Shown here: positions 1-64,000 of the stretch, in pieces | Position numbering within the stretch: position 1 is the stretch's first letter | Layout: each line of letters starts with the position of its first letter | Source: a virus | Virus record (IMG/VR): IMGVR_UViG_3300042507_002545 | Span: 1-64,000 of that record | Length of the DNA: 64,000 nucleotides | Reading direction: 5' to 3' (one strand) | Translations under genes and position numbers: made by a program | The notes under the pieces: model-generated | What the model saw: only the letters and a program-made list of their open reading frames with translations | Told to the model about the DNA's origin: nothing | Databases searched by the model: none

Positions 1-1470
1 ATTTTCTTCACCGAGCCATCTACCACTAAGAGTTTCTTTAACTTTAGGCCAATTGGTACTAACACCTCTTACAAAAGTGTTATGCCTATTTAACAAACCT
101 CTAAAAGTCATGTCAGTAAGCATATCTGATTTTGCAACTCTTTGTATATCAGGTATATTATATCCATACTGTTTTGCCCAATGCTGTAAATTTTGAAGAT
201 CTTTAAATCTTCTTCCTGTGCTTCCAATTGCTCCAATATTTTTTACCGCATTTAAATCTGAAGATAAATTTTTAGCTCCTAGAAAGTTTAACGCATTGAG
301 ACCTCCTTCAAATGCTACATCTCTCCAGTCTCCTTCTCCAGCATTATATCTAGATACAGCTTGTCTAAAGTCAGATTCTGGATTTAAAAAATTATAAGTA
401 CCTACAGCTTGAAATGCTGGATTAACGACATTACCCAGTGTAACACCAGTACCTAATAACTCCAAACCTAATGTACTAGCAATAGCTGGAGCAGCTGCAT
501 ATAATCCTACTGCAGCATCTAAAGGTCCAACTGTTGTATTTGTTGTACCAAGCATGTTTGCTTTCTGCTGAGAATCTTGCTTATGTTGTTGATAAGCAGA
601 AAATTTTCTACTAAACTCCGTACTATTAATAGCTTTATCGGCCTGATCTAAAATGTATTTTTTATCTTTTAACTTAGAATTCAATTTCTTTTTTTCTTTT
701 TCATTTTTTGAAAAAGATATATCAAAAGTCAGTTGACCTATTTCGTCTTCTATTTTTTGTTTATTGTATGATGCATTTAAATAATCAGTTATGTCTGCAT
801 CACTTATTTCACTATTAGTAATATCTTCAGGACTCCATAAACTCATTCCTCCTATTTTTGGACCTGTACCAAAGCGACTTGTATATGCTGCTTTAGCATA
901 ACCAGTTTCTGGATTTACACTTTCTAAATCTTCTTGACTAGGTGTAGTAAGATGTTTTGCAAAACGTTCTTTTTTCTCCTGCTCTAAAACTTCTTTAGAT
1001 GGTTGCTTATAATTAGCATCCATCCAGTTTGCAATCTCTTTACCTCTTTCTAAATTATTCTTATTCTGAGCTGCTGTATTATATGCCCAATTTGCATTTC
1101 TATATTCATCTACTGAGTTCCATCCTGCTACCTGTGCTCTTCTGTTAAGCTCCATATTCTCAGCAGGACTTAAATTAACATCATAGCTAGAATTAAATTG
1201 ACCTGTAGTTTGGGCTTTTGGTAAAGTCTTTATTTTAACTCTTTTAAGATTTGGCATAGAGGTATTACCACCATAAGCCATCATAGGTATTTCATATACG
1301 GCAGTACCAGGAAATGTATAGTTACCTCCAGGCTGCATCATTTTAGTATTACCTAAATTATCAATACCCAATACAGGGTATGGTACACCCTTCATTGTTA
1401 TATCACCACTTGGAATAATAGTATCCTCACCAGGATATTTCCATTGTCCATATTTACTTACTTTAGCCAT
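1..1470 (-). CDS. N-terminal 490 aa of a probable virion cargo/ejected protein (partial)
   Basis: An open frame runs from an ATG at 1470 off the left edge with no stop. The ATG overlaps the TAA of the giant tail gene by one base (TAATG), so the two are translationally coupled. The N-terminus is polar, with a PMMAYGG motif near residue 75 that I associate with large virion proteins of Bacteroidetes phages. Residues 180-290 are Lys/Glu-rich and probably helical, followed by an Ala/Gly-rich hydrophobic stretch. In crAss-like phages the gene after the giant tail protein usually encodes a capsid cargo protein ejected into the host. That role is inferred from position; no catalytic motif is visible. 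Confidence 0.7.
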   Translation of the reverse strand, partial: MAKVSKYGQWKYPGEDTIIPSGDITMKGVPYPVLGIDNLGNTKMMQPGGNYTFPGTAVYEIPMMAYGGNTSMPNLKRVKIKTLPKAQTTGQFNSSYDVNLSPAENMELNRRAQVAGWNSVDEYRNANWAYNTAAQNKNNLERGKEIANWMDANYKQPSKEVLEQEKKERFAKHLTTPSQEDLESVNPETGYAKAAYTSRFGTGPKIGGMSLWSPEDITNSEISDADITDYLNASYNKQKIEDEIGQLTFDISFSKNEKEKKKLNSKLKDKKYILDQADKAINSTEFSRKFSAYQQHKQDSQQKANMLGTTNTTVGPLDAAVGLYAAAPAIASTLGLELLGTGVTLGNVVNPAFQAVGTYNFLNPESDFRQAVSRYNAGEGDWRDVAFEGGLNALNFLGAKNLSSDLNAVKNIGAIGSTGRRFKDLQNLQHWAKQYGYNIPDIQRVAKSDMLTDMTFRGLLNRHNTFVRGVSTNWPKVKETLSGRWLGEEN

Positions 1471-4400
1471 TAGCGAGGAGATAAAGTTTCTTTCATATTG
1501 TTAATCTTGTAAAGCATCTTGGTATTGTTTTGACCAGGTGCATTTTCTCTAATAAGTTTTAATCTGTTTACATAGTGACGGAACTTCTTACGCTCAAAAG
1601 CCGACTTACTATAGTTAATATTATTAGGGTTTAACAAAGATATATAACCGTTTGCTTGTGTATCCCACATTTGAGTTACAAATCCAGTGTATTCACCACG
1701 GTCTCTAGTTAAATCTACAAATTGATTAAAGCGATATTTATTCTCTTCTTTAGAATACAGTATGTCTACGTATGTTGGTGTATATGTAGGGTACTGCATC
1801 GCAAGAGCCGGGTTATTTTTTGGGTGTAAGTTTAATCGTAACTCACCAGATACCTGCTCAGAGTTATATACTATAGCTTTATTAAAGTTGTAATCAAGTA
1901 CATGGAATCTGTCATAACCATCTTGGCTATAAACATAAGCCTCAAGTATGTACTCCATGCTCTTAATAGATGTAACAGTTTGCCCATTAGAAACTACTTC
2001 TTCTACTTCAAATGGATAATCAACTCCATAGAAGTTTGTATAGCTTGAAGTACTTTCATTATGCTTCCAAATGTTAGGACCCTTAGTTGTAAGGATACTC
2101 ATCTTAGATGGCATAATTAAATCAGGGTGCCAGTCATGGAATGAGATAAACGCTTTAGCCTTAGGATCATAACTTACCGTCCAGGATGCATCTTCAAAGT
2201 ATAATGGATCACCTAGTGTTACAGTTATTGAAGTAACTTGACCATTAATAACTTTGTTAAATACATCCTTCTTATCATAGACAAGTCCTGAAGGCGCATC
2301 AATTCTTAATTTAAAATCTCTTTTGGTAAAGTATACTATTTGATTTTTATTATCAAATGATGCTTGGCAACCAATACCAGCTATAGGATTTCTTACTAAT
2401 TCAAAGTCTGGAAAATCTTCTAAAAGCTTATATGGTAAATATTTTGCAAACCACCATTTTAAACCAGCTGTAGAAATCTCCTCTAAAGATTGACCAATAC
2501 CAAATATTTTACCTTGGCTTTGAGCAACATAGTATAATCCCAACGGTGTATTAACAACACTTAATGGATCTTGCACTGATGCATACTGATAAGCAGCATC
2601 TGCATTACTAAAGCTTTGCAATGGTTGTGAAAACAAACTACCATCTCCAATGTTAAGCTTTGTACCTAAATCTAGTTCAAGATTTTCTACAGTACGTGTC
2701 ATTACTGGTGAATCCTTTTCAGTAAAAATTATCACACCGCTTTGGTCATATGGCTTAACAGATATAACCTTAGACTTAAAGTCTTTATAGTTAAATGCTA
2801 AAAAGACTTGCCAGTAATCTTTAATGGCTTCTAAGTTCTGTGGTAAAGAATATATAAGACGATTAGGATAATAGGTAAAGCATTTCTCAGCTACATATGG
2901 ATTGTAACTAATAGGCTGAACATTACCCCAGCTAATTAAATCGTGATACGTCTTAGAGATACCAAGAGACATGTCATACTTAAAGAAATTACCAGCTTTG
3001 ATAATACTTGGTTCAAATAGTTCTTCTACAGTTGCATATCTGTATGGGTCGTAGAATCTTTGATCATCGGTATTACCCCAATCACGATAACTTATATTAA
3101 GTTCTGTTTCTACAAAGAAATCTCTAACCCCAGATTGGAATAAATAGAAGAATGCATTTTTTACACCAAATCTAAAGCTAACATTAAAGTTGAAACCACC
3201 ACCACCCAATGAGCCAGAAGGTGAATAGTTTCTTCTATCTAAATGATGATAATTAGATGGAATATCCCAAGTATTTGAGTTTATGTTACCTAGCGATATT
3301 ATATCACCAACCATACTACCGAGAGCTCCCATTGCATCATACTCACTTAAATTAGCCCAGTATCTTGGATATGATATCATATAGTGTAACCCATAATCAA
3401 ACTGGGTACCATCTGGTTGACCATATAACCAATCCCTAAAATAGAAGAAAGTATTTTTTTCGGTATACCTCCCTATATATACATCACCACCGTATACAAT
3501 AGAACTCGGCACTTTTTTACCTTTATCATTTTGAGTCAATGTTGCAAACGTAGTATTACTACATGAACCAAAATTATTATCAATTGGTTTTACAATAGTT
3601 CTACAACCCGAAGGAACTTGTAGTATGCTATCTATTTGACCATAAAGATTAGGCCTTCTTATTTTAAATCCTGCATAGTATGATGAAGCTGTAGTATCAA
3701 AATCTTGTTTAACAATATCTAAAAAATCATATTCATTTGCAGTTAGTCCTGCTGTAGTATCATTATCAATATCAAATTGAACACCAATTGTGGTAAGAGA
3801 ATTATCTACTATGCTTGGATCAGCAATATTATTACTTGCTTCAAACATTACAGCTCTTCCTCTATATAAGTTATTTACTCGATAACTTACTTGTGTACTA
3901 TCTGATGCTGGAAAAGTCTGTAGCAAATTATCTAAGTAATAAGATCGCTCAACTTTACGACGATGGTTACCTATTTGTACATTACCAATAATGTTATTTG
4001 TTAAATCACCATGTGATAAATATCTATAGGCATATTGTCTATATTTTGTACTAGCTTTTATGAGCTCTACGAAATTAGAAATACCCATTCCCCAGTAACT
4101 CATAAATGAAACTATACCATAACCTCCAGCAATTTTTGGATCTAGCATTTGCTGACCAGATAATTCAAGATCTAAATTTTCACTAAATCCAATTTTTACT
4201 TTAGAATCTTTATAAAATTGGTTATCAGAAAGTGTATGATAAAAACCAGTTACATCATAGTTTTGACCAAATCCAAAAATTGCATTCCACGCTTGGTTAT
4301 TACCTCCTAAACTAAATAGGTTATTACTATCATTAACACCAGATTCAACAGTATCATTAGATCCTGGACCTTGTATTTGACCGTCTACATATAAAGGAAC

Positions 4401-6830
4401 TTCAAACTTAGCTTTATCTGGAATATCATTAGCAGGATCATCCCACCATTTATCTGGAGTACTACCTTCAAAGTCACCACCATTAATTGCATTACCTGTA
4501 ATAGGAGTTATACTACCACTCCCAAATGTAAAACCGCCTCCACCCCCACTTATATCACCACCACCAACTTCATTACCTTTAACATACTGACCTAGCCATA
4601 GCTCTTTAGGACCTTGTTGAGATCTTGTTTTACGACCTCTAGCTTTTATCATAGCTTCTGCCATACCTACAACAACTGCTACTGAAAAAGCTAAATCCGT
4701 AATAAGTTTATGACGAGGATGTTCAGGTACTTCACTAAATGCACCATTAACATTATTTGCATATCCTCTTTGTCCATATAAAACAACTTCTTGAGGTGTA
4801 AGATATGGCGATATTACTTGTGTATCAGGTGAGTGAAATGTAAATATATCTCTAAATACTTTACTAGGTGGTGGATAAAGTTGTCCATTATCACTAGGTC
4901 CACCTGGTATATCTTTAGTAGATAAAGATGGATCAGGTTGTAAAGAATTATAAGGATAGTTTTGGTAAAGAATTTCATCAGCACCCGCCTCATCTTCCTT
5001 ATAGGATCTTACATTATTTATAATGCCTTTTGCAATAACTGTTTTATTACCTTGGCGAGAAGATCTTAAAATTTCATAACCTACAATACCAGGTATAACA
5101 TTACCTTGATTATCTAATGGTGGTAAGATATTATCAAACTCTACTCCCAGTACACGTATTCTAGCAGGTGAATTATCAGCATTACTTACAATGTGATTAG
5201 ATGCGTCATTATATGATACAGAACCATTGCTGTTATAAAATATAATATCAGCTGGCATTTTATGATGACGTAGTGGTTTACCACATAGATTATAATCACT
5301 ATTAAGACTAGTGTTTGGGTATGGGAAGGAGGTTGGTGTTGTCCACGGATGATCCGCATTATCAGCATCCCAAATAACAGGTTTATTATCAGGATAAATC
5401 TCTGTAGATTCCCAATAACCCATTCTACCTTTAGCTGTTATAATACCACCATCATCTTGAGTTATGGATAACCCAGGATCAGTAATAAACGCTGTATTAT
5501 ATACTTGCCAAACTGCAGTTTCATTATTTATAACATCATTAGTTATAGACGGTTGTGCAGTTTCCCAAGAATATGATGGACGTCCTGGTATATGATACGA
5601 CGAAGATGTATCTCCTGTATTATAAACCCAGCGAATAAAAAACGCATAGATTTCATCACGCATGTAACCATTAACATTACCACCTTTAAAATAGTAGTCT
5701 GAAGGATATTCTGTAACTACCCATTTAGCAGATATCTGATTTGCTAAAGGTTGATAATTAAAACTAAATCTAGACTTAGGGGATGTTCTTATTAAATAAT
5801 CATTTATTGAAAAAATACCTTCGGAAGTTTCTGTTATAGCATTTCTTACTACTAATGATGGTAAAGGTACATCTTGTAATGTATCTGGTATTTCAGGAAT
5901 TTCAACAGTTCTTGAGTTTGTGCTATATAATCCAATACGCTTAGCAACAGTTTGTTGATTAACAAATTTTACTATTACAAGCTCAAACTGATCATATAAA
6001 TCAGTTTCCATATCATTAATTACTAGCTGTAAACCTTCGGTAATATTATCATGATTAAATAAAGATTGAATATTGCTAGGGGAGTAATAGTCAGTTACAC
6101 GCTCTCCATTTAAAGCATATGCTACAAATGCAAAGTATGATCCATTAAGTAAAGTACCTCCTGATAAACTTTTAGTAAGTTCAATACATGGTGTCTTAAC
6201 AATCTTAGCTATTCTAATTTTTTCACAATCTAGCTGTAGTGGATATATTGGTTTACAATCTTCACATGGTCCTGAATTTACATCTTGTGTAATATAAGGA
6301 ACACCAGGCCAAGGTTGTTCAAATGGTGCTACTCTAATATCTCCAATGTTTAAAGTTCTATCTGGATTGTTACCATCTACAAAATATACTTGAAAAGAGC
6401 AATCATAGTTTTGCTTCGCCTCACCAGTTACAATATTATATTTTGTAAAATTTAAACAAGGATCATTAACAATGGTATGATATGAACAAGTATTTGCTAC
6501 AAATAACCCAATTTCCGAATTACCATTTTCTCCTGACGTAATAACCCACTTATCATCATAAACATGTATTGCACCGTTTATTTGATATGGCGCTGTTGTC
6601 TGAGCTCCGGGAGGAACACATAAGGTATTAGAAGGTTCATTACCTAAAACACCTACATTACCATCTGTTGAATTATTTACAGCATTACGCGCATGTGACC
6701 AACACGACTCTGGAAAATAAACATCATCGTAATCTTTTACTAAACCTTTTGAAAAAGTGTCACTTTGTGTAGTAATCATTGTGGTAATACCACTTCCTTT
6801 ACCACTTTTACCAGATACTTTCTTAGCCAT
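1470..6830 (-). CDS. Giant tail (muzzle/stabilisation-type) structural protein, 1786 aa
   Basis: Largest gene in the window. It is beta-rich and Asn/Asp/Tyr/Gly-rich with no signal peptide and few helices. The first 80 residues (SKGLVKDYDDVYFPESCW, then NAVNNSTDGNVGVLGNE) look like the N-termini of the large tail-stabilisation/muzzle proteins of crAss-like phages. Four Cys around residues 190-205 (GPCEDCKPIYPLQLDC) could bind metal or form disulfides. A Gly-rich linker lies near residues 765-790. It follows three tail-stub genes and precedes a probable cargo gene, as in crAss-like virions, where this protein closes the distal end of the short tail. The role is inferred from length, position and recalled family resemblance. 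Confidence 0.75.
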   Translation of the reverse strand: MAKKVSGKSGKGSGITTMITTQSDTFSKGLVKDYDDVYFPESCWSHARNAVNNSTDGNVGVLGNEPSNTLCVPPGAQTTAPYQINGAIHVYDDKWVITSGENGNSEIGLFVANTCSYHTIVNDPCLNFTKYNIVTGEAKQNYDCSFQVYFVDGNNPDRTLNIGDIRVAPFEQPWPGVPYITQDVNSGPCEDCKPIYPLQLDCEKIRIAKIVKTPCIELTKSLSGGTLLNGSYFAFVAYALNGERVTDYYSPSNIQSLFNHDNITEGLQLVINDMETDLYDQFELVIVKFVNQQTVAKRIGLYSTNSRTVEIPEIPDTLQDVPLPSLVVRNAITETSEGIFSINDYLIRTSPKSRFSFNYQPLANQISAKWVVTEYPSDYYFKGGNVNGYMRDEIYAFFIRWVYNTGDTSSSYHIPGRPSYSWETAQPSITNDVINNETAVWQVYNTAFITDPGLSITQDDGGIITAKGRMGYWESTEIYPDNKPVIWDADNADHPWTTPTSFPYPNTSLNSDYNLCGKPLRHHKMPADIIFYNSNGSVSYNDASNHIVSNADNSPARIRVLGVEFDNILPPLDNQGNVIPGIVGYEILRSSRQGNKTVIAKGIINNVRSYKEDEAGADEILYQNYPYNSLQPDPSLSTKDIPGGPSDNGQLYPPPSKVFRDIFTFHSPDTQVISPYLTPQEVVLYGQRGYANNVNGAFSEVPEHPRHKLITDLAFSVAVVVGMAEAMIKARGRKTRSQQGPKELWLGQYVKGNEVGGGDISGGGGGFTFGSGSITPITGNAINGGDFEGSTPDKWWDDPANDIPDKAKFEVPLYVDGQIQGPGSNDTVESGVNDSNNLFSLGGNNQAWNAIFGFGQNYDVTGFYHTLSDNQFYKDSKVKIGFSENLDLELSGQQMLDPKIAGGYGIVSFMSYWGMGISNFVELIKASTKYRQYAYRYLSHGDLTNNIIGNVQIGNHRRKVERSYYLDNLLQTFPASDSTQVSYRVNNLYRGRAVMFEASNNIADPSIVDNSLTTIGVQFDIDNDTTAGLTANEYDFLDIVKQDFDTTASSYYAGFKIRRPNLYGQIDSILQVPSGCRTIVKPIDNNFGSCSNTTFATLTQNDKGKKVPSSIVYGGDVYIGRYTEKNTFFYFRDWLYGQPDGTQFDYGLHYMISYPRYWANLSEYDAMGALGSMVGDIISLGNINSNTWDIPSNYHHLDRRNYSPSGSLGGGGFNFNVSFRFGVKNAFFYLFQSGVRDFFVETELNISYRDWGNTDDQRFYDPYRYATVEELFEPSIIKAGNFFKYDMSLGISKTYHDLISWGNVQPISYNPYVAEKCFTYYPNRLIYSLPQNLEAIKDYWQVFLAFNYKDFKSKVISVKPYDQSGVIIFTEKDSPVMTRTVENLELDLGTKLNIGDGSLFSQPLQSFSNADAAYQYASVQDPLSVVNTPLGLYYVAQSQGKIFGIGQSLEEISTAGLKWWFAKYLPYKLLEDFPDFELVRNPIAGIGCQASFDNKNQIVYFTKRDFKLRIDAPSGLVYDKKDVFNKVINGQVTSITVTLGDPLYFEDASWTVSYDPKAKAFISFHDWHPDLIMPSKMSILTTKGPNIWKHNESTSSYTNFYGVDYPFEVEEVVSNGQTVTSIKSMEYILEAYVYSQDGYDRFHVLDYNFNKAIVYNSEQVSGELRLNLHPKNNPALAMQYPTYTPTYVDILYSKEENKYRFNQFVDLTRDRGEYTGFVTQMWDTQANGYISLLNPNNINYSKSAFERKKFRHYVNRLKLIRENAPGQNNTKMLYKINNMKETLSPR

Positions 6831-6832
6831 AT

Positions 6833-7744
6833 TTAGACAGCGTTATTTGTTCTATAATTTGGTGCAAATGGAAAATAAGACTTGAACATGTCGTAGTACT
6901 TAGAGTACATTGCTTTACGGTTCATAGCCCATAGTTTTTCCATTTCGGAGAAGTTAGGAGTATTAACAATAGTAAGTGCATTATTTCTAGCAGCTCTATA
7001 CTCTTGTGATACAAGTTGATATTGTGCTGCTACATTTTCTCCATCCATTACTAAGTTTTCAAGTATACGTTTTTTAATAGCATACTCATAATACTCATTA
7101 AGCATTGGATGATCCGGTATTAATAGGTCACCATTTTCATCTGTAAATGTTCCTTGATAGTTGATATAAACTGAAGCAGTTTCTAATGTTGTATACAACC
7201 AACCATCTTTAATCCAAGCTTCATCAACATGTGAGTGAAAAAGATTTGGCCAATTGCAATCTACATATTTAGAATTTCTAAATCTTAAAGGAAAAAAGTT
7301 TTTGTACGCTCTTCTTTCAGTATTTACTACTTGAATAATTTGATACTCTGAAGTTTTTTCACATTTGCTAAAACATACCGGTTGTTGTGGTAATGAATCA
7401 TTAGTGCAATATGCTTGCTCTACCCAAGGTCTCCATGTTGGCGTAACATCTTGAACGTTAGTACCTTGCGCAGGTACAACTAAATCATACCCTTGTGATA
7501 CAGCAAGAGCATAGTTCATCACATAGAAATCTTCTGGTAAACGTACTCTACCTTTTTCAACCTCAAGAATAGTTTCCTTTGTCATGTTAATTCTAAGACC
7601 TAAATCATAATTAACACGCATTGCAACTTTAATAAGTTGTGCAGGATCAATCCTATTTTCTAATGTAAGAGTTCTTAAATCTATCTTGACATCTTCAAGA
7701 AGAGATTCAAAGGTTCTATATTTAAGTGTGTAATTGTAGTTCAT
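6833..7744 (-). CDS. Tail-stub / ring protein, 303 aa
   Basis: A soluble mixed alpha/beta protein packed between the 224-aa gene (2 bp away) and the giant tail gene (2 bp away). Conserved-looking segments include an N-terminal helical part (residues 10-60), a VRLPEDFYVMNYA strand-loop and a long helical C-terminus ending in the SKYYDMFKSYF region. Length and position match the ring or stub proteins that stack below the portal in crAss-like podoviruses. No enzymatic motif is seen. It could instead be a P22 gp4-like accessory factor, which the sequence alone cannot separate. Confidence 0.65.
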   Translation of the reverse strand: MNYNYTLKYRTFESLLEDVKIDLRTLTLENRIDPAQLIKVAMRVNYDLGLRINMTKETILEVEKGRVRLPEDFYVMNYALAVSQGYDLVVPAQGTNVQDVTPTWRPWVEQAYCTNDSLPQQPVCFSKCEKTSEYQIIQVVNTERRAYKNFFPLRFRNSKYVDCNWPNLFHSHVDEAWIKDGWLYTTLETASVYINYQGTFTDENGDLLIPDHPMLNEYYEYAIKKRILENLVMDGENVAAQYQLVSQEYRAARNNALTIVNTPNFSEMEKLWAMNRKAMYSKYYDMFKSYFPFAPNYRTNNAV

Positions 7745-7745
7745 G

Positions 7746-8420
7746 TTAAGGTCTTAGTAAACTTTGTTTATCATCAATTGCGGTATCTGAAGGAATAGCC
7801 ATGCTAAACTTAAGATCATTATACACCTGGGCCTCAATTTGGCTAAATAAATAATCCGGTACGATAAGAGGCTGATCTTGTCTTTTAATACAATCTGGTT
7901 GAGTATCACATGTATATGGAGAAAGATCCTGCTCAAAAATACCCTCTACAGATACTGCCTCCCAATCTACATTAGGAAAATACAAGTACCCATTCAAATA
8001 CCAATAATACTTTTGTTTATTGTATTTGTAGCCTGATGTTTTAGCCATAGAGTTATATAAGGCTGGCTCTGTTTTATATACTTGAGTAGAATCATCTACT
8101 GAAGCTACAGTTCTAAATAATGGTCCATATGAGCTATCCATTACTCCGGGAATTTTATCTCTAGTGCGCTTTACCATGATGTTTGATTTAACATCACAGC
8201 ACGCCTCAACTTTATCTACCTCAATAAGGTCAACGCATGGAAGCCTCCTAAAGAAACTATTAAACCTTAATATCTCATTAAGGCTATCTTGCTTCTTAAT
8301 AAAGAACTTTGCATGTTTCATTATTAAGCTAAATATGTATCTATCTGTAAGAAAGGCGTCCTCAGTTGAGCCCTTTACTATATTTCTAACTCTAGATACT
8401 GCTTCTCCTATTGTAGTCAT
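7746..8420 (-). CDS. Ring / head-tail connector protein, 224 aa
   Basis: The N-terminal TIGEAVSRVRNIVKGSTEDAF segment and the following helices resemble phage connector subunits that bind below the portal. Cys residues are scattered (PCVDLIEVDKVEACC) and a Trp/Tyr-rich strand block sits near residues 135-165. It ends with a helix rich in Ala, Gln and Lys and is followed after 1 bp by the next tail-stub gene. The role is inferred from size and its place in the tail-stub cluster. Confidence 0.6.
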   Translation of the reverse strand: MTTIGEAVSRVRNIVKGSTEDAFLTDRYIFSLIMKHAKFFIKKQDSLNEILRFNSFFRRLPCVDLIEVDKVEACCDVKSNIMVKRTRDKIPGVMDSSYGPLFRTVASVDDSTQVYKTEPALYNSMAKTSGYKYNKQKYYWYLNGYLYFPNVDWEAVSVEGIFEQDLSPYTCDTQPDCIKRQDQPLIVPDYLFSQIEAQVYNDLKFSMAIPSDTAIDDKQSLLRP

Positions 8421-8425
8421 ATCTT

Positions 8426-9016
8426 TTAAAATTCAAATTCATTATATACTGAAAGTAAAAAATCATCATCCGGCATATGCAGGTTATAATCAATATACTT
8501 TTTAGGATTAAAGTATAGTTGAGATACGGGTTTTGTTTTATCTATACTTAAGTACATCTTCCATTTCTCAGGATATACTTTAGCAAACTCACGTTTAAAT
8601 TGCCGTACTGGATTAAACGCCCATATTTCTCTATCTTTAATCTTATACTTACTATTATAGTTTGAGAAAAATATTTTACCTATAGTACCATCTGTTTCCC
8701 AGTTCATTGTACTCACTTTGTAACCACACTCAAAAGACTTCTTATAGTCTACAACCTGCTTTTTTCTTGCAGGACACGCGCCAATAAATACATATCCTAA
8801 CCCTTCTGGTAACTCAATACCATCTCGTGTATTGATTACCGTTCTCCATATCTTCTCACAATGTGTTGCTATAACGTTTTTAAACGTTATATAATCCACA
8901 TCATCATAACCTTTATGCTTTTCTTTAAAAGCATTTAATGTTGCTGCCGTTACTGTTTTAGTAACAGGCTTTCTAAATCTTGGCGCCTTTAAGTCTGGTT
9001 TTCTTATAGGTTGCAT
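8426..9016 (-). CDS. Conserved phage structural or assembly protein, 196 aa
   Basis: Basic N-terminus (PIRKPDLKAPRFRKPVTK) followed by a compact domain with the motifs DGIELPEGLGYVFIGACP and REIWAFNPVRQFKREFAK. I recall similar proteins next to tail-stub genes in crAss-like and other Bacteroidetes phages, without an assigned function. It starts after a 144-bp gap that holds the terminator of the upstream surface-protein gene, so it probably opens a new transcript covering the tail-stub cluster. Confidence 0.6.
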   Translation of the reverse strand: MQPIRKPDLKAPRFRKPVTKTVTAATLNAFKEKHKGYDDVDYITFKNVIATHCEKIWRTVINTRDGIELPEGLGYVFIGACPARKKQVVDYKKSFECGYKVSTMNWETDGTIGKIFFSNYNSKYKIKDREIWAFNPVRQFKREFAKVYPEKWKMYLSIDKTKPVSQLYFNPKKYIDYNLHMPDDDFLLSVYNEFEF

Positions 9017-9026
9017 GTTCTCCTAT

Positions 9027-9043
9027 TATAATTTACAAAATTT
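9027..9043 (-). repeat. 17-bp exact repeat in the leader of the 196-aa gene (copy 1)
   Basis: TATAATTTACAAAATTT lies 10 bp upstream of the 9016 start codon and recurs exactly at 11241-11257, 3 bp upstream of the 11237 start codon. Both are in leaders on the minus strand, so this is probably a shared regulatory or translation-start element. Confidence 0.5.
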
Positions 9044-9093
9044 CTTCCAGCTTTAAAAGTAATACTTAATGTGTTGAGAAACAAATATTAGTG

Positions 9094-9120
9094 AAAAACC
9101 CCCAAGCCATTGCCTGAGGG
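9094..9120 (-). terminator. Rho-independent terminator after the Fn3 surface-protein gene
   Basis: On the minus strand, CCCTCAGGC pairs with GCTTGGGGG (two wobbles) around a 4-nt loop and is followed by TTTTT. It sits 41 bp beyond the stop of the 182-aa gene. Confidence 0.8.
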
Positions 9121-9160
9121 TCTCTCTTGTTAGTCACGCTAAACCAACAAACGTGGACTA

Positions 9161-9709
9161 TTATGCTGTTAATGTCTTTACTACAATGATTGCGCTAATT
9201 GAACTATCTATACCACAAGTTGTTCTTACTCGGAAATAATAGTTTGTATCAGCATTTAGAAGAGTAAACGTGTAAGTAGTAGTTGTTAAAGAAGGTGTAG
9301 TTGTATAAACTCCAGGAACAACTCCATAGTCTACAGTGTATGTGTTTGCACCAGTATCTTCCCAGTTAAGTATAATAGCAGTTGTACCTACATAACTAGG
9401 GTGAACATTAATAGGTGGTAGACAATCTGTATTTACATCCTGTACAGACATAGCCTGATAAGCATTCTCTAAAGATGCTCCCGCAGGTAATGCTGGATAA
9501 CTCGCACCTTCATTTCCAAACCAATTACCAAATTGATATATTGAATATAGAGAGCTATGTTTTACACAGGTATCTTGAATAGTCTCGTAACACGGAGTTG
9601 GATCCGGGCATTTGATATCAGGAGGACAAGTATATGAAGGTGCAGTTGTAAGGGGGAGATCCTTACAACCGCACTTATTATCTGAACAATTACAAGTTTT
9701 GCAAGCCAT
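9161..9709 (-). CDS. Cys-rich protein with one fibronectin type III domain, 182 aa
   Basis: The first 50 residues are Cys-rich (CKTCNCSDNKCGCKDLPL, then CPPDIKCPDPTPC). A linker leads to an Fn3-like beta-sandwich from about residue 97 to the end (PPINVHPSYVGTTAIILNW, TYTVDYG, YFRVRTTCG). Fn3 domains are common on phage surfaces as weak carbohydrate-binding or spacer modules. It is the last gene of the surface-protein block and is followed by a terminator. Probable virion decoration or fibre component; the Cys-rich part may be a disulfide or metal knot. Confidence 0.7.
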   Translation of the reverse strand: MACKTCNCSDNKCGCKDLPLTTAPSYTCPPDIKCPDPTPCYETIQDTCVKHSSLYSIYQFGNWFGNEGASYPALPAGASLENAYQAMSVQDVNTDCLPPINVHPSYVGTTAIILNWEDTGANTYTVDYGVVPGVYTTTPSLTTTTYTFTLLNADTNYYFRVRTTCGIDSSISAIIVVKTLTA

Positions 9710-9719
9710 GTTTTATATT

Positions 9720-11237
9720 TTATAAGGTTGTACCAGGATAATATGGTCCAGTTTCGCTAGATGAACCAGCTACCATTGTCATTCTAGTTTGATATGTAGT
9801 TGCGGTAGTTAAGCTACCAAATGTATGATTGTAAGCTATTCCTGTAGGAGGATTGTTAATTACAGTACTAGAAACAATTCCAGTAGTTGTGTTATTCCAT
9901 AACTCCAAGTAATAAGTTACAGGGCCTATGTACGTTGGAGTAAATGTAGCTCTAAGTTGTGTAGTTGATATTGGAGTAATAGTTAAAGCTGGAACAGCAT
10001 CTCCTGCTACAAATTGTGTAGGTCCTGCAAAACTACATTTTTGACCATCAGGTGTACTTAAGTTTAAACCATTAGGTAATTGAATAAAATATGCATTAGC
10101 ACCAACACAACCAGTGTTAAATGTACCAGGAGCTTCTACTGAAAAATCAATAGTTATACTTGTACCCATTAATGTAATTATGTCACTACCTGTAATATAA
10201 TTAAAATATACTCCATTACAATCTGTAATTCCAATACTTATAGTATTAGCTGTTAAACCAGCTGGAATACTACCTTGAAAGTCTATAGTTAATGTTGTTG
10301 TTCCTGGATCATAAGATGAGTTACTTAAATCAAGTATAGTTTGATTACAAGCATTACAGCAGTTTGTAACAACGTTATTTAATGCAGTACGCATATCACA
10401 TACAGTAATCCATAAGTTTTGTACCGCTGCAGCTAATGTATTAAAGTTACCACTTGATGCCGTAATCCAACCTGGGATAAGACCCATAGATGCATATGGT
10501 TGTGATAATGGAACAGCACTCTCTATACCTTGACATTGTTGAGCTAGTACATCATTAACAACAGTTTGTGCTATTGCACCATCACCTACCACAGCTGTTT
10601 TAAGATCACATAACTCAGCTTCCATTGTCTGCACAAAAGTTGCAATAGGAATATTTATAGATGGTGATAAACAACTAGTTGGAATAACAATTAAGGTAGC
10701 AGCAGTAGAACCTGATAAAATAAAAGTTTCTAATGATGTTACTCTACTATTTAAATTAATAACATCTGCTTCTAATGCTAATACTATATCAAAAAGTTCG
10801 CAAAACTTAATGCCAATAGCTATTGCGTATTCAGTAAGAGTCATTGTTGTTACTTGCTGACCAAATTGATTTGGATAATAAAAGCAAGGTGCAATAGAAA
10901 CAATGCAATTATCTGGACATAGAGGTACATCTGGATTAGTTCCAGTACCAGTAGATGCTTGCAGTTCACATAATGTATCTAATATAAATTGAATAAGATC
11001 ATGAATGCTTTCAGGCTTAGGGCAAATAGGAGGAAAACAAGATACATCAAATCCTGTAATATTTAGTTGGTCAACTAAAGTGCAAAGCTCTGTTGCTATC
11101 TTAAATGTAACATCAGAAATGCTATCACCTTTGCATAATGTAATGCATGGGATATCCGGCCCCTGCCAGATTACGCAGTTACTTGAAACAGGATTACATC
11201 CTGCTTGAGTATTAGTTGGTTGAATAGGAAGTGCCAT
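9720..11237 (-). CDS. Large beta/helical virion surface protein, 505 aa
   Basis: The N-terminal half alternates Cys-containing strands and helices (for example SNCVIWQGPDIPCITLCKGD and HDLIQFILDTLCEL). The C-terminal 180 residues are Thr/Ser/Gly-rich, with an Fn3-like ending (ATTYQTRMTMVAGSSSETGP). It shares the Cys-rich style of its neighbours and lies 10 bp upstream of the 182-aa Fn3 gene. Best read as a fibre or appendage subunit; no catalytic signature is visible. Confidence 0.65.
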   Translation of the reverse strand: MALPIQPTNTQAGCNPVSSNCVIWQGPDIPCITLCKGDSISDVTFKIATELCTLVDQLNITGFDVSCFPPICPKPESIHDLIQFILDTLCELQASTGTGTNPDVPLCPDNCIVSIAPCFYYPNQFGQQVTTMTLTEYAIAIGIKFCELFDIVLALEADVINLNSRVTSLETFILSGSTAATLIVIPTSCLSPSINIPIATFVQTMEAELCDLKTAVVGDGAIAQTVVNDVLAQQCQGIESAVPLSQPYASMGLIPGWITASSGNFNTLAAAVQNLWITVCDMRTALNNVVTNCCNACNQTILDLSNSSYDPGTTTLTIDFQGSIPAGLTANTISIGITDCNGVYFNYITGSDIITLMGTSITIDFSVEAPGTFNTGCVGANAYFIQLPNGLNLSTPDGQKCSFAGPTQFVAGDAVPALTITPISTTQLRATFTPTYIGPVTYYLELWNNTTTGIVSSTVINNPPTGIAYNHTFGSLTTATTYQTRMTMVAGSSSETGPYYPGTTL

Positions 11238-11240
11238 ATG

Positions 11241-11257
11241 TATAATTTACAAAATTT
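11241..11257 (-). repeat. 17-bp exact repeat in the leader of the 505-aa gene (copy 2)
   Basis: Identical to 9027-9043 and placed 3 bp upstream of the 11237 start codon. Confidence 0.5.
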
Positions 11258-11265
11258 TTATCTAA

Positions 11266-12585
11266 TTAACTAGGTTCTGGACAAATAACTGCTACAGGAG
11301 GTGTTGTAATAACACAAGCGGTAGCATCATATATCGCAGCTAAATCGTTTAACTCTTTCTTTATTAAGATTCTATCTTCATTAACTTCACAGTTTACGGC
11401 TATACCATACCTAATCTGCCTAAATATATTATAGTACGCATTGGCAAATTTTACATTGGTAGTCACATCACATTGAGAAGGTAGTTTATAGAATACTCTA
11501 TTTGGAGCAGGGATAATCCTGGTATATTTAGGAGGTTCCGGACCTAGGCAGCATAGGCAATCGTCATAGCCTGTTATCAAAGTAGCTTCTACAGCACCTA
11601 TACAATCTTTACTTAGACTTACTTGCCAACATCCAGGATACTCTTCTATAGTAATTACAGAATTAACATAGAATCCTAATTCACTATTAGTAATAATTTG
11701 TTGTTGAGTTTCGCAATTGGTTAAAACATAACATGTTTCTGGACAAGGTATTGCACCTAAATCTGTAACATCTGCTAAATCAATAACTACCGAGTTTAAT
11801 AAACAAGGTGCAGAATCTAAACAAGGATCAACGACTTCTTCACCTATACAGCAAATACTATCTACTAAATATGTTCCTGGATATTCAGGTAAATCTATAG
11901 TAATTGTATTACCCACATAAGAATCCCAAGTAGTATACTCAGGAGATGTATCTTCTCCAATATAAACAGTAATTGGATTACCTCCATCGCATGGTAATAA
12001 TACAGCACAACATGTTGGATCTGCTGGTGGGGCTGGTTCAAAACAAGGACCTTGTCCTAAGTTTTCATCAACAGTAGGTGGTATTACAAGTAATGATTGA
12101 TCTATACCGCATAAAGTGGCTGCAGGAACGCTACAACATACATCACTTAAATAGTATGTTCCAGAATAACCAGGTGTTGAAAATGTAAGTAACTGACCTT
12201 CTAGTGGTAACCATTCTAAATGTATAAACTGATTTTCTGTACCTAATCTTAAATATATAGGTTCCCCACCATTACATGGTATTAAAGTACCAACACAACT
12301 ATTAATTACGCAAGGTCCTGATATAACTGTTATATCATCTGAGGATGGTGCACTTGGATAAGGTCCTGCTGGAAAACCACTTAAACATGCTAACTCACAA
12401 CATATTGAACTTATGTAATACTCCGTACCTGAAACAAAAGGACTTGTTGTAGATGTAAAATGATCTCCAATTAAAGCTTCATAAAATAAAGGCACGGGAG
12501 TACCCTGTAATCCTAAATTTAAGATTATTGCATCCTCTACATCATTAGAGCCGCAGGGATATACTATTGCATAACAGATTACCAT
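11266..12585 (-). CDS. Tandem Cys-rich repeat surface protein, 439 aa
   Basis: Built from about five repeats of 60-90 residues with a shared pattern: an opening LxPCxGGxPI-type strand, a central G-x-x-V/I segment, then YPGTY or YPGCW, then a closing Cys pair (DVCC, SICC, CLCC). The same unit occurs in the 680-aa protein at 33237 and at the end of the 874-aa protein. The last 80 residues (RIIPAPNRVFYKLPSQCD onward) are different and helical. Probably an extracellular beta-domain protein on the virion, as the many paired Cys suggest disulfides. Confidence 0.6.
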   Translation of the reverse strand: MVICYAIVYPCGSNDVEDAIILNLGLQGTPVPLFYEALIGDHFTSTTSPFVSGTEYYISSICCELACLSGFPAGPYPSAPSSDDITVISGPCVINSCVGTLIPCNGGEPIYLRLGTENQFIHLEWLPLEGQLLTFSTPGYSGTYYLSDVCCSVPAATLCGIDQSLLVIPPTVDENLGQGPCFEPAPPADPTCCAVLLPCDGGNPITVYIGEDTSPEYTTWDSYVGNTITIDLPEYPGTYLVDSICCIGEEVVDPCLDSAPCLLNSVVIDLADVTDLGAIPCPETCYVLTNCETQQQIITNSELGFYVNSVITIEEYPGCWQVSLSKDCIGAVEATLITGYDDCLCCLGPEPPKYTRIIPAPNRVFYKLPSQCDVTTNVKFANAYYNIFRQIRYGIAVNCEVNEDRILIKKELNDLAAIYDATACVITTPPVAVICPEPS

Positions 12586-12588
12586 ATT

Positions 12589-15213
12589 TTATACGCATTG
12601 ATATTGAAAACAACATTCACAATCAGGATAACTTTGTACTATACTTACAGTAGTAAATTCTCCTACACAATTATAAGTTTCTAAAACAGTCCAGCATAAT
12701 CCTGGATATTCTGCTAACTCAACTACTAGACCTGCAACTTGACTTAAGTTTTGCTGAGTCATTATAAATACATCACCATTGTTACAGTTTGTAAGTTTGT
12801 AACAAGGATTAATTTCAATAGCTTCTTGACACTCTTGGCAGGTTGTAAATGTATCTGTAATGTTTAAATTTTCAATAGTAGTTTGACCATCGCAAGCTGA
12901 TGTTACTGTTACAAATAGACAAAGGGCAAGCCCTTCAAAAACAATAATGCTTCCTACATACTGAGCTAAGTTATCAAACCCTGAAGAGTTGGTATTTACA
13001 GTAGCGTATATAGTACCATCTGCACAATTTATTAAATCATAACAACAAGGATTATAGTCTGTACTTACACATTCACATTCTCCAGTTACTGTATTTAAAA
13101 CACAAGGATCATTGCATGATAAAGGTGGGGTTGTAACTGCACATAATAAACTTGTTCTAATTCCATCTACAATACCTGCATAATCTGCAAATTCTGTTTC
13201 ATAATAATCAGGAGTACCAGCTACATTATCGCTAGGGAATCTTAACCAGTTACCGCTACCAGGAGGTGAGTCAAATTCATATGACGCATCCCAATATTTA
13301 CAATTAGTTGCAGTAATTGAGCCATCTAAAAGCGCCCAATCATTTACATTAAATTTACAATAATCAGTAGGACCTGTGCCTGTAGGAGTAGCTCCAACAA
13401 GAGCATTTTTTGTAGTAGTTCTTTCATTTTGATTTCCTACTATAACAAGTGTAATATCTACAGCAGTTGTAACATCAATACCTGTACCATTTTTAATATC
13501 CTGAGCAAGGTCCATAGCATCAGTATACATTCTTCTTTTTCTTGCTGTAAAAACACTAGTATTAACTCCATTTGCTAAATCACTACTAGCATGGCAAATA
13601 TTTAAAGGTGGTGTAGAACCATCTACACCAACAACACCAAATAAAGTTACACAATCACCATCTGGAGTACTTGGAACTTGTGAATATCCGTTAAAGGTTC
13701 CCGTAGTAGGATCAGATTGATTTGGCCAACCATCTGTAATAAATAAGATTTTTTTTGCTGCAGAAGCTCTAGAATTTACACCTGTTACATTTTTATAGCC
13801 TTCTCGTAAACCTGCAAAATGATTAGTATTATTACCTACAACACCCATAGCATTTATGTTAGCTTTTAACATACCATTGCCTGTTCCAGATACCCATCCT
13901 CCAATTTGCAAAGGTAAACCAGCAGCGCCCGCAACAGGAGATGATGAACCAAAATACACAATACCTACTCTAACTTGATCTGTACTAATTCTATTTGTAT
14001 TACCAGCATCCTCAATGCTATCTATTATATTTTCTATAAATGCTTTATATAATGGATATTCAGTAGCCGTAATTGAACTTGATCTATCTATTACTATTGC
14101 TAAATCTAATAAACACGGTTCAGAGGGTGCTTCACATAAATCACTATCTGCATTATAAACATAACCATCGGGGCATACTGGTGTTGAACTCTCACAAAAT
14201 TGAGTATCGTTATTAAATATAAAACCTGGAGGACATCCACATGCTGGCTCAGTACCTATGGCTAGTCTACGAGGTTCACCAAATGTATCTGTTAAAGGGA
14301 TAGTATTTGTAAAAGAATCAGTTGTGCGAACTCCAAAGTTTGCTGTTGTAGGAATGTTATCAATAACAAGTCCTGATATAGTATTATAAAATTCCATATC
14401 AAATACACCATTAGTTAGATCTTGTATGGTATATACAGGAGTTGTTGTTACAAAGTTATCTGTAGTTAAATAAATATTAGTGTCATCTACAGTATAAAAA
14501 GTATCAGCTCCCACGTATGATAAAACAATTCGGGTACCAGTACCAAGTGGTGAAGGAAATGCAAAAGCTGAACTCCATGCACCACCTGTAGATGAGAAAA
14601 CACCGTTTATAGTTACTGCTAAAAATAAAGTACCACCATCATTAACATATATACCAAATGGCTCATTAACACCATCTACAGCTGCTCCGACAATAGCCCA
14701 TGATGTTCCAGCATCGTTACTATAATATACATTAGTATTAATAGAAACTACTACATCTACACCATTTGTACTATATACAGATCTTGTATTTGCTCCTGGA
14801 GGTAATCCTGAAATACTAGACGTAGTTCCTACACTAGAAAATGTAAGACCACCATCTGTTGATTTTGCAACTATATCTTGTGTAGTGCTTGCATAAATAA
14901 TATTTTCATCATTAGGAGAAATGCAGATTTTTCTAAAAATTTGTCCTGATGCTATACTTGATAACCATGTTCCTGTAGGTTGTGTAAATGTATTACCACC
15001 ATCAGTTGAATAAATTATTCCTTGAGCACCACCGCTAAGATATGTACCAATAGCAAATACAAAATTTGAATCTGTTTTTTTTGCTGCAATATCTTGAGCT
15101 ACAAGATAAGGTGTTAAAACAGATGTTCCGCATGGAACAATTGTTGCGCATAAATCATCACTATAACCAAGGTTATTAAGTTTGTTTAAGAGATATACTT
15201 TTATGCTTGACAT
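12589..15213 (-). CDS. Virion protein with BNR-like repeats, a vWA domain and Cys-rich repeats, 874 aa
   Basis: Three parts are visible. Residues 50-320 carry sialidase/BNR-like Asp-box motifs (STDGGNTF, STDGGLTF, SNDAGTSW) typical of a beta-propeller. Two short CPxGxxxxxxxxxC modules follow (residues 327-361). A von Willebrand A domain starts near residue 368 with an intact MIDAS start (DRSSS, D376) and contains ILFITDGWPN. The C-terminus has two units of the Cys-rich repeat shared with neighbouring genes (CYDLINC, CYKLTNC). It is a likely adhesin: a metal-dependent vWA binding domain and a propeller are both ligand-binding folds. It is followed by only 3 bp and the 439-aa gene. Confidence 0.7.
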   Translation of the reverse strand: MSSIKVYLLNKLNNLGYSDDLCATIVPCGTSVLTPYLVAQDIAAKKTDSNFVFAIGTYLSGGAQGIIYSTDGGNTFTQPTGTWLSSIASGQIFRKICISPNDENIIYASTTQDIVAKSTDGGLTFSSVGTTSSISGLPPGANTRSVYSTNGVDVVVSINTNVYYSNDAGTSWAIVGAAVDGVNEPFGIYVNDGGTLFLAVTINGVFSSTGGAWSSAFAFPSPLGTGTRIVLSYVGADTFYTVDDTNIYLTTDNFVTTTPVYTIQDLTNGVFDMEFYNTISGLVIDNIPTTANFGVRTTDSFTNTIPLTDTFGEPRRLAIGTEPACGCPPGFIFNNDTQFCESSTPVCPDGYVYNADSDLCEAPSEPCLLDLAIVIDRSSSITATEYPLYKAFIENIIDSIEDAGNTNRISTDQVRVGIVYFGSSSPVAGAAGLPLQIGGWVSGTGNGMLKANINAMGVVGNNTNHFAGLREGYKNVTGVNSRASAAKKILFITDGWPNQSDPTTGTFNGYSQVPSTPDGDCVTLFGVVGVDGSTPPLNICHASSDLANGVNTSVFTARKRRMYTDAMDLAQDIKNGTGIDVTTAVDITLVIVGNQNERTTTKNALVGATPTGTGPTDYCKFNVNDWALLDGSITATNCKYWDASYEFDSPPGSGNWLRFPSDNVAGTPDYYETEFADYAGIVDGIRTSLLCAVTTPPLSCNDPCVLNTVTGECECVSTDYNPCCYDLINCADGTIYATVNTNSSGFDNLAQYVGSIIVFEGLALCLFVTVTSACDGQTTIENLNITDTFTTCQECQEAIEINPCYKLTNCNNGDVFIMTQQNLSQVAGLVVELAEYPGLCWTVLETYNCVGEFTTVSIVQSYPDCECCFQYQCV

Positions 15214-15224
15214 AGTTATACTAG

Positions 15225-15353
15225 TTATTTTTTAACTTCTTTCTTTTTAGTTTCATAGCTATGTACACATTTGGTACATACTTGTTTGCCATCTGGCGCT
15301 GTTCTCTTTTGGCAACCGCAACTTAGGGTTGCTCCACAATTTGCACATTTCAT
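15225..15353 (-). CDS. Small zinc-ribbon protein, 42 aa
   Basis: Starts MKCANCGATLSCGC and continues to VCTKCVH, giving CxxC, CxC and CxxC pairs that fit a zinc ribbon, then a Lys-rich tail. The leader AAAAACCAAC (15359-15368) is the same start-proximal motif found at other genes in this window. It sits between the 185-aa and 874-aa genes in the same direction. Role unknown; many phages carry such a mini zinc ribbon in the structural block. Confidence 0.7.
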   Translation of the reverse strand: MKCANCGATLSCGCQKRTAPDGKQVCTKCVHSYETKKKEVKK

Positions 15354-15374
15354 AATATGTTGGTTTTTAAATTA

Positions 15375-15932
15375 TTAACATGTACCACATCCACATCCGC
15401 AAGCTAACTTTTTAAGTTGAGCTGTTACATATGTGTATATTGCCATACCCTCTGTAGGATTATGACAATACTCTACTTTTGCTTTAGCTGCTTTTAGCAT
15501 TGTCGATAGGAGGTTTATTTCCCGCAACTTTTCTTTCATTGGTCCTACCGGCTCGCAGTTAGGAACATCTAGGCAACAAAGCAAGTTATTAATTTTATTT
15601 AATGCCTGAGATATACGTAGATGGTTGTACTCTACATATACCACTTCATTAGGCGCCACACTGTAGCGAATAACATATACACCATCTGGTATATCATTTC
15701 TATATGAATCACAGTTTGTAAGCTGTAATCCTAAATCACACGCAGTAAGGTTTACTGCAAACTCAGTACCCATATCTGTAATCTCTGCAGCTGTAGTAAA
15801 TCCAGGCGCAGTAATTTGCAACTTAGGACATTCTACAGGTACATTTTGGTTATAGGTAGTCATGTCTACTATACGTAGTAAACAGTTATTTAGAGTATCT
15901 GGAATTTCTAATGCTAATTGATGTTGTGCCAT
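15375..15932 (-). CDS. Structural protein with Cys-rich tail, 185 aa
   Basis: An N-terminal beta-domain (QLALEIPDTLNNCLLRIVDM) of about 110 residues is followed by a helical region and an ending of ACGCGCGTC. The beta-domain followed by helices suggests an adaptor that attaches larger surface proteins, since it precedes the Cys-rich adhesin genes. Function not recognised. Confidence 0.55.
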   Translation of the reverse strand: MAQHQLALEIPDTLNNCLLRIVDMTTYNQNVPVECPKLQITAPGFTTAAEITDMGTEFAVNLTACDLGLQLTNCDSYRNDIPDGVYVIRYSVAPNEVVYVEYNHLRISQALNKINNLLCCLDVPNCEPVGPMKEKLREINLLSTMLKAAKAKVEYCHNPTEGMAIYTYVTAQLKKLACGCGCGTC

Positions 15933-15967
15933 TGTATTACTAAGTTACAAAGATATAGTGTAAAAAT

Positions 15968-16006
15968 AAAAAAGAGGAGGGGATTTTTTATCCCACCCCT
16001 CTTTTT
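15968..16006 (-). terminator. Terminator after the abundant 450-aa structural gene
   Basis: AGAGGGGTGGGAT pairs with ATCCCCTCCTCT (one bulge) around an A-rich loop, followed by a T-run on the minus strand. The opposite strand also has T after the hairpin, so it may work both ways. Confidence 0.75.
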
Positions 16007-16023
16007 ATAAGTTTTAGTTAAGA

Positions 16024-17376
16024 TTAGGCTGGTATAGTTTTAGGAGGTACTGGAGTGCAGTAGTCTGGGCAAGTATACTCAGTTAATCCTGTACAACCTG
16101 AACCTGCATTCTCCAACCATGCTGTTACAAAATCTTCAAAATCTGTATCGCGACCATCTGTTACAATTTCTAACAAGTACTGATCATTGTCAAATGTTCC
16201 AGTTGGGTTGTTGAAACGTGGCACATTGTGCTGGATATAGTAACGAGTATAGAATGATGTTCTGCTAATTGCATCATATACATCTGTACCGTTAGTAATC
16301 TCACGGATACGCAAGTCTTGACCAGTATAGAAAGGTTGTTGCATGTAACCTTCAGTTAAGATAAGGTCACGGATAACATTTTCTCCTGTTCCTTTTAATT
16401 GAAGTGCATCACAGCTATTGTATACACAAACTCCACCAAATGTACATGGATCACCATTGTTATCTACTTCAGAAGCATAAAGCTTAACTGGCTCTAAGAA
16501 AGCAATGATAGAATCATTTGGGTAGAAAGTACAATCTCCAAAACGAGTATCTTCATAAGCTCCAGTAATGATCAATCCTGCTAAAGTATCTTCAGGAGTA
16601 GCATTAGCTGGTAGAGCAGTTCCACCTAGTACATATGGAAGAAGGTTTTCAACCGATGCATTAGGGTTGTAGTTTGGTCCAAGAGTTGGATTAATAGCAG
16701 CAAGAGCATTCCATGTAGTTCCACCATCAGTTGAGTAAGTAACTGCAACTTGAATGAATGGGTTAATAAGTGGGCTATTCAACAAATCATATGCCCATTT
16801 AGAATAAACAATCAATGGGTTAACAGCTACTGGTGCAATTGAATCTTCTGGGCAACATCCAGTGTAAGCACTTGTAGTGTAGTAATCGTTACGAGTTAAG
16901 AAACGCAATGCTGGAGATCCTTTAATGTCTAAACGCAAATCGTAGTTTTCACCACAATAGAAAGTTTTGTCTACAACAGTTCCTGAGTTAGGATTACAAG
17001 GACCTTCTGTATCCCAGTTGTTTATGTTTGCACCAACTGTAATTTGAGCTTGTTGAGCAGGACAGTCATCAACAACATAGAAAGATGATACATACTTAGG
17101 GTTAATAGTCTTAGACTTTACAGTCTCAGAATATCCACCGTGGAATTTACCAATTTTGTCATTTGGGTGAATAGAAGTTGAAATTAACACTAGAGGACAA
17201 CTTGTAGTTGTTGGTCCCGCTAAGTCAGCTGGTGTTACCCAAGTCTTAGGATCCACAAAAGTAAATTGTCCAGCACGATTTTCTGGAGTAAATGCCGAAC
17301 TAGACAAACCTCCTGTTGTAGTAAACCCATCGGTTCCTACAAACATCTTTTGAAAGGCATGATTAAAATAAGCCAT
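16024..17376 (-). CDS. Abundant virion structural protein, 450 aa
   Basis: Starts MAYFNHAFQKMFVGTDGF and contains SETVKSKTINPKYVSSFYVV and a C-terminal RTSFYTRYYIQHNVPRFN block. It has its own A-rich leader and a strong terminator. Codon choice is more uniform than in neighbours and close to that of the capsid gene, which suggests high expression. Possible roles are a head-decoration, collar or sheath-like protein. The first 40 residues resemble shared N-termini of structural proteins in other Bacteroidetes phages, but I cannot name the family. Confidence 0.6.
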   Translation of the reverse strand: MAYFNHAFQKMFVGTDGFTTTGGLSSSAFTPENRAGQFTFVDPKTWVTPADLAGPTTTSCPLVLISTSIHPNDKIGKFHGGYSETVKSKTINPKYVSSFYVVDDCPAQQAQITVGANINNWDTEGPCNPNSGTVVDKTFYCGENYDLRLDIKGSPALRFLTRNDYYTTSAYTGCCPEDSIAPVAVNPLIVYSKWAYDLLNSPLINPFIQVAVTYSTDGGTTWNALAAINPTLGPNYNPNASVENLLPYVLGGTALPANATPEDTLAGLIITGAYEDTRFGDCTFYPNDSIIAFLEPVKLYASEVDNNGDPCTFGGVCVYNSCDALQLKGTGENVIRDLILTEGYMQQPFYTGQDLRIREITNGTDVYDAISRTSFYTRYYIQHNVPRFNNPTGTFDNDQYLLEIVTDGRDTDFEDFVTAWLENAGSGCTGLTEYTCPDYCTPVPPKTIPA

Positions 17377-17441
17377 GTTTTTTTGTTTTTAAGGGTTATA
17401 AATATATATTTAATATAAGAAAAGTATTTCTACTTTCCAAA

Positions 17442-17945
17442 TTATTTTAAGAAAAGTAATTTGTACTTAGCTGAGTTTATAGCATCTTTAACTAAGTCTA
17501 GGTTATTAACTATCTCTGAATAAGGCATCATGCCTTGAAGTTTATTGATAGAATTATACATATCTCTAAGATAGGCCACCGCATCTGCTGCAGTATCTAA
17601 TGTGCGAATAGGCATATCTTTATAAGTTAAAAGCTTTTCAGTTGCTCCCTGATAACCTTCTACAAGAGTATCAGCATAACCATGTAGACCATCATAAAAA
17701 TCACCAAGAGCTTTATGAGCAGCATAAGAACCATCTCCCTTTATCTTTAGATGTAATCTATGAAAACTTACAGCAGCATTCATCATTTCTGTAGCGCAAG
17801 CTGCAGTCATGTTATCTAATGAGCTTCCTCCAACACCTGCATCAGAAGTAGGCATTGGTTTAGCAGCTTGTTCAACACTAGGTCTACTAAGCTTTTTAAT
17901 AGGCTCAGGATCTCTCTTTAATAAATTTCTTGGTTGTTCAGCCAT
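17442..17945 (-). CDS. Ferritin/Dps-like helical bundle protein (DUF5856-like), 167 aa
   Basis: After a disordered Pro/Lys-rich 35-residue N-terminus, four helices follow with the pattern SFHRLHLKIKGDGSYAAHK, LGDFYDGLHGYADTLVEGYQ and a long C-terminal helix. This matches small phage proteins I know as DUF5856, thought to have a Dps/ferritin-like four-helix fold. Whether the His/Glu residues form a ferroxidase site is not certain. Located 2 bp after the ring protein gene, so it is probably a virion or assembly protein. Confidence 0.6.
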   Translation of the reverse strand: MAEQPRNLLKRDPEPIKKLSRPSVEQAAKPMPTSDAGVGGSSLDNMTAACATEMMNAAVSFHRLHLKIKGDGSYAAHKALGDFYDGLHGYADTLVEGYQGATEKLLTYKDMPIRTLDTAADAVAYLRDMYNSINKLQGMMPYSEIVNNLDLVKDAINSAKYKLLFLK

Positions 17946-17947
17946 GA

Positions 17948-18652
17948 TTAATTGTTTTGTTCAGAAGCTGTAGACTCCCGAGTATATTGATTAAATGATT
18001 CTATATCTCCTGCAAGGATTGATGCTGCTGAATCTACAATTACCTCTACCACATCATCAGGAAATTCACATAACACTTCTTGAGTTGATGTTTGTAGAGT
18101 ATAAGGATCTGCACAACCTAAAATTTGGATTCTAGTTGGGTACTTATAGTAAGTATATTTAACGCTTTTTATTTCAAACTCATCATTAGTAAATACCTTG
18201 ATTTTGTTTTCCATCATAGTTGCAAAAGTCTCACGCCACTCAAAGCTAGGTTTACGTAAAAAATCATTTAGTAAAACACTAAGGTTAGCCTCTTCTGCTA
18301 AATATACCACCATATCTTTCTCCTCATTGCAACATTTGCTTACTGCTTTAACATCTATTCTTTTAAACTCCATCCAGTCATCTGGTAATACTTCGGTAAT
18401 AACATATTTATCACCATAAGTAAAAGCAAGATCTTCGGATTTAAGCATGATCATAAGATCACCAATCTTACGATTACTTTGCTCATCACCCTGTTTAAGA
18501 ATATTGTTACCAACAAGTTGACGGCGCACCCATTCTATTTGAGCTTTATTAAAAGCCTCAACTATTTGCCAACATTCAAAGTTGTCATAGTCTTGGCTAT
18601 CAAGCTTGTTGAGTCGCTCCTTAATCTTTATTTGTATGGTAGTATTGTTCAT
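17948..18652 (-). CDS. Ring / portal-adjacent connector protein, 234 aa
   Basis: The N-terminal part (IKIKERLNKLDSQDYDNFE, CWQIVEAFNKAQIEWVRRQL) matches a recurring signature of crAss-like ring proteins that sit directly under the portal. A beta-rich middle and a C-terminal segment EFPDDVVEVIVDSAASILAG follow. It is coupled to the upstream 52-aa gene by an ATGA overlap. Family match from memory; structural role inferred. Confidence 0.7.
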   Translation of the reverse strand: MNNTTIQIKIKERLNKLDSQDYDNFECWQIVEAFNKAQIEWVRRQLVGNNILKQGDEQSNRKIGDLMIMLKSEDLAFTYGDKYVITEVLPDDWMEFKRIDVKAVSKCCNEEKDMVVYLAEEANLSVLLNDFLRKPSFEWRETFATMMENKIKVFTNDEFEIKSVKYTYYKYPTRIQILGCADPYTLQTSTQEVLCEFPDDVVEVIVDSAASILAGDIESFNQYTRESTASEQNN

Positions 18653-18807
18653 TTCTTAGCACCGCCTTTTTTAGCGTAACCCATTTTATTTCTTACTGCA
18701 GTTGGAAGTTTAGATAGTCCCGGATTAGCACTAGGATTAACAGATTTAAGTTTAGAAGAACCACCAGATTTCATTTTAACTGAACCACAAGTTGCACACT
18801 TTTTCAT
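18649..18807 (-). CDS. Small basic protein with N-terminal CxxC, 52 aa
   Basis: Starts MKKCATCGSVKMKSGG and ends AVRNKMGYAKKGGAKK. Lys/Gly-rich, without hydrophobic segments. The stop overlaps the start of the ring gene (ATGA). The end motif (Y-x-K-K-G-G) recurs in the 41-aa gene nearby. One of six small basic genes in a row; perhaps DNA- or capsid-associated. Confidence 0.65.
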   Translation of the reverse strand: MKKCATCGSVKMKSGGSSKLKSVNPSANPGLSKLPTAVRNKMGYAKKGGAKK

Positions 18808-18819
18808 ATCATTATAGTT

Positions 18820-19065
18820 TTAGCATTTCCATTTTCTAAGTGACTTATTAATCCTTGAGTTAGGATCATTAGCCGTTTTAGCACTAGTAAGCTTTTTCTT
18901 CATCCCGGACATTCTTGCGCAAAAGCTTTTCTTTCTAGGCCCACCCTCTGGTTGAGGTGCCTTAATATCATGACCTGCTGCTTTTAAAGAAGCACGTCCT
19001 TTAGCGTTAAGCCCTCCACTTGGAGACTTACCTTCTTTTCTTTGCCATGCTGGACTTTTTGCCAT
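18820..19065 (-). CDS. DUF6321-like small basic protein, 81 aa
   Basis: MAKSPAWQRKEGKSPSGGLN followed by AKGRASLKAAG and a C-terminal RKKSFCARMSG matches a short phage/plasmid domain I recall as DUF6321 (function unknown). I chose the ATG at 19065 because the family begins here; a longer reading frame upstream has no family resemblance and overlaps the next gene. Confidence 0.75.
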   Translation of the reverse strand: MAKSPAWQRKEGKSPSGGLNAKGRASLKAAGHDIKAPQPEGGPRKKSFCARMSGMKKKLTSAKTANDPNSRINKSLRKWKC

Positions 19066-19066
19066 A

Positions 19067-19216
19067 CTATTTCTTTTTAGCAGTCTTAGCAGACTGGGTA
19101 AAATCTTTTTTAGTAGGTGCACCTTTTGCTCCTACTTTACGCATCTTCTCACCGGAACCTGCGGCTATGCGAGCTCTTTTAGCATGAATGTTAGCGTATA
19201 ATCCTTGCTTTGCCAT
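19067..19216 (-). CDS. DUF5872-like small basic protein, 49 aa
   Basis: MAKQGLYANIHAKRARIAAG then SGEKMRKVGAKGAPTKKDF is a widespread tiny viral and bacterial motif (DUF5872 as I recall it). Lys/Arg/Ala-rich, likely nucleic-acid binding. Stop and next start are 1 bp apart. Confidence 0.75.
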   Translation of the reverse strand: MAKQGLYANIHAKRARIAAGSGEKMRKVGAKGAPTKKDFTQSAKTAKKK

Positions 19217-19217
19217 A

Positions 19218-19358
19218 CTATCTATTTTTAGCCATTTTTTTAAATGTCATTGCTAATGCTTTCCGTTTAGGGGTACATGTAGCTTTAGTCATAGGTGTAC
19301 AATAACCTTTATGTTTAGGATTAACAGCTTTTTGAATCCACTTTTTATCCTTTGCCAT
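19218..19358 (-). CDS. Small basic protein with conserved CTPxxKxTCTPKRKALA core, 46 aa
   Basis: Starts MAKDKKWIQKAVNPKHKGYC and continues TPMTKATCTPKRKALAMTFK. This core recurs in many phage small proteins that I have seen listed without a function. Two Cys and high Lys content. It is packed 1 bp from its neighbour. Confidence 0.7.
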   Translation of the reverse strand: MAKDKKWIQKAVNPKHKGYCTPMTKATCTPKRKALAMTFKKMAKNR

Positions 19359-19363
19359 AATGA

Positions 19364-19489
19364 TTATTTTTTACAACCACAACCAGATTTCTTGGAAGCC
19401 GTAGTACCACCTTTTTTATAAGTGGTACCATTGGGCTTGCCATATGAAATCATTTTCTTTTTTTGTTCAGGCGTTAATAAGGTGTTCAT
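19364..19489 (-). CDS. Small basic protein ending in a Cys cluster, 41 aa
   Basis: MNTLLTPEQKKKMISYGKPN, then TYKKGG and an ending SGCGCKK. The start overlaps the stop of the 58-aa gene (ATGA). Function unknown; shares the Y-K-K-G-G motif with the 52-aa protein. Confidence 0.65.
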   Translation of the reverse strand: MNTLLTPEQKKKMISYGKPNGTTYKKGGTTASKKSGCGCKK

Positions 19490-19662
19490 CCTTTACGCTT
19501 TGGGCTTACTTCAGCAGATTTATTTCCACCGCCTGAGCGACCTTTAGCAACTTTTTGAACTTGTGCTGAAGCATTACCTCCACCAACACGTCCTTTAGCA
19601 ACCTTTTGTACCATAGCTGAAGCGTTAGGATTTTTAACACCGCCAGTCATCATTTTTTTCAT
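19486..19662 (-). CDS. Small protein with an internal duplication, 58 aa
   Basis: Contains two copies of N-A/K-S-A-x-V-Q-K-V-A-K-G-R-x-G-G-G-N (NASAMVQKVAKGRVGGGN then NASAQVQKVAKGRSGGGN). Start taken at 19662 (MKKMMTGG); an ATG at 19653 is possible. Basic and Gly-rich. A short tandem duplication in such a small gene suggests recent growth of a repeat unit. Confidence 0.65.
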   Translation of the reverse strand: MKKMMTGGVKNPNASAMVQKVAKGRVGGGNASAQVQKVAKGRSGGGNKSAEVSPKRKG

Positions 19663-19696
19663 TTCTTTAGTTTTAGTATGTTTAATATAAAGATAA

Positions 19697-20716
19697 TTAC
19701 ATATTCCAATACTTCTCCACTTTTTTAGAAATTTGTACTAAAACATCTTCATTAAGTGGGTTTTTAAAGAACTCAACAATCTCAGCTTGGTTTCTTCCTA
19801 ACATTGTATTAGTATCTCTAGTATATATAATTCCATCTGTTTTTGCAACAATAAACTTATAATAAGTAGCATCTTTTACAATTGCTTTAAGCTTAAGTGT
19901 TTCCATGTCAGCGTTTGCAGCATCTAAGAATGTTTGCGCAGCACGTATAGGATTTCTCTCTGTACTATCCCCATTAATAAAGTTATCCATAATATCGTAA
20001 ATGATATCATTAGGAGTAGACTTTTTATATTGGGCACTCGCAATGTCAACAACTTTTGCAACATAGAACAACTTGTTAGTGTTCTTATCATAAAGTTTTT
20101 GCAATTCAGCAAGAGCTTTGTTACGAAGCTTTTTAACTTCAGTTTTAGTTGAAGCAGTTTCTTCATACTTATCTAAATAAAAACGTGCGTTCTTATTCAT
20201 TTTTAATTTAGCATCATCATAGCTTTTTGCTACAATACTAAATCCTCCTGCATTAATTGCGTAAAGCTTAATAAGATCATAAGAATCTTTCTCAGGCTCT
20301 AAAAATACGGGGTCGTTACCACAACGTATTGTTATTTTATTCCAGAACTCATCATTGTCTGGACGTAATAATTTAACTTTATTCCAGAAATCAGGATCTT
20401 CTGGACTTATAACATTTGCAGCTAATTCTTTTTCAAGCTCAGATACAACTGTTCTAATTTCTTTAATCTTTGCTTCACGCTCTTCAGGATCAGCAATTTT
20501 TTTAATCTCAGGAGCAAATTCATTAAGTCCTGTTAGATAACGTTTTACACCATTATTCTCAAGACATGCTAACTGCTCTTCATGGGATACACCTTCAAAA
20601 AGTGTTAAACCATATTTCTCAAGACCCATGTTTGAGTTTTGATTGTTAAAATAAGGTCTAATTGCAATAGGACCTTTCTTAAGGTGTGACACCTTTTCTA
20701 CTAAAGTAAAGCTCAT
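19697..20716 (-). CDS. Head-associated protein of unknown function, 339 aa
   Basis: Follows the major capsid gene after its terminator. Mostly helical and charged, with a Lys/Glu-rich region at residues 80-105 and a C-terminal domain (RAAQTFLDAANADMETLKLK, YYKFIVAKTDGIIYTRD). Two copies of the A(4-5)CCAA(C/T) motif lie in the leader (20722-20730, 20736-20745). Possibly a head completion or cargo protein; the family is not recognised beyond its place in the head cluster. Confidence 0.6.
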   Translation of the reverse strand: MSFTLVEKVSHLKKGPIAIRPYFNNQNSNMGLEKYGLTLFEGVSHEEQLACLENNGVKRYLTGLNEFAPEIKKIADPEEREAKIKEIRTVVSELEKELAANVISPEDPDFWNKVKLLRPDNDEFWNKITIRCGNDPVFLEPEKDSYDLIKLYAINAGGFSIVAKSYDDAKLKMNKNARFYLDKYEETASTKTEVKKLRNKALAELQKLYDKNTNKLFYVAKVVDIASAQYKKSTPNDIIYDIMDNFINGDSTERNPIRAAQTFLDAANADMETLKLKAIVKDATYYKFIVAKTDGIIYTRDTNTMLGRNQAEIVEFFKNPLNEDVLVQISKKVEKYWNM

Positions 20717-20756
20717 AACTTGTTGGTTTTATTTTATTGGTTTTTGTAAAGGTAGT

Positions 20757-20787
20757 AAAAAGGGGGAGGCTTTCAACTCTCCCCCAG
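20757..20787 (-). terminator. Terminator of the major capsid gene
   Basis: GGGGGAGAG and CCTCCCCC form a GC-rich stem around a short loop, followed by a T-run on the minus strand 19 bp past the capsid stop. Partial read-through would feed the 339-aa gene. Confidence 0.85.
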
Positions 20788-20805
20788 TTTACATATATTC
20801 TAAGA

Positions 20806-22446
20806 TTAGAATGATCCGCCAGTGATTGGGTTACGCATAACGATTTTCAATACTTTGGTTGGGTCTTTAACCCAGATCGCAGGCATTGTTTGCGTCATGA
20901 ATACACGGTATCCGTTAAATTGTCCAGAGCTTTGGAAACCTTGGGTACGTCCCATGTAATCCATAGTTCCGTTTTGGTACCACCACTTTAATTGATTATC
21001 CCAAGATAACTTCAACAAGAAGATGTTGTCATTAGTGTTATCAGTGATATCAAAGATAATGAATGAGTAAGAAGACAATGGGAAACCATCAATGATTGGG
21101 TTTTCAATGTCATTGGTGTGTAAGTTATCAAACGCTGGGTTCAACACAAACTTCACGTTAGCCAAGAATGGGATAACATAAGAAGTGAATGCAAATCCGT
21201 AGTTCAAGTCCATACCTTTACCAGTGATTGCTCCAATACCGTTGTTTTCAGCAGCTTGGATCAACAATCCTGAAGCCATAGCCTCACGCTTGATTGCTTC
21301 GTTAACCATGCGCATACCGCCCATACCGGTTTGTACAATCAATTGACGCTTAGGATCTGGACCTTGGAATTCAACCTTACCTGCGTAGAAGTTGTAAAGC
21401 TCAGAACGGAATAAGTCAAGGTTGAAGTTAGACTTGTTGTAGATGCGCTTGAATGAGTTATCTAATTGCTTCCAAAGACCCACAGATAAACGCAAGTCAT
21501 CTGGACCGTCTTGACGTACACGTCCACCTTGTCCCCACATTAAGTAGGTCTCGATGTCATTAGCTACTTTAGTCAAGTGAGCTGCTTCCATTGTAGTCAT
21601 GAAAGTACGAGACAATGAACCATTACCCATTGCACGCTTAACATAATCCTTACCCATGCGAGAAACCATGTTGTCAAGGTTAGCGATAGATGGATCAATG
21701 TTCTTGTCAAAGTTACGCCAGATTTCTACTACTGGTACAGTACCATCTGCATTCATACCACCCTTGATCATAAGATCTGCGCGAGATGAAATAGAATAGT
21801 GTACGTGTGCCTCAGCTCCTCCTACGAAGTTGTAGAACTCGCGGAAACCTGTTGCAGTAACGATGTCTGAGAAACGCTCTCCATACTCGCCACGTGCAGA
21901 ACCTTTACGGAAGATTTTAGTACCTGGTGCAAGGATAGAAGTATCCAAACCATAACTATTATCATTGTTTACTAATTGTACGGTGTAAACAAAACCGTCA
22001 CCTACTGGAACAATGTCATCAACAGTGATGTACATCTCAGCACCGTTGTACTTGTCATAAGTGATGATATCACCATGTCCAAATTCACGACGTGAAATTT
22101 TGATTTGGAAAGTAGTACCATCAGCACCAAGTGTTAATGATTCACCTTCACTATCTGATGTTAAAACTTCGTCAACAATGTAAGGAAGATCCATTACAAT
22201 TGGCGTTTGCCACTTGTACTCTCCACGAGCATTATCAACATTAATTACGTTCTTTCCACCAAAGCTAGACATTTGGTACAAAGGCATTTCTACCTTTTGC
22301 GCCATTGCCCAAAGATCTACTGGTCCTAAATCCATAGGTTCAGCATTCTTGAGCATGTTAACCAAGTGGTAAGAATCTACGTGTGAACTAGCTGCGTAGT
22401 TGGTATCGCGTAGAAATATACCATTGTTTAAAACTGGAGTTGCCAT
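20806..22446 (-). CDS. Major capsid protein, 546 aa
   Basis: Size, position after a scaffold-like gene, its own terminator and distinct, GC-richer codon use all mark this as the most highly expressed head gene. The sequence has HK97-fold features: an N-terminal arm (VLNNGIFLRDTNYAASSHVD), an extended helical spine (EAAHLTKVANDIETYLMWGQ) and a beta-rich C-terminal axial domain ending PTKVLKIVMRNPITGGSF. The A-rich leader AACAAAAAAAAC lacks a Shine-Dalgarno site. HK97 fold is inferred from the family, not tested. Confidence 0.85.
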   Translation of the reverse strand: MATPVLNNGIFLRDTNYAASSHVDSYHLVNMLKNAEPMDLGPVDLWAMAQKVEMPLYQMSSFGGKNVINVDNARGEYKWQTPIVMDLPYIVDEVLTSDSEGESLTLGADGTTFQIKISRREFGHGDIITYDKYNGAEMYITVDDIVPVGDGFVYTVQLVNNDNSYGLDTSILAPGTKIFRKGSARGEYGERFSDIVTATGFREFYNFVGGAEAHVHYSISSRADLMIKGGMNADGTVPVVEIWRNFDKNIDPSIANLDNMVSRMGKDYVKRAMGNGSLSRTFMTTMEAAHLTKVANDIETYLMWGQGGRVRQDGPDDLRLSVGLWKQLDNSFKRIYNKSNFNLDLFRSELYNFYAGKVEFQGPDPKRQLIVQTGMGGMRMVNEAIKREAMASGLLIQAAENNGIGAITGKGMDLNYGFAFTSYVIPFLANVKFVLNPAFDNLHTNDIENPIIDGFPLSSYSFIIFDITDNTNDNIFLLKLSWDNQLKWWYQNGTMDYMGRTQGFQSSGQFNGYRVFMTQTMPAIWVKDPTKVLKIVMRNPITGGSF

Positions 22447-22472
22447 GTTTTTTTTGTTTATTTAAGGGTTAA

Positions 22473-23678
22473 TTATCGTTTAAAAAAGCTATCGTTTCTA
22501 GGAATACGGCGTTGTACTTTCTCCTCGCTTTCAACTACTGGAGAACTTATAGTGCGTCGTGCTTCCTCGGTTTTTAATTGGCGCACAGTTTTTTCAACTT
22601 GTGCTTGTTTACCTTGATCTTTAATTCTTGCTTTATAACCATCTGGGTCAGAAAGCAACCATAAAGCCTCAGCAATTAAGTCATGTCTTGGCTCAACATA
22701 TTGGTATTTCTCCAATAAGTGTCCTAACATGTTAGTTGGTTTACCTGAAATAGAAGGGTAGTTAGGTTGAACAAGACCCGCATATAACATACCTTGTGTC
22801 TTTTTATCTAACTTCACTCCACCAAGATCACCATTCTTTAATGTTTCATACACATTGTGCATGTATTGTTGAGCTGCTTGCTGCTGTTGTTTTTTCATAT
22901 GCTCTTGTTGAGCAAGTTTTTGAGCAACAACATGTTCTTGCATTTTATCCAACTTTGGCTTAAACTTAAGAGCCTTAGCTTGTAAGTCTCCGCGATCACG
23001 CCATTGATCAATTTCTTCTTCAATCTCGTCTTCATTACCAAAGTTGGTAGCTCTTAAGTATTCACGTACTATATATTCTTGATCATTTTTATCTCTAGGA
23101 TCAAGTTGGCGATGTTCTTCAACTTCCGCCAAAATTCTAAATAGTCCGCGAAGATCTTCTCCACCATCTGCTACATATTTAGCAGCGGCTTGCAACTCTT
23201 CAGGTAGTGCTTCAAAAAATTCACGAGGTGTATCCTGGCGAACTTTGTTTTCACGTTCACTGAAGTTTGCTTCAAGAAGCTCTTCAAAATCTTTTAGTGT
23301 ATACTCTTCAATAGGCTTATCATCATCAAAAGGTACAATTTGTCCTTTGTCAATAAGTTTCTTTACAAGTTCAGCTGTTCCACTTTTATCTAACTTAGGA
23401 CGTCCTGTTGCTTTTGGCGCATCAACATCATCACCATCATCTTTAAGTGGTTCATCTAAAAGACTATCTACTTCTGTTTTAGAAATAGTTTTTTCTTTTT
23501 CTTCATCATCCTCCTCATTAGGAGTGTCAAGGAACGAGGTGTCAACTTTGGGATCCGTGAACACCGACGGCTTTTTTTCTTCAGGAAGCATGATGTTATC
23601 AGCTCCTGGAATTCCCAATAATTCATCGAGGTTAACTTCAACTTGTGAAACCTCTGTAGTTTCTTTTTCTGTAGACAT
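22473..23678 (-). CDS. Scaffold-like protein, 401 aa
   Basis: Between portal and capsid genes, the normal place for a scaffold. The first 110 residues are acidic and disordered (DDEEKEKTISK, DDGDDVDAP), the middle is charged and helical (LAEVEEHRQLDPRDK), and a Gln-rich coiled coil (KKQQQQAAQQ) lies near residue 265. The C-terminus is basic (RRIPRNDSFFKR), fitting capsid binding. The leader holds AAAACCAAC (23683-23691). No protease motif is seen. Role inferred from order and composition. Confidence 0.7.
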   Translation of the reverse strand: MSTEKETTEVSQVEVNLDELLGIPGADNIMLPEEKKPSVFTDPKVDTSFLDTPNEEDDEEKEKTISKTEVDSLLDEPLKDDGDDVDAPKATGRPKLDKSGTAELVKKLIDKGQIVPFDDDKPIEEYTLKDFEELLEANFSERENKVRQDTPREFFEALPEELQAAAKYVADGGEDLRGLFRILAEVEEHRQLDPRDKNDQEYIVREYLRATNFGNEDEIEEEIDQWRDRGDLQAKALKFKPKLDKMQEHVVAQKLAQQEHMKKQQQQAAQQYMHNVYETLKNGDLGGVKLDKKTQGMLYAGLVQPNYPSISGKPTNMLGHLLEKYQYVEPRHDLIAEALWLLSDPDGYKARIKDQGKQAQVEKTVRQLKTEEARRTISSPVVESEEKVQRRIPRNDSFFKR

Positions 23679-23719
23679 GTTTGTTGGTTTTAGTATTAAT
23701 GTCCTATTAACAATATACG

Positions 23720-23727
23720 CAAATCTA
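23720..23727 (-). promoter_or_regulatory. Candidate Bacteroidetes-type -7 box before the scaffold/capsid genes
   Basis: On the minus strand TAGATTTG fits TAnnTTTG and lies 41 bp upstream of the scaffold start, inside a 111-bp AT-rich gap after the portal gene. No clear -33 TTG is present at the usual spacing, so this is tentative. Confidence 0.4.
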
Positions 23728-23789
23728 TTTAAATAAATTTAATAAGTTTTAATGTTGCAAAAAAAATTCGGCATTAGATAGCTATACCC

Positions 23790-26546
23790 TTATTTCTTCT
23801 TCTTTTCAGTGTTCTTTTTTTGCGCATCAAACTTGTTTTTATTCTCCATTGCAATAGCTAATTGGTTATCTGAGATCTGTTTTTGTACAGCTAATTTTTC
23901 ACGTTCAAGATCCATTTTAGCTGCTTCATTTCTTGTGCGATTACCTTCCTTCTCACGCTGTAACCCCATTGCTTGCTGGTATTCTTCACCTTTTTGAATT
24001 TTCTCAAGCATATCGGCATAGTCACTTTGCATGTTCTGATTCATATCTTGCATAGCTCCATAACCTGCAGATCTAATCTCAGCCTCAATAATTCTAGCTT
24101 CACGGTCTTTTTGATTTTCACTAGCTTCAAACTCCATCTTCTGGCGAGCTTCATCCTGTCTAGCTTTAATTTGTTGCTCTTGCATTTGTTGTTGCTGTTG
24201 CATTTCCTCTTGTCTTTGTTGCTCCATGCGCTCATCAGACTTCTTAAGGATTTGATCAACCTCAGCAATAGACTCAGCCTTCATGATGTTACCTAAATCA
24301 TAGATACTAGCACCTGAAGTATTATTCTGGATAGCTAATTGTTTAAGTTGTTCAAGAACAGCTCTATGATTAGCCTTAGTAGTACAGAAAACATTAAGAT
24401 CTCTTAATAGTAAATCTGTACCATTCATCTCAAAGTTCTTTGTTTCTTCGGTGTTAGTGATATATCTAAGACGTAGTGACGGCTTAGTTGAATGGTAATG
24501 CTGAGCCAAGTCCGTGCGCATTTGGTGTACACGCGGCATCAAGTAATCTGAGTGCTGTACAAATAGCATTTCAGTTTGCGCATAAGATCCTGATACAGCT
24601 TGCTCAACGCCGGTTGCTGTATTAGTTTGCCCAATTTGTTGACCCATACGCTGTGGTGTAATACCAATTACCTCAAAGGCCTGTTGCTTAAAGTAATTAG
24701 CCAACTGGATACGAGTCATTAAACGGTTACTTTGCTCAAGGTCAAGCTTTTGATAATGTTGGAAAGCAAGTGGATTTTCCGTATTAGTAATAGAAGTATC
24801 CAATGGTAACATCTGGAAGTTCTTCATTGCTACATACGCCTTGGCTAAGTTATTCTTTCCCCAATCCTCTCCTAATGAGTGACGAGGTAAAGAGTTTTGA
24901 TCTAACAAGATTACTGTACCAAGTTCATCTACAAGGATATCCGCAATCTGGTTATTAACAATATTATACCCAATTTGGTAAGGCTTCATTAAATCTACAA
25001 GAGCTACAGATCTTGTATTACGGTCTGAGAACACGGAACCTTCTATAGGTAACTTGCAACCATACAATGAATTGTCACCCTTGAATTGGAACTTCATAGG
25101 CGCAATATTGTTTTGGTTCATTCCTAAATATATTGGATTAATACCTCCAGGAGATTTAGTTCCCCAGAACGATGGGTGATGTGGGCCAATTTTAACTCCA
25201 CCCCATACTTCATTAATCCAAATCCAATCTATATGCTCACCAAATACTAAGTTATCCTTAGTCTTATTTTTTACAAGACGGGTATTATAAATAGGTTTAT
25301 CTACAACTTTATAGTCTTCAGTTACAATATCTTGTTGTACTGTACCATCATCATAAATTTTAGTAAGGTGTCCTATTTTACGTTGAGACTTCCAATATGC
25401 TGTAGTAACACGTAATAAGTTAACTTGTCCAAAATCAAAAAAGTCTTCTGTATCACGCATGATCCAGTTGACAATATCACCACCAACTAATGTATTATCC
25501 CACATAGATGTGTATTGGCGGTACCCTAAAGACGGCATTTGTGTATTCCAGTCATGAGTCTTGGTACCATCGTAGTAGCTACCATCATTTTGATAACCCT
25601 GAATAGGATAACCTGCAGAACGCACTGGATAAATGGCCTCAAGACTTTCTAGTTGCTCTTGTGTCATTAACCAACCATAGGCATCAATAACATCCGCTAC
25701 AGTCATCATATCAAATTTACCTACCCAGCTAGCATCTGACATGTAGCGGATCTCAGGTGACTTGTGATAAAATGTAAGAATAGGATTCCATAATTCAATT
25801 TGGTAATCATCTTCCATCATCTTAAAGTGCCAGAACTCGCGGTCTGTAATAAGCATATCACGGAATCCGCGTTCTTCTAACTCATCCATTTTAAATCTCT
25901 CGGTATCAACTTGAAGCTGATGCTCAGCCCATTGCTCTACCATTGACTTATATGTCTTGCTAAAATAACTTTCAATTTGGGGTAATGACTTAATGCTTTC
26001 AGGAGCCATTGCTTGTTGATATTGTTCACTATCTTCAGCAAGTCCCATTTGAGATAATGTTAATCTCATTTGCTCTTCAGCATCAGTTATAATTGCTTTT
26101 TCTAATTCAGCACGCTTAAGCTCTAACATCTCATTATAAGATGTTTCATCAACTCCTCTAAATGTAACACGAGTATTGCGTTTTGCAAACTCTGCTACAA
26201 GGGTATTAATTACGTTAGGAATAATAGGATAAAACTTGAGCTCTAATGCACTTACGTCTTCCTTAGTTAAAGTTTCAATAAGATCTGCATACTCATTATC
26301 CTCTTCTACAATGTAGTCACTCTTATCTATAATACCTTTTGCAAGCTTATAGTTCTTTAAGAAGCGACGTGCATTTCTACGCACTACGCGTAAGCCTTGC
26401 CATTCTAGCCAGTCTAGGTTCCAGTTAGCCCAGTCTTTATCTTTTTTATCTTTAGGTAAAAACTGGATAGGTTGATTAAGAGTACCCATTTTGTTGTACT
26501 CAACCTTGGCTCCCGCCTTTACCTGCATGGCATTATATATTTCCAT
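23790..26546 (-). CDS. Portal protein, 918 aa
   Basis: Directly downstream of the terminase gene (3 bp apart) and upstream of scaffold and capsid. Typical portal features: DWLEWQGLRVVRRNARRFLK at the N-terminus, a central Trp/Tyr-rich wing (NLLRVTTAYWKSQRKIGHLT), a stem/clip region before MGQQIGQTNTATGVEQAVSG, and a very long Gln/Glu/Lys coiled coil from about residue 770 to the end. The C-terminal coil is long for a portal and could form the barrel inside the head. It has a DE-rich loop (IVEEDNEYADLIETLTKEDV) early on. Confidence 0.85.
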   Translation of the reverse strand: MEIYNAMQVKAGAKVEYNKMGTLNQPIQFLPKDKKDKDWANWNLDWLEWQGLRVVRRNARRFLKNYKLAKGIIDKSDYIVEEDNEYADLIETLTKEDVSALELKFYPIIPNVINTLVAEFAKRNTRVTFRGVDETSYNEMLELKRAELEKAIITDAEEQMRLTLSQMGLAEDSEQYQQAMAPESIKSLPQIESYFSKTYKSMVEQWAEHQLQVDTERFKMDELEERGFRDMLITDREFWHFKMMEDDYQIELWNPILTFYHKSPEIRYMSDASWVGKFDMMTVADVIDAYGWLMTQEQLESLEAIYPVRSAGYPIQGYQNDGSYYDGTKTHDWNTQMPSLGYRQYTSMWDNTLVGGDIVNWIMRDTEDFFDFGQVNLLRVTTAYWKSQRKIGHLTKIYDDGTVQQDIVTEDYKVVDKPIYNTRLVKNKTKDNLVFGEHIDWIWINEVWGGVKIGPHHPSFWGTKSPGGINPIYLGMNQNNIAPMKFQFKGDNSLYGCKLPIEGSVFSDRNTRSVALVDLMKPYQIGYNIVNNQIADILVDELGTVILLDQNSLPRHSLGEDWGKNNLAKAYVAMKNFQMLPLDTSITNTENPLAFQHYQKLDLEQSNRLMTRIQLANYFKQQAFEVIGITPQRMGQQIGQTNTATGVEQAVSGSYAQTEMLFVQHSDYLMPRVHQMRTDLAQHYHSTKPSLRLRYITNTEETKNFEMNGTDLLLRDLNVFCTTKANHRAVLEQLKQLAIQNNTSGASIYDLGNIMKAESIAEVDQILKKSDERMEQQRQEEMQQQQQMQEQQIKARQDEARQKMEFEASENQKDREARIIEAEIRSAGYGAMQDMNQNMQSDYADMLEKIQKGEEYQQAMGLQREKEGNRTRNEAAKMDLEREKLAVQKQISDNQLAIAMENKNKFDAQKKNTEKKKK

Positions 26547-26549
26547 AGC

Positions 26550-28763
26550 TTATCTTAAGTTTTTAAATGCTTGTCTTGGTAATTTCATACCATTAAAAGT
26601 ATGGCCCCCACCGCCAATGTGACGAAAAGGGCTCTTATTTAATTTACTGAATTTATTAGAGTTATCCAAGTTTTTTGCCAACCCAGTTTCCTCATAACGC
26701 TTTTTATAACCCCTATTTGCTTGTTGCACTTTAGCAAAAGCAATTAATGCTGCAAATGATACAAGTCTATCCACGTTGACCCCATCACGATATGCCATCA
26801 TCTCTTTCATCAACATAACATCTGGTATACGTTCTATACCATAAGTTGTTTTAACAACTTTACCATCATCTGTAGTTTCTTGATGAAGCTCTTCTCTTAT
26901 GAATTCAATAGCATAACTTATCATATGACTTTTAAATAAAGTCCCTGTATTACGCCATCCATATTCCTGAAACACATTCGCATTAGCACCAATATCTTTT
27001 AAAAATAAAATTTGACTTCGTGGTACAAGATAGCGCTGTTTTTTTCTATGAATCATATGTTGAATAAATAAACTAATATTGTTTTCAACAATTGTCCAAG
27101 CGTTATACCACTCAACAATCATCTCAAGACGCTCGTGAGTTTTTGCTATATCATCAAAGCGGCCGCACCAAGCAGCTACTATTTTATCATTTTCAATAAA
27201 AGTTTCTACTTTTTCACCATCATTACGCGTTACCTCAACTGCTGTTTTATAAACATAAATAGAACATAGAGATTCTGAGGTTGTAGTTTTTCCTTCACCA
27301 ACGGGGTCAATGCTTGCATAGTACATCCCAAACTCAGGATCTTTGCAAGGTCTTTCCCATACTACCAAAGTACCGGTTTTATCCTCAGTATTTTTAGTAA
27401 TAGGAAATTCTGTAATAGGTAGCTTATTAGTTTCTCGTGTAGCTATTTGCCCCTTGTCATCCCTATAGATATCTAAAAATTCATAGGAATACATTTTATC
27501 TTCTATTCTTCTTATCTGAGCAGTAACTAAATGACCTGGGAATACTGATACAGTTCTAAAGTCAAATGCTTCTTTAATATTTCTAGGGTGCTGAGAAATA
27601 CGGAGTTGGTATTCCTGCGGATCTAATTCTTTTTTCCAAGTAGCAAATTGCTCATCTAATGCCTTTAGCGATTCTTCTACTTTAGAATTACCGTACTCGT
27701 CAATAAATGGTGGCATTGACCATTGTTCAGGAATAAATAAACCTGTTCTACCTATTTGTCCAGTTTCATCTATTAAGTTAGATTCTACTGAGTATATATC
27801 ATTTGCGTCTGGGCGCGTAATCATTTTCTTTAAAGGTTCACACTGAGATAAATCCCCCACAGATCCTGCTGCTATAAACATACCTGTAGTCATGAAACCT
27901 GATTTCATAGCAGGGCGGATATACTCAAATGTTGTATCCATCTTAGGAGCAATACCAGCTTCCTCGTGGAAGAAGTATTTGCATGGTCCCCCTACCCCGT
28001 TAGTCGGATCTTTTTCAAAGGACATCCCTTGCATTACGCCTTTGAGACCTACTTCCGATTTACGCTTGCTTAGTGGATCTACAGTTTCAATCTTCTGCTG
28101 CCACATCATAACCTTATTAGGGTTCATAGGGCGGTACCATGCTGTATGTTTATTTAAGAAAGCCTCGTATTCATTTAAGAATTTCCATGTGCCTTTCTCA
28201 TTGATATAGTCTTTAAGACTAGCCCCCATCTTTAGGGTAATACCTTCCTCAAACCATATTTGATTAATAAGTTTACCAGCATGAAAATAGCTAGATGCAA
28301 TTTGACGTTTCTTTAATATTGCAGAATGTTTATAGTTTAATTCTGCAAGTATCTCATATAGTGCCATGTGATATTGTGCATCACGTACATCAGCAAAACC
28401 AAACCTTTGAGTCTCCTTATTAAATATCGGTAGGAAGTTCAGCCACATATAGTAATCACGAGGTATATACCACGCATTACCATTATTTTTATAAATAGCA
28501 CCTACCTTACATTTATTCTTTTGATCATTCCAATAAATAATAAAGTCTTTAGTTCCTTGAGGCGCTTTACAATAAAATCCAATATCATTAAATATCCTAG
28601 CTTGCTCATTGAACATTTTGCTGACATCATCAAATTGGTATTGACCAGGCTCTTTAAATATACTTTCTACAAATTCCTTAAAATCATTACGAGTAAGAAA
28701 AGTAGTCACTGACCACTCCCCATTTTCCCATGTAGGAATTTCTATATTATATTCTTTTAGCAT
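26550..28763 (-). CDS. terL: Large terminase subunit, 737 aa
   Basis: Packaging motor. The ATPase part has a divergent Walker A region (KKRQIASSYFHAGK, residues 151-164) and a Walker B with catalytic Glu (KYFFHEEAG, E267/E268). The C-terminal nuclease domain begins around MYYASIDPVGEGKTT with the first metal-binding Asp, and another acidic segment lies in IPDVMLMKEMMAYRDG. The Walker A lacks the classical GKS/T, as in several terminase families with a shifted Lys/Arg. It is preceded by small genes that may include the small subunit. Confidence 0.85.
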   Translation of the reverse strand: MLKEYNIEIPTWENGEWSVTTFLTRNDFKEFVESIFKEPGQYQFDDVSKMFNEQARIFNDIGFYCKAPQGTKDFIIYWNDQKNKCKVGAIYKNNGNAWYIPRDYYMWLNFLPIFNKETQRFGFADVRDAQYHMALYEILAELNYKHSAILKKRQIASSYFHAGKLINQIWFEEGITLKMGASLKDYINEKGTWKFLNEYEAFLNKHTAWYRPMNPNKVMMWQQKIETVDPLSKRKSEVGLKGVMQGMSFEKDPTNGVGGPCKYFFHEEAGIAPKMDTTFEYIRPAMKSGFMTTGMFIAAGSVGDLSQCEPLKKMITRPDANDIYSVESNLIDETGQIGRTGLFIPEQWSMPPFIDEYGNSKVEESLKALDEQFATWKKELDPQEYQLRISQHPRNIKEAFDFRTVSVFPGHLVTAQIRRIEDKMYSYEFLDIYRDDKGQIATRETNKLPITEFPITKNTEDKTGTLVVWERPCKDPEFGMYYASIDPVGEGKTTTSESLCSIYVYKTAVEVTRNDGEKVETFIENDKIVAAWCGRFDDIAKTHERLEMIVEWYNAWTIVENNISLFIQHMIHRKKQRYLVPRSQILFLKDIGANANVFQEYGWRNTGTLFKSHMISYAIEFIREELHQETTDDGKVVKTTYGIERIPDVMLMKEMMAYRDGVNVDRLVSFAALIAFAKVQQANRGYKKRYEETGLAKNLDNSNKFSKLNKSPFRHIGGGGHTFNGMKLPRQAFKNLR

Positions 28764-28929
28764 GCTTCTTTTTTAGACTATGTAATAAGTCTTTTAGTTC
28801 TTTAAAACCTCTAGGTTTTGCTTGCCCATTAAGATAAGATTCAACATCCTCTCTACGGACAGCATACCATTTTTCTTGAAAGATGTTATAGTGTAACAAG
28901 TAATCATAAAGGTAATCACATTTGGTCAT
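28747..28929 (-). CDS. Small basic protein overlapping the terminase start, 60 aa
   Basis: MTKCDYLYDYLLHYNIFQEK followed by a Lys-rich C-terminus (SLKKKHAKRI). It overlaps the 172-aa gene by 14 bp and the terminase gene by 17 bp, so the three are coupled. I took the ATG at 28929; the longer frame upstream lies within the neighbouring gene. Possibly a terminase regulatory peptide; unknown. Confidence 0.55.
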   Translation of the reverse strand: MTKCDYLYDYLLHYNIFQEKWYAVRREDVESYLNGQAKPRGFKELKDLLHSLKKKHAKRI

Positions 28930-29434
28930 ATGCGAGCCCCGCCCCGCCTCGAGCACGGCTCGCCTGCTCTTCCTGGAGGTCTTTGTACGCGCCTTTGTAG
29001 GCTTCGCGGATTTGCTGGAATTTTGCTGCTGTGTTTGTAAGCGCTGTGATGTTACCGTCTCTTCCATCTGTGATACTTGTTGTGGCCATGTAGTTTGCTA
29101 AACGGTCAAGCATTTGCTTAATACCATTATACGCCCTCATGGTCGGGGTTTCATATAATTGTTTACAAAGCTCTAATGCGCCTGGGATACCGTCATCCTC
29201 AGAACTAAACTCTGCTTTTATCTCCGCTAATATAATCTCTTCTTTGTCATCTTCAGCAAGATTAAAAAAAGGATTTAAGTCTGGGTTAGGACAAGTCATG
29301 TAAAACAAATACTGGTATATCTTTAAGTAATCCTCTGGATAATCATCCATGATTTTCTTAAGAGTACTTATTGTATAACAATGTTCTGTAGGTACAATTA
29401 CATTGTTTTGTATATCAAATAATTTAACGATCAT
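28916..29434 (-). CDS. Conserved protein upstream of terminase, 172 aa
   Basis: The pattern VPTEHCYTISTLKKIMDDYP, YLFYMTCPNPDLNPFFN and DGRDGNITALTNTAAKFQQI is familiar from crAss-like and related phages next to terL, without an assigned function. Mainly helical, with a C-terminal coil (YKGAYKDLQEEQASRARGG). Position makes it a candidate small terminase subunit, but no HTH motif is obvious. Its last 45 bases are strikingly GC-rich. Confidence 0.6.
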   Translation of the reverse strand: MIVKLFDIQNNVIVPTEHCYTISTLKKIMDDYPEDYLKIYQYLFYMTCPNPDLNPFFNLAEDDKEEIILAEIKAEFSSEDDGIPGALELCKQLYETPTMRAYNGIKQMLDRLANYMATTSITDGRDGNITALTNTAAKFQQIREAYKGAYKDLQEEQASRARGGAGLAYDQM

Positions 29435-30050
29435 CTTTATCTACGTTATAATAAAAACTATTAGTTTCTTCTGTAATCCATCTATTAGATACGCTTTCTA
29501 CAGATGGTAATGTTGTATCTACCTTTATTTCTTTTGGATCTACAGGAAAAGGTTTAGTTACCCAATTACTATCTCTCCAAAATATTCTATTATTTGGCTG
29601 ACATAATAAATAGCCATCATCAGCTACTAATATGTGTCCACATTTATAGTCGCTAGCTTCATCAGAATAAGGATTATTATACCAATCAATAGTAAACATA
29701 TATGTTGCCCAAATAAAACTTTTGTCTTTAAGTATAACTTGACACTTCTTTTCTTTAAGATGTTCATAGCTAGTAACACTTACATTCTCAGAAAAACAAT
29801 CCCATAATTGCTTCATGTGAAAATCTATATCACTAGTAGGCTCCTTTATATATATTTCTGATATAGGTACCCGAGATCTTACCATACCATAATCAGTCAT
29901 TACATGAAAAGTAAGTATCTTAGTTGTAATAGATTGAATACCAAAAGCGTATGCATTGTGGTATACATTATCATCCTCCGATTTTTTAGTAAAGTGAGAA
30001 GCTTTTACTAAACACTTAAAAGACGGTATATTTTCATTAAGCTTTGACAT
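29424..30050 (-). CDS. Hypothetical protein, 208 aa
   Basis: Overlaps the 172-aa and nuclease genes by 11-14 bp. Mixed beta content with Trp/Tyr-rich strands (TYMFTIDWYNNPYSDEASDY, RIFWRDSNWVTKPFPVDP). No family recognised. The packaging-cluster location suggests an assembly role. Confidence 0.5.
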   Translation of the reverse strand: MSKLNENIPSFKCLVKASHFTKKSEDDNVYHNAYAFGIQSITTKILTFHVMTDYGMVRSRVPISEIYIKEPTSDIDFHMKQLWDCFSENVSVTSYEHLKEKKCQVILKDKSFIWATYMFTIDWYNNPYSDEASDYKCGHILVADDGYLLCQPNNRIFWRDSNWVTKPFPVDPKEIKVDTTLPSVESVSNRWITEETNSFYYNVDKDDR

Positions 30051-30858
30051 TTTCTTTCAATCTATTAATAATGTTTATAACTTCAGTTTTAAGATATGGT
30101 ACATCATATTGTACAATTTCTTGTACAACTGGCTCACCAAAATCATCATATTTCACAATTCTGTTGTCATACGCGTCTTTACCAGCTTCCTCAAATAGTA
30201 TATGCTCAATAATCATTTTACCCGGTTTCAATCTGGGATTGTGTTTAAGAATCATATACATATAAAAGCTTAATTGCAATGAGTAATGATTAAGATTACA
30301 GTCATCCAAATGATTGACTGGATCAAGCATTTTATCAGTAATTCCTTCCCAGTTAGTGTAACCGGTGGTTTTAATTTCTTTATTTGTTTTATAATCATAA
30401 ATGTTGACCTTGCCATTTACTATCTCAACTCTATCCGCTTGGCCACATAGCCCCGCACTCTTAAGATACATCATATGTTCGGGATATACACCATCACCAA
30501 GCTTTTGATCTGGTGCATTTTTAATACCATCTATTTCAATAGGTTTAAAAATTGGAACAACAATATCCTCTCTACTAATACTTTCACATGATAATAGGTC
30601 ACGCTCTCTTTGTGCATGGTACCAAGTACCAAGACTCATAGCTCTATTAGATTCGCTTTTCCAAGCTTCTTTAATAGCTTCTGGTGTCATACCATACCAC
30701 TTGCTTTTTTTACTCTTAGCTGACTTAGCAGCTATAGTATCAGCATCAAATGGTTTCTTAAATTTAGATATGACACTAGTTACACTAGTCCATGAGATGT
30801 TCTCATTAGGATCAATACTTGTGTAACTGTGAGTCTCAGGTTTGAATACTATTGCCAT
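30037..30858 (-). CDS. PD-(D/E)XK nuclease, 273 aa
   Basis: Cas4/RecB-like endonuclease signature: a GTWYHAQRE helix (G77, H81), Asp142 in GQADRVE, and the core DYKTNK (D155, K157) followed by a helix with Q/Y (LQLSFYMYM). These fit the metal-dependent PD-(D/E)XK fold that cuts DNA. An equivalent nuclease sits near terL in crAss-like phages, where it may process DNA during packaging or recombination. The active-site pattern looks intact. Confidence 0.75.
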   Translation of the reverse strand: MAIVFKPETHSYTSIDPNENISWTSVTSVISKFKKPFDADTIAAKSAKSKKSKWYGMTPEAIKEAWKSESNRAMSLGTWYHAQRERDLLSCESISREDIVVPIFKPIEIDGIKNAPDQKLGDGVYPEHMMYLKSAGLCGQADRVEIVNGKVNIYDYKTNKEIKTTGYTNWEGITDKMLDPVNHLDDCNLNHYSLQLSFYMYMILKHNPRLKPGKMIIEHILFEEAGKDAYDNRIVKYDDFGEPVVQEIVQYDVPYLKTEVINIINRLKENVKA

Positions 30859-30862
30859 AGTT

Positions 30863-31726
30863 TTACTTATTATACGGAATTTTATAACTTATGATTTTAA
30901 GATCATCTTCTCTACTAAAAAACTTAATAAATACTTCGCAAGTATCATTCTGATATGAGTGCATTAAGAAAAAACCTATAGATGGTCTATACTTTCTAAA
31001 CCAAAATTCAAATAATCTATGGTCATATTGGTATAGTTCATAAATAGTTTGCTTCCAACGTCCATATATATTACATACATTATTTTTATCTAGGGCAGAT
31101 TGAATAATATCTGCAGCATCATTTATAAGTTTTCCGTAATCACCTTCGTCATATATACTACCCTTAGCAATTTTAGTAGCATTCATTGTCTCATAATACT
31201 CAACAAGCTCATAATTTTTAAAAAAACATGCCTTATCACAAAGGTTAGGTTCATCTAAAAGCTCATCAGTTATATCTAAATTCAAGTTATAATCTTCTTG
31301 AGTATATACTTTATTATTAATTTTCTTAAGTATAGTGGGTTTAAAAAGAGTTTTAGGATCAACAGGTATTTCTACTAGTTCTTCAACAAGTTCATCAATA
31401 GGTGATGGCTTTTCACTAGCTTCTAATCTTGCAGTTATATCATCCTCTTCTTCTTCGCTCATTACAGCAAACCATCTTCCTTGTGGGCATGCTGATGACA
31501 TGCTATAAGTTTTATACTTAAGCGAACATCCGCAATCACCACAGCAAGGATGAGTTCCGGGTACCTCACACTTATCACCCTTGAGATCTATTAGAGGACA
31601 TGTACTACATATATCATTTCTGTAGCTTGCTATTTTCTCAATCTTCTTACGAGTAAAGTAATAGTTGAATACTCCTTCAAGAATTAACCACTTACTCTTC
31701 CAGATTTTCTTGATCTTGCTTACCAT
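30863..31726 (-). CDS. Zinc-ribbon protein, 287 aa
   Basis: Residues 38-82 hold a Cys-rich module: CSTCPLI, KCEVPGTHPCCGDCGCSL and SSACPQGRW, enough to bind two zinc ions. An acidic linker and two further domains follow (INDAADIIQSALDKNNVCN). It overlaps the IHF-like gene by 35 bp. Similar proteins occur near terL in related phages, unknown in function. Confidence 0.6.
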   Translation of the reverse strand: MVSKIKKIWKSKWLILEGVFNYYFTRKKIEKIASYRNDICSTCPLIDLKGDKCEVPGTHPCCGDCGCSLKYKTYSMSSACPQGRWFAVMSEEEEDDITARLEASEKPSPIDELVEELVEIPVDPKTLFKPTILKKINNKVYTQEDYNLNLDITDELLDEPNLCDKACFFKNYELVEYYETMNATKIAKGSIYDEGDYGKLINDAADIIQSALDKNNVCNIYGRWKQTIYELYQYDHRLFEFWFRKYRPSIGFFLMHSYQNDTCEVFIKFFSREDDLKIISYKIPYNK

Positions 31727-32081
31727 ATCGTTTTTCTATAACGGTTTGTTTTATTTCTTTATAACTTTCTAGTTCTTGCTGTATCTCTAGGAGACGTTTA
31801 AGTCGGCTATCCGTTAAACTATAAGCCTGGTACTTATTAAAAGTTTTTGGGACAGGAGCCTTTTGGTACTCCCTATAGACATCAATAGTTCTACTTAATG
31901 TTTTTGGCATTACTTCAAAAGTACCAAGGTTTATAACATCAAGTCTAGGTGACATTAAGTTAGTCATTTGTTTTCGCAAACTTCCCCAATAAAAGTCAAG
32001 AATATCTCTAACGAGATTCTCATCTAGTTGGAGGTCAGTTGCTACTTGGCTGTAAAGGGTTTTCGCTTTCTTGGGATTCAA
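31692..32081 (-). CDS. IHF/HU-like DNA-bending protein, 129 aa
   Basis: Residues 10-75 follow the HU/IHF plan: an N-terminal helical hairpin (QVATDLQLDENLVRDILDFY, WGSLRKQM) and the strand-turn DVINLGTFEVMPKTLSRTID. The usual beta-arm is shortened and followed by a basic helical tail. crAss-like phages conserve such an IHF homologue near packaging genes; it may bend DNA at packaging or replication. Family call is moderate to good. Confidence 0.7.
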   Translation of the reverse strand: MNPKKAKTLYSQVATDLQLDENLVRDILDFYWGSLRKQMTNLMSPRLDVINLGTFEVMPKTLSRTIDVYREYQKAPVPKTFNKYQAYSLTDSRLKRLLEIQQELESYKEIKQTVIEKRYGKQDQENLEE

Positions 32082-32439
32082 CTCTTACCATTTTATAGTC
32101 TAACAAAATATTACCAGTTGTTTGGATCATAATCTCTGGGTTAAGCTTAATGCGTTTCTTAGCCTTACCATTTTTAAATACATTTACCAAACCGCGTCGC
32201 TGACCTTTAGATATTGCATTTCTTACGGATTGGCTATTGCCGAAAATATTATTGTCGGCAACAGCATTACAAAAATCCGCAAGTTCTTTTTCACCTGATA
32301 TTGCTAAATAGGTTAAGCAATTAAGGTCACGATCAGATACTGAAATGTTTTTTAAATGGCAATGCACATTAAGCTGAAAACGTACTATGTCCCATAGGTT
32401 CATGCGTACTTTTTTCTGTACTTGATTTACTACTGCCAT
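32035..32439 (-). CDS. Probable winged-helix regulator, 134 aa
   Basis: Helices around residues 36-80 (SDRDLNCLTYLAISGEKELA) then SVRNAISKGQRRGLVNVFKN followed by a KKRIKLNPEI strand fit a winged helix with a wing. It overlaps the IHF-like gene by 47 bp. It could regulate late genes or act in packaging. Function inferred from the fold pattern only. Confidence 0.5.
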   Translation of the reverse strand: MAVVNQVQKKVRMNLWDIVRFQLNVHCHLKNISVSDRDLNCLTYLAISGEKELADFCNAVADNNIFGNSQSVRNAISKGQRRGLVNVFKNGKAKKRIKLNPEIMIQTTGNILLDYKMVRVESQESENPLQPSSN

Positions 32440-32445
32440 GATAAC

Positions 32446-32721
32446 TTACTTTTCTTTTCTTAAAACGCGTTTTCTAATCTCAGCCGTTTCTTCTGCAGTC
32501 TCCGGTGCATCATCACCTTCTTGTGGAGCTGGCGCCATAATTTGAGCTTGACGCATTTGAGCTACTAAACGTCTTGCACGTAACTCTTCAATTTCTGTAG
32601 CAAGTGTTTCATAGTCTTTTTGCAATTGAAGAACTTCAATTTGCTCTTTGTAAAAAGCCATTAACTCAGCTTTCTTCTCCTCAATTTGCTCAGGAGTAAA
32701 CATTTCTTGTTGGTTTTCCAT
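32446..32721 (-). CDS. Small coiled-coil protein, 91 aa
   Basis: Begins MENQQEMFTPEQIEEKKAEL and forms one continuous coiled coil (LQLQKDYETLATEIEELRAR), then an acidic linker and a basic end (RKRVLRKEK). I used the ATG at 32721; the longer frame has a hydrophobic start without family sense. It probably opens the packaging transcript, 65 bp downstream of a terminator. Confidence 0.6.
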   Translation of the reverse strand: MENQQEMFTPEQIEEKKAELMAFYKEQIEVLQLQKDYETLATEIEELRARRLVAQMRQAQIMAPAPQEGDDAPETAEETAEIRKRVLRKEK

Positions 32722-32784
32722 AACTTTTATATATTTAGGTTTACACAAATATATGATAAAAAGTTTAAACTCCAAATGTTTAGA

Positions 32785-32819
32785 CAAAAAAATACCCAGG
32801 CACGTTTGCCCAGGTATTT
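32785..32819 (-). terminator. Strong terminator after the 117-aa membrane-protein gene
   Basis: AAATACCTGGGCA and TGCCTGGGTATTT form a 13-bp stem (two wobbles) with a 4-nt loop, followed by seven T on the minus strand. Confidence 0.9.
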
Positions 32820-32847
32820 AACCTAAATCATATTAACCAGATAAGAA

Positions 32848-33201
32848 TTAAGCGCGTTTGCCGTCTTCTTCTCTCTTAGCCTTTATGTAACCTGTTAACT
32901 CAGCAATGTTAGTACTCAATTGAGTCATGTGAGTTGTAAGGTTATCCATCTTTAGATCAAGCTTCTCGTGAGCAGCTTTTTGATCTTCTTTAAGTATTTC
33001 CATTCTATTATAGATGCTTGTCTCTTTAGCCATAAGATCTGTTTCTAGGGAGTCCATATCACCCGTAAGTTTATCTACTTTCCCTCTCAACTTTCCCAGT
33101 TCCTGCTTAAGAGCATAATATGCTGATAAACCTGATCCTATTGTCATCACTATCCAGATAACATCTTTAGTAGTGAACATCCATGCTTCTGCTGATCCCA
33201 T
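32848..33201 (-). CDS. Membrane-anchored coiled-coil protein (holin- or spanin-like), 117 aa
   Basis: One membrane segment at residues 13-32 (VIWIVMTIGSGLSAYYAL) is followed by a long coiled coil (KVDKLTGDMDSLETDLMAKE onward). This layout matches inner-membrane spanins and small holins. It is flanked by its own terminator, which suits a separately timed lysis gene, but the surrounding genes are structural and no endolysin is seen in the window. A virion or membrane-tether role is possible. Confidence 0.45.
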   Translation of the reverse strand: MGSAEAWMFTTKDVIWIVMTIGSGLSAYYALKQELGKLRGKVDKLTGDMDSLETDLMAKETSIYNRMEILKEDQKAAHEKLDLKMDNLTTHMTQLSTNIAELTGYIKAKREEDGKRA

Positions 33202-33236
33202 AATCGTCTTACATATATATTATAATATACAACATT

Positions 33237-35279
33237 TTATAATTCTGAGCAAGGAAATTGATTTGTACAATCTATGCAGCTTCCATAATTTGCAGTTGCA
33301 TTTTGCTGATTATATAAAGTTGGCGTTGCTGTACTAAATCCTACTAATGTAACACAAGTTGGTGTATACGGACCTTCCGGAAATTCACTTAGTGGAATCA
33401 TTGCTGTACCACCAAACCCTGTATACCATGAACCAGTATATTGAACAATTATATTAGGACCTCCACAGCATTGTGAAAACTCTAATGTTTTAGTTGTATC
33501 AAGTAGTAACTCACATTCTGGACATGTTGCAAAAGGACCCTCCTTTAAAAAACCTTTACCTGAACCAGGATATGTAGGATAACCAAGAGATAATACCTCA
33601 AAACATGAGAGAATTTCTCCAAAGGATCCTAAAATAATACCTACATAAAAACCACCTATAGATGGAGGACCATCAGTGTCTAGTACTACATTGTTGTAAA
33701 CTATATCTGTTTGGCAATCTTTTATATTGTATGCACCGTTACAACCAGTATTTTCTAAACATTGTCTACAGTCTTGATAACCTGGAAAATTTGGATTTGG
33801 TAAAGAATTCCAAGGCCATATCTCAAATGTAGCTATGCCCGTAGTATTAAAAGATAATACTTCCCAACATATACCCCAGTAATCATTGAATACGGTATTT
33901 TCATTAAATAGCATAAACTCTGCGGGAACTTGAGCTACTTCTACGCGGTCATTATCACAACATGACTTAATAGTAATAAAGTATTCTTCAGGACAAGGAT
34001 TTGCTGCAATACATAAATCACATGATGTTGGTTCAACACCTTCACCTTGATATGGATACACCGTATCTACTTCAATACCGTATATAGTTGGTAACTGACC
34101 AGTATCAACCTTAGTTACTCGCCAGCATATACCGTTTGTATCTACAAAGGCATCACCTTCATTTAAGAGATTTGGTACTGCTATAATACCACCTATTCCT
34201 GCACAACACGATTGTACTCCATAAAAATAAGGACATGGGTTTGCTAACTTACATGCTTCACAATCCCCCATAATAATAGTATCTACAGTAATAGATTCTT
34301 CTGATATTGGTGCACCTGTTTCTTCAGCTACAGTCCAACATAATCCGTGGTTATCTACAAAAGTATCTCCTACAACTAATCCTGGTAAAGATCCTGTTAC
34401 ATATTCAATACCCTGTACACAACATGAACTAATGATAAGATTAAGTGGACAAGGATTTGCGTCTTGACATTCTAAGCAAGTAGCATAGTTATCTTCAAAA
34501 GTTCTAGTGAAGTTAGTCACGTCCGTAGATGTGTCTATTACCTCCCAGCAGTTACCTTCATTATCTACGTGGAAATCACCTACTACTAGACCTGGGATAT
34601 TTACCAATTCTGTAATAGAACCTTCACAACAGTTTTTAATAATGAAAGATGTGTTAACTGCCTTACAAGGTCTTTCTATATCTAGGGTGTGTGATACTGT
34701 TAATATAGTTGGTGAACCTGGTGTTACTGCATCACCTGTAGCATATGTATTATAACCTATAACAATTCTTGTTTTATGAAAATCAAAGCTAGAGTCTAAA
34801 GTTACTTCTGCATTAAAACATGCTGTTCCAAACTCATCAAAGTCTGTTAGAGTTACTGGAATAAAAGTAAACAGCTTTGGATTCTCATCTGAACAATTAA
34901 AATAATATACACCTACTATAAGAGTTACTGATGTAAAACCAGAATTTATCCAGTCTTGATAATAAGGATAATAAGCTGTACCTGATAAAGTTATTTTATC
35001 ATCAGGTACAAGATTTATAGGTAATACTATTCCTGCACTTTTTTCATCAGCGCTTAAGTTTAAACTACCCGCTGTATAGTTTTGCGGAAAATTATATTTT
35101 GTAGCAGACCATACTGGATACTCTGTACCATTTACAGGATCATAATCACCTGCAAAAAATAACTGATCTATAACTTGAGCACCTCTAAAAAAATCACCAG
35201 TAAAACCAAATGAGTGTGAAGCTATCTTAGTATACTCAGGTTGACAACCATCGCCTTTAATAAATATTTGTGTAAGCAT
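33237..35279 (-). CDS. Cys-rich repeat surface protein, 680 aa
   Basis: After a beta-domain of about 230 residues it contains six units of 60-70 residues with a common pattern: NPC-P or NTGC, SCC/KDC, a G-x-x-V/F-V-D strand, G-x-CW, and a closing C-x-x-C (CEAC, CDLC, CRQC). The same unit occurs in the proteins at 11266 and 12589. The regular Cys pairs suggest disulfide-stabilised modules on the virion surface. Probably a long fibre or spike; receptor unknown. Confidence 0.6.
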   Translation of the reverse strand: MLTQIFIKGDGCQPEYTKIASHSFGFTGDFFRGAQVIDQLFFAGDYDPVNGTEYPVWSATKYNFPQNYTAGSLNLSADEKSAGIVLPINLVPDDKITLSGTAYYPYYQDWINSGFTSVTLIVGVYYFNCSDENPKLFTFIPVTLTDFDEFGTACFNAEVTLDSSFDFHKTRIVIGYNTYATGDAVTPGSPTILTVSHTLDIERPCKAVNTSFIIKNCCEGSITELVNIPGLVVGDFHVDNEGNCWEVIDTSTDVTNFTRTFEDNYATCLECQDANPCPLNLIISSCCVQGIEYVTGSLPGLVVGDTFVDNHGLCWTVAEETGAPISEESITVDTIIMGDCEACKLANPCPYFYGVQSCCAGIGGIIAVPNLLNEGDAFVDTNGICWRVTKVDTGQLPTIYGIEVDTVYPYQGEGVEPTSCDLCIAANPCPEEYFITIKSCCDNDRVEVAQVPAEFMLFNENTVFNDYWGICWEVLSFNTTGIATFEIWPWNSLPNPNFPGYQDCRQCLENTGCNGAYNIKDCQTDIVYNNVVLDTDGPPSIGGFYVGIILGSFGEILSCFEVLSLGYPTYPGSGKGFLKEGPFATCPECELLLDTTKTLEFSQCCGGPNIIVQYTGSWYTGFGGTAMIPLSEFPEGPYTPTCVTLVGFSTATPTLYNQQNATANYGSCIDCTNQFPCSEL

Positions 35280-35280
35280 C

Positions 35281-35631
35281 TTATTTTACAGTTGTAATTA
35301 AGAATTCAGTTCCTGTTGCATTTAATGCTACATAATTTGCAGCAAATACATTATTAGGGCTACCTGCTTCAAGGTTAATAATTTCACCTGTTTTTAAATC
35401 AGTTCCATTAACTGTACCTGTTGCAGTACCTACATTAGCTACTGAGATAGAATATATAGGGGTAGTGTTAGTCCAGATTCCTGTACTTCTTTGTACTGTA
35501 AAAGTTCTAACAACGGGAGTTGCTGTACCAGATAGTACATCCACAATAGCCTGAAGACCTTTTAGCATTTTGAACTGCCAAGGGAAATTATTCTTCTTAT
35601 TTCCTTCTGTGTTTAAGTTACCTACACTCAT
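35281..35631 (-). CDS. Small beta-domain fibre protein, 116 aa
   Basis: A short helical start (FPWQFKMLKGLQAIVDVLSG) then a beta-domain (TFTVQRSTGIWTNTTPIYSI) with Gly/Thr/Asn bias. The C-terminal part resembles the 101-aa protein at 39513. It is 1 bp from the 680-aa gene. Likely a fibre or baseplate decoration. Confidence 0.5.
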   Translation of the reverse strand: MSVGNLNTEGNKKNNFPWQFKMLKGLQAIVDVLSGTATPVVRTFTVQRSTGIWTNTTPIYSISVANVGTATGTVNGTDLKTGEIINLEAGSPNNVFAANYVALNATGTEFLITTVK

Positions 35632-35669
35632 TGTATTAGTTTTTTAAATGTTTTATATAATATGAATTT

Positions 35670-36920
35670 TTATCTACTTATTTCTTCCCAATCCACTGAA
35701 ACATATGCCCCTAAAGTTCCACCTGTAGCATCTATTGCCATCTCAACTGCTAATTCAAAAGCAGTTCCTGTAAAACTATTTCTTTCAAGCTGAGTAGCAA
35801 ACAATGCTTCTTTTAATATATTGATACTTGGAGATCCTTGATTGGATGAATTTACATATCCTTGTGCTAATATTCTACCTCCTGTAACAGATGATCCTGT
35901 AAGGTTGTATTCTACAGATGAATCAGCACCTGCTGAAACCCAAGATCCTCCTGTTGTTATAGCAGATTGGACAACCCTCCATGCATAGTTTTTACCGTTA
36001 CCTAATCCTAATAAAGATATTGCTGTAGTTATAACTATAGCATCTAATGTAGTAGTTTTAAGTCTAATTCCTAGCATTGGATAATACGTTCCTGCTACAG
36101 CAAATGTTTTAGGAGCAGTAATAGATGTGCCAACTGCTTGTTGAGCTCCTCTAAGTTCATAACCACCTTCAGATATTGCACTAGAACAAACTTGTTTTAG
36201 TGTACTTGGACTAGCTGTTACTCCCGTATTAGTTATCTCATATCTAAGTGGTAATGAAGCAGTAGTGATATAAGTAGAAGTAATAAGGTTAGCATGATTA
36301 AACCTATGGCATACAATGAAGTTGCCATCTATAATAAAACCTACTCTTACAGTTCCTTCTCCTAACCACTCAATATCCATGAATAAAATCTGAGCCTTAG
36401 TAATATCTAAAGTTATTCCCGATGGACCATTACCGTTTAAAGGATCAGCATTCCAAGAAGCTTGGTTAACTACTGATTCTGTAACAATACCTGTGACTAA
36501 ACTTCTTTCAACAAAACTTAAAGTACTATTATTTAATTGAACATAAATTCCATTATCCGTACCAAAGTATCCTACTCTTTGTCTAAGATTAGTTTGAGCA
36601 GGAGCCATTACAAATGTGTTCATTACAAGTAATGACTTACCTGGTTGATATGACATTACTTTAAAAGTTTCTCTTAATACTTGAGATCCGCTTGTTGTAT
36701 TTACATTTAGATTTACTAGACCTTCATTTGCACTAAATACTGCTGTTCCTCCACTGGCTGTGGAAGTGGCCCAAAGTCCATTATCACGATATCTATGTGA
36801 AGAATCAAATAGAGTTAATGGGTTTGATACTCTTAGTCTACCAAACGCATCTGCTAACATTGGATCATTAGCAACTATTGATTGATTAGATATACCAGAA
36901 GTAGATATTATTGTACTCAT
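35670..36920 (-). CDS. Lectin-like virion structural protein, 416 aa
   Basis: The N-terminal block DAFGRLRVSNPLTLFDSSHR recurs in many marine and freshwater phage structural proteins. It is followed by a jelly-roll/concanavalin-like beta-sandwich (SLLVMNTFVMAPAQTNLRQR, DIEWLGEGTVRVGFIIDGNF) and a C-terminal beta-domain. Presumed tail or capsid appendage that contacts host glycans. It is coupled to the 28-aa gene by an ATGA overlap. Confidence 0.65.
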   Translation of the reverse strand: MSTIISTSGISNQSIVANDPMLADAFGRLRVSNPLTLFDSSHRYRDNGLWATSTASGGTAVFSANEGLVNLNVNTTSGSQVLRETFKVMSYQPGKSLLVMNTFVMAPAQTNLRQRVGYFGTDNGIYVQLNNSTLSFVERSLVTGIVTESVVNQASWNADPLNGNGPSGITLDITKAQILFMDIEWLGEGTVRVGFIIDGNFIVCHRFNHANLITSTYITTASLPLRYEITNTGVTASPSTLKQVCSSAISEGGYELRGAQQAVGTSITAPKTFAVAGTYYPMLGIRLKTTTLDAIVITTAISLLGLGNGKNYAWRVVQSAITTGGSWVSAGADSSVEYNLTGSSVTGGRILAQGYVNSSNQGSPSINILKEALFATQLERNSFTGTAFELAVEMAIDATGGTLGAYVSVDWEEISR

Positions 36921-37003
36921 TGCGCAATTGAAATAAGTAGTAACTCTCCACCTACTTTAGAGTATTTATCTCTTTCTTTAGGATTGCCGTTACCTAGTGC
37001 CAT
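36917..37003 (-). CDS. 28-aa micro-gene upstream of the lectin-like gene
   Basis: MALGNGNPKERDKYSKVGGE then LLLISIAQ and stop; its TGA overlaps the ATG of the 416-aa gene. It fills the only gap in a tightly packed cluster, and its composition is protein-like. Possibly a leader peptide or small structural peptide. Confidence 0.5.
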   Translation of the reverse strand: MALGNGNPKERDKYSKVGGELLLISIAQ

Positions 37004-37013
37004 AGTGGTATAT

Positions 37014-37652
37014 TTAGAGTAGCTTAGTTATCTGCAAGTATGGTTGATTAAAGAAGGTGTTATCAAACACTGGATATCCTGATGGAACAGCACCCGCGTG
37101 AAGCACCACGATACCCACATAATCACCAACGTTAAATTTAAAAATACCTGAGCCTTGTTTTGTAGCTTCTCCATTACCAGATGTTCCGATATAACCCTGA
37201 TCTAAATACTCTAACTTAGTTCCTAAGTCATTAGATAGGGCGCTTGTTGTAACCGCTAGTCTCATAAAGTCAGTAGCGCCTGTCATATCATATGACGCGT
37301 ATCTGCCGTGAACAAGATAGTAACCTTCAACATTGATGCGTACTTTAGATCCTATTGGTGTATAAACACCAGTACCCTCATTATAAGCTAGGTTATTAAA
37401 AGGAGCTAAAAAGTCTACACCATTTAGTGTATTACTTAGTCCGCTAGTACCATTAATGTTTATTTTAACTACACTGTTTTCACCAAATTGACTGGTAAAA
37501 TCAGATACGGTCATACCATAAGACTGGTACTTGTCTCCGCGTTTAGCAAATGATGCGTTACTACCAAGAATAACGAGGTCCTGTGTAGGATCCTGTACTG
37601 TAGTTTTTACTAGTTTGTTTTTGGCTAAGTAGAGCCAGTTTAAAATGTCCAT
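37014..37652 (-). CDS. Modular fibre protein with shared N-terminal anchor, 212 aa
   Basis: Residues 1-55 (MDILNWLYLAKNKLVKT, then QDLVILGSNASFAKRGDKYQ) are nearly the same as in the next two genes; the C-terminal 150 residues are a C1q/TNF-like beta-sandwich (VRINVEGYYLVHGRYASYDM). The shared part probably attaches different receptor-binding heads to one site on the virion. Confidence 0.65.
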   Translation of the reverse strand: MDILNWLYLAKNKLVKTTVQDPTQDLVILGSNASFAKRGDKYQSYGMTVSDFTSQFGENSVVKININGTSGLSNTLNGVDFLAPFNNLAYNEGTGVYTPIGSKVRINVEGYYLVHGRYASYDMTGATDFMRLAVTTSALSNDLGTKLEYLDQGYIGTSGNGEATKQGSGIFKFNVGDYVGIVVLHAGAVPSGYPVFDNTFFNQPYLQITKLL

Positions 37653-37653
37653 G

Positions 37654-38289
37654 TTATCCTTTATTTATTGTTACTTCATAATAACTTACAACAGTTGAGT
37701 CTGCTACACTAACGTTCTGCATATAGAATATAAAGTACTGATCCTGAGCCCAGTTTATATTGTATGTGGAAACTGCTGTAGTAGAAACAGAATCATCATC
37801 AAAACCACCCGTGTTATAAGGAAATACCTCAGTAGAGGTACTTGACTTTACAACAAGTGTTCTCGATAATTGCCCAAATGCAGCATTAGCACCTAAAGCA
37901 GCAATGGCAATACCACTACCACCTACAGCATCTGATGTATTTACACTTACGTATTGAGCTGTTATTCCAGCTGTACCTGTTTTTCTACAACGAGTTCTTA
38001 CAAAGATGCTATCTCCTGGAGCTACCGTATTAGCAGGTATGAGTACACTTGCAGATTTAGTTGCTGCAGTAACCCCTGTTACAGTAGTACCATCAGCAGT
38101 TCTAATGAACTGCGGGTTAACACCTATTGCTAATGCAAAGTCTTCAGAAGGCATGGCATAAGATTGATACTTATCACCACGCTTTTGGAAAGATACATCA
38201 GCACCTAACACTACTAAGTCTTGTGGACTATCTAGTTTAGTTCTGATTAAGTTTTGTTTTTTTATGCCAAGCCAGTTTAGGATATCCAT
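37654..38289 (-). CDS. Modular fibre protein with shared N-terminal anchor, 211 aa
   Basis: Begins MDILNWLGIKKQNLIRT with DLVVLGADVSFQKRGDKYQS, homologous to the two flanking genes, then a different beta-rich C-terminal domain (FVRTRCRKTGTAGITAQYVS, YNINWAQDQYFIFYMQNVSV). The product of duplication and head exchange. Only 1 bp separates it from the next gene. Confidence 0.65.
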   Translation of the reverse strand: MDILNWLGIKKQNLIRTKLDSPQDLVVLGADVSFQKRGDKYQSYAMPSEDFALAIGVNPQFIRTADGTTVTGVTAATKSASVLIPANTVAPGDSIFVRTRCRKTGTAGITAQYVSVNTSDAVGGSGIAIAALGANAAFGQLSRTLVVKSSTSTEVFPYNTGGFDDDSVSTTAVSTYNINWAQDQYFIFYMQNVSVADSTVVSYYEVTINKG

Positions 38290-38301
38290 TGTGTTTTAAT
38301 A

Positions 38302-39222
38302 TTAAGATGGGTAAACGCGTACTTCAATTGAACTTCCGTTCATTAAACTATCTGTTAAGGTACCAGATCCATTGTAAGTGTTAATATAAATTGCTCCAGA
38401 ATCAAAGCTAGCTGTTGCAATTCCAAAAATGTTGTAATCCTTTGTAAAGAAAACCATAACTCTTGCATTATTTGAACCAATACCTATTAAAGTTGAATTA
38501 CCTGCAAAATAATAATACCCTGTATTAAATCTTTGCCAGCTTCCACCAACACCTCCTAGAGTATTTTCTTTTACTGTAACCGTAGGATTTCCTGATCCGG
38601 ATTGTGATATTTTAGCAGAATAAACAAGATATGATCCTCCTGCACTACCTTGGGGAATACCTAAGTTTAAAACTTGAACAGGTGAACTTCCTGTAAGAGT
38701 TGCTGTAGCACTAGAACCTGCAGCCAATGTGGTAACAGTACCTATAGATAATGCATTGCTTGGGCCTGCAGGACCAGTTGGACCTTGTAATCCAGTAGCA
38801 CCCGTAGCTCCTGTTGCACCTTGTGCTGCAAGTAATGCCCAGTTAGTAGGGTCAGCATTAGGAGGTGTGGCAGATGGACCTACAGGATCTATACAGAACC
38901 ATGATGCTCCTGCATAACCCACAGCGTCATCTACAACATAAGTTCCTGAAGCAGACCATGATCCTTGCCAATTTAATCCAGCAGGACCTACAGGACCTGG
39001 TGCACCAGCAGGACCGGTTGGACCAGCAACACCCGCTGGACCTTGAGGACCGGCAGGCAATGTAGCAGCAAAGTCGTTAATTTCCATTGCGTAGTTTTGA
39101 TAAATATCACCACGCTTATTAGCACCTACTTTAGCACCAAAGATCATTAAATCTTTAGGGTTGTCAATAGAAGTACGTACAAATTTGTTTTTGGCTAGAT
39201 AAAGCCAGTTTAGAATGTCCAT
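38302..39222 (-). CDS. Collagen-like fibre protein with carbohydrate-binding insert, 306 aa
   Basis: Shares the MDILNWLYLAKNKFVRT anchor (residues 1-52), then two collagen-like Gly-X-X blocks (residues 58-83 and 134-153). Between them is a Trp-rich insert (NWQGSWSASGTYVVDDAVGY, SWFCIDP) that resembles small CBM5/12-like modules. The C-terminal domain is a beta-sandwich. Collagen-like repeats form trimers in phage fibres, so this is a probable trimeric receptor-binding fibre. Confidence 0.7.
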   Translation of the reverse strand: MDILNWLYLAKNKFVRTSIDNPKDLMIFGAKVGANKRGDIYQNYAMEINDFAATLPAGPQGPAGVAGPTGPAGAPGPVGPAGLNWQGSWSASGTYVVDDAVGYAGASWFCIDPVGPSATPPNADPTNWALLAAQGATGATGATGLQGPTGPAGPSNALSIGTVTTLAAGSSATATLTGSSPVQVLNLGIPQGSAGGSYLVYSAKISQSGSGNPTVTVKENTLGGVGGSWQRFNTGYYYFAGNSTLIGIGSNNARVMVFFTKDYNIFGIATASFDSGAIYINTYNGSGTLTDSLMNGSSIEVRVYPS

Positions 39223-39286
39223 GAGTTGAGTAGATTAATGGATTAATATATACTATAATATAATAAATATCTGTAGAATAACCAAA

Positions 39287-39511
39287 TTATAATGATGTTA
39301 TTGTTTCCCACGCTGTTCCATTATAAACACAAAGTTTATTAAGTGTAGTATCATAAACTACCCATCCTCCTTGAGGCGAAGGGATTGCGTTCTTTTGTAC
39401 TGTGGTCATTTGTGGAAAAGGAAATGCTCTCATTGCTGGTCTACCATTAGGACCTGTTATTTCAAGACCTAAAGGACCATATGCATTACCATTAGAATCA
39501 GTTACTTGCAT
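39287..39511 (-). CDS. Short tail-fibre tip-like protein, 74 aa
   Basis: Motif MTTVQKNAIPSPQGGWVVYD followed by TTLNKLCVYNGTAWETI is typical of the repeated beta-module in phage fibre and baseplate proteins of Bacteroidetes. It forms a complete small module on its own here. Next gene is 1 bp upstream. Confidence 0.65.
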   Translation of the reverse strand: MQVTDSNGNAYGPLGLEITGPNGRPAMRAFPFPQMTTVQKNAIPSPQGGWVVYDTTLNKLCVYNGTAWETITSL

Positions 39512-39512
39512 A

Positions 39513-39815
39513 TTACACTTCTTGTATTAATACTACATACTGGGTACCAGGAGCTGTTGTTAATATATATAACTGATCACCTGCATCAAATGAATATAGA
39601 TATGCATCTGTTAAAATATCTCCAGCCGCTAAGTTTACGGTATATACTGTAGTTGTTACCGGTCCAACTGCTTTTACTTTTCTTAATGTAACGGAATTAG
39701 CAGCTGGGTTACTCAATCTTATAGATATTGTATTTGCAGCATTTAAACCCCCAGGTCTAGTATAAATAAGATTACTTCCTGCAGGTAATGACCCTTCTAA
39801 TGATATTAGTCCCAT
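39513..39815 (-). CDS. First gene of the leftward arm, small beta-domain protein, 100 aa
   Basis: Start taken at 39815 (MGLISLEGSLPAGSNLIYTR) because the longer frame adds a Tyr/Leu-rich stretch unlike any protein N-terminus and covers the promoter. Beta-rich domain similar in style to the 116-aa protein at 35281. It lies directly behind a -7 box and opens the whole structural arm. Confidence 0.65.
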   Translation of the reverse strand: MGLISLEGSLPAGSNLIYTRPGGLNAANTISIRLSNPAANSVTLRKVKAVGPVTTTVYTVNLAAGDILTDAYLYSFDAGDQLYILTTAPGTQYVVLIQEV

Positions 39816-39830
39816 AGTGTAAAGATAATA

Positions 39831-39838
39831 CAAATATA
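39831..39838 (-). promoter_or_regulatory. Candidate -7 box for the leftward structural arm
   Basis: TATATTTG on the minus strand fits the Bacteroidetes TAnnTTTG box and lies 15 bp upstream of the 39815 ATG, giving a very short leader. No -33 TTG is seen at normal spacing. The 92 bp to 39907 separate the two divergent arms. Confidence 0.5.
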
Positions 39839-39907
39839 AAAAAATTTCATATAATGTGCTGATTATTAAAATATTTTGCTTAAACTTGTATAAGATATAC
39901 ACATCTT

Positions 39908-40909
39908 ATGAATAAGATAACCGCTACTGGCAAACTCGCTAAACAGTATCTTAAGAAGTATCCTAGTCTTCCCATCCTTACAATTGCTAAACTTATGTAC
40001 GCTGAAAATGATTTGCACTTTAATAGTGTAGATCATGCACGTTCATTACTTAAGCGTCACTCTGGACTAGGTGGTAAAGAAACCAGAAAGAACGTAGATC
40101 CAGAATTACAAAGACCTATAACATATAACTATGCTCCATTTAATGACATACCAAAATCATATAAGTCTGGACCTAATGACTTTGAATTGCCAAGTGATGC
40201 TAATCACATTCTTGCTCTTTCTGATGTTCACTTTCCTTATCACGATGAAGAAGCTCTTGGTGCTGCTATACAATACGGCATTGATCAAAAGATTAATACG
40301 GTTATTCTCAACGGTGATATTTTAGACTTCTACCAGTTGTCACGGTTTGACAAGGACCCTTCTAAACCTAAGATGCAAGTAGAACTTGAACAAGGTAGAT
40401 GGTTTATGAAAGCACTACGCACAGCATTCCCTAAAGCGAGAATCTATTACAAGATTGGTAACCACGAAGATAGACTTGAAAAGTGGTTAAAGATTAAGGC
40501 GCCAGAATGGATTGGTATGGAGGAGTTTGAGTTAAAGATGTTACTTCGTTTTGGAGAAAACCAAATACAGCTTATCGATTCAAATGCTACAATAAAAGCT
40601 GGTAATCTTAACATTATTCACGGTCATGAATATTTAGGTGGAGGTACTATAAATCCAGCAAGAAATTTGTATCTTAAAGCTAAGGCCAGTACTATTTGCG
40701 GACACTTTCATAGAAAATCAGAGTTTGTTACTCGCGATATCAACAACAATATCCAAGGTGCTTGGACTACAGGTTGTTTATGTGAACTATACCCAGAGTA
40801 CATGAAAGGACACAGCGATTGGGTACATGGTTTTGCGGTTATTAAGATAGAGAAGGATGGCACCTTTTCAGTAGATAACAAAATGATTATTGACGGAGTA
40901 GTATCATAA
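39908..40909 (+). CDS. Calcineurin-like metallophosphoesterase, 333 aa
   Basis: All five metallophosphoesterase motifs are present: D106-x-H108 (SDVHFP), GDxxD (G136-D137, D140), GNHE (N185-H186), IIHGHEY (H238, H240) and GHFH (H266, H268). The N-terminal 60 residues form a small helical region (LAKQYLKKYPSLPILTIAKL) that may bind nucleic acid. Enzymes of this class cut phosphodiester bonds in DNA, RNA or cyclic nucleotides; phage members can process DNA ends or degrade signal nucleotides. It is the first gene of the rightward arm and is transcribed from the divergent region. Confidence 0.8.
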   Translation: MNKITATGKLAKQYLKKYPSLPILTIAKLMYAENDLHFNSVDHARSLLKRHSGLGGKETRKNVDPELQRPITYNYAPFNDIPKSYKSGPNDFELPSDANHILALSDVHFPYHDEEALGAAIQYGIDQKINTVILNGDILDFYQLSRFDKDPSKPKMQVELEQGRWFMKALRTAFPKARIYYKIGNHEDRLEKWLKIKAPEWIGMEEFELKMLLRFGENQIQLIDSNATIKAGNLNIIHGHEYLGGGTINPARNLYLKAKASTICGHFHRKSEFVTRDINNNIQGAWTTGCLCELYPEYMKGHSDWVHGFAVIKIEKDGTFSVDNKMIIDGVVS

Positions 40910-40911
40910 CT

Positions 40912-41133
40912 ATGGCAACAACTATTAGAGCTGGAATTTATATAGACCCACTCAGTGAGGAAGAGTCTACCCCTGAGATCTATATTGATCACAGCATGAT
41001 CCAGATATATAGTCAGGAGGATATCCTTGTTGCCCAAATTAGTTATGAAGAACTCCGCGGTATTTTAGCCATCATGGCGGCGGAACAAGAAAAGACTCAC
41101 CTGCGTATTCAGGCTATTGGTCGGAACAACTAG
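40912..41133 (+). CDS. Hypothetical protein, 73 aa
   Basis: Directly follows the phosphoesterase (2 bp). Acidic beta/alpha protein (GIYIDPLSEEESTPEIYIDH) ending in a helix. No family recognised. The following 1.05 kb is non-coding. Confidence 0.55.
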   Translation: MATTIRAGIYIDPLSEEESTPEIYIDHSMIQIYSQEDILVAQISYEELRGILAIMAAEQEKTHLRIQAIGRNN

Positions 41134-41214
41134 TCTTGTAACAAATTTAGCGTAAAATTGTTACCACACTAAAGTATGTTTTAGCAGTCATTAACCCCAG
41201 TTTTCTGGATAATG

Positions 41215-41392
41215 TATAGTATACCATACTATAATGTGGTTTATAAGAAACAAAAAACCTCAGTTTTATACCCTGTAAGGGACATTATCATGTATAGAGA
41301 GTATACTCCGTACCTCTCCGGGTACGTTTTATAGTATTGATGTCAGGATAAACCTGGCACCATTGATATGAGATAGATGTTATAAACCACAT
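41215..41392 (+). ncRNA. Candidate structured RNA A
   Basis: Closed by a perfect 13-bp stem (ATGTGGTTTATAA at 41234-41246 with its complement at 41380-41392). Inside are CGTACC/GGTACG, a GAGTATACTC palindrome and CAGG/CCTG hairpins. A perfect 8-bp hairpin (41215-41233) lies just before. The multi-branch form and lack of coding potential suggest an RNA rather than a DNA site; strand is assumed from the neighbouring genes. No Rfam family recognised. Confidence 0.45.
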
Positions 41393-41407
41393 CTGTCACA
41401 AATATGT

Positions 41408-41531
41408 TAAACTTTTGTGACAAGCTTGATGGGTACTGGAGGGGTACTTGGGGGAAAGTATAGTAAACTTTTGCGACAGCTATAGTGGAAAATAATCACC
41501 AGAATCAGGCTTTTAGTGGAAAATAATCCCC
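41408..41531. repeat. Two nested sets of direct repeats (iteron-like)
   Basis: TAAACTTTTG(T/C)GACA at 41408-41422 and 41464-41478; TAGTGGAAAATAATC(A/C)CC at 41483-41500 and 41514-41531. Spacings are 56 and 31 bp. Pairs of short direct repeats next to AT-rich and palindromic DNA resemble an origin region, but with two copies each this is not strong. Confidence 0.5.
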
Positions 41532-41717
41532 AACTCCCTTGCGCTAATCCGCCATTACTGGAAAATTTTAGGAGTATTGGCGAACTATAGAGTGCCAAAC
41601 TCTGTAACAAAACATGGACAAACTCGGAAGTTTACCGAGTTACCCCCTATAATTTTGCATGAATTTTTCCAGATTTTGCATGCAGATACATATAGTATTG
41701 CCACATGAGCCCATATT

Positions 41718-41793
41718 TATATGTAGGAGCATATAGGGAGAATGTCCAGTTTTTTGCGCAATAAACTTGACACCTTTGGTTCTCCTACATATA
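41718..41793. repeat. Nested inverted repeat with 12-bp arms
   Basis: TATATGTAGGAG (41718-41729) pairs with its complement at 41782-41793. A second stem inside (TGTCCAGTTT with AAACTTGACA, one mismatch) surrounds the TTGCGCAA palindrome. A long hairpin with an internal loop; an RNA or DNA stem-loop site are both possible. Confidence 0.5.
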
Positions 41794-42157
41794 CCCCCCT
41801 AGGGAAGTAGACAATCAACATACCCCCGGTAGTAAGGTTAGGTGGGGACACCCCCGGGAGGATGGTGTAGGGAATTTTTTATGGGGGTAGGGGATTTATA
41901 ATGTGGGAGATGATGTGAGGGGTATACAACAAATCAACCCCCGGCTTTAAACTTTTTAGGGGGTACCCCCCATGAAATTTGAAACATTTCATTTAAAAGT
42001 TGAAATCCAAAGAAAACATTTTGCTATGTAGAAAATGTTTATACGTCATATAACTATGACATGCTTGATTTGAGTTGCACAACAAAGACTTGAGTTGTTG
42101 TGTTGTGCCACCCGACCCCGACCACCACCCCTAGATATGTTGCAAGCAACATCATTG

Positions 42158-42179
42158 ATACAACATATCATTCATAATC
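42158..42179 (+). promoter_or_regulatory. Promoter-like motif P1
   Basis: ATACAACATATC followed by ATTCATAATC, 8 bp upstream of the 42188 start. Similar copies precede the next three genes. P1 is also one arm of a dyad: GATATGTTG at 42134-42142 complements CAACATATC at 42161-42169. Confidence 0.55.
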
Positions 42180-42187
42180 TTAAGATA

Positions 42188-42391
42188 ATGAATAACTTTT
42201 TAAACTCGCTAGTAGGTCATACTGACCTATACCAAGCTAAAAAGCAGGTGATTCGTGAAATCATTGCTTTCACCAAGTTTCCCAAATCACGCACAAGCCG
42301 TGAATTTCTTTGGGGCAAAGACATTCAAGAGCTTGCGGCAATGCACCGTGAGCTATTGACATACCAAACGGTGCAATTGGAAATCGCTTAG
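42188..42391 (+). CDS. Small protein, 67 aa
   Basis: MNNFLNSLVGHTDLYQAKKQ then KFPKSRTSREFLWGKDIQEL; helical and basic. The start is set at 42188 because the longer frame begins in repeat DNA. The TAG stop lies in the loop of the following terminator. It forms a one-gene unit with its own P1 motif. Function unknown. Confidence 0.6.
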   Translation: MNNFLNSLVGHTDLYQAKKQVIREIIAFTKFPKSRTSREFLWGKDIQELAAMHRELLTYQTVQLEIA

Positions 42392-42404
42392 GCGATTTCT
42401 TTTT
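42380..42404 (+). terminator. Terminator overlapping the stop of the 67-aa gene
   Basis: GAAATCGC and GCGATTTC form an 8-bp stem with loop TTAG, then a T-rich run. The loop contains the TAG stop codon of the gene. Confidence 0.85.
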
Positions 42405-42419
42405 GCTTTGCAATTATTA

Positions 42420-42441
42420 ATACAACATATCTTTCATAATC
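42420..42441 (+). promoter_or_regulatory. Promoter-like motif P2
   Basis: ATACAACATATC followed by TTTCATAATC, 6 bp upstream of the 42448 ATG; 20 of 22 positions match P1. Confidence 0.55.
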
Positions 42442-42447
42442 ATAATT

Positions 42448-42630
42448 ATGAAAAAGTTCATGTTAATCATTACAATTATCGCATGGCTAGACAGCCTTGC
42501 GCTAATCTTCATTACTAACACTTTGCCGCATATTAGCAGTAAACCATTCGTGAATGGCTTCCTGATATTCTGCGCAGGATTCATCTCGTACTTGATATAC
42601 TATCAATTACGCGATATGAGAAAGGCTTAG
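42448..42630 (+). CDS. Small membrane protein, 60 aa
   Basis: Two membrane segments (residues 4-24 and 35-52: MLIITIIAWLDSLALIFITN and GFLIFCAGFISYLIYYQL) with a short loop and a basic end (RDMRKA). Own promoter-like motif and own terminator. Could be a host membrane modulator or superinfection factor; function not known. Confidence 0.6.
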   Translation: MKKFMLIITIIAWLDSLALIFITNTLPHISSKPFVNGFLIFCAGFISYLIYYQLRDMRKA

Positions 42631-42648
42631 GCCTTTCTCTTTTCTTTT
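42618..42648 (+). terminator. Terminator overlapping the stop of the 60-aa gene
   Basis: GAGAAAGGC and GCCTTTCTC form a 9-bp stem with TTAG loop, again holding the TAG stop codon, followed by TTTTCTTTT. Confidence 0.85.
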
Positions 42649-42663
42649 GCTGCGCAATAGGTA

Positions 42664-42686
42664 ATACACCATATACTAATAAAATC
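42664..42686 (+). promoter_or_regulatory. Promoter-like motif P3 (diverged)
   Basis: ATACACCATATACTAATAAA then ATC, 24 bp upstream of the 42711 ATG. It keeps the ATAC-x-C-CATAT core. Confidence 0.45.
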
Positions 42687-42710
42687 AGTTTCACTTAATT
42701 TAAATTTATC

Positions 42711-43082
42711 ATGGTAGAACCAATCAAAATTCAAATCTCGTTATCAGATTTATTAGACGTCATCAACGCAAGCAGCAATCCTATAGTTGCAGCTGCTGTT
42801 CTTGATGGCTCTTATGTAAGCCCACTTCAAGATAAAGATCTTGTAGGTCGCTTTCATAAGAACTTTAACATCAAGAAAGATGACGACACGCGTGACCATT
42901 ATTTGCTCTTGTTCCAAGGCTACAATAAATGGTCTGATGAGGTGACCTTTAAGAAAGATCACCCCAACGCGTGGTCCGGCAACAACACCATGTCTTTAGC
43001 AGAATGGCGTGCTGCCTATGACTTTGAGCCTTCTACACTTGGCAAGGCTGATACCAAGGCATCAACCGTTGGCCAATTGTAA
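42711..43082 (+). CDS. Hypothetical soluble protein, 123 aa
   Basis: IKIQISLSDLLDVINASSNP start, then a middle with DTRDHYLLLFQGYNKWSDEV and an end rich in Ala/Thr. Compact alpha/beta, no known motif. Even codon use and a strong UUCG terminator suggest high expression from its own promoter-like motif. Confidence 0.6.
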   Translation: MVEPIKIQISLSDLLDVINASSNPIVAAAVLDGSYVSPLQDKDLVGRFHKNFNIKKDDDTRDHYLLLFQGYNKWSDEVTFKKDHPNAWSGNNTMSLAEWRAAYDFEPSTLGKADTKASTVGQL

Positions 43083-43089
43083 GGCTCAT

Positions 43090-43118
43090 GAAACCCCTTC
43101 GGGGGTTTCTTTTTTTTG
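43090..43118 (+). terminator. UUCG-tetraloop terminator
   Basis: GAAACCCC, loop TTCG, GGGGTTTC and eight T; 8 bp after the stop of the 123-aa gene. Confidence 0.9.
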
Positions 43119-43133
43119 CTTCGCAAATAGATA

Positions 43134-43155
43134 ATACTACATATCCTTGAAAATC
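43134..43155 (+). promoter_or_regulatory. Promoter-like motif P4
   Basis: ATACTACATATC followed by CTTGAAAATC, 14 bp upstream of the 43170 ATG. Same core as P1 and P2. Confidence 0.5.
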
Positions 43156-43169
43156 AATTATCAAATTTT

Positions 43170-43580
43170 ATGAAAAATTTAACAATCAAATTTCAGCGTT
43201 CTTACCGCAAAGCAGGTAAAACGCCCGGCGCCCCTTCTCGCCTAATCTTCGTATATCTTGTAACTGGTACTGCAGAGCAGTTAACCGAGTTCCGCGATAT
43301 CCAAAGCGCAAATCTGCGTGAAGATGAAAAGGGAAACCCTTTGTTCTTCACTAGCAGATATGCTGGCGAGACAGCGATGCTCACGCTTAACCATGCTGGT
43401 ACTGACTACTATGTAGACAATACCGAGATGGATAAGCAGGCATCACTGGTTGAACAGTTTGGCGGTAATCTTGGTCAGGCAATTGCTATGCAGATTGCTG
43501 CCCAAGCCACCGGCAAAGTTCAACAGGTCGCCCCCGCTGCGGTACCCGCTGACAAGACACAAGGTCTTGGCACCGTGTAA
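43170..43580 (+). CDS. Hypothetical protein, 136 aa, paralogue of the 130-aa protein
   Basis: Closely similar to the product at 44018: both have a basic start (TIKFQRSYRKAGK), F-V-Y-x-V-x-G-T-A-x-Q-L, EDEKGNPLFFTSRYAGE, TEMDKQASLVEQFGGNLGQA and the end GLGTV. A compact beta-domain followed by a helix and a flexible Ala/Val/Pro tail. The short basic beta start and flexible tail would fit a small nucleic-acid-binding protein, but this is only a guess. Own P4 motif and terminator. Confidence 0.6.
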   Translation: MKNLTIKFQRSYRKAGKTPGAPSRLIFVYLVTGTAEQLTEFRDIQSANLREDEKGNPLFFTSRYAGETAMLTLNHAGTDYYVDNTEMDKQASLVEQFGGNLGQAIAMQIAAQATGKVQQVAPAAVPADKTQGLGTV

Positions 43581-43591
43581 CTACGCGGTAC

Positions 43592-43620
43592 ACCCTACTC
43601 TTCGGAGTAGGGTTTTTTTT
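43592..43620 (+). terminator. UUCG-tetraloop terminator after the 136-aa gene
   Basis: ACCCTACTC, loop TTCG, GAGTAGGGT and a run of eight or more T. Confidence 0.9.
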
Positions 43621-44017
43621 TGCTCTGCAAGTTTTTATATACAAGTCTTGTCCAGTGTTACTTGTACAATAGTAATCGTATATAATTATATCCGTAGGAA
43701 GCCGTAAATGTATACACGTATATAGTTATTATTGGATTCCTATGTATATACCTCTCCCGGGACACAGACACACTTATGCACTGATACACAAGACATTAGC
43801 GTATTTGTATACTTGTATTCCTATTAACGCTCGCGCTTCGCGCTCGCTTTTTAATGCTTCGCATTTATTTTAGCTCGCTTCGCTCGCTTTATTCGCTACG
43901 CGAATTTTTTAGATACTACTCATCTTCGCTGCGCTCGATGAGTTCGCCGAGTACTGAGTACAGGTGAACCGGGTAAGCGTGAATAGTAATCAATTTATAA
44001 TCAATTAATTAGGGCTT
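43621..44017 (+). other. Non-coding region with a cluster of short hairpins
   Basis: No reading frame. 43829-43942 has a row of GC-rich hairpins: GCGCTTCGCGC (43833-43843), AATGCTTCGCATT (43853-43865), ATTCGC/GCGAAT plus T-run (43891-43910) and CTCATC/GATGAG (43919-43942). The upstream part is AT-rich with TATA-like steps and CTCCCGGGAC. A weak ATAATC-type motif lies just before the 44018 ATG. Confidence 0.6.
43891..43910 (+). terminator. Terminator-like hairpin in the hairpin cluster
   Basis: ATTCGC, loop TAC, GCGAAT and six T. It would stop transcription before the 44018 gene. Confidence 0.65.
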
Positions 44018-44410
44018 ATGAGCACACTACAATTGACATTTGCGCGCCAGTATCGCAAGAAAACTACTGGCAAGTTGGTATTCGTGTATAACGTGAAGGG
44101 CACTGCCGCACAGTTAGATGAGTACCGTGATGCACAGGGAAGTTTCCTTGTGGAAGATGAGAAAGGACAACCATTGTTCTTTACATCTCGCTATGTGGGT
44201 GAGGTTTGCCCGCTTGTTGCTAACCATAACGGGGACGGATTCTATGCCGACACCACGGAGATGGACAAGCAAGCTGCGATGGTGCAGCAGTTTGGTGGTA
44301 ATTTGGGCCAAGCGTTGGCTGCACAGATTGCTGCAAGCGTTGCGGGTAAAGGTGCTGCTACCTCACAAGTGGCAAGTGCACCAGTGTCTAAGGGATTAGG
44401 CACAGTTTAA
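44018..44410 (+). CDS. Hypothetical protein, 130 aa, paralogue of the 136-aa protein
   Basis: Shares EDEKGQPLFFTSRYVGE, TEMDKQAAMVQQFGGNLGQA and the SKGLGTV end with the product at 43170; the N-terminal strand is also the same (QLTFARQYRKKTTGKLVFVY). Codon use is more GC-rich than in nearby small genes, suggesting high expression. Likely the same function as its paralogue, on a separate transcript. Confidence 0.6.
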   Translation: MSTLQLTFARQYRKKTTGKLVFVYNVKGTAAQLDEYRDAQGSFLVEDEKGQPLFFTSRYVGEVCPLVANHNGDGFYADTTEMDKQAAMVQQFGGNLGQALAAQIAASVAGKGAATSQVASAPVSKGLGTV

Positions 44411-44422
44411 TGCTAACTAATT

Positions 44423-44664
44423 GAGTATCAGTGTGTTTGTGAGTTAATAACACACTGATGCTCTTTCTTATTAGTATTGCAATGTACAATGAAGTGCGAC
44501 AAATGAACGCGCACTAGATAGCTAAGGGATTGTAGTACGAGTACTCTTCCCTGTATTAATGCATCATAACTTACTTCACAAGGGTAAGCAGTTGTAATAG
44601 AATTCCTAATGGAGAACAAGTTTAGATACTTGACGTCTAGTTATCCTACATGGTATTACAACTG
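44423..44664 (+). ncRNA. Candidate structured RNA region
   Basis: Four stems in 240 nt: GAGTATCAGTGTGTT/AACACACTGATGCTC (44423-44463), AGTGCG/CGCACT (44493-44515), AGGGA/TCCCT with inner GTAC (44525-44551), and an 11-bp stem CAGTTGTAATA/TATTACAACTG (44589-44664). The first could be the terminator of the 130-aa gene, but its T-run is weak. The dense pairing and lack of coding suggest a small RNA or long leader. Confidence 0.45.
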
Positions 44665-44712
44665 AATGCAGAGTGGTACAATAGAATGTTTAACCCCTTA
44701 ATCTTTATTACT

Positions 44713-44943
44713 ATGGAGTTTGAATACTCAAGTGTTACAAGTGCAGGTTATATATCGGCCTCTGAAGTTAGTTCTTCCGATGTACTTCCCGCTAAAGAGT
44801 TGCTTATGTCAAACTGCAGGCCTTATAAGTTTTACCAAGTGGTTGAGCATATGGCTAATGGTTCCGTTGCTTGTATAGACCAGGATTGTAATCCTGTATC
44901 TTTATCTATAAATGATGTAGCAATTGTTAATTGGTATGAGTAA
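44713..44943 (+). CDS. Hypothetical acidic protein, 76 aa
   Basis: MEFEYSSVTSAGYISASEVS and KFYQVVEHMANGSVACIDQD suggest a small beta-barrel. The start is set at 44713; ATGs at 44650 and 44686 are possible, but 44650 lies inside a long RNA stem. It overlaps the next gene by 8 bp. Confidence 0.5.
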   Translation: MEFEYSSVTSAGYISASEVSSSDVLPAKELLMSNCRPYKFYQVVEHMANGSVACIDQDCNPVSLSINDVAIVNWYE

Positions 44944-45124
44944 GTTGATTTTGTTTTTCTACTTGTTAACCGGGAAGGTTGAGAAGGTAGACGGATTGTA
45001 TACGATACATACTACTGAGAGTTCTGTTATTGAGTACGCTTGTGAGGGTGAAGTATTAGAGTATATAGAGACAGGTGTCTTTAGATATGATGATAACCTC
45101 GCAAAGCCTGGTGAGTTGGAATAG
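44936..45124 (+). CDS. Small protein with hydrophobic N-terminus, 62 aa
   Basis: MSKLILFFYLLTGKVEKVDG; a short hydrophobic start, then a beta-like domain with acidic end. Overlaps the upstream stop, so the two are coupled. A strong terminator follows. Function unknown. Confidence 0.55.
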   Translation: MSKLILFFYLLTGKVEKVDGLYTIHTTESSVIEYACEGEVLEYIETGVFRYDDNLAKPGELE

Positions 45125-45126
45125 GT

Positions 45127-45176
45127 AGGAAGCCGGGGTTTTTGATGATGATTTTCCCCGGCGTTCCTATATTTTT
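45127..45176 (+). terminator. GC-rich terminator after the 62-aa gene
   Basis: AGGAA-CCGGGG pairs with CCCCGG-TTCCT around an AT loop, followed by ATTTTT. Confidence 0.75.
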
Positions 45177-45182
45177 GAAAAA

Positions 45183-45578
45183 ATGTTTAACTTAATACTT
45201 AATACCGTGGAAAAGAAAGGTTTTATTATGGGCTTGGTTATAGCCTCATGTGTATGGATTACTACTATTGTATTGATTCTACGCACACAAGATAACCCGA
45301 TAATCATAGAGAAATGTGACTTTACTGAAGATGACATTATAGACACAGAGTTTGAACAACTGATGATTAACACTCGTGTTAATGCTTATGCGCATGGTTA
45401 TTATACCTGTTTACGGGATACAAGACCTGATATACATATGGCATATATGTCTTGTATTGTGCAATTAGAAACAGTACAGGGTGATGAAGCATTTAACGCT
45501 ATTGTTGATGCTGAATGTTCAAATCGTGGTCTGAGTGTTGAAGACAAGGAATATTTACGTACTCTATTATTAGATTAA
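45183..45578 (+). CDS. Membrane-anchored protein, 131 aa
   Basis: One membrane helix at residues 15-34 (IMGLVIASCVWITTIVLILR) followed by an acidic domain with five Cys (YYTCLRDTRPDIHMAYMSC). Start at 45183; ATG at 45228 is an alternative. Function unknown. Next gene is 1 bp away. Confidence 0.55.
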   Translation: MFNLILNTVEKKGFIMGLVIASCVWITTIVLILRTQDNPIIIEKCDFTEDDIIDTEFEQLMINTRVNAYAHGYYTCLRDTRPDIHMAYMSCIVQLETVQGDEAFNAIVDAECSNRGLSVEDKEYLRTLLLD

Positions 45579-45579
45579 A

Positions 45580-45798
45580 ATGACAAGAGAACTTGCTAGA
45601 ATTAAGACCATACAGAAGTTTACTAACTTACTTGATGGCACGTTGTTACCAGGATATAGTGTGGCTCAAGTAATTAGTTACTATGAGTCACAGCTTCTTG
45701 GTGTCCCTACTGATAATATTAGTAGGGTAGATGGTATCACCGCCAACTTCATGGAGGATTATATAAATAATCTCGATGATGGTGATCAAATATTGTAA
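45580..45798 (+). CDS. Hypothetical protein, 72 aa
   Basis: Helical (MTRELARIKTIQKFTNLLDG, VAQVISYYESQLLG) with acidic end. Its TAA stop lies inside the outer stem of RNA repeat 1, so the RNA may be cut from or overlap this message. Confidence 0.5.
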   Translation: MTRELARIKTIQKFTNLLDGTLLPGYSVAQVISYYESQLLGVPTDNISRVDGITANFMEDYINNLDDGDQIL

Positions 45799-45867
45799 AG
45801 CGAAGAATGCATACAGCACTATAAACAAACTATGGTAAAGTTAAAACGCATTCTGTATCTTTACAAT
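45792..45867 (+). ncRNA. Structured RNA repeat 1 (of 3) upstream of the TROVE-like gene
   Basis: Outer stem ATTGTAAAG/CTTTACAAT (45792-45800 / 45859-45867), internal loop CGAA/TGTAT, inner stem GAATGC/GCATTC (45805-45810 / 45848-45853) and a 37-nt core starting ATACAGCACTATAAAC. The same plan is found at 46206-46288 and 46294-46415 with different stem sequences, which is compensatory evidence for an RNA. Confidence 0.7.
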
Positions 45868-45870
45868 CTA

Positions 45871-45973
45871 TTATGTGTTTAGTTGTAGGTAGCAATACCA
45901 TTTAAAGATGTGAATACTATATTTAGAGCGGGTGCTTAACACATCCCAAGTATAGTTACAACTAAATGCATAA
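45871..45973 (+). ncRNA. Long-stem RNA element between repeats 1 and 2
   Basis: A 17-bp stem with two adjacent wobble pairs (45871-45887 with 45957-45973) encloses a hairpin GGTA-GCAA-TACC with a GNRA-type loop and a second hairpin closed by GATGTG/CACATC. It is distinct from the three repeats but in the same non-coding tract. Confidence 0.6.
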
Positions 45974-46205
45974 TTATTTATAGCCCATAAGGGCAAATTT
46001 TAAAATTATATACCTTACATTATTCAATTGAAGTTAAATGGTGACGCCTATAATCTATTAGGCTATGTGTATTTACCCGAAGGTCAGTCTACCGGGATAT
46101 TGCAGGAATGTAATAGTTACACAAATGATTGGTAAAAGAACTGTGACAGGTTCTAACCAAAGGTCGTTTGAAAGTTAAGGGTGCATGTCAAAGCACCGCA
46201 AGCTT
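45974..46205 (+). other. Non-coding tract with further hairpins
   Basis: GCCC-ATAA-GGGC (45983-45994), GCCTA/TAGGC (46046-46063), TTGGT/ACCAA enclosing AGAAC/GTTCT (46129-46160) and GGTGC/GCACC (46180-46197). No reading frame; probably part of one long structured RNA or several small ones. Confidence 0.5.
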
Positions 46206-46288
46206 GTTCTTATGTTAGTGAAGGATAGTTCAGCACTATAAAAACTACAATTATAAGGTTAAACAACTATTCTGTTTAACATAAGAGC
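46206..46288 (+). ncRNA. Structured RNA repeat 2
   Basis: Outer stem 12 bp with one wobble (GTTCTTATGTTA at 46206-46217 with TAACATAAGAGC at 46277-46288), loop GTGAA/TGTT, inner stem GGATAGTT/AACTATTC (46223-46230 / 46265-46272) and core CAGCACTATAAAAACTAC to AAGGTTAAAC. Confidence 0.7.
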
Positions 46289-46293
46289 ATTTA

Positions 46294-46415
46294 GCACATG
46301 AAAGAATGAATCAGCACTGTAAAAAAATTACAATGCACGAGACAATAAAAGTCTCAAGGGAAAGGTAGGCCACAACAAGTTAGTTGTTAGGCTCTCTTCA
46401 TTCTGTTGTATGTGC
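46294..46415 (+). ncRNA. Structured RNA repeat 3 (expanded)
   Basis: Outer stem GCACAT/ATGTGC (46294-46299 / 46410-46415), loop GAAA/TGTTGT, inner stem GAATGAA/TTCATTC (46304-46310 / 46397-46403), core TCAGCACTGTAAAAAAATTA. The core carries two extra hairpins (GAGAC/GTCTC and ACAAC/GTTGT). It ends 68 bp before the start of the TROVE-like gene. Confidence 0.65.
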
Positions 46416-46483
46416 AAAAGCCTAGTAGTGATACTCGTGGCCTGCCAATCTTAAATTATTGTTTAACCAAAACCCTTTACGCA

Positions 46484-47872
46484 ATGGATAATTTTACCAA
46501 CGCAATGTTTTCTAATGATAGTCTTACCAATAACGGCGCAGTTACTCATAGTACTGCAGGTAATTACTGTCTTGACCTGTTCTTTTTAGCAGGTGCGAGC
46601 CGTTTTATGTCTGAAGAAGATATCTTAAAAGCATTTATCAAGGCTTATCGTGAAGATAAGTTAACTGCTATTAAGATTCTATTTTGGGCACGCGATGCAC
46701 GTGGTGGTGCAGGGGAGAAGAGATTCTTCCAAGTGATAATGAGAAATCTATTAGTAGCAGACCCTGAAGTATATGAGCAAATTGCTATACATATACCAAC
46801 GTTTGGCTATTGGAAAGATATATTCATCATTGAAAGACCAACTGATAATACCCTTAATTGGTTGAGTATTCAACTGAAAGAGAATGAGAATGCTAATCTA
46901 TTGGCTAAATGGTTCCCTCGCAAGGGTGAATGGTTTGTGGCAATGCATAAGTATCTTGGTGTATCAGCAGGTACATTCCGTAGAAGACTTACTTCTATGT
47001 CTAATACCGTAGAGCAAAAGATGTGTGCTAATGATTGGGAATCTATTTCTTATTCACAAGTACCTTCTGTTGCAGGTAAGAGATATGCCCAGTCCTTTAC
47101 TAAACACGATTATGTAAGATACGCCTCTTATATTAGCGATGTTATGGAAGGTAAGGAGAAGATTAATGCTTCAGTATTATTCCCAAGTGACCTTGTAGCA
47201 AAAGTATTTACAGAGCATGATACCTTTGCATACAATGCTATGTGGAAGAATCTTCCTAACTATATGGAAGGTTGTACTGAAAGAATCTTACCTGTTTGCG
47301 ATGTTAGTGGTAGTATGACGGGACAACCTATGGAAGTATCTATAGGATTGGGCCTCTATATCAGTGAGCGCAATGAAGGTCCTTTCAAGGATTTAGTGTT
47401 GACATTTAGTGAATCACCGCAATTTCATAAGATAAGCGGTATGACATTAAGTGAGAAAGCACATAATCTTAGACAGGCTGATTGGGGTATGAATACGGAT
47501 TTAACCAAAACATTCACAGTGTTACTAGATCGTGCTGTTGCAGGTAAAGTAGCACAGGAAGATATGCCTACCAAGTTACTGATTATTAGTGACATGGAGT
47601 TTGACCAAGCCTGTGGTAAGCGTACTAACTTTGATACTATCAAGGATATGTATGCACACTGCGGTTATGAGATGCCGGGTATAATCTTTTGGAATGTTAA
47701 TGGTCGCCTCGGTAATGTACCTGTGAAGGCTAACACACCAAACACTGCCCTTGTTAGCGGGTATAGTCCAAGTATTATTACAAATATCTTGGGCGGTAAG
47801 GATTTGAGTCCTATAAGTGTGATGATGGAAACTATTGGCAATGTGAGATACAACTGTATCAAACTTGACTAA
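46484..47872 (+). CDS. TROVE-like/DUF2828 protein with C-terminal vWA domain, 462 aa
   Basis: The N-terminal two thirds look like the helical-repeat ring of TROVE/DUF2828 proteins: TNNGAVTHSTAGNYCLDLFF, ILFWARDARGGAGEKRFFQ and HIPTFGYWKDI. The C-terminal vWA domain has an intact MIDAS: DVSGSMTG (D273, S275, S277), a Thr in MNTDLT and ISDMEFD (D370). TROVE proteins such as Ro60 bind Y RNAs and misfolded RNAs through the ring. I set the start at 46484; an upstream TTG lies in RNA repeat 3. Family call rests on these motifs; RNA binding is inferred. Its own terminator follows. Confidence 0.75.
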   Translation: MDNFTNAMFSNDSLTNNGAVTHSTAGNYCLDLFFLAGASRFMSEEDILKAFIKAYREDKLTAIKILFWARDARGGAGEKRFFQVIMRNLLVADPEVYEQIAIHIPTFGYWKDIFIIERPTDNTLNWLSIQLKENENANLLAKWFPRKGEWFVAMHKYLGVSAGTFRRRLTSMSNTVEQKMCANDWESISYSQVPSVAGKRYAQSFTKHDYVRYASYISDVMEGKEKINASVLFPSDLVAKVFTEHDTFAYNAMWKNLPNYMEGCTERILPVCDVSGSMTGQPMEVSIGLGLYISERNEGPFKDLVLTFSESPQFHKISGMTLSEKAHNLRQADWGMNTDLTKTFTVLLDRAVAGKVAQEDMPTKLLIISDMEFDQACGKRTNFDTIKDMYAHCGYEMPGIIFWNVNGRLGNVPVKANTPNTALVSGYSPSIITNILGGKDLSPISVMMETIGNVRYNCIKLD

Positions 47873-47886
47873 TTATATAATCTTAA

Positions 47887-47918
47887 AAGGGTGCGGGAAC
47901 TATCTCGTACCCTTTTTT
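47887..47918 (+). terminator. Terminator of the TROVE-like gene
   Basis: AAGGGTGCG pairs with CGTACCCTT (one wobble), then a T-run. Confidence 0.85.
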
Positions 47919-47952
47919 ATTTCAATAAAGTAAATTTTAAACTGTTATATAT

Positions 47953-48132
47953 ATGAGCAAGATGCTTATTACAATTGAAGTTAGTATGCAGGATCTCTGG
48001 AAGCATACAGCACCACGTGTTGAGAGAAATAAAAAAAAGTATTACCGTAAACGTAAGCACAAAAAGCATGACGACACAAGTAGAAGTGAAGACAAAAGTT
48101 ACTCTTATAGAGGACATAAACAAAGGCATTAA
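47953..48132 (+). CDS. Small basic protein, 59 aa
   Basis: MSKMLITIEVSMQDLWKHTA followed by a Lys/Arg/His-rich tail (RNKKKYYRKRKHKKHDD). Overlaps the next gene by 65 bp in another frame; both frames look coding. Perhaps nucleic-acid binding. Confidence 0.45.
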   Translation: MSKMLITIEVSMQDLWKHTAPRVERNKKKYYRKRKHKKHDDTSRSEDKSYSYRGHKQRH

Positions 48133-48256
48133 TTTCCTATTTGGTAGGAATATTACTGTGGAGGAGTTCGATACCATATATGATATGAGTATATTGGAAC
48201 TTGAGTTAATGATTGAAGATATGCAAAAGCATATAAATTTAGTTATAGGAATATGA
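48068..48256 (+). CDS. Small acidic protein, 62 aa
   Basis: MTTQVEVKTKVTLIEDINKG then VEEFDTIYDMSILELELMIE; helical. ATGA-type overlap with the following gene (48253) shows coupling. The start chosen excludes a longer frame that overlaps the 59-aa gene. Confidence 0.5.
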   Translation: MTTQVEVKTKVTLIEDINKGINFLFGRNITVEEFDTIYDMSILELELMIEDMQKHINLVIGI

Positions 48257-48561
48257 GTAAGATTAAAAACACCCCGGAATTTGAAGCAATGATGAGAGAG
48301 CAAGAGTTAGCCGCATCATTTGACTATCAAGAGAAAGAAGCATTAATGCTAGATATTGCAGCACATGAAGCAATAGAAAAAGCATGTGATGAGTATATAG
48401 AAGCTCAAAAAGTTTTTATAGCTGCACAAAAAAAGTTTGAACAAGCTTTATGTTTATATAAGATGCATAAAAGTGAGCTTACTCCTAATGAAGAGCGTTT
48501 AGATAATGCTGTTACACAATTAGGTAATATGTTTAAAGGATTTAATCCTAATGATATATGA
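48253..48561 (+). CDS. Coiled-coil protein, 102 aa
   Basis: Mostly one charged helix (EALMLDIAAHEAIEKACDEY, AAQKKFEQALCLYKMHKSEL). No family recognised. Coupled to both neighbours. Confidence 0.55.
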   Translation: MSKIKNTPEFEAMMREQELAASFDYQEKEALMLDIAAHEAIEKACDEYIEAQKVFIAAQKKFEQALCLYKMHKSELTPNEERLDNAVTQLGNMFKGFNPNDI

Positions 48562-48713
48562 AGAAGAGTAATGCCTACATCTTAATGTACTTTGTGTTAA
48601 TCACATTAGTAGCATTAATGACATCTTGTGCAACAACAGCACACAGTTGTGAAGATAGTTTTAAACCAAAGATTCGCGAGAACTACAACTCTCGTGGAAC
48701 TAATTGGTGGTAA
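48558..48713 (+). CDS. Small lipoprotein, 51 aa
   Basis: Signal peptide (YILMYFVLITLVALM) with lipobox MTSC near residue 24, then a short polar tail ending NYNSRGTNWW. ATGA overlap with the 102-aa gene. It would be an envelope lipoprotein in the host; a superinfection or o-spanin-like role is possible. Confidence 0.65.
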   Translation: MKKSNAYILMYFVLITLVALMTSCATTAHSCEDSFKPKIRENYNSRGTNWW

Positions 48714-48719
48714 GATATT

Positions 48720-48809
48720 GCCTCGCGTCACATACTTTTTTCATCGGGAAGGACAACGGTCCTCTATAAAGTTTAGTTTTTACTGTTAAATACAACGGTG
48801 ACGCGGGGC
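48720..48809 (+). ncRNA. Structured leader / attenuator before the 256-aa gene
   Basis: A 12-bp stem with one wobble (GCCTCGCGTCAC at 48720-48731 with GTGACGCGGGGC at 48798-48809) encloses AGGAC-AAC-GGTCCT. A T-run follows within 10 bp, so the 3' arm may also act as a terminator for the lipoprotein gene. Confidence 0.55.
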
Positions 48810-48830
48810 AACAATATTTTTTTTCAATTA

Positions 48831-48840
48831 AAAAACCAAT
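48831..48840 (+). promoter_or_regulatory. AAAAACCAAT leader motif
   Basis: Exact 9-base core AAAAACCAA also at 49691, 50572, 51072 and 56347 upstream of starts on this strand. Probably a translation-start element, since Shine-Dalgarno sites are lacking. Confidence 0.55.
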
Positions 48841-48842
48841 TT

Positions 48843-49613
48843 ATGACAAAAGTTTATATTGAAGATGAGCCTAACTTGAATCGTTTAGATTGCGAGAAAG
48901 TTATGCAGGCTCCATTACCGGAGCAAAGGTTTAAGTTTTTTGGTCAAATGATTTACCCCTATTCTGATATTACTAGGATGGAAACCGATACTCATGTGTA
49001 TTGGGCTAATTGCATGCATATACCTAAATGGAATGAGAAAAGCGGTATTTATCTTAAAAATGACTCAACAGCTGGTTGTAGTTATGATAAGACAACTAAG
49101 AAGTTTAATTTTTGGTATGGTAAACAAGTTATGTTTCTTAATGACGACATATACAAGGATATGTGTAAGTACTTTGGTGCTGAATGGTTTATAGAAGAAA
49201 CTAGCGGTCTTAAGATTAGCACTACTAATTCTGTATTTGTTAGAGTACTGAAAGGTAAGATTACTAATACTGAAGAGTTAGTCAATAGTATTGTGAAGAC
49301 TAACCCATTGCTTCGCAGACATAATGTTGATACTAATAAGTTACTGTCTTATGTAACAACTACTAATAATCGTATTCAAACATTAGCAGAATACGTAGAG
49401 GTTGCTCAAGACATTGATGCTTTGTTAGATCATGTATGTAAGTCCGGTTCTATTTTCTCATGGAGGATACATGACCTTATAAAGTATGCAAGAATGCTTA
49501 ATAGGAAAATAGATTTCAGTTGGAGTGAGGCTATGATTACTGATAAACGTAATAAGTGGGAAAAAGAAGTAGAGGTTATTAAACAGGAGTGGATGCCCCT
49601 GTTATCGTTTTAA
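48843..49613 (+). CDS. Hypothetical protein, 256 aa
   Basis: Starts MTKVYIEDEPNLNRLDCEKV right after the leader motif. Beta-rich first half (SDITRMETDTHVYWANCMHI, KFNFWYGKQVMFLNDDIY) and a helical second half. No recognised family. It is the first gene of the long operon of host-interaction genes. Confidence 0.55.
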   Translation: MTKVYIEDEPNLNRLDCEKVMQAPLPEQRFKFFGQMIYPYSDITRMETDTHVYWANCMHIPKWNEKSGIYLKNDSTAGCSYDKTTKKFNFWYGKQVMFLNDDIYKDMCKYFGAEWFIEETSGLKISTTNSVFVRVLKGKITNTEELVNSIVKTNPLLRRHNVDTNKLLSYVTTTNNRIQTLAEYVEVAQDIDALLDHVCKSGSIFSWRIHDLIKYARMLNRKIDFSWSEAMITDKRNKWEKEVEVIKQEWMPLLSF

Positions 49614-49703
49614 GGGTGAAGGACCTATGGCATTGCGGGAGTTTATCGATTTCTCCTGCTTTGCTAATAGGGTTAATTATGTATCAATTTAAAAACCAAT
49701 AGA

Positions 49704-50048
49704 ATGGCTAAAGTTACAAAAGAGCGTGTTGCTAATATATGCAAACGTGTGAATGGGGGTATGAAACCCGGGTATGCTACGCATGCTGAAGGATTAGGTG
49801 GTGGGTACCTAGTTGCGTTAAAAGATTCAGGTATTATCTATAAAGATAATGAAGGAAATTGGAAAGGTATGGTGAAGATCCATGCAACAAGATTTGATGA
49901 GTTTGTCAAACTACGTCAACGCTATGATAAACAAGTGAAAGAAGGTGTTATCAGCGTTAAGTATATTAACAAACGCCCTAATGATACCCCTGTGGTAGAA
50001 AAAGTTAGTTTATTTAGAAGAATTTGGAATAGTATCTTAAAGAAATGA
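49704..50048 (+). CDS. Possible winged-helix protein, 114 aa
   Basis: KERVANICKRVNGGMKPGYA and LKDSGIIYKDNEGNWKGMVK with a basic amphipathic end (SLFRRIWNSILKK). The leader motif AAAAACCAAT ends 3 bp before the ATG. Function unknown. Confidence 0.5.
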   Translation: MAKVTKERVANICKRVNGGMKPGYATHAEGLGGGYLVALKDSGIIYKDNEGNWKGMVKIHATRFDEFVKLRQRYDKQVKEGVISVKYINKRPNDTPVVEKVSLFRRIWNSILKK

Positions 50049-50230
50049 TAATGAGTGAGCAAGATAAAAGACCCGTGTTTATGGGCAATTTTGAACGTTT
50101 TAAGAAAGAAACGCAAGTAAAACATGAAGATGTTATGAGACAAGCAAAGAAACTAAATGAAAAAATGACGCTTGCATTAGCTATGGCAACAGTTGCTATT
50201 ATAACAGCTATTGCAGCTTTAGCTATATAA
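50045..50230 (+). CDS. Small tail-anchored membrane protein, 61 aa
   Basis: A charged helix (RFKKETQVKHEDVMRQAKKL) then a C-terminal membrane segment (LALAMATVAIITAIAALAI). ATGA overlap with the upstream gene; ATG at 50051 is an alternative start. Likely inserts in the inner membrane. Confidence 0.55.
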   Translation: MIMSEQDKRPVFMGNFERFKKETQVKHEDVMRQAKKLNEKMTLALAMATVAIITAIAALAI

Positions 50231-50286
50231 TGCCGATTTTTTTCTAGTAATTATTGTATATTAAAGCAATTTGTAGTAAGCAGTTT

Positions 50287-50294
50287 TACCTTTG
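50287..50294 (+). promoter_or_regulatory. Candidate -7 box just before the 90-aa gene
   Basis: TACCTTTG fits TAnnTTTG and ends 6 bp before the ATG at 50301, so transcription would begin at or next to the start codon. No -33 box at the usual distance. Confidence 0.35.
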
Positions 50295-50300
50295 ATATAT

Positions 50301-50573
50301 ATGTATTACCAGCTCCCAAATGGGAAAACAATATGGCTTGACGTTAATGATATTCTTAATCTTACAGATAGGGATATTAGAGAACTCGTCGCCTGTAATG
50401 CTGGTGAACATTTATCCAATCCTTGGCATGGTGCTTCTATAAAAACGCAACAAGATGATGAGGAAGACTTTCAAGATGAGGAAGAACAAGAGAACTATTA
50501 TAAAGAGTTCTTTCCTGATGAGTTTCCTGATATAGCAGATGATGCTATAGACTTTGACAATTTAGAAGACTAA
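50301..50573 (+). CDS. Acidic protein, 90 aa
   Basis: MYYQLPNGKTIWLDVNDILN then a C-terminal half of Asp/Glu (DDEEDFQDEEEQENYYKEF). The strong negative charge could mimic DNA or bind a basic host protein. Function unknown. Confidence 0.55.
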   Translation: MYYQLPNGKTIWLDVNDILNLTDRDIRELVACNAGEHLSNPWHGASIKTQQDDEEDFQDEEEQENYYKEFFPDEFPDIADDAIDFDNLED

Positions 50574-50586
50574 AAACCAATTATTT

Positions 50587-51042
50587 ATGAGTTATCGTGT
50601 TATAGTATCCTCTAATGAGGATGGCTCGGTTATTTCTTTGAGTAAGAATAACCCCGTATATGGATACATTCGTGTATCACAAAAGCGTTTAGTTATTAAT
50701 AGGAAGGGCTGGGTAAATATGAGAGAATTATCCGCACTTGTCCAAGCTGATGTTGAAACACTAAAGCAATTAGATTGGAAAGCAGGTCAAGAACTTAATG
50801 GTCACATTGTGATTAAAGAAAGTGTTGAGCCTTTTTCCCCAGAGAATTCTGATAAAGACCTTAAGATAGCAGGTGACAGCGATGTTATTTGTAGCATTAA
50901 TGGTCAACCAATTTATCGTAAATGTTTTTATGACCCTACTGCTAATGATACCGATGTATTAGTGCAACACGATAATTTGGAAGAAATTCGTAGTGCTATG
51001 GCGGTTGCTAAATTAGCAGAAGCAGACAACTTTACTTTGTAA
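50587..51042 (+). CDS. Hypothetical protein, 151 aa
   Basis: Beta-domain start (SYRVIVSSNEDGSVISLSKN, YGYIRVSQKRLVINRKGWVN) and helical part (ALVQADVETLKQLDWKAGQE). Similar proteins without known function occur in other Bacteroidetes phages, from memory. Leader motif at 50572-50581. Followed by its own terminator. Confidence 0.55.
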   Translation: MSYRVIVSSNEDGSVISLSKNNPVYGYIRVSQKRLVINRKGWVNMRELSALVQADVETLKQLDWKAGQELNGHIVIKESVEPFSPENSDKDLKIAGDSDVICSINGQPIYRKCFYDPTANDTDVLVQHDNLEEIRSAMAVAKLAEADNFTL

Positions 51043-51043
51043 A

Positions 51044-51067
51044 GGGGGTAAGTTTACCCTCTTTTTT
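51044..51067 (+). terminator. Terminator after the 151-aa gene
   Basis: GGGGGTA/TACCCTC stem (one wobble), loop AGTT, then six T. Only 24 bp separate its end from the next ATG. Confidence 0.75.
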
Positions 51068-51091
51068 GTATAAAAACCAACTCAAATAAAT

Positions 51092-51571
51092 ATGAATAAC
51101 AAGTACACTTTTGCACAAAAGGTAGTTTACAAAGGTAAGATGCAGTCTTACCAGTTGTACGGTAATCCTGGCCGTAAACAGCAGGTGGTCTATGAAAAAG
51201 ACGAGTTTAACGCACAACAGAATTTTCTGTATAAGCGTGTGTTGTTCGGATTAAGTGTATACTCCGAAGAAGAATTGACGAAAATGCATTGGGATAAGAA
51301 AAAGCGTATCCAAAAGGTGCATAGTCGTGCGCAAAACGTTTTAAATATTTGGAAACATCAGCTTACTAATCAATGGACTGCTGACCTATTGGGTCACCTG
51401 TTTTGGAATAGTAGCTTTGTTAAAGAATATAGTGAAAAATTTGTTAATGATATTGACCCTACGTATATTAGCAATCTAGAATTTAAATCTCTAGGCGTTA
51501 GTAAGAAGGAAGTAATTAACAAATTGATAGAGGAAAAGGTATTACCTTATAATTTTTATCAACTAAAATAA
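51092..51571 (+). CDS. Hypothetical protein, 159 aa
   Basis: Basic N-terminus (KYTFAQKVVYKGKMQSYQLY) then helical region (WDKKKRIQKVHSRAQNVLNI). The leader motif AAAAACCAA precedes it at 51072-51080. Function not recognised. Confidence 0.5.
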   Translation: MNNKYTFAQKVVYKGKMQSYQLYGNPGRKQQVVYEKDEFNAQQNFLYKRVLFGLSVYSEEELTKMHWDKKKRIQKVHSRAQNVLNIWKHQLTNQWTADLLGHLFWNSSFVKEYSEKFVNDIDPTYISNLEFKSLGVSKKEVINKLIEEKVLPYNFYQLK

Positions 51572-51576
51572 ACGGC

Positions 51577-51888
51577 ATGAGACTCAGTGATTTAGATAAC
51601 CGTGAGATTCTATTTATCTACTTTAGCAATAGAAAATGGTTAGATACCTATGAGGATATATTTGAGTATAAGTCAACAGAGGATGTGTTAAACATTCTTG
51701 ACTTTGGTCAAATCCGTATTACTCAACCTCTTACTGATGAGGATATCGTAAAAATACAGGAATCTGATCATTTCATACTTGCTACTAATATCAATAGGAA
51801 ACTTGAGGATATAGTAGATATGATTGAAGAAGCGGATAAAGATCTATACGCTGATGTCAAAGGCTGCTTTGAAAAAGCCAAGATTTAA
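51577..51888 (+). CDS. Acidic hypothetical protein, 103 aa
   Basis: MRLSDLDNREILFIYFSNRK, helical and Asp/Glu-rich, 5 bp after the previous gene. Function unknown. Confidence 0.5.
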   Translation: MRLSDLDNREILFIYFSNRKWLDTYEDIFEYKSTEDVLNILDFGQIRITQPLTDEDIVKIQESDHFILATNINRKLEDIVDMIEEADKDLYADVKGCFEKAKI

Positions 51889-51891
51889 TCT

Positions 51892-52101
51892 ATGAAAACA
51901 ACATTTATAATGAACGGGTCAACAAGACTTGTTCTCACTCCTGAGACGGAAGCCGAGGAGATTATGCTTAAGCAACTAACTAAACAAGATAATATTATAA
52001 CACAAGTAGGAGAGGGTAGTCATATTTCCCTTACCTATGGTAGTAATTCTATTATCATTATGAAGTCTGATAATGTTGCAAGCCAAAGCGAAGAAGTGTG
52101 A
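51892..52101 (+). CDS. Small beta protein, 69 aa
   Basis: MKTTFIMNGSTRLVLTPETE, then HISLTYGSNSIIIMKSDN; a single small sheet. Overlaps the HNH gene by 29 bp. Unknown. Confidence 0.5.
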   Translation: MKTTFIMNGSTRLVLTPETEAEEIMLKQLTKQDNIITQVGEGSHISLTYGSNSIIIMKSDNVASQSEEV

Positions 52102-52495
52102 TGGGTGTGAAACCACCCAACCTATTTGGAAGAAAGAGGGTAAACAAAGGTTTTGTAAAGCCTGCTGGAGTAAACAATTTAAGGGTTTATCTAGTACTAA
52201 AAAACCAACGGCAAAGAAACCTTTGTCCCCTCGCTCTTCTAAACAAGAAAAGTTAGATGTACTTTACAGTACTCTGCGTGGTACCTATCTAAAAACTAAT
52301 CCCATGTGTAAAGCTAAGTTGCCCGGTTGTCAGATTAATGCTACAGACGTGCATCATATGGTGGGAAGAATTGGTGAAAGGTTATTAGATAGTACCAATT
52401 TTCTTGCAGTATGTAGGACTTGTCACAACTGGATTGAAGTTAACCCTAAAGAAGCTAAGTTACTTGGCTTCAGTAAATCAAGAGAGGAATCATGA
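52073..52495 (+). CDS. Zinc-finger HNH endonuclease (NinG/Rap-like), 140 aa
   Basis: Two metal sites: an N-terminal CxxC pair set (C9, C12, C28, C31) and an HNH core with C79, C86, HH at residues 94-95, N109, and C114-x-x-C117-H118. The C-terminal TCHNWIEVNP is typical of NinG/Rap Holliday-junction nucleases and related HNH enzymes. It could resolve recombination or replication intermediates. Active-site residues look intact. It overlaps the 69-aa gene and the next ORF. Confidence 0.7.
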   Translation: MLQAKAKKCDGCETTQPIWKKEGKQRFCKACWSKQFKGLSSTKKPTAKKPLSPRSSKQEKLDVLYSTLRGTYLKTNPMCKAKLPGCQINATDVHHMVGRIGERLLDSTNFLAVCRTCHNWIEVNPKEAKLLGFSKSREES

Positions 52496-52833
52496 TAATT
52501 AAATTTGAAAAAATACCTGATTTTGTTAATCTCAGATTAATAGAACCCACATGGCGTGGGGATAGTGGTGAACTTGTAGTTCATCATGAACTTACCAATG
52601 GTATACTTAAGATATGGGAAGAAGAAGTAAAGGATGGTGATATACTAACCTTTGAGATATCTCCTATACCTATTAACGGTGAGTCCTATATATTTACCAA
52701 AGAGGGTAGTCCTAAAAGCATTGGTGGTTGTATGTATACAAATCCTAAAATAGGATTGCATTATATATGCGAACTACTACTTATGTATGTAGGACCTGAA
52801 TACCCCGAACATTTTTACATTAAGAAAAAATAA
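52492..52833 (+). CDS. Hypothetical protein, 113 aa
   Basis: Beta-rich (MIIKFEKIPDFVNLRLIEPT, GDILTFEISPIPINGESYIF). Overlaps the stop of the HNH gene. Function unknown. Confidence 0.5.
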   Translation: MIIKFEKIPDFVNLRLIEPTWRGDSGELVVHHELTNGILKIWEEEVKDGDILTFEISPIPINGESYIFTKEGSPKSIGGCMYTNPKIGLHYICELLLMYVGPEYPEHFYIKKK

Positions 52834-52840
52834 AATAAGT

Positions 52841-53647
52841 ATGAAAAATTCTATAGAATTAGACGAAATAAGACAAGATAATAAGCCTTTTATTGCAGTT
52901 GAAGACAATGTTTTTTACGGCACAGCTGTAAAACAAGATTATACTAAGAACAACCAAGATGCGGTATATGTAGATAGCCAAAATGGTATCTACTGTTTAG
53001 CAGATGGTATGGGTGGTGAGACTTCACCATTGCTATCACCTGAAGAGATGTCTAAATTTATTGTATCTAAGTTAGCAGGTTTAGAACCTTACAAAACTAG
53101 ATTGCATAAAGCAATTGAACTACTAAATGAAAACCCTGAGATAACTGCTGATAATCTTATATCATATAACTTAAGTTCATTTAGTGGTAGAAATGTTTAT
53201 TTGATGAGAGAATTACATCGTGCTATTAAAGAAAAAGAATGTCTTTTGCATGTGTATAATCAAAGAGCTGGTGCAACTACACTAATTGCTAAAAGAGTTA
53301 GTGATAACACCTATAACATATCTAAATCAGGTGATACTGTATTCTTTGTCGTAGATTCTAATAAAAATGTTAAGCAAGTACATGGTATCTCTACAGATTT
53401 TATGACTACAGGTTATTTAGGTAGTGTTAATGACGGTGAGTTTTATTTAGATGAACCAGAGTTAGATGAGTTTACAGTTACTTTAGAAGAAGGTGATACT
53501 TTAGTTTTATCTACAGATTTCATTGAGACTGAAGAAGCAATTAAAGATTTCATTGATACCAACTTTGGTTTTGACATTGACTTTAGAAACTTCCAAAGTA
53601 AGCATAAAGCAGATGATTCAACGTTTATAACTATCAAGTATGTGTAA
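52841..53647 (+). CDS. PP2C-type Ser/Thr protein phosphatase, 268 aa
   Basis: PP2C motifs in order: NNQD (D40), ADGMGG (D55, G56), GATTLIA, SGDTVFF, LVLSTDF (replacing the usual SDG) and DDSTFI near the end. These carry the Asp residues that bind the two Mn/Mg ions. It is a cytosolic enzyme without membrane segment. PP2C phosphatases reverse Ser/Thr phosphorylation, for example of anti-anti-sigma factors; in a phage it may reset host signalling or counter kinase-based defence. Function in the phage is inferred. Confidence 0.8.
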   Translation: MKNSIELDEIRQDNKPFIAVEDNVFYGTAVKQDYTKNNQDAVYVDSQNGIYCLADGMGGETSPLLSPEEMSKFIVSKLAGLEPYKTRLHKAIELLNENPEITADNLISYNLSSFSGRNVYLMRELHRAIKEKECLLHVYNQRAGATTLIAKRVSDNTYNISKSGDTVFFVVDSNKNVKQVHGISTDFMTTGYLGSVNDGEFYLDEPELDEFTVTLEEGDTLVLSTDFIETEEAIKDFIDTNFGFDIDFRNFQSKHKADDSTFITIKYV

Positions 53648-54023
53648 TTTTAAAAAAGTAATTTTTAGTTTACTATTCTTACTTTTATCATTTTGCTTAA
53701 TAGCTCAAAATAATAGCCACAGTGCACGTGCAATAAGGTTTAGTCATACTGAAGATGATGCTTTTAATTGGGCAGAGTCTGTTAGTGTAGATATACCTAT
53801 TATCATAACAGATAATATTCTAAACATATACACTGAAACACCACAAACATTTCGTATTACTGGTGATCCCGTAGATGTTGACAAATTTAGCAAGCAATGG
53901 TCTGCTATAGATGGTAACGATGTAACCTGCAGTATAAAATTTGTGAGTATAAATGCAAAATTCTTCTGCTATATATATTATGCAGATGTAGCTTATTTTT
54001 ATCGAATAGCAGAGTATGAATAG
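53640..54023 (+). CDS. Secreted/periplasmic protein, 127 aa
   Basis: Signal peptide (VIFSLLFLLLSFCLIAQ, cleavage after about residue 22) then a beta-domain. Overlaps the PP2C gene and the helicase gene by 8 bp each, so it is part of one operon. An exported protein next to regulatory enzymes suggests envelope interaction. Confidence 0.6.
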   Translation: MCNFKKVIFSLLFLLLSFCLIAQNNSHSARAIRFSHTEDDAFNWAESVSVDIPIIITDNILNIYTETPQTFRITGDPVDVDKFSKQWSAIDGNDVTCSIKFVSINAKFFCYIYYADVAYFYRIAEYE

Positions 54024-55107
54024 AGAAGAAATTCAAAAGCAAGCGTTAGATACGTTAATTGCTAATAAAAGATGTGGTATTGCTGTATCTATGGGAGTTG
54101 GTAAAACTCTCATAGGTCTACAGCATATTGCAACTAACTACTATGAAGAACTCAAAGTGTTAGTTGTAGCACCTAAGAAGTCTATATTTAAGTCCTGGGT
54201 TGAAGAGGCTGATAAGTTTAATATGTCTTATTTGAAAGAGCATATTAAGTTTACCACTTATTTATCTTTAGGGAAACAGGATTTAGATTATGATGTCGTG
54301 TACTTAGATGAGTGTCATAACCTGTTAGAATCACATGAACCTTGGCTATCTCAGTACAAGGGTACTATTGTAGGTCTTACTGGTACACCACCGCGTATTG
54401 CAAAGTCTGAGAAAGGACAAATGGTCGCCAAGTATTGTCCTATTAAATACCGTTACATCACTGATGAAGCAGTAGAAGATGGTATTCTAAATGACTATGA
54501 AATTATTATACATTTATTAGATTTAGATAAAAGCTTAACTTATAAGCAAAAAACTAAAAAAGGTTATTTTCCATCTTCAGAGTTAAAGAACTATAACTAC
54601 TGGACTGAGAAACTAATGAATGCTAATGGTTTTAAAGAAGAACAAATACTTAGAGTAATGCGTATGAAATCTATGATGGGTTACCCCAGCAAAGAGCGCT
54701 ATGCTTTAAAATTGTTCAATGCTATAACTGATAAGGTTATATTGTTTGCTAATACACAAGAGCAAGCAGATAAAATGTGTAAGTATAGTTATCATAGTGG
54801 TAATAAAGGTTCTGAAGTTAATCTCGAGTTGTTTAAGACTGGTGACATTGATAAGTTAAGTTGTGTATTGCAGCTTAATGAAGGTGTAAACATACCTAAT
54901 CTTAAACAGGGTATCATTATGCATGCATATGGTAATGAACGCAAGTCTGCTCAAAGACTTGGTCGTATGTTGAGATTAAACCCTAATGAAAAAGCAGTGA
55001 TTCACATATTGTGTTATGATAATACAGTGGATACTACATGGGTTCAGAATGCTTTAGAGCAATATGATGACACAAAAATTAAATGGATTAAAGCAAATGA
55101 ACAGTAA
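54016..55107 (+). CDS. SF2 DNA/RNA helicase, 363 aa
   Basis: Walker A MGVGKT (residues 26-31), DECH box (D98-H101), motif III LTGTPPR, and motif VI QRLGRMLR; the second RecA domain includes VILFANTQEQADKMC. This is a compact UvsW/Snf2-type helicase that remodels branched DNA or origins. Overlaps the upstream gene by 8 bp. Confidence 0.8.
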   Translation: MNREEIQKQALDTLIANKRCGIAVSMGVGKTLIGLQHIATNYYEELKVLVVAPKKSIFKSWVEEADKFNMSYLKEHIKFTTYLSLGKQDLDYDVVYLDECHNLLESHEPWLSQYKGTIVGLTGTPPRIAKSEKGQMVAKYCPIKYRYITDEAVEDGILNDYEIIIHLLDLDKSLTYKQKTKKGYFPSSELKNYNYWTEKLMNANGFKEEQILRVMRMKSMMGYPSKERYALKLFNAITDKVILFANTQEQADKMCKYSYHSGNKGSEVNLELFKTGDIDKLSCVLQLNEGVNIPNLKQGIIMHAYGNERKSAQRLGRMLRLNPNEKAVIHILCYDNTVDTTWVQNALEQYDDTKIKWIKANEQ

Positions 55108-55336
55108 TTTACCCACTGGTGCAGAACAAGATGTTAATGCACCTTGGAATCAAGTAAGTGATTTATGTAAGAATTGCGACAGAGATATTATTAGAGGTAT
55201 GGCTTATGAGTCAACACCTGATGAGTCCGATGTCGATGAACATTTTGAGGCAATGCTTGAAGAAGCAGATATATGCCGTGATTGTTTTAAAGAAGAACAA
55301 GCAGATGATGATGACTGGTGTAACTGGCGAGACTAA
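55097..55336 (+). CDS. Acidic zinc-binding protein, 79 aa
   Basis: CKNC and CRDC pairs about 35 residues apart could bind one zinc. Asp/Glu-rich, ending ADDDDWCNWRD. Start at 55097, overlapping the helicase stop. Overlaps the ClpS-like gene by 32 bp. Function unknown. Confidence 0.55.
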   Translation: MNSNLPTGAEQDVNAPWNQVSDLCKNCDRDIIRGMAYESTPDESDVDEHFEAMLEEADICRDCFKEEQADDDDWCNWRD

Positions 55337-55607
55337 AACTGTTGAACTTGAAGATGTAAAGCTTGATCTGTCCTTTATGGAGGACAGCAAGCTCATCTTG
55401 TTCAATGATGACCACAATAGCTTTGATAAAGTTATTATGGCTCTTATTGTATACTGTCAAATCTCTAGTGCTAAGGCTGCAGAGATTACTATGAAAGTAC
55501 ACAATGACGGTAAAGCTGTAGCAAAGTATGGTCCTCGTAAAGACCTGGAAGTTATAGCTGGTATATTTGGTGAACTAGATTTAACCTGTGAAATAGAAGA
55601 CCCATGA
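55305..55607 (+). CDS. clpS: ClpS-like N-degron adaptor, 100 aa
   Basis: ILFNDDHNSFDKVIMALIVY matches the ClpS core, with N34, D35, D36 and H66 (KVHNDGKA) at the same residue numbers as the substrate-binding residues of E. coli ClpS. Position 40 is Phe where E. coli has the Met gate. The full length equals normal ClpS, and the C-terminal LDLTCEIE strand is also ClpS-like. ClpS delivers N-degron proteins to ClpAP. The phage copy could redirect or block this. Start chosen among three ATGs (55305-55313). Confidence 0.75.
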   Translation: MMMTGVTGETKTVELEDVKLDLSFMEDSKLILFNDDHNSFDKVIMALIVYCQISSAKAAEITMKVHNDGKAVAKYGPRKDLEVIAGIFGELDLTCEIEDP

Positions 55608-55831
55608 AACCAGGAGACTACTACATAGATGATTACTATGAGCCAGATACTATTGTAGTAAAGATTACTGATCAAGATACTGCTGATGGTTACACATGTA
55701 GAGTTGTTTATTCAAGTGATCCTGGCCGTATGAGAATAGGTGAAAAGGTATCACGTTATTCAGATGACGAGGACCTTATACCAGTAGCTATGATCACCAT
55801 AGATAATAAAGTAATACTAATTAATTTATGA
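55604..55831 (+). CDS. Small beta protein, 75 aa
   Basis: MKPGDYYIDDYYEPDTIVVK, ends in MITIDNKVILINL. An SH3-like small barrel is plausible. Coupled to ClpS by a 4-bp overlap (ATGA). Confidence 0.5.
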   Translation: MKPGDYYIDDYYEPDTIVVKITDQDTADGYTCRVVYSSDPGRMRIGEKVSRYSDDEDLIPVAMITIDNKVILINL

Positions 55832-56121
55832 AAAGTAAAAGACTAACTGATGATGAAATGGTGAAAGATATAATCAACACCATGTTTATTATAGCTGGTC
55901 ATGATGTATCCTATGAGGACATTAAAGACCGTAAGGACAAATGGTATGAGCAATGGACCATGACTCCTGAGCAGGAAGAAAAGTGGACGGAGTGGATGGT
56001 AACCTACTTACGTAAGCATAGAAGGCTCGCTGTTAAGTATGCTCAGAGATCTGCTTCTATGTATAACCTGATGTGGGGCCTTAAGGTCAACCGTCCTGAA
56101 CTAGAACAAGAGAATGAGTAA
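55828..56121 (+). CDS. Helical protein, 97 aa
   Basis: Charged, Trp-rich helices (YEDIKDRKDKWYEQWTMTPE, WTEWMVTYLRKHRRLAVKYA). ATGA overlap with the previous gene. No family recognised. Confidence 0.5.
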   Translation: MKSKRLTDDEMVKDIINTMFIIAGHDVSYEDIKDRKDKWYEQWTMTPEQEEKWTEWMVTYLRKHRRLAVKYAQRSASMYNLMWGLKVNRPELEQENE

Positions 56122-56323
56122 GTATATCCTATGGGCTATAGCCTTTTTATTATTGCTAGATTGTGCAGGTACAATAGCAATGTATATGGTCTGGAAAGAC
56201 AAGCCTCTTGAGAGAGAGGACTACCAAATGTTTAAAGCTGTTTATATACCAAGAGATACCGTATATGTAGATCCTATTACTATAGGTACAACTACTGATC
56301 CTACGGATGAGGAACTAAACTGA
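56114..56323 (+). CDS. Small membrane protein, 69 aa
   Basis: N-terminal membrane helix (YILWAIAFLLLLDCAGTIAM) and a short acidic outside tail. Overlaps the upstream gene by 8 bp. Confidence 0.55.
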   Translation: MSKYILWAIAFLLLLDCAGTIAMYMVWKDKPLEREDYQMFKAVYIPRDTVYVDPITIGTTTDPTDEELN

Positions 56324-56331
56324 ATGTGTTG

Positions 56332-56339
56332 TATATTTG
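56332..56339 (+). promoter_or_regulatory. Candidate -7 box before the GroES-like gene
   Basis: TATATTTG fits TAnnTTTG, 19 bp upstream of the 56359 ATG; the AAAAACCAAT leader motif lies just after the expected start of transcription. Confidence 0.5.
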
Positions 56340-56358
56340 TTAAACTAAAAAACCAATT

Positions 56359-56631
56359 ATGAAATTGCACGGAAAAAGAATTCTCATTGAGAAGCCTATT
56401 AAACCTGAGTCTCAGGTATTGTTAACAGCAGAATCTGAAGCTGCTATGGAACAAGAGTGGATGAAGAGCTGGACTAAGCTTAAGGTACATGCTACCGGAT
56501 CTGATTGTACTAATGTACAACCAGGAGATTTGGTATATGTAGGAAACGCGTTAGCTAACTCTGAGATTATTGACATTGATGGTAGCTTATACTTTCTTGT
56601 TAACGAGGCTGCGGTATGCATAACGTGGTAG
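56359..56631 (+). CDS. GroES-like co-chaperonin, 90 aa
   Basis: The start GKRILIEKPIKPESQVLL, the central KLKVHATGSDCTNVQPGDLV and the end SLYFLVNEAAVCITW follow the GroES/Cpn10 plan: mobile-loop region, V-x-PGD-V turn, and a final beta-hairpin. T4 gp31 and other phage co-chaperonins help fold capsid proteins with host GroEL. Sequence similarity is weak, so this is a fold-level call. Confidence 0.5.
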   Translation: MKLHGKRILIEKPIKPESQVLLTAESEAAMEQEWMKSWTKLKVHATGSDCTNVQPGDLVYVGNALANSEIIDIDGSLYFLVNEAAVCITW

Positions 56632-56789
56632 ATACATTAAAGGAACTAATAACGCAGATGGATAATCTACGTAATAATAAAACAGTTCCTTATCTTAACC
56701 CATACAAGGGTATAGATGATTGTGTTGATCTAGTTAACCGTAAAATACGTGAGCTTGAAAGAAAAAAGCCTAATCAAGAAAGTAACTAG
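56616..56789 (+). CDS. Small helical protein, 57 aa
   Basis: MHNVVDTLKELITQMDNLRN then KGIDDCVDLVNRKIRELERK. Overlaps GroES-like and radical SAM genes. Too short for a family call. Confidence 0.5.
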   Translation: MHNVVDTLKELITQMDNLRNNKTVPYLNPYKGIDDCVDLVNRKIRELERKKPNQESN

Positions 56790-57636
56790 AAAGCAATTAA
56801 AGATTACTGAATCTGGCCGAAGCACGGACTTCATTGCTCCTAGCTTTGGCCACGGTTGTCTTTATAACTGTAGTTACTGTTATATGAAACGCCACCGTCC
56901 TACGGGATTACAGGTGGCAGATAATGTAGATGATGTATTACATGCTATAACTGAACACTACTCTGACATAGTTTACTCGCCTTGGTATAAACAGAATAAG
57001 CCTAACCAAACTGATGATCATGATATAACGTATGATATAGGTAGCAATGAAGATCTTGCTTTACATGCTAAGTACTATGACATAGACCATATTTTTAAAA
57101 CTGTATATGGTAGAACATATCTTAAATTCTCATTTGCTACTAAGTATGTAAACTATGATTTACCTAATGTTTTTCATGGTATTAGAATTAGATTTAGTCT
57201 TATGCCGCAGAAGTATGCGGATGTGCTAGAGCCCGAAACCAGTTCTATTATAGAAAGGATTCAGGCTATAGATAAGTTTATAGATAAGGGTTATGAGGTT
57301 CACATTAACTTTAGTCCTGTAATTGTAACAGATACTTGGTTAGATGATTACCGAGATTTGTTTATGCTTGTTGATGAGCATGTTACAAATAAGGATAAAG
57401 TAAAGTGTGAGGTTATATTCCTTACTCACAATGAGAAGAAGCATAACTACAATCTTGCTAATGATATACCCGGCGAGGACATGTTGTGGAGACCTGAGAT
57501 TCAAGAAAATAAGATATCAGGTAACGGTGAATTAAATATTCGCTACCAACATAAACTTAAGTCTGAGTATATTTATCAATTCAAAGCATTGCATGGTATA
57601 ATCTTACCGTGGAATACAATACGTTATATTTTTTAA
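56749..57636 (+). CDS. SPL-type radical SAM enzyme, 295 aa
   Basis: The 4Fe-4S motif is CxxxCxxC (C37, C41, C44) in GHGCLYNCSYCYMKRH, and IRIRFSLMPQ matches the spore photoproduct lyase family. Radical SAM SPL enzymes repair UV photoproducts in DNA. The likely start is GTG at 56749, since no ATG lies before the cluster motif. About 295 residues is slightly shorter than bacterial SPL (about 340). In a phage it could repair virion DNA damage; other substrates are possible. Confidence 0.7.
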   Translation: MSLKEKSLIKKVTRKQLKITESGRSTDFIAPSFGHGCLYNCSYCYMKRHRPTGLQVADNVDDVLHAITEHYSDIVYSPWYKQNKPNQTDDHDITYDIGSNEDLALHAKYYDIDHIFKTVYGRTYLKFSFATKYVNYDLPNVFHGIRIRFSLMPQKYADVLEPETSSIIERIQAIDKFIDKGYEVHINFSPVIVTDTWLDDYRDLFMLVDEHVTNKDKVKCEVIFLTHNEKKHNYNLANDIPGEDMLWRPEIQENKISGNGELNIRYQHKLKSEYIYQFKALHGIILPWNTIRYIF

Positions 57637-57637
57637 G

Positions 57638-57946
57638 ATGAAAACACAATATAAAAATCGTTATGGTGATATTATCACCTTTGAAAAAAAAGATAATGTT
57701 ATAGAGATGAGTGGGTTTACTGAGCACTACCGTGTAGGTGGGTGGCCTGGTGAGACAGAGATGCCTAACTATAAATTCTCTATGATTGACCCTAGTGGTG
57801 GACCATACATTACTGCGCAAGCAGAGTGGCATGGTGAAGAGATGAGCGGTACAGATATGGGATCATTTCTATATGATTGGCAAGGGCTCAAGATAGAGTA
57901 CATTACAGTAGAAGATGGGCTAGCTAAATTACATTTATGCAATTAA
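57638..57946 (+). CDS. Hypothetical protein, 102 aa
   Basis: Beta-rich (MKTQYKNRYGDIITFEKKDN, KFSMIDPSGGPYITAQAEWH). Follows the radical SAM gene by 1 bp. Function unknown. Confidence 0.5.
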   Translation: MKTQYKNRYGDIITFEKKDNVIEMSGFTEHYRVGGWPGETEMPNYKFSMIDPSGGPYITAQAEWHGEEMSGTDMGSFLYDWQGLKIEYITVEDGLAKLHLCN

Positions 57947-58281
57947 CAGAAGAACATTTAGATAGAGTCAAGATTGCTAATCTTGTAGTGTGGCTACAGA
58001 TGGCGGTATTTGCCGCAGATGAGACTGCTCATATTAAATGGTTTAATAGGCATAAAACTAAGAATGTTTTAAATAACTTTAATGATATCGTGATTAAAGA
58101 ACATGGTCCATTACTGAAATCATTCTGGGATATACCTGACCAAATAGACATGGTAGAAATGTCTAATAGATTAAGTAAATTTGCAGCCCTTATAACCGAT
58201 ATGGACTATGAGGACATGCAAGAAAGTATTGAATTAATAGAAAAATATTTAAAAGAAAAAAGAAATGGTAACAGTAATTGA
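57937..58281 (+). CDS. Helical protein, 114 aa
   Basis: MQLTEEHLDRVKIANLVVWL and a long C-terminal helix. Overlaps both neighbours. No family recognised. Confidence 0.5.
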   Translation: MQLTEEHLDRVKIANLVVWLQMAVFAADETAHIKWFNRHKTKNVLNNFNDIVIKEHGPLLKSFWDIPDQIDMVEMSNRLSKFAALITDMDYEDMQESIELIEKYLKEKRNGNSN

Positions 58282-58573
58282 TATTTGTGTATTAACAGGC
58301 GCTGGCCTAGTAGGCGGTATCTGTGTAGGATTGCTTATAAGAGATAAGCAAATTAAAAATCTTAAGGAAGAAGTAGAGTCTGGAGACAAATCATACATGA
58401 ACTTAGCAGATAGTTATATGGAGTTGTTCAGCTCACATAGAAATCTTAAGTTAGCTAATGCTAAGAAGGAGGTTGCTAAGCGTGGACCGGGAAGACCTAA
58501 AGGAAGTACTAATAAATCTAAGAAAGATGGCAAACCAACTACCCGTAAGTATACGCGCAAAAGTAGTAAATAA
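58265..58573 (+). CDS. Membrane-anchored protein with AT-hook tail, 102 aa
   Basis: Residues 5-25 form a membrane helix (IDICVLTGAGLVGGICVGLL), then a short coiled coil and a basic tail with an AT-hook core (RGPGRPKGS, residues 73-81) and more Lys/Arg. This would tether AT-rich DNA to the inner membrane. Confidence 0.55.
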   Translation: MVTVIDICVLTGAGLVGGICVGLLIRDKQIKNLKEEVESGDKSYMNLADSYMELFSSHRNLKLANAKKEVAKRGPGRPKGSTNKSKKDGKPTTRKYTRKSSK

Positions 58574-58901
58574 GAACTTAGAGATAGATCCTTTGGGATC
58601 TGCTAAGCTAGGCTTATTTATTAAAGGATTGCAAGATGGTGAAAGAGTTATTATTACCTATGAAGTTCAAACTGAAGATGCTAGCTATGCTCAAATAAGC
58701 AAAGTACATAAGCACATTAGAGAACTTGCTAACTATACTGGAGATTCATTTGAGGATATGAAATTACAAGTTAAGTTACGTGCAGGACTTTGCACTGACA
58801 CTAATTGTAAGTCATTTTCGGAATGTGATAAAGAAGAATTATCTATGGCTATTCAGGCGTCGATTGAGATTGGGGAGTTGGTGGGGTTTTCTCTATACTA
58901 A
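58527..58901 (+). CDS. Probable NinB-like recombination protein, 124 aa
   Basis: Layout similar to NinB: a beta start (VSIRAKVVNKNLEIDPLG), the helix QISKVHKHIRELANYTGDSF, then KSFSECDKEELSMAIQASIE. The match is weak. Overlaps the AT-hook gene and converges with the reverse-strand gene at 58849. Confidence 0.4.
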   Translation: MANQLPVSIRAKVVNKNLEIDPLGSAKLGLFIKGLQDGERVIITYEVQTEDASYAQISKVHKHIRELANYTGDSFEDMKLQVKLRAGLCTDTNCKSFSECDKEELSMAIQASIEIGELVGFSLY

Positions 58902-59196
58902 TACGCTCTCCAGTTTCTAAATCTATTTCAATTTCTTCCATTAAACCTTGCTCTTCAGCAAGATCTTCTAGTAGAACTTGAAATGCCATGACGGTATATA
59001 CATGGTAGGCAAGTGGGGTTTCCTGCTTGCCTTCCTTTAAATCCGCCATTATCTGTTTAAAATGTTCCTGGTCTTTGTACTCAAAGTGTTCAGCAAGCAT
59101 TTTGTTGAATCTATAATAGAAAATACCCGGTATTTCAGCTTTGATAATTTTATTTTTATCAATGATCTTTACCTTTTGTGTTTTCTTCTCAGACAT
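58849..59196 (-). CDS. Lone reverse-strand gene, hypothetical protein, 115 aa
   Basis: Protein-like composition: MSEKKTQKVKIIDKNKIIKA, FYYRFNKMLAEHFEYKDQEH and an acidic C-terminus. It is the only leftward gene between 39.9 and 64 kb and fills a gap between the NinB-like and UDG genes. Start set at 59196. The 22-bp gap to the UDG start would have to hold a divergent promoter. Confidence 0.65.
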   Translation of the reverse strand: MSEKKTQKVKIIDKNKIIKAEIPGIFYYRFNKMLAEHFEYKDQEHFKQIMADLKEGKQETPLAYHVYTVMAFQVLLEDLAEEQGLMEEIEIDLETGERISIEKTPPTPQSQSTPE

Positions 59197-59218
59197 AGGA
59201 TTTAATTTATACAAACTT

Positions 59219-59920
59219 ATGACTCAAGAAATTAATATACAAGAAATTAGCCAAAAACTTTATGACAAGGTAAAGGACAAAGGATGGAATAAGCTTCGCA
59301 CTTTTTTGTTATCATCTGATATGGATGATATCTTAGAAAAATTAGTGAAAGAAGTTGAGCAAAATAAACGCTTTACTCCCCCTGTTAAAAATTTATTTAC
59401 CGCTTTAGAAAAATGCCCTATAGATAATGTTAGAGTAGTTATTATAGGACAAGATCCCTATCCACAATTAGGTGTTGCGGATGGTATTGCGTTTAGTTGC
59501 AGCAATACAGGTAAGATTGAGAAGTCATTACAGTATATGCATAGTTCAATTAAAGATACTGTTGATGCGGAATATGTAGGAAGTCCTGATTTGTCCCCTT
59601 GGGCAGAACAAGGCATACTTATGTTAAACTCAGCATTAACCACAACTATTGGCAAACCAGGTACACACCAAGAATTATGGCAGCCGTTTGTTGCTTACCT
59701 CCTAGATATACTAACACATCACAAGGATGGTTTAGTATATGTATTCTTAGGTAAAAAAGCACAAGAATTTGCTGATATGGTACCAGATAGTAATCATAAG
59801 ATTATGGTATCTCATCCTGCTAGTGCTGCATATAGTGGAAGTAAGTGGGACTGCAATAACATGTGGAATAAAATAAACAACTACTTACATGAGAAAGGAC
59901 GAGAACCCATATCCTGGTAG
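59219..59920 (+). CDS. ung: Uracil-DNA glycosylase, family 1, 233 aa
   Basis: Motif A GQDPYPQLGVADGIAFS with catalytic Asp79, LMLNSALTT in the middle, and the C-terminal HPASAAYSG (uracil-binding His). The length is typical of UDG. It removes uracil from DNA; UDG homologues are common in crAss-like phages. The start at 59219 avoids a hydrophobic extension upstream. Confidence 0.9.
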   Translation: MTQEINIQEISQKLYDKVKDKGWNKLRTFLLSSDMDDILEKLVKEVEQNKRFTPPVKNLFTALEKCPIDNVRVVIIGQDPYPQLGVADGIAFSCSNTGKIEKSLQYMHSSIKDTVDAEYVGSPDLSPWAEQGILMLNSALTTTIGKPGTHQELWQPFVAYLLDILTHHKDGLVYVFLGKKAQEFADMVPDSNHKIMVSHPASAAYSGSKWDCNNMWNKINNYLHEKGREPISW

Positions 59921-60194
59921 AATTAAGATTAAGATTGTACTTGACCCAAACTTTGGCGAGGTGCAATTTGAAATAGAAGAAACTAATATTAAGAACAAGT
60001 GTCTATTTGATGCATTATCCGAACATGGTATTGAGCTTGAAAGAGCTAAGTATATTGCACAAGATATGGCCAAGTGTACAAACACTGGTAAGTTTTATCA
60101 TTTAGAACCAATAGATTATGTAAAATATGGCAGAGAAAGACGTTATGAAGCTGAGGAGCAATATCAGGCAAGATTTGGCCCAGCTAAACTATGA
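59889..60194 (+). CDS. Hypothetical protein, 101 aa
   Basis: Overlaps UDG by 32 bp and the DnaA-like gene by 68 bp. A beta start (GRIKIKIVLDPNFGEVQFEI) and a helical charged end (YGRERRYEAEEQYQARFG). Unknown. Confidence 0.5.
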   Translation: MRKDENPYPGRIKIKIVLDPNFGEVQFEIEETNIKNKCLFDALSEHGIELERAKYIAQDMAKCTNTGKFYHLEPIDYVKYGRERRYEAEEQYQARFGPAKL

Positions 60195-60648
60195 TCTGAA
60201 TTTAGTTATCTCTAAGTTCTTTAGTAGTATCCAACAAGATTTGAATAAGTATGATAAATACATAGGTGATTGCCATGCAATTATACCTGGCATAGATAAC
60301 TTCAACGTTGTAGTCAACTTAGCTGAAGAACTTTATCCTGATGATAAACCTTTTACTGACAACATGAAAGTTCGTAAACAACAAGTTATTATCATAAGAC
60401 AATGTTGTTACTTGATAGGTAATGAACTTGGTTTAAGTTATTCTCATATGGTAAGAGTTCTTAATGACATGCATAAAGAGAAAGTTACACATCATGCTAC
60501 TATGTTGCATGGTGCTAAGAAAACTCGTATTGCATTAGAAATCAAAGACAAAAGTGTATTACCTATATGGAGTAACTTAATGTCTAAGATGCAAGAGAGA
60601 AATTATTCAAAATCATTTGTATCTTTAGAGTCTATAGACAAGTTATGA
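60127..60648 (+). CDS. DnaA-domain-IV-like protein, 173 aa
   Basis: Residues 88-132 (IIIRQCCYLIGNELGLSYSH, then HHATMLHGAKK) resemble DnaA domain IV, which binds DnaA boxes through a helix-turn-helix and the H-x-T-V-x-H-A-like signature. The N-terminal part is helical and lacks an AAA+ domain. It may mark a phage origin or hijack host DnaA sites. Family call is moderate. Confidence 0.55.
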   Translation: MAEKDVMKLRSNIRQDLAQLNYDLNLVISKFFSSIQQDLNKYDKYIGDCHAIIPGIDNFNVVVNLAEELYPDDKPFTDNMKVRKQQVIIIRQCCYLIGNELGLSYSHMVRVLNDMHKEKVTHHATMLHGAKKTRIALEIKDKSVLPIWSNLMSKMQERNYSKSFVSLESIDKL

Positions 60649-61205
60649 AAGAACTATTTGACTTCTTAATAACTAAGGGTTTGTCCCCTAATAGTTATTA
60701 TTTATTGTGGTCCATTTACAACGGTACAGCACCTCAAAATATTAAAGTACCTCTAGAAATGAGAACTGTTGCTCAACAAGGGTATATTGATGAAGAGGGT
60801 AAATTAACTTCTAAAGGTTTAGAAATTGTAAGATTTAACTCTAAAGTTGTAAGTGCTTTACCAGATGATGCATCAGATAATATTGATAAGTATATTTCTA
60901 TATTTCCTAAAGGTAAACTTCCTAGCGGTAAAGCTGCTAGAGTAAACAAAAAGAATATAGAAGATGCTTTCAAATGGTTCTTTAAAAATTATACGTATGA
61001 TTGGGATACTATTCTACGTGCTACATTTTATTATGTAGAGACATATGAAAAGACTAATTATATGTATATGAAGAATTCACAGTACTTTATACGTAAGCAG
61101 AACACCGATAAATCTTGGGATTCTGAACTTGCAAACTACTGTGATATAATTATTAATGGAGATGATGAGCCAGAAACTCCTCATTTCAGCGATAACGTAG
61201 TATGA
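60645..61205 (+). CDS. Possible replication/helicase-loader protein, 186 aa
   Basis: N-terminal winged-helix style (SYYLLWSIYNGTAPQNIK, TVAQQGYIDEEGKLTSKGLE) and a second helical domain (AFKWFFKNYTYDWDTILRAT) that ends acidic. Position between a DnaA-like gene and DnaB suggests a primosome role. Confidence 0.5.
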   Translation: MKELFDFLITKGLSPNSYYLLWSIYNGTAPQNIKVPLEMRTVAQQGYIDEEGKLTSKGLEIVRFNSKVVSALPDDASDNIDKYISIFPKGKLPSGKAARVNKKNIEDAFKWFFKNYTYDWDTILRATFYYVETYEKTNYMYMKNSQYFIRKQNTDKSWDSELANYCDIIINGDDEPETPHFSDNVV

Positions 61206-61405
61206 TTATAAATCTTTTCACAAAAGAAAAGGCATTAGCTTTAATTGTTAGTATCTTTTTTTCAGTACTCAGTTGGTTTATAACCAACACGTTAATTATA
61301 GAAATAGCCCTGTGGCAGTATTTTCTTATAGAATTACTCTTGCTTTTTCTAAGTTATTTTTATAAATTCGTAGTAGAAAAATTACAGATACCTCGTGCCG
61401 AATAG
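61202..61405 (+). CDS. Small membrane protein, 67 aa
   Basis: Two membrane helices (ALALIVSIFFSVLSWFITN and WQYFLIELLLLFLSYFY) with a basic tail. Overlaps the previous gene (ATGA) and is followed by a terminator. Confidence 0.6.
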   Translation: MIINLFTKEKALALIVSIFFSVLSWFITNTLIIEIALWQYFLIELLLLFLSYFYKFVVEKLQIPRAE

Positions 61406-61419
61406 GTACGGGGTTTTTT
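61390..61419 (+). terminator. Terminator after the 67-aa membrane protein gene
   Basis: ACCTCGTGCC with GGTACGGGGT form a 10-bp stem with wobbles, then TTTTTT. It ends the middle operon before the helicase gene. Confidence 0.8.
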
Positions 61420-61430
61420 ATCCTTAAACA

Positions 61431-62429
61431 ATGACAACAAAGAAAAAAAATACAAGCTGGAATAGCCAGCGGGAAGGATTTCTTGACTCTTTGAAGTACA
61501 TGAAGGGACGTCAACAAGGCCAAATCAAAAGCTTAAAGACACCCTGGGATAAGTTTAATGACGCAACAACAAGTGGTTTAGAGTGGAACTCAATGACGGT
61601 TATAGGCGGAAGACCGGCAAGTGGGAAAACTCTTATTAAAGATCAAATAGTACGTGAAGCTTTTGTTTTGAATAAAGGCGAAAACTTTAGAGTACTGGAA
61701 TTTCAGTTTGAGATGATAGCACGTACTTCGGCTATCCGTGAATACTCCAGCGTACTTGGTAAACCTTATAAGTACTTATGCAGTGCTTCGGGGACACTTA
61801 CCGATGATGATCTTCAAAAGTGTTATGATTACGCAAAAGAAAGAGTACAATACCCTATAGATATCGTAGAGGATCCTTGTACAGTTAATGAATTCAAAGA
61901 AATCATTAAGGACTACATGGAATACTATGCTGAATCTGATGAAGATGGGGGAAAGGTATTTACAAAAACAATTGTAACGCTAGACCATTCGCTCTTACTC
62001 AAAAAGGCACCTTTTGAGAAAGACAAATATGACACGTTGTATAATTTAGGTGAGGCGCTAACGGAACTTAAACGTAAGTATCCAATAGCATTTATTATCT
62101 TAAGTCAGCTTAATAGGAATATTGATAATCCTGAGCGTAGTGAAGACGGTAAGTATGGTAATTACATACTAGAGTCTGACCTATTTGGAGCTGACGCTTT
62201 ATTGCAACATGCCGATACACTAGTAGGTATTAACAGACCTGGGAAACAAAAGATACGCTTATACGGTCCCGATAGATTTATTATTGAGGATGATAAGGTT
62301 CTTGTAATGCATTTTATCAAGTGCCGTAATGGCGATGCTAGAATGAGTTTCTTTAAGGCCGAGTTTGAGAAAATGAGGATTGTTGAAACCGAAACTCCAC
62401 CGCAACAAGAAAGAAAACTAAAATTCTAA
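61431..62429 (+). CDS. DnaB-type replicative helicase (RecA core), 332 aa
   Basis: Walker A GGRPASGKT (residues 59-67), Walker B (TIVTLDHSLLL) and the DnaB signature SQLNRN. The N-terminal DnaB domain is absent, so it resembles the compact phage DnaB cores. It unwinds the replication fork. It has its own terminator upstream and begins a replication cluster. Confidence 0.85.
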   Translation: MTTKKKNTSWNSQREGFLDSLKYMKGRQQGQIKSLKTPWDKFNDATTSGLEWNSMTVIGGRPASGKTLIKDQIVREAFVLNKGENFRVLEFQFEMIARTSAIREYSSVLGKPYKYLCSASGTLTDDDLQKCYDYAKERVQYPIDIVEDPCTVNEFKEIIKDYMEYYAESDEDGGKVFTKTIVTLDHSLLLKKAPFEKDKYDTLYNLGEALTELKRKYPIAFIILSQLNRNIDNPERSEDGKYGNYILESDLFGADALLQHADTLVGINRPGKQKIRLYGPDRFIIEDDKVLVMHFIKCRNGDARMSFFKAEFEKMRIVETETPPQQERKLKF

Positions 62430-62434
62430 GTAAC

Positions 62435-62995
62435 ATGTCAATAAGTACAACACCAAAAGCAGACAATGTAAAGGATAAGCTCCAAGATCTTAGACAGTAT
62501 CATCAGCCAAGCTTTGATGCTCTAGGTATTCCTGATGCACTTTACATCCCTAAGTTAATTTATCGCCCACAAGGTAAAGATGAAATGCATTTCAGCATGT
62601 TTGTCGGCGAGCTTCGCAAAGAACAAGATGTTTATACCGAAGCTGTAAGCCAAGCAAAAGATCCTGAAGATATTAATCGCACCTTGTATGTTTGGCGTTA
62701 TAATCCACACTGGTTAGAAGAATATGATACCACCGAGCCTATGGCTAATGGTCAAGTAAGATATCTTATTCCAGCTGCTGAATTAGTTAAAGTTAACATC
62801 CCTGGTAAAGAAGACAAAAAAACTATTTCTACTAAAGGTAAATCTCCTGCAGCTCCATTAACTATGGACTTTGATGAGATTTTAGATCCTAATAGTGACG
62901 CACCATTTGACCAATTAACAATTCGCGATTTGGCCGCATTGCTATTAAAGAAGCCTGTAAGTAACAAGAAATGGTTGAATGATTTATTAAAATAA
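62435..62995 (+). CDS. Conserved replication-cluster protein, 186 aa
   Basis: KLIYRPQGKDEMHFSMFVGE and YVWRYNPHWLEEYD strands, then a low-complexity linker and a helical end (LTIRDLAALLLKKPVSNKKW). Located between DnaB and Sak4-like genes, 5 and 1 bp apart. Function unknown. Confidence 0.55.
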   Translation: MSISTTPKADNVKDKLQDLRQYHQPSFDALGIPDALYIPKLIYRPQGKDEMHFSMFVGELRKEQDVYTEAVSQAKDPEDINRTLYVWRYNPHWLEEYDTTEPMANGQVRYLIPAAELVKVNIPGKEDKKTISTKGKSPAAPLTMDFDEILDPNSDAPFDQLTIRDLAALLLKKPVSNKKWLNDLLK

Positions 62996-62996
62996 C

Positions 62997-63740
62997 ATGG
63001 AAATTAAATTGCCGTTAGAAAAAGTTAAGGCTGTATCTCAAAGCCCAAGTAACTTGATTGTATTTTCAAAGCCTAAGACTGGTAAAACAACTTTGTTTGC
63101 CAACTTAGAGAATTGCCTTATTCTAGATTTAGAAAATGGTGCCGATTATATTGACGCTATTAAGATTAAAGCAAGTTCAGTTGAAGAAATCAAGCATATT
63201 GGTAAAGCTATTAAAGATGCTGGTAACCCATATCAATACGTTGCTGTAGATACTATTACAGCACTAGAGGAGATGTGTGTTCCTTATGCCGAAGAACTTT
63301 ATTCTAGAACACCTATGGGTAAAAACTGGTTTACATCAGGTAAGGCACAATATGGTACTATTCTTAGTTTACCTAATGGTGCTGGTTATCCATATCTTAG
63401 AGAAGCTTTTACAAAGGTTGTTGATTATATCAAGACCTGGGCTCCTAGAACAATATTGGTAGGACACGTAAAAGACACCCTTCTTGAGAAAAACGGTTCC
63501 GAGTTTAACTCTTTAGACTTGGATTTAACCGGTAAACTAAAGAGAATATCTTGTTCTAATTCTGATGCTATAGGTTATCTATACCGAAAAGGCAAAACTA
63601 ATATCTTAAGTTTTAAAACTTCTGATGAAATTGCCTGCGGTGCAAGACCTGAGCACTTGAGAAATCAAGAGTTTGTAGTATCTGAATTAACAGATGAAAA
63701 CGTAATTAACGTAGATTGGAGTAAAATTTATATCGATTAA
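62997..63740 (+). CDS. Sak4-like P-loop ATPase, 247 aa
   Basis: Walker A SKPKTGKTT (residues 24-32) and LDLENGADYIDAI, followed by YVAVDTITALEEM (Walker B). Phage Sak4 proteins are RecA-like single-strand annealing ATPases. Here it follows the helicase and precedes a probable ssDNA-binding protein, which supports that role. Confidence 0.7.
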   Translation: MEIKLPLEKVKAVSQSPSNLIVFSKPKTGKTTLFANLENCLILDLENGADYIDAIKIKASSVEEIKHIGKAIKDAGNPYQYVAVDTITALEEMCVPYAEELYSRTPMGKNWFTSGKAQYGTILSLPNGAGYPYLREAFTKVVDYIKTWAPRTILVGHVKDTLLEKNGSEFNSLDLDLTGKLKRISCSNSDAIGYLYRKGKTNILSFKTSDEIACGARPEHLRNQEFVVSELTDENVINVDWSKIYID

Positions 63741-63751
63741 CCCTAAGTAAA

Positions 63752-64000
63752 ATGATAAGTACAAAAGATGTAGTAAGTACAACTGGTGGATCCAGTGTAC
63801 CTAAAGTAATTCAACCAGGTAATGAAACATGTACAGTGTTGAACATTAAGCTAGAACCAGCTCGCTTTAAAGAAGGTGGTTATGATATTATCCTTAACGT
63901 TGAAGGTCCAGCAATGGGCGATGACTTTGAAGGCTTTTGGATTAACAAAGACAACCAATCTTTGGGACGCCATTTAGGTCAAGTAGGTCGCATTCGTGCA
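63752..64000 (+). CDS. N-terminal part of a probable ssDNA-binding protein (partial)
   Basis: Starts MISTKDVVSTTGGSSVPKVI, continues IILNVEGPAMGDDFEGFWIN and LGRHLGQVGRIRA, and runs off the window end (83 codons). This pattern is familiar from small conserved proteins next to Sak4 and DnaB in Bacteroidetes phages that are annotated as possible ssDNA-binding. Role inferred. Confidence 0.55.
   Translation, partial: MISTKDVVSTTGGSSVPKVIQPGNETCTVLNIKLEPARFKEGGYDIILNVEGPAMGDDFEGFWINKDNQSLGRHLGQVGRIRA

Follow-up and report, generated by a model that had tools for sequence, protein, structure and literature searches.

Iteron origins of plasmids and phages, for example lambda ori with its O protein, carry repeats that lie about 20-22 bp apart. 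The consensus DnaA box, represented by R5, reads TTTTCCACA (PMC5835720). For crAss-like phages, the start of replication is unsettled in the open-licence literature. The one origin given there is a software prediction: in the zeta crAss-like phage Lera, an oriC assigned by Ori-Finder serves as the starting point for counting two large gene blocks (PMC12386605). Here we describe a repeat-dense viral region for which the replication origin of a crAss-like phage is the best single explanation, with a probability of about 0.5 in our estimate.

The window, that is, the whole stretch of 64,000 nucleotides analyzed, comprises bases 1-64000 of a 98-kb viral contig. A crAss-type capsid protein is encoded (PF23898, E=9e-32), and portal and terminase large subunit were found on the contig by PHROG match. 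Judged from these three predicted proteins, the source contig is a crAss-like phage (Crassvirales). Leftward late genes extend up to 39902, and the rightward genes start with a phosphoesterase gene and a gene for a 73-aa protein. The region and its elements are as follows.

41134 to 42187, no strand: gene-free, repeat-dense control region with a sharp conserved left edge and good conservation in relatives to about 41740
41137 to 41165, no strand: 29-bp P1-type palindrome, TGTAACAA...TTGTTACC, which relatives retain at the left edge
41394 to 41422, no strand: P1 palindrome, TGTCACAAATATGTTAAACTTTTGTGACA, with 9-bp arms
41450 to 41478, no strand: P1 palindrome beside the core, its end 6 bp ahead of box 1; in the window its left half has decayed, whereas the right half, TTTTGCGACA, is intact
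41485 to 41497, plus strand: box 1, GTGGAAAATAATC, complement GATTATTTTCCAC, DnaA-box-like
41498 to 41515, plus strand: conserved linker, ACCAGAATCAGGCTTTTA, unconstrained by the search that recovered the core
41516 to 41528, plus strand: box 2, GTGGAAAATAATC, 31 bp from box 1
41558 to 41566, plus strand: degenerate third box, CTGGAAAAT, 42 bp from box 2
41621 to 41641, no strand: downstream palindrome, AACTCGG-N7-CCGAGTT, which recurs in other lineages

The preliminary description of this DNA had called the region repeat-dense and gene-free, and this was borne out. We counted inverted repeats with perfect arms and a loop of up to 20 and compared the counts with 200 dinucleotide shuffles and with 194 equal windows of the contig. 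The excess is significant: 16 repeats with arms of 6 were observed (6.1 +/- 2.5 in the shuffles) and five with arms of 8 (0.47 in the shuffles). None of the 200 shuffles reached the observed count, and only 2 of the 194 contig windows equalled or beat the arm-8 count. The longest nearby direct repeat measures 15 nt, compared to a shuffle maximum of 13. Both sets of direct repeats noticed earlier are real: TAGTGGAAAATAATC(A/C)CC corresponds to the box pair at 41485 and 41516, and TAAACTTTTG(T/C)GACA is the right half of the 29-bp palindrome. No conserved gene was detected. There is no ORF of more than 67 aa inside 41134-42094, i.e., before the first cassette gene, and no tRNA was found in 41134-42187. 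A coding function of the core was rejected, since the codon pattern misfits and no ORF is conserved across it. Further to the right, terminator-like hairpins at 42379-42400 and 42618-42639 contain the stop codons of small cassette genes and precede similar upstream sequences of the AATACAACATAT type.

AT-rich DNA, which the preliminary description counts among the common features of origins, is not a property of this region: its GC content is 38.6%, compared to 35.2% for the contig. The 100-bp blocks of lowest GC (30%) lie about 200-500 bp from the boxes, and no AT-rich unwinding element, as expected for an oriC-type origin, was found adjoining them.

Relatives were collected via the phosphoesterase. 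The left edge of the region is exact, as the alignments of the relatives resume at base 41134 after inserts of variable length, which measure up to several hundred bases between this position and the 73-aa gene. From 41134 to about 41740 the sequence is widely conserved, whereas good conservation of the G/C-run part (about 41795-42187) is limited to L004, the closest relative. A lack of conservation of the repeats, named as a refuting condition in the preliminary description, was not seen in the crAss-like genomes, where the repeats are strongly conserved. The G/C-run block at 41795-42000 contains palindromes of the GGGGGTACCCCCC type. The left-edge palindrome was found in a single copy per genome, so that a site-specific inversion between two such copies was dismissed. 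In four relatives (G002, G003, G005, and G018), the phosphoesterase and 73-aa pair (39908-41133) has changed place and been flipped with respect to the element, and it always reads toward the element. In crAss-like genomes the element sits at the divergence point of late and early genes, and it keeps this position even in those relatives from which the pair has moved away. Since it stays put while its neighbors move or invert, the element is a unit of its own.

The most conserved part of the element is ATxGTGGAAAATAATCnnCAGAATnAGGCTTxTxGTGGAAAATAATC, with two boxes 31 bp apart. A two-box pattern allowing a gap of 12-24 recovered 63 viral stretches from IMG/VR, and the spacing was 31 bp in 63 of the 64 pattern matches, the exception being 30. 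This pattern prescribes both boxes, which makes their invariance among its matches a matter of construction; in further scans, one box was left free. Searching by the linker returned 24 distinct matches, each of which has the first box at the unchanged distance; the third base of this box is either G or A. The A, present in 11 of the 24 distinct copies, departs from the DnaA consensus at a conserved C. Searching by the neighboring palindrome gave 17 distinct matches, 14 of which have the second box 31 bp away. All scans together gave about 85 IMG/VR carrier contigs from several unrelated phage lineages. The degenerate third box of the window is intact in two carriers (G008 and G023), at 32-33 bp.

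Each of the long genomes checked has a single twin-box core. In almost all carriers, the core is the sole site at which two TTWTCCAC words lie no more than 120 bp apart; G018, in which the first box reads GTAGAAAATA, is negative by this test. In 257 Gb of bacterial and archaeal genomes the twin pattern does not occur, and a relaxed single-box pattern gave one match, in a Bacillota genome (L337), which lacks a second box and appears to be due to chance. Annotated phages (the GenBank phages searched) and plasmids gave no core match, just short chance matches. Repeats of the type III antitoxin or CRISPR kind were rejected as an interpretation, since the twin pattern has no host counterpart in the 257 Gb. 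Among weak profile matches, L076 and L053, with boxes 31-32 bp apart and a diverged linker, may be distant members and were retained as such, whereas the matches in L047, L067, and L068 overlap coding sequence.

The element is composite: one or more P1 palindromes are followed by two to three 13-bp boxes in the same orientation and then by another palindrome. In many elements, six bases separate box 1 from the end of the 29-bp palindrome TGTCnCAA-N13-TTGnGACA. Its variable pair occurs as G-C, A-T, T-A, and C-G, with six double changes compared to 1.5 in shuffles. This matching is modest evidence for selection on a hairpin or a dyad, since only one pair varies. A second palindrome, AAYTCGG-N7-CCGARTT, follows the boxes in several lineages. 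The submodules are present or absent in a mosaic fashion across the carriers, and the P1 loop was found in both orientations. Together with the shifts of the phosphoesterase and 73-aa pair in place and orientation relative to the element, these observations could point to a mobile or recombination-prone palindromic module that spreads between phages with common hosts. We consider this improbable, since one copy per genome, the exact spacing, and the conserved linker indicate a constrained function; moreover, no transposase was recognized nearby, and the core is absent from bacterial genomes.

Many hairpins could be drawn in the region, and the preliminary description had mentioned an RNA cluster. 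Such non-coding RNAs might be partners of the Ro60/TROVE-like protein encoded nearby, a member of an RNA-binding protein family, or decoys against host defence. Little positive evidence for this view emerged, and we give it scant credence: a gathering scan of the window matched no Rfam family, the variable bases of the core pair with nothing that varies, and the spacing of the boxes by whole helix turns points to double-stranded DNA. An RNA hairpin (GUGGA...UCUAC) or a pseudoknot formed by the core was likewise rejected, as the variable bases have no covarying partners. The gene in question (46406-47872) encodes a DUF2828/DUF7788 protein of an RNA-binding PHROG family, and nearby gene-free stretches could hide partner RNAs.

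Among the carriers are crAss-like phages from three or more groups. In other carriers the element lies right behind terL or within a structural module. Across 50 distinct contexts, the nearest long flanking proteins belong to 45 unrelated families, which argues for a genome-level function and not for control of one gene. A neighboring gene or regulator common to all lineages was sought and rejected. The main rival to a replication origin is nevertheless a transcription-control hub, in which boxes and palindromes would be operators or promoter elements switching early versus late transcription. The divergent position in crAss-like genomes, the dense dyad-symmetric sites, and the orientation of the element, which agrees with that of the closest long gene to the right in 33 of 41 scored contexts, would all suit such a hub. 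But the downstream genes are unrelated from lineage to lineage, the element lies between convergent genes in L190 and L199, and promoter-like matches are at chance level in a scan for sigma-70-type promoters only. We regard a hub as unlikely, if still worth serious attention.

A packaging initiation site (pac), also raised in the preliminary description, gained little positive evidence and seems highly improbable to us. The element is located directly 3' of terL in one lineage, but its position relative to this gene is not fixed: in the window the distance to terL is 13 kb, and other gene contexts are found elsewhere. In addition, the assemblies of several relatives are circular, with a short redundancy at the ends, and do not point to a fixed end at the element.

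Two further proteins were noticed in the carriers. Of 15 genomes that bear the element, from phages that otherwise differ, 12 encode a protein of roughly 50 aa ending in CLYCGS (among others at 16933-17082 in G054, 69421-69573 in G048, and 32848-32997 in G023). Left of the element in one lineage (L178, L190, L195, and L199), a protein of about 206 aa has, judged by eye, the look of a GIY-YIG nuclease with an XRE-type HTH.

A skew minimum near the region had been proposed as a check of the origin. In five complete circular crAss-like genomes, the cumulative raw GC skew is lowest at a point no more than 1.6 kb from the element; in the other crAss-like records this distance is up to about 3 kb, the exception being G047, a more distant crAss-like contig (6.4 kb). 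In the five circular genomes, the skew maximum lies at about 30%, not 50%, of the genome. The skew at third codon positions tracks the coding strand on both arms, and no consistent flip was seen in intergenic DNA near the element. The head-on phosphoesterase gene shows a weaker or reversed skew, which hints at a share of replication, though this is a single gene. In carriers outside the crAss-like phages, either the distance between the element and the skew minimum or direction switch is 3-14 kb, or the genome is one-directional. The skew minimum is thus at or near the element in most crAss-like genomes and not in the other carriers. Since the skew follows the coding strand and the element is off the minimum in these other carriers, the skew is no proof of an origin; it is compatible with one but does not decide.

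Replication genes of the window include a candidate for a protein acting at this site.

60127 to 60648, plus strand: proposed initiator, 173 aa, with a DnaA domain-IV fold at residues about 56-159 after a long N-terminal helix
61431 to 62429, plus strand: DnaB-like replicative helicase, the second gene after the proposed initiator

The 173-aa protein has no match to PF08299 (DnaA domain IV) at the curated family score in Pfam, being too diverged. It matches the PHROG "replication initiation protein" with E=1e-4, and its profile matches phage PF08299 proteins with E=1.1e-6 and a probability of 91%. A single-sequence structure model was too poor, so an alignment-based model was used instead (24 sequences, pLDDT 76.6, higher over the domain). 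This predicted structure aligns over 93-94 residues with 3pvp_B (Z 13.0) and 1j1v_A (Z 12.3), both DnaA domain IV with DnaA-box DNA, the next unrelated match being at 5.1. The best four Foldseek matches are all DnaA. The protein is thus predicted to have the DnaA domain-IV fold.

A homologue is conserved in all seven class A genomes, and most long carriers outside class A encode small PF08299 proteins. In G014, a DnaA_C protein is encoded before DnaB, at the corresponding place. However, the syntenic proteins of G014 and G015 occur without the twin-box core, and DnaA domain-IV proteins are present in 15 of 21 control related phages without the core, which weakens the co-occurrence of DnaA_C and core as specific evidence. 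The gene lies 18.6 kb from the element. The complement of the boxes contains the DnaA-box core TTTTCCAC; the window boxes match the DnaA box at 8 of 9 positions (TTTTCCACT), and some relatives hold one perfect box, TTTTCCACA. At least three DnaA boxes (TTWTNCACA), typical of oriC-type origins, were not found in the window, which has two 8/9 boxes and a degenerate one. The DnaA-box identity is therefore only partial. Since domain-IV proteins also occur in core-less phages, the pairing of the element with this protein is put forward as a hypothesis.

The preliminary description had named a replication origin as its first reading, and of its three readings this is the one supported: the repeats are strongly conserved, and the skew minimum near the element in crAss-like genomes is compatible with it. 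The box spacings of 31, 32, or 42 bp correspond to about whole helix turns. The proposed initiator, perhaps together with host DnaA, could bind the boxes side by side on one helix face and bend or open nearby DNA. The phage DnaB would be loaded at the opened site, and replication would start and proceed along the diverging late and early arms. For the steps from sequence to binding to initiation, we rely on inference from the sequence.

More tentatively, we suggest that the element represents an origin family, not described before, of phages from the environment that probably infect Bacteroidota. As a portable unit, the twin-box element would have been passed between unrelated phages, including crAss-like ones. 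Its partners would be phage-encoded DnaA domain-IV proteins devoid of the ATPase domain, which would separate the initiator function from the classical DnaA machine. The open-licence full texts searched describe neither the twin-box element nor, for crAss-like phages, an initiator of the DnaA domain-IV type. The result offers a precise 51-bp core and a candidate initiator; it suggests that one replication signal is common to unrelated phages and that phages took over DnaA-type DNA binding without the ATPase part.

The Lera oriC is likewise a predicted origin in a crAss-like phage, but is a software prediction only and, in the part of the article at hand, comes without a described conserved element or initiator protein (PMC12386605). 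Like the DnaA-dependent bacterial oriC, the phage element has clustered boxes in the same orientation, the complement of which, TTTTCCAC(A/T), resembles R5, TTTTCCACA (PMC5835720). Also in common are a DnaA-type DNA-binding domain and DnaB encoded together and, in most crAss-like genomes, a skew minimum near the site. In contrast to oriC, the phage element has only two to three boxes, a longer motif (GATTATTTTCYAC), and no AT-rich unwinding element, and its candidate initiator lacks the AAA+ domain. With iteron origins the element shares short direct repeats at helical spacing together with inverted repeats, the single copy, and a phage-encoded DNA-binding protein. It differs from them in that the repeats are 31 bp apart, the protein has a predicted DnaA fold, and the site lies neither inside nor beside the initiator gene.

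Follow-up and report, generated by a model that had tools for sequence, protein, structure and literature searches.

ClpS is an adaptor that recognises proteins by certain first amino acids and passes them to the Clp protease. In E. coli ClpS the N-terminal extension sits in the channel of ClpA and is pulled by the pore during delivery; its sequence is poorly conserved and tolerates change (PMC9663308). ClpS is already known from jumbo phages. Gene product gp708 of the Agrobacterium phage Atu_ph07, which also encodes ClpA and ClpX, is a ClpS (PMC6102473), and recruitment of host ClpAP was proposed for several jumbo phages carrying the gene (PMC7824862). The DNA analysed here (the window, 64,000 nucleotides, positions 1 to 64,000 of virus record IMGVR_UViG_3300042507_002545, which has 97,988 bases) shares a phage-encoded ClpS with the jumbo phages Atu_ph07, the Pseudomonas PA5oct group and Cronobacter GAP32. 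Those genomes are ~280-490 kb long and their ClpS was found with the E. coli protein, whereas the window comes from a 98-kb crAss-like phage with a ClpS of the Bacteroidota type and, unlike Atu_ph07, without ClpA or ClpP of its own. Among annotated phage records, those with an E. coli-like ClpS were mostly jumbo phages, and a Bacteroidota-type query of phage records matched only three unannotated uncultured phages of 635-642 kb. In the literature, which was covered in part, no paper was found naming ClpS together with crAss-like phages, and we found no earlier report for the phage group of the window.

The phage appears to have crAss-like structural genes and, by the distant likeness of its MCP and terminase, may belong to the Crassvirales. 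The MCP was 23-29% identical to those of crAss-like phages and of Leptolyngbya phage Lbo-JY46 (28.8% over the whole length for the latter), and the terminase had relatives at ~25% identity in crAss-like, Flavobacterium and Cellulophaga phages, and also relatives in Bacteroides phages. Our best guess for the host is a member of the Bacteroidota. The host may instead be a cyanobacterium, as one virion gene has 65% identity to a protein of Synechococcus phages, but the terminase points to phages of Bacteroidota. The virion gene (35670-36920, - strand) encodes a structural protein with 65-66% identity to Synechococcus cyanophage proteins. Scans of the window for tRNA genes and Rfam families found nothing.

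The gene and its parts are the following:
55305..55607, + strand: clpS, 100 amino acids, Bacteroidota-type ClpS (Pfam PF02617, E=1.3e-14; AlphaFold2 and Foldseek; 21 close phage loci)
55305..55385, + strand: N-terminal extension of 27 residues, acidic (7 D/E, 2 K/R), no proline
55404..55412, + strand: N34-D35-D36, N-degron alpha-amino-binding motif
55500..55502, + strand: H66

The match to PF02617 scored 54.1 bits against a cutoff of 23. The alignment spanned model positions 7-60 of 80, and the C-terminal part is short, as in Bacteroidota ClpS. Residues 9-74 were also matched by phrog_27368 (E=7.1e-8), which bears the name 'ATP-dependent protease' although the ClpS match is to the adaptor. This ORF, whose start codon lies within a run of three ATGs, was the sole ClpS match in the whole virus record.

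A phmmer search of PDB with the single phage sequence gave no match at E<=0.001; PDB matches at this threshold were obtained with the alignment profile instead. The AlphaFold2 model, built from a 78-sequence alignment, had a mean pLDDT of 84, with block means of 94-97 across residues 41-100 and low confidence for residues 1-20. With Foldseek, 38 PDB entries matched the model at E<=0.001 and every one was a ClpS, among them peptide-bound structures from E. coli, Caulobacter, M. smegmatis and Arabidopsis. TM scores (by target) reached 0.92, the value for M. smegmatis 9ayo, and rmsd was about 1.0-1.2; for E. coli ClpS with a Trp peptide (2wa9) the values were TM 0.83 and rmsd 1.2. Annotated phage ClpS, e.g. 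that of Atu_ph07, were among the top viral matches. Structure prediction and superposition, one of the checks proposed in the initial annotation, confirmed the ClpS fold at the level of the model.

In the phmmer alignment, residues 28-73 of the phage protein paired with residues 28-73 of E. coli ClpS (1mbu; sequence from NC_000913) at zero offset, and N34, D35, D36 and H66 are therefore numbered as in E. coli. That these four residues occupy the positions of bacterial ClpS, as the initial annotation had it, was borne out by this alignment and by their conservation: N34, D35, D36, N38, F40, V43 and H66 were 100% conserved in 19 distinct phage orthologs (clade W, 72-100% identity) derived from 21 close loci on related phage contigs. 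In the hydrophobic pocket V43 and V65 are retained, and M40 is replaced by F and M62 by T/A, as in Bacteroidota ClpS. Position 36 was looser than N34, D35 and H66, with N, H or E in other phage ClpS. The notion that loss of D36 marks phage decoys was rejected, because E and N were also found at this position in some host ClpS of a sample that was not selected by motif. The first host set had been picked by the NDD motif pattern and was biased; the second, of 40 sequences, was drawn from a phylum sample with no motif selection.

The phage protein resembles bacterial (E. coli, Bacteroidota) ClpS in fold, NDD motif, H66, extension length and small size. Identity to E. coli ClpS was ~24% over the core, and the phage protein differs from it in having F40 instead of the gate residue M40 and a shorter C-terminal segment, both of which are common to the Bacteroidota type. 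The closest sequence outside clade W was ~45% identical, which was also the best value for cellular Bacteroidota ClpS. The QAEQC stretch found in typical Bacteroidota ClpS is absent from clade W, and helix 3, which we take to be the site of ClpA contacts, is different as well.

Clade-W clpS is under purifying selection (median pairwise dN/dS ~0.13). Clade W formed one clade (SH-aLRT 100 and 96) in two trees, built from 131 and 141 ClpS cores, and its long branch fell among the ClpS of Bacteroidota and of many other phages; these trees rest on 74 columns, so that the exact sister group and the deeper forks fall below their resolution. Recent acquisition from a host was not supported, since on these 74 columns clade W was monophyletic, long-branched and without a close cellular sister. 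Together, the profile match, predicted fold, residue conservation and selection bear out the initial reading of the ORF as a ClpS-like gene and support a phage-encoded ClpS-fold adaptor whose N-degron pocket appears intact.

The neighbourhood of clpS contains these features:
54016..55107, + strand: SF2/ResIII-type helicase, directly upstream, synteny partner
55097..55336, + strand: small Cys-rich (CxxC...CxxC) ORF, longest frame starting at 55064
55604..55831, + strand: small ORF, 4-base overlap with the clpS stop (ATGA)
56359..56631, + strand: GroES-like ORF (weak phrog_3188 match, E=4.9e-4)

The helicase was found 5' of clpS in all 21 clade-W loci and, outside clade W, in 44 of 66 phage clpS loci, a set that includes overlapping pieces of one contig. 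When loci were anchored on DnaB, clpS followed the helicase in 11 of the 14 that reached it and was absent from three; with the helicase as anchor it was present in 8/16. By these counts clpS is frequent, but not universal, at a fixed place. Of 20 phage records with ClpS, counting that of the window, 15 had the terminase in common (62-100% identity). The gene is kept at the same genome position in many related water-borne viruses, and its fixed place beside the helicase across the phage family suggests a steady role and not that of a passenger. It is very improbable that clpS came from a host by recent capture and lacks a selected role in the phage: ClpS is common in Bacteroidota, but the monophyletic phage clade, its long branch, the constant position beside the same helicase and the purifying selection all speak against capture of this kind. 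The Cys-rich ORF, whose end overlaps the clpS start by 32 bases, adjoined clpS in 21/21 clade-W loci and matched no known family. The weak GroES-like ORF was also close to clpS in part of the related phages.

No Clp_N unfoldase, ClpP or leucyl/phenylalanyl transferase was detected in the 98-kb virus record, and on this lack of matches a Clp system or transferase of the phage's own was rejected. With no detectable partner genes in the phage, the host's Clp machinery would have to serve, and the phage probably borrows the host's Clp protease. ClpS was present in 285 of 297 Bacteroidota genomes, and the transferase and Clp_N proteins in all 24 ClpS-bearing Bacteroidota genomes checked. Of the host Clp_N proteins, two were examined closely and both bear a UVR motif, which is typical of ClpC; another (L192) scored as ClpB. 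Judged by this motif, the phage ClpS probably works with ClpC-ClpP, and not with ClpAP, in likely hosts. The initial annotation is supported in part, in the identity of ClpS, while ClpAP is the less likely partner. A 122-kb IMG/VR record (G012; L149:5980-9121 and L189) has ClpS with a ClpC-type unfoldase (UVR motif) directly behind it, an M16 peptidase close by and ClpP at another place; it is possibly a virus equipped with a Clp system of its own, or else a contig that was misclassified.

For the binding, delivery, partner, substrates and benefit of the phage ClpS we infer the following. The folded core would bind the free N-terminus of proteins starting with a bulky hydrophobic residue, by means of N34, D35/D36 and H66 and the pocket behind F40, V43 and V65. 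The core would also dock on the host unfoldase at its Clp_N domain; in both likely hosts looked at, this unfoldase is of the ClpC type. Once the 27-residue extension had entered the channel, the substrate would be handed on to ClpP of the host. In infected cells, additional or altered ClpS would then direct more of the host's proteolysis at N-degron proteins and less at other substrates. We consider it fairly probable that the protein is such a working N-degron adaptor, by which the phage steers the host's own Clp machine (ClpCP). The profile match, the fold, the invariant residues, the low dN/dS, the extension, the absence of partners in the phage and their presence in hosts, and the fixed position argue for this reading; the divergence of clade W, the missing QAEQC stretch and the differences in helix 3 count against it.

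If the phage ClpS acted by docking alone, its effect could be independent of N-degrons: binding to Clp_N would mainly alter the general action of ClpC, for example by lowering degradation of ssrA-tagged proteins or regulators, increasing aggregate handling or reducing self-degradation of ClpC. E. coli ClpS alters substrate choice and aggregate handling of ClpAP (Dougan 2002, as cited in PMC6102473), and unfoldase binding would by itself suffice for a phage gene. We nevertheless regard this role as quite improbable, as it needs no invariant pocket, yet clade W shows no variation at N34, D35, D36 or H66.

The N-terminal extension bears on whether the adaptor would deliver its substrates or withhold them. 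About 25 residues before the core are described as needed for delivery by E. coli ClpS (PMC9663308); the phage protein has 27, a length close to that of the E. coli extension and retained in clade W. A full-length extension favours delivery over a decoy, and together with the retained N-degron contact residues it makes delivery the better-fitting, favoured reading. A decoy or dominant-negative ClpS would occupy host ClpC or N-degrons without hand-off, sparing phage N-degron substrates. The divergence of the phage protein from host ClpS would suit such a role, as would the ClpS of a sister phage (L166), which at the same locus has ~6 residues before the core, a stop just upstream closing the frame, and a similar short form in another sister phage (L390) that also lacks H66. 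Clade W, including the window, however, evolves under purifying selection with the full extension, NDD motif and H66 all in place, and for the window a decoy is unlikely.

Short-extension ClpS were found in sister phages (L166:2714-2962, L179:6007-6258, L184:6010-6261 and L390:3711-4013). In these proteins the core is preceded by ~6-8 residues and the C-terminal tail (HESHMY-like) ends in Tyr, and L390 has Asn in place of H66; these forms are possibly dominant-negative versions. A wider proposal, which we put forward as speculative and rather improbable, is that ClpS-based control of proteolysis has a hot spot at one locus in a large family of aquatic crAss-like phages, where competent adaptors, including that of the window, would re-aim host ClpCP and the extension-less or H66-less sisters would be dominant-negative anti-adaptors. 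N-degron decay would then be a two-sided battleground of phage and host.

Should the favoured adaptor role hold, and the phage re-aim host ClpC-ClpP, the gene would offer a handle on which host and phage proteins are destroyed or spared in infection. It would also give research on the N-degron pathway of Bacteroidota, on which no study was found in the literature searched, a small tool that can be tested.

Three further ORFs of the window, all on the + strand, were assigned. The product of 56749-57636 is a radical SAM protein resembling spore photoproduct lyase (PF20903, E=9.2e-19), matchless in the annotated phage collection. ORF 52841-53647 is Protein phosphatase 2C-like (PF13672, barely above cutoff). 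ORF 46406-47872 encodes a phrog_850 RNA-binding protein, 46% identical to a KVP40 protein and distributed over phages of many hosts.
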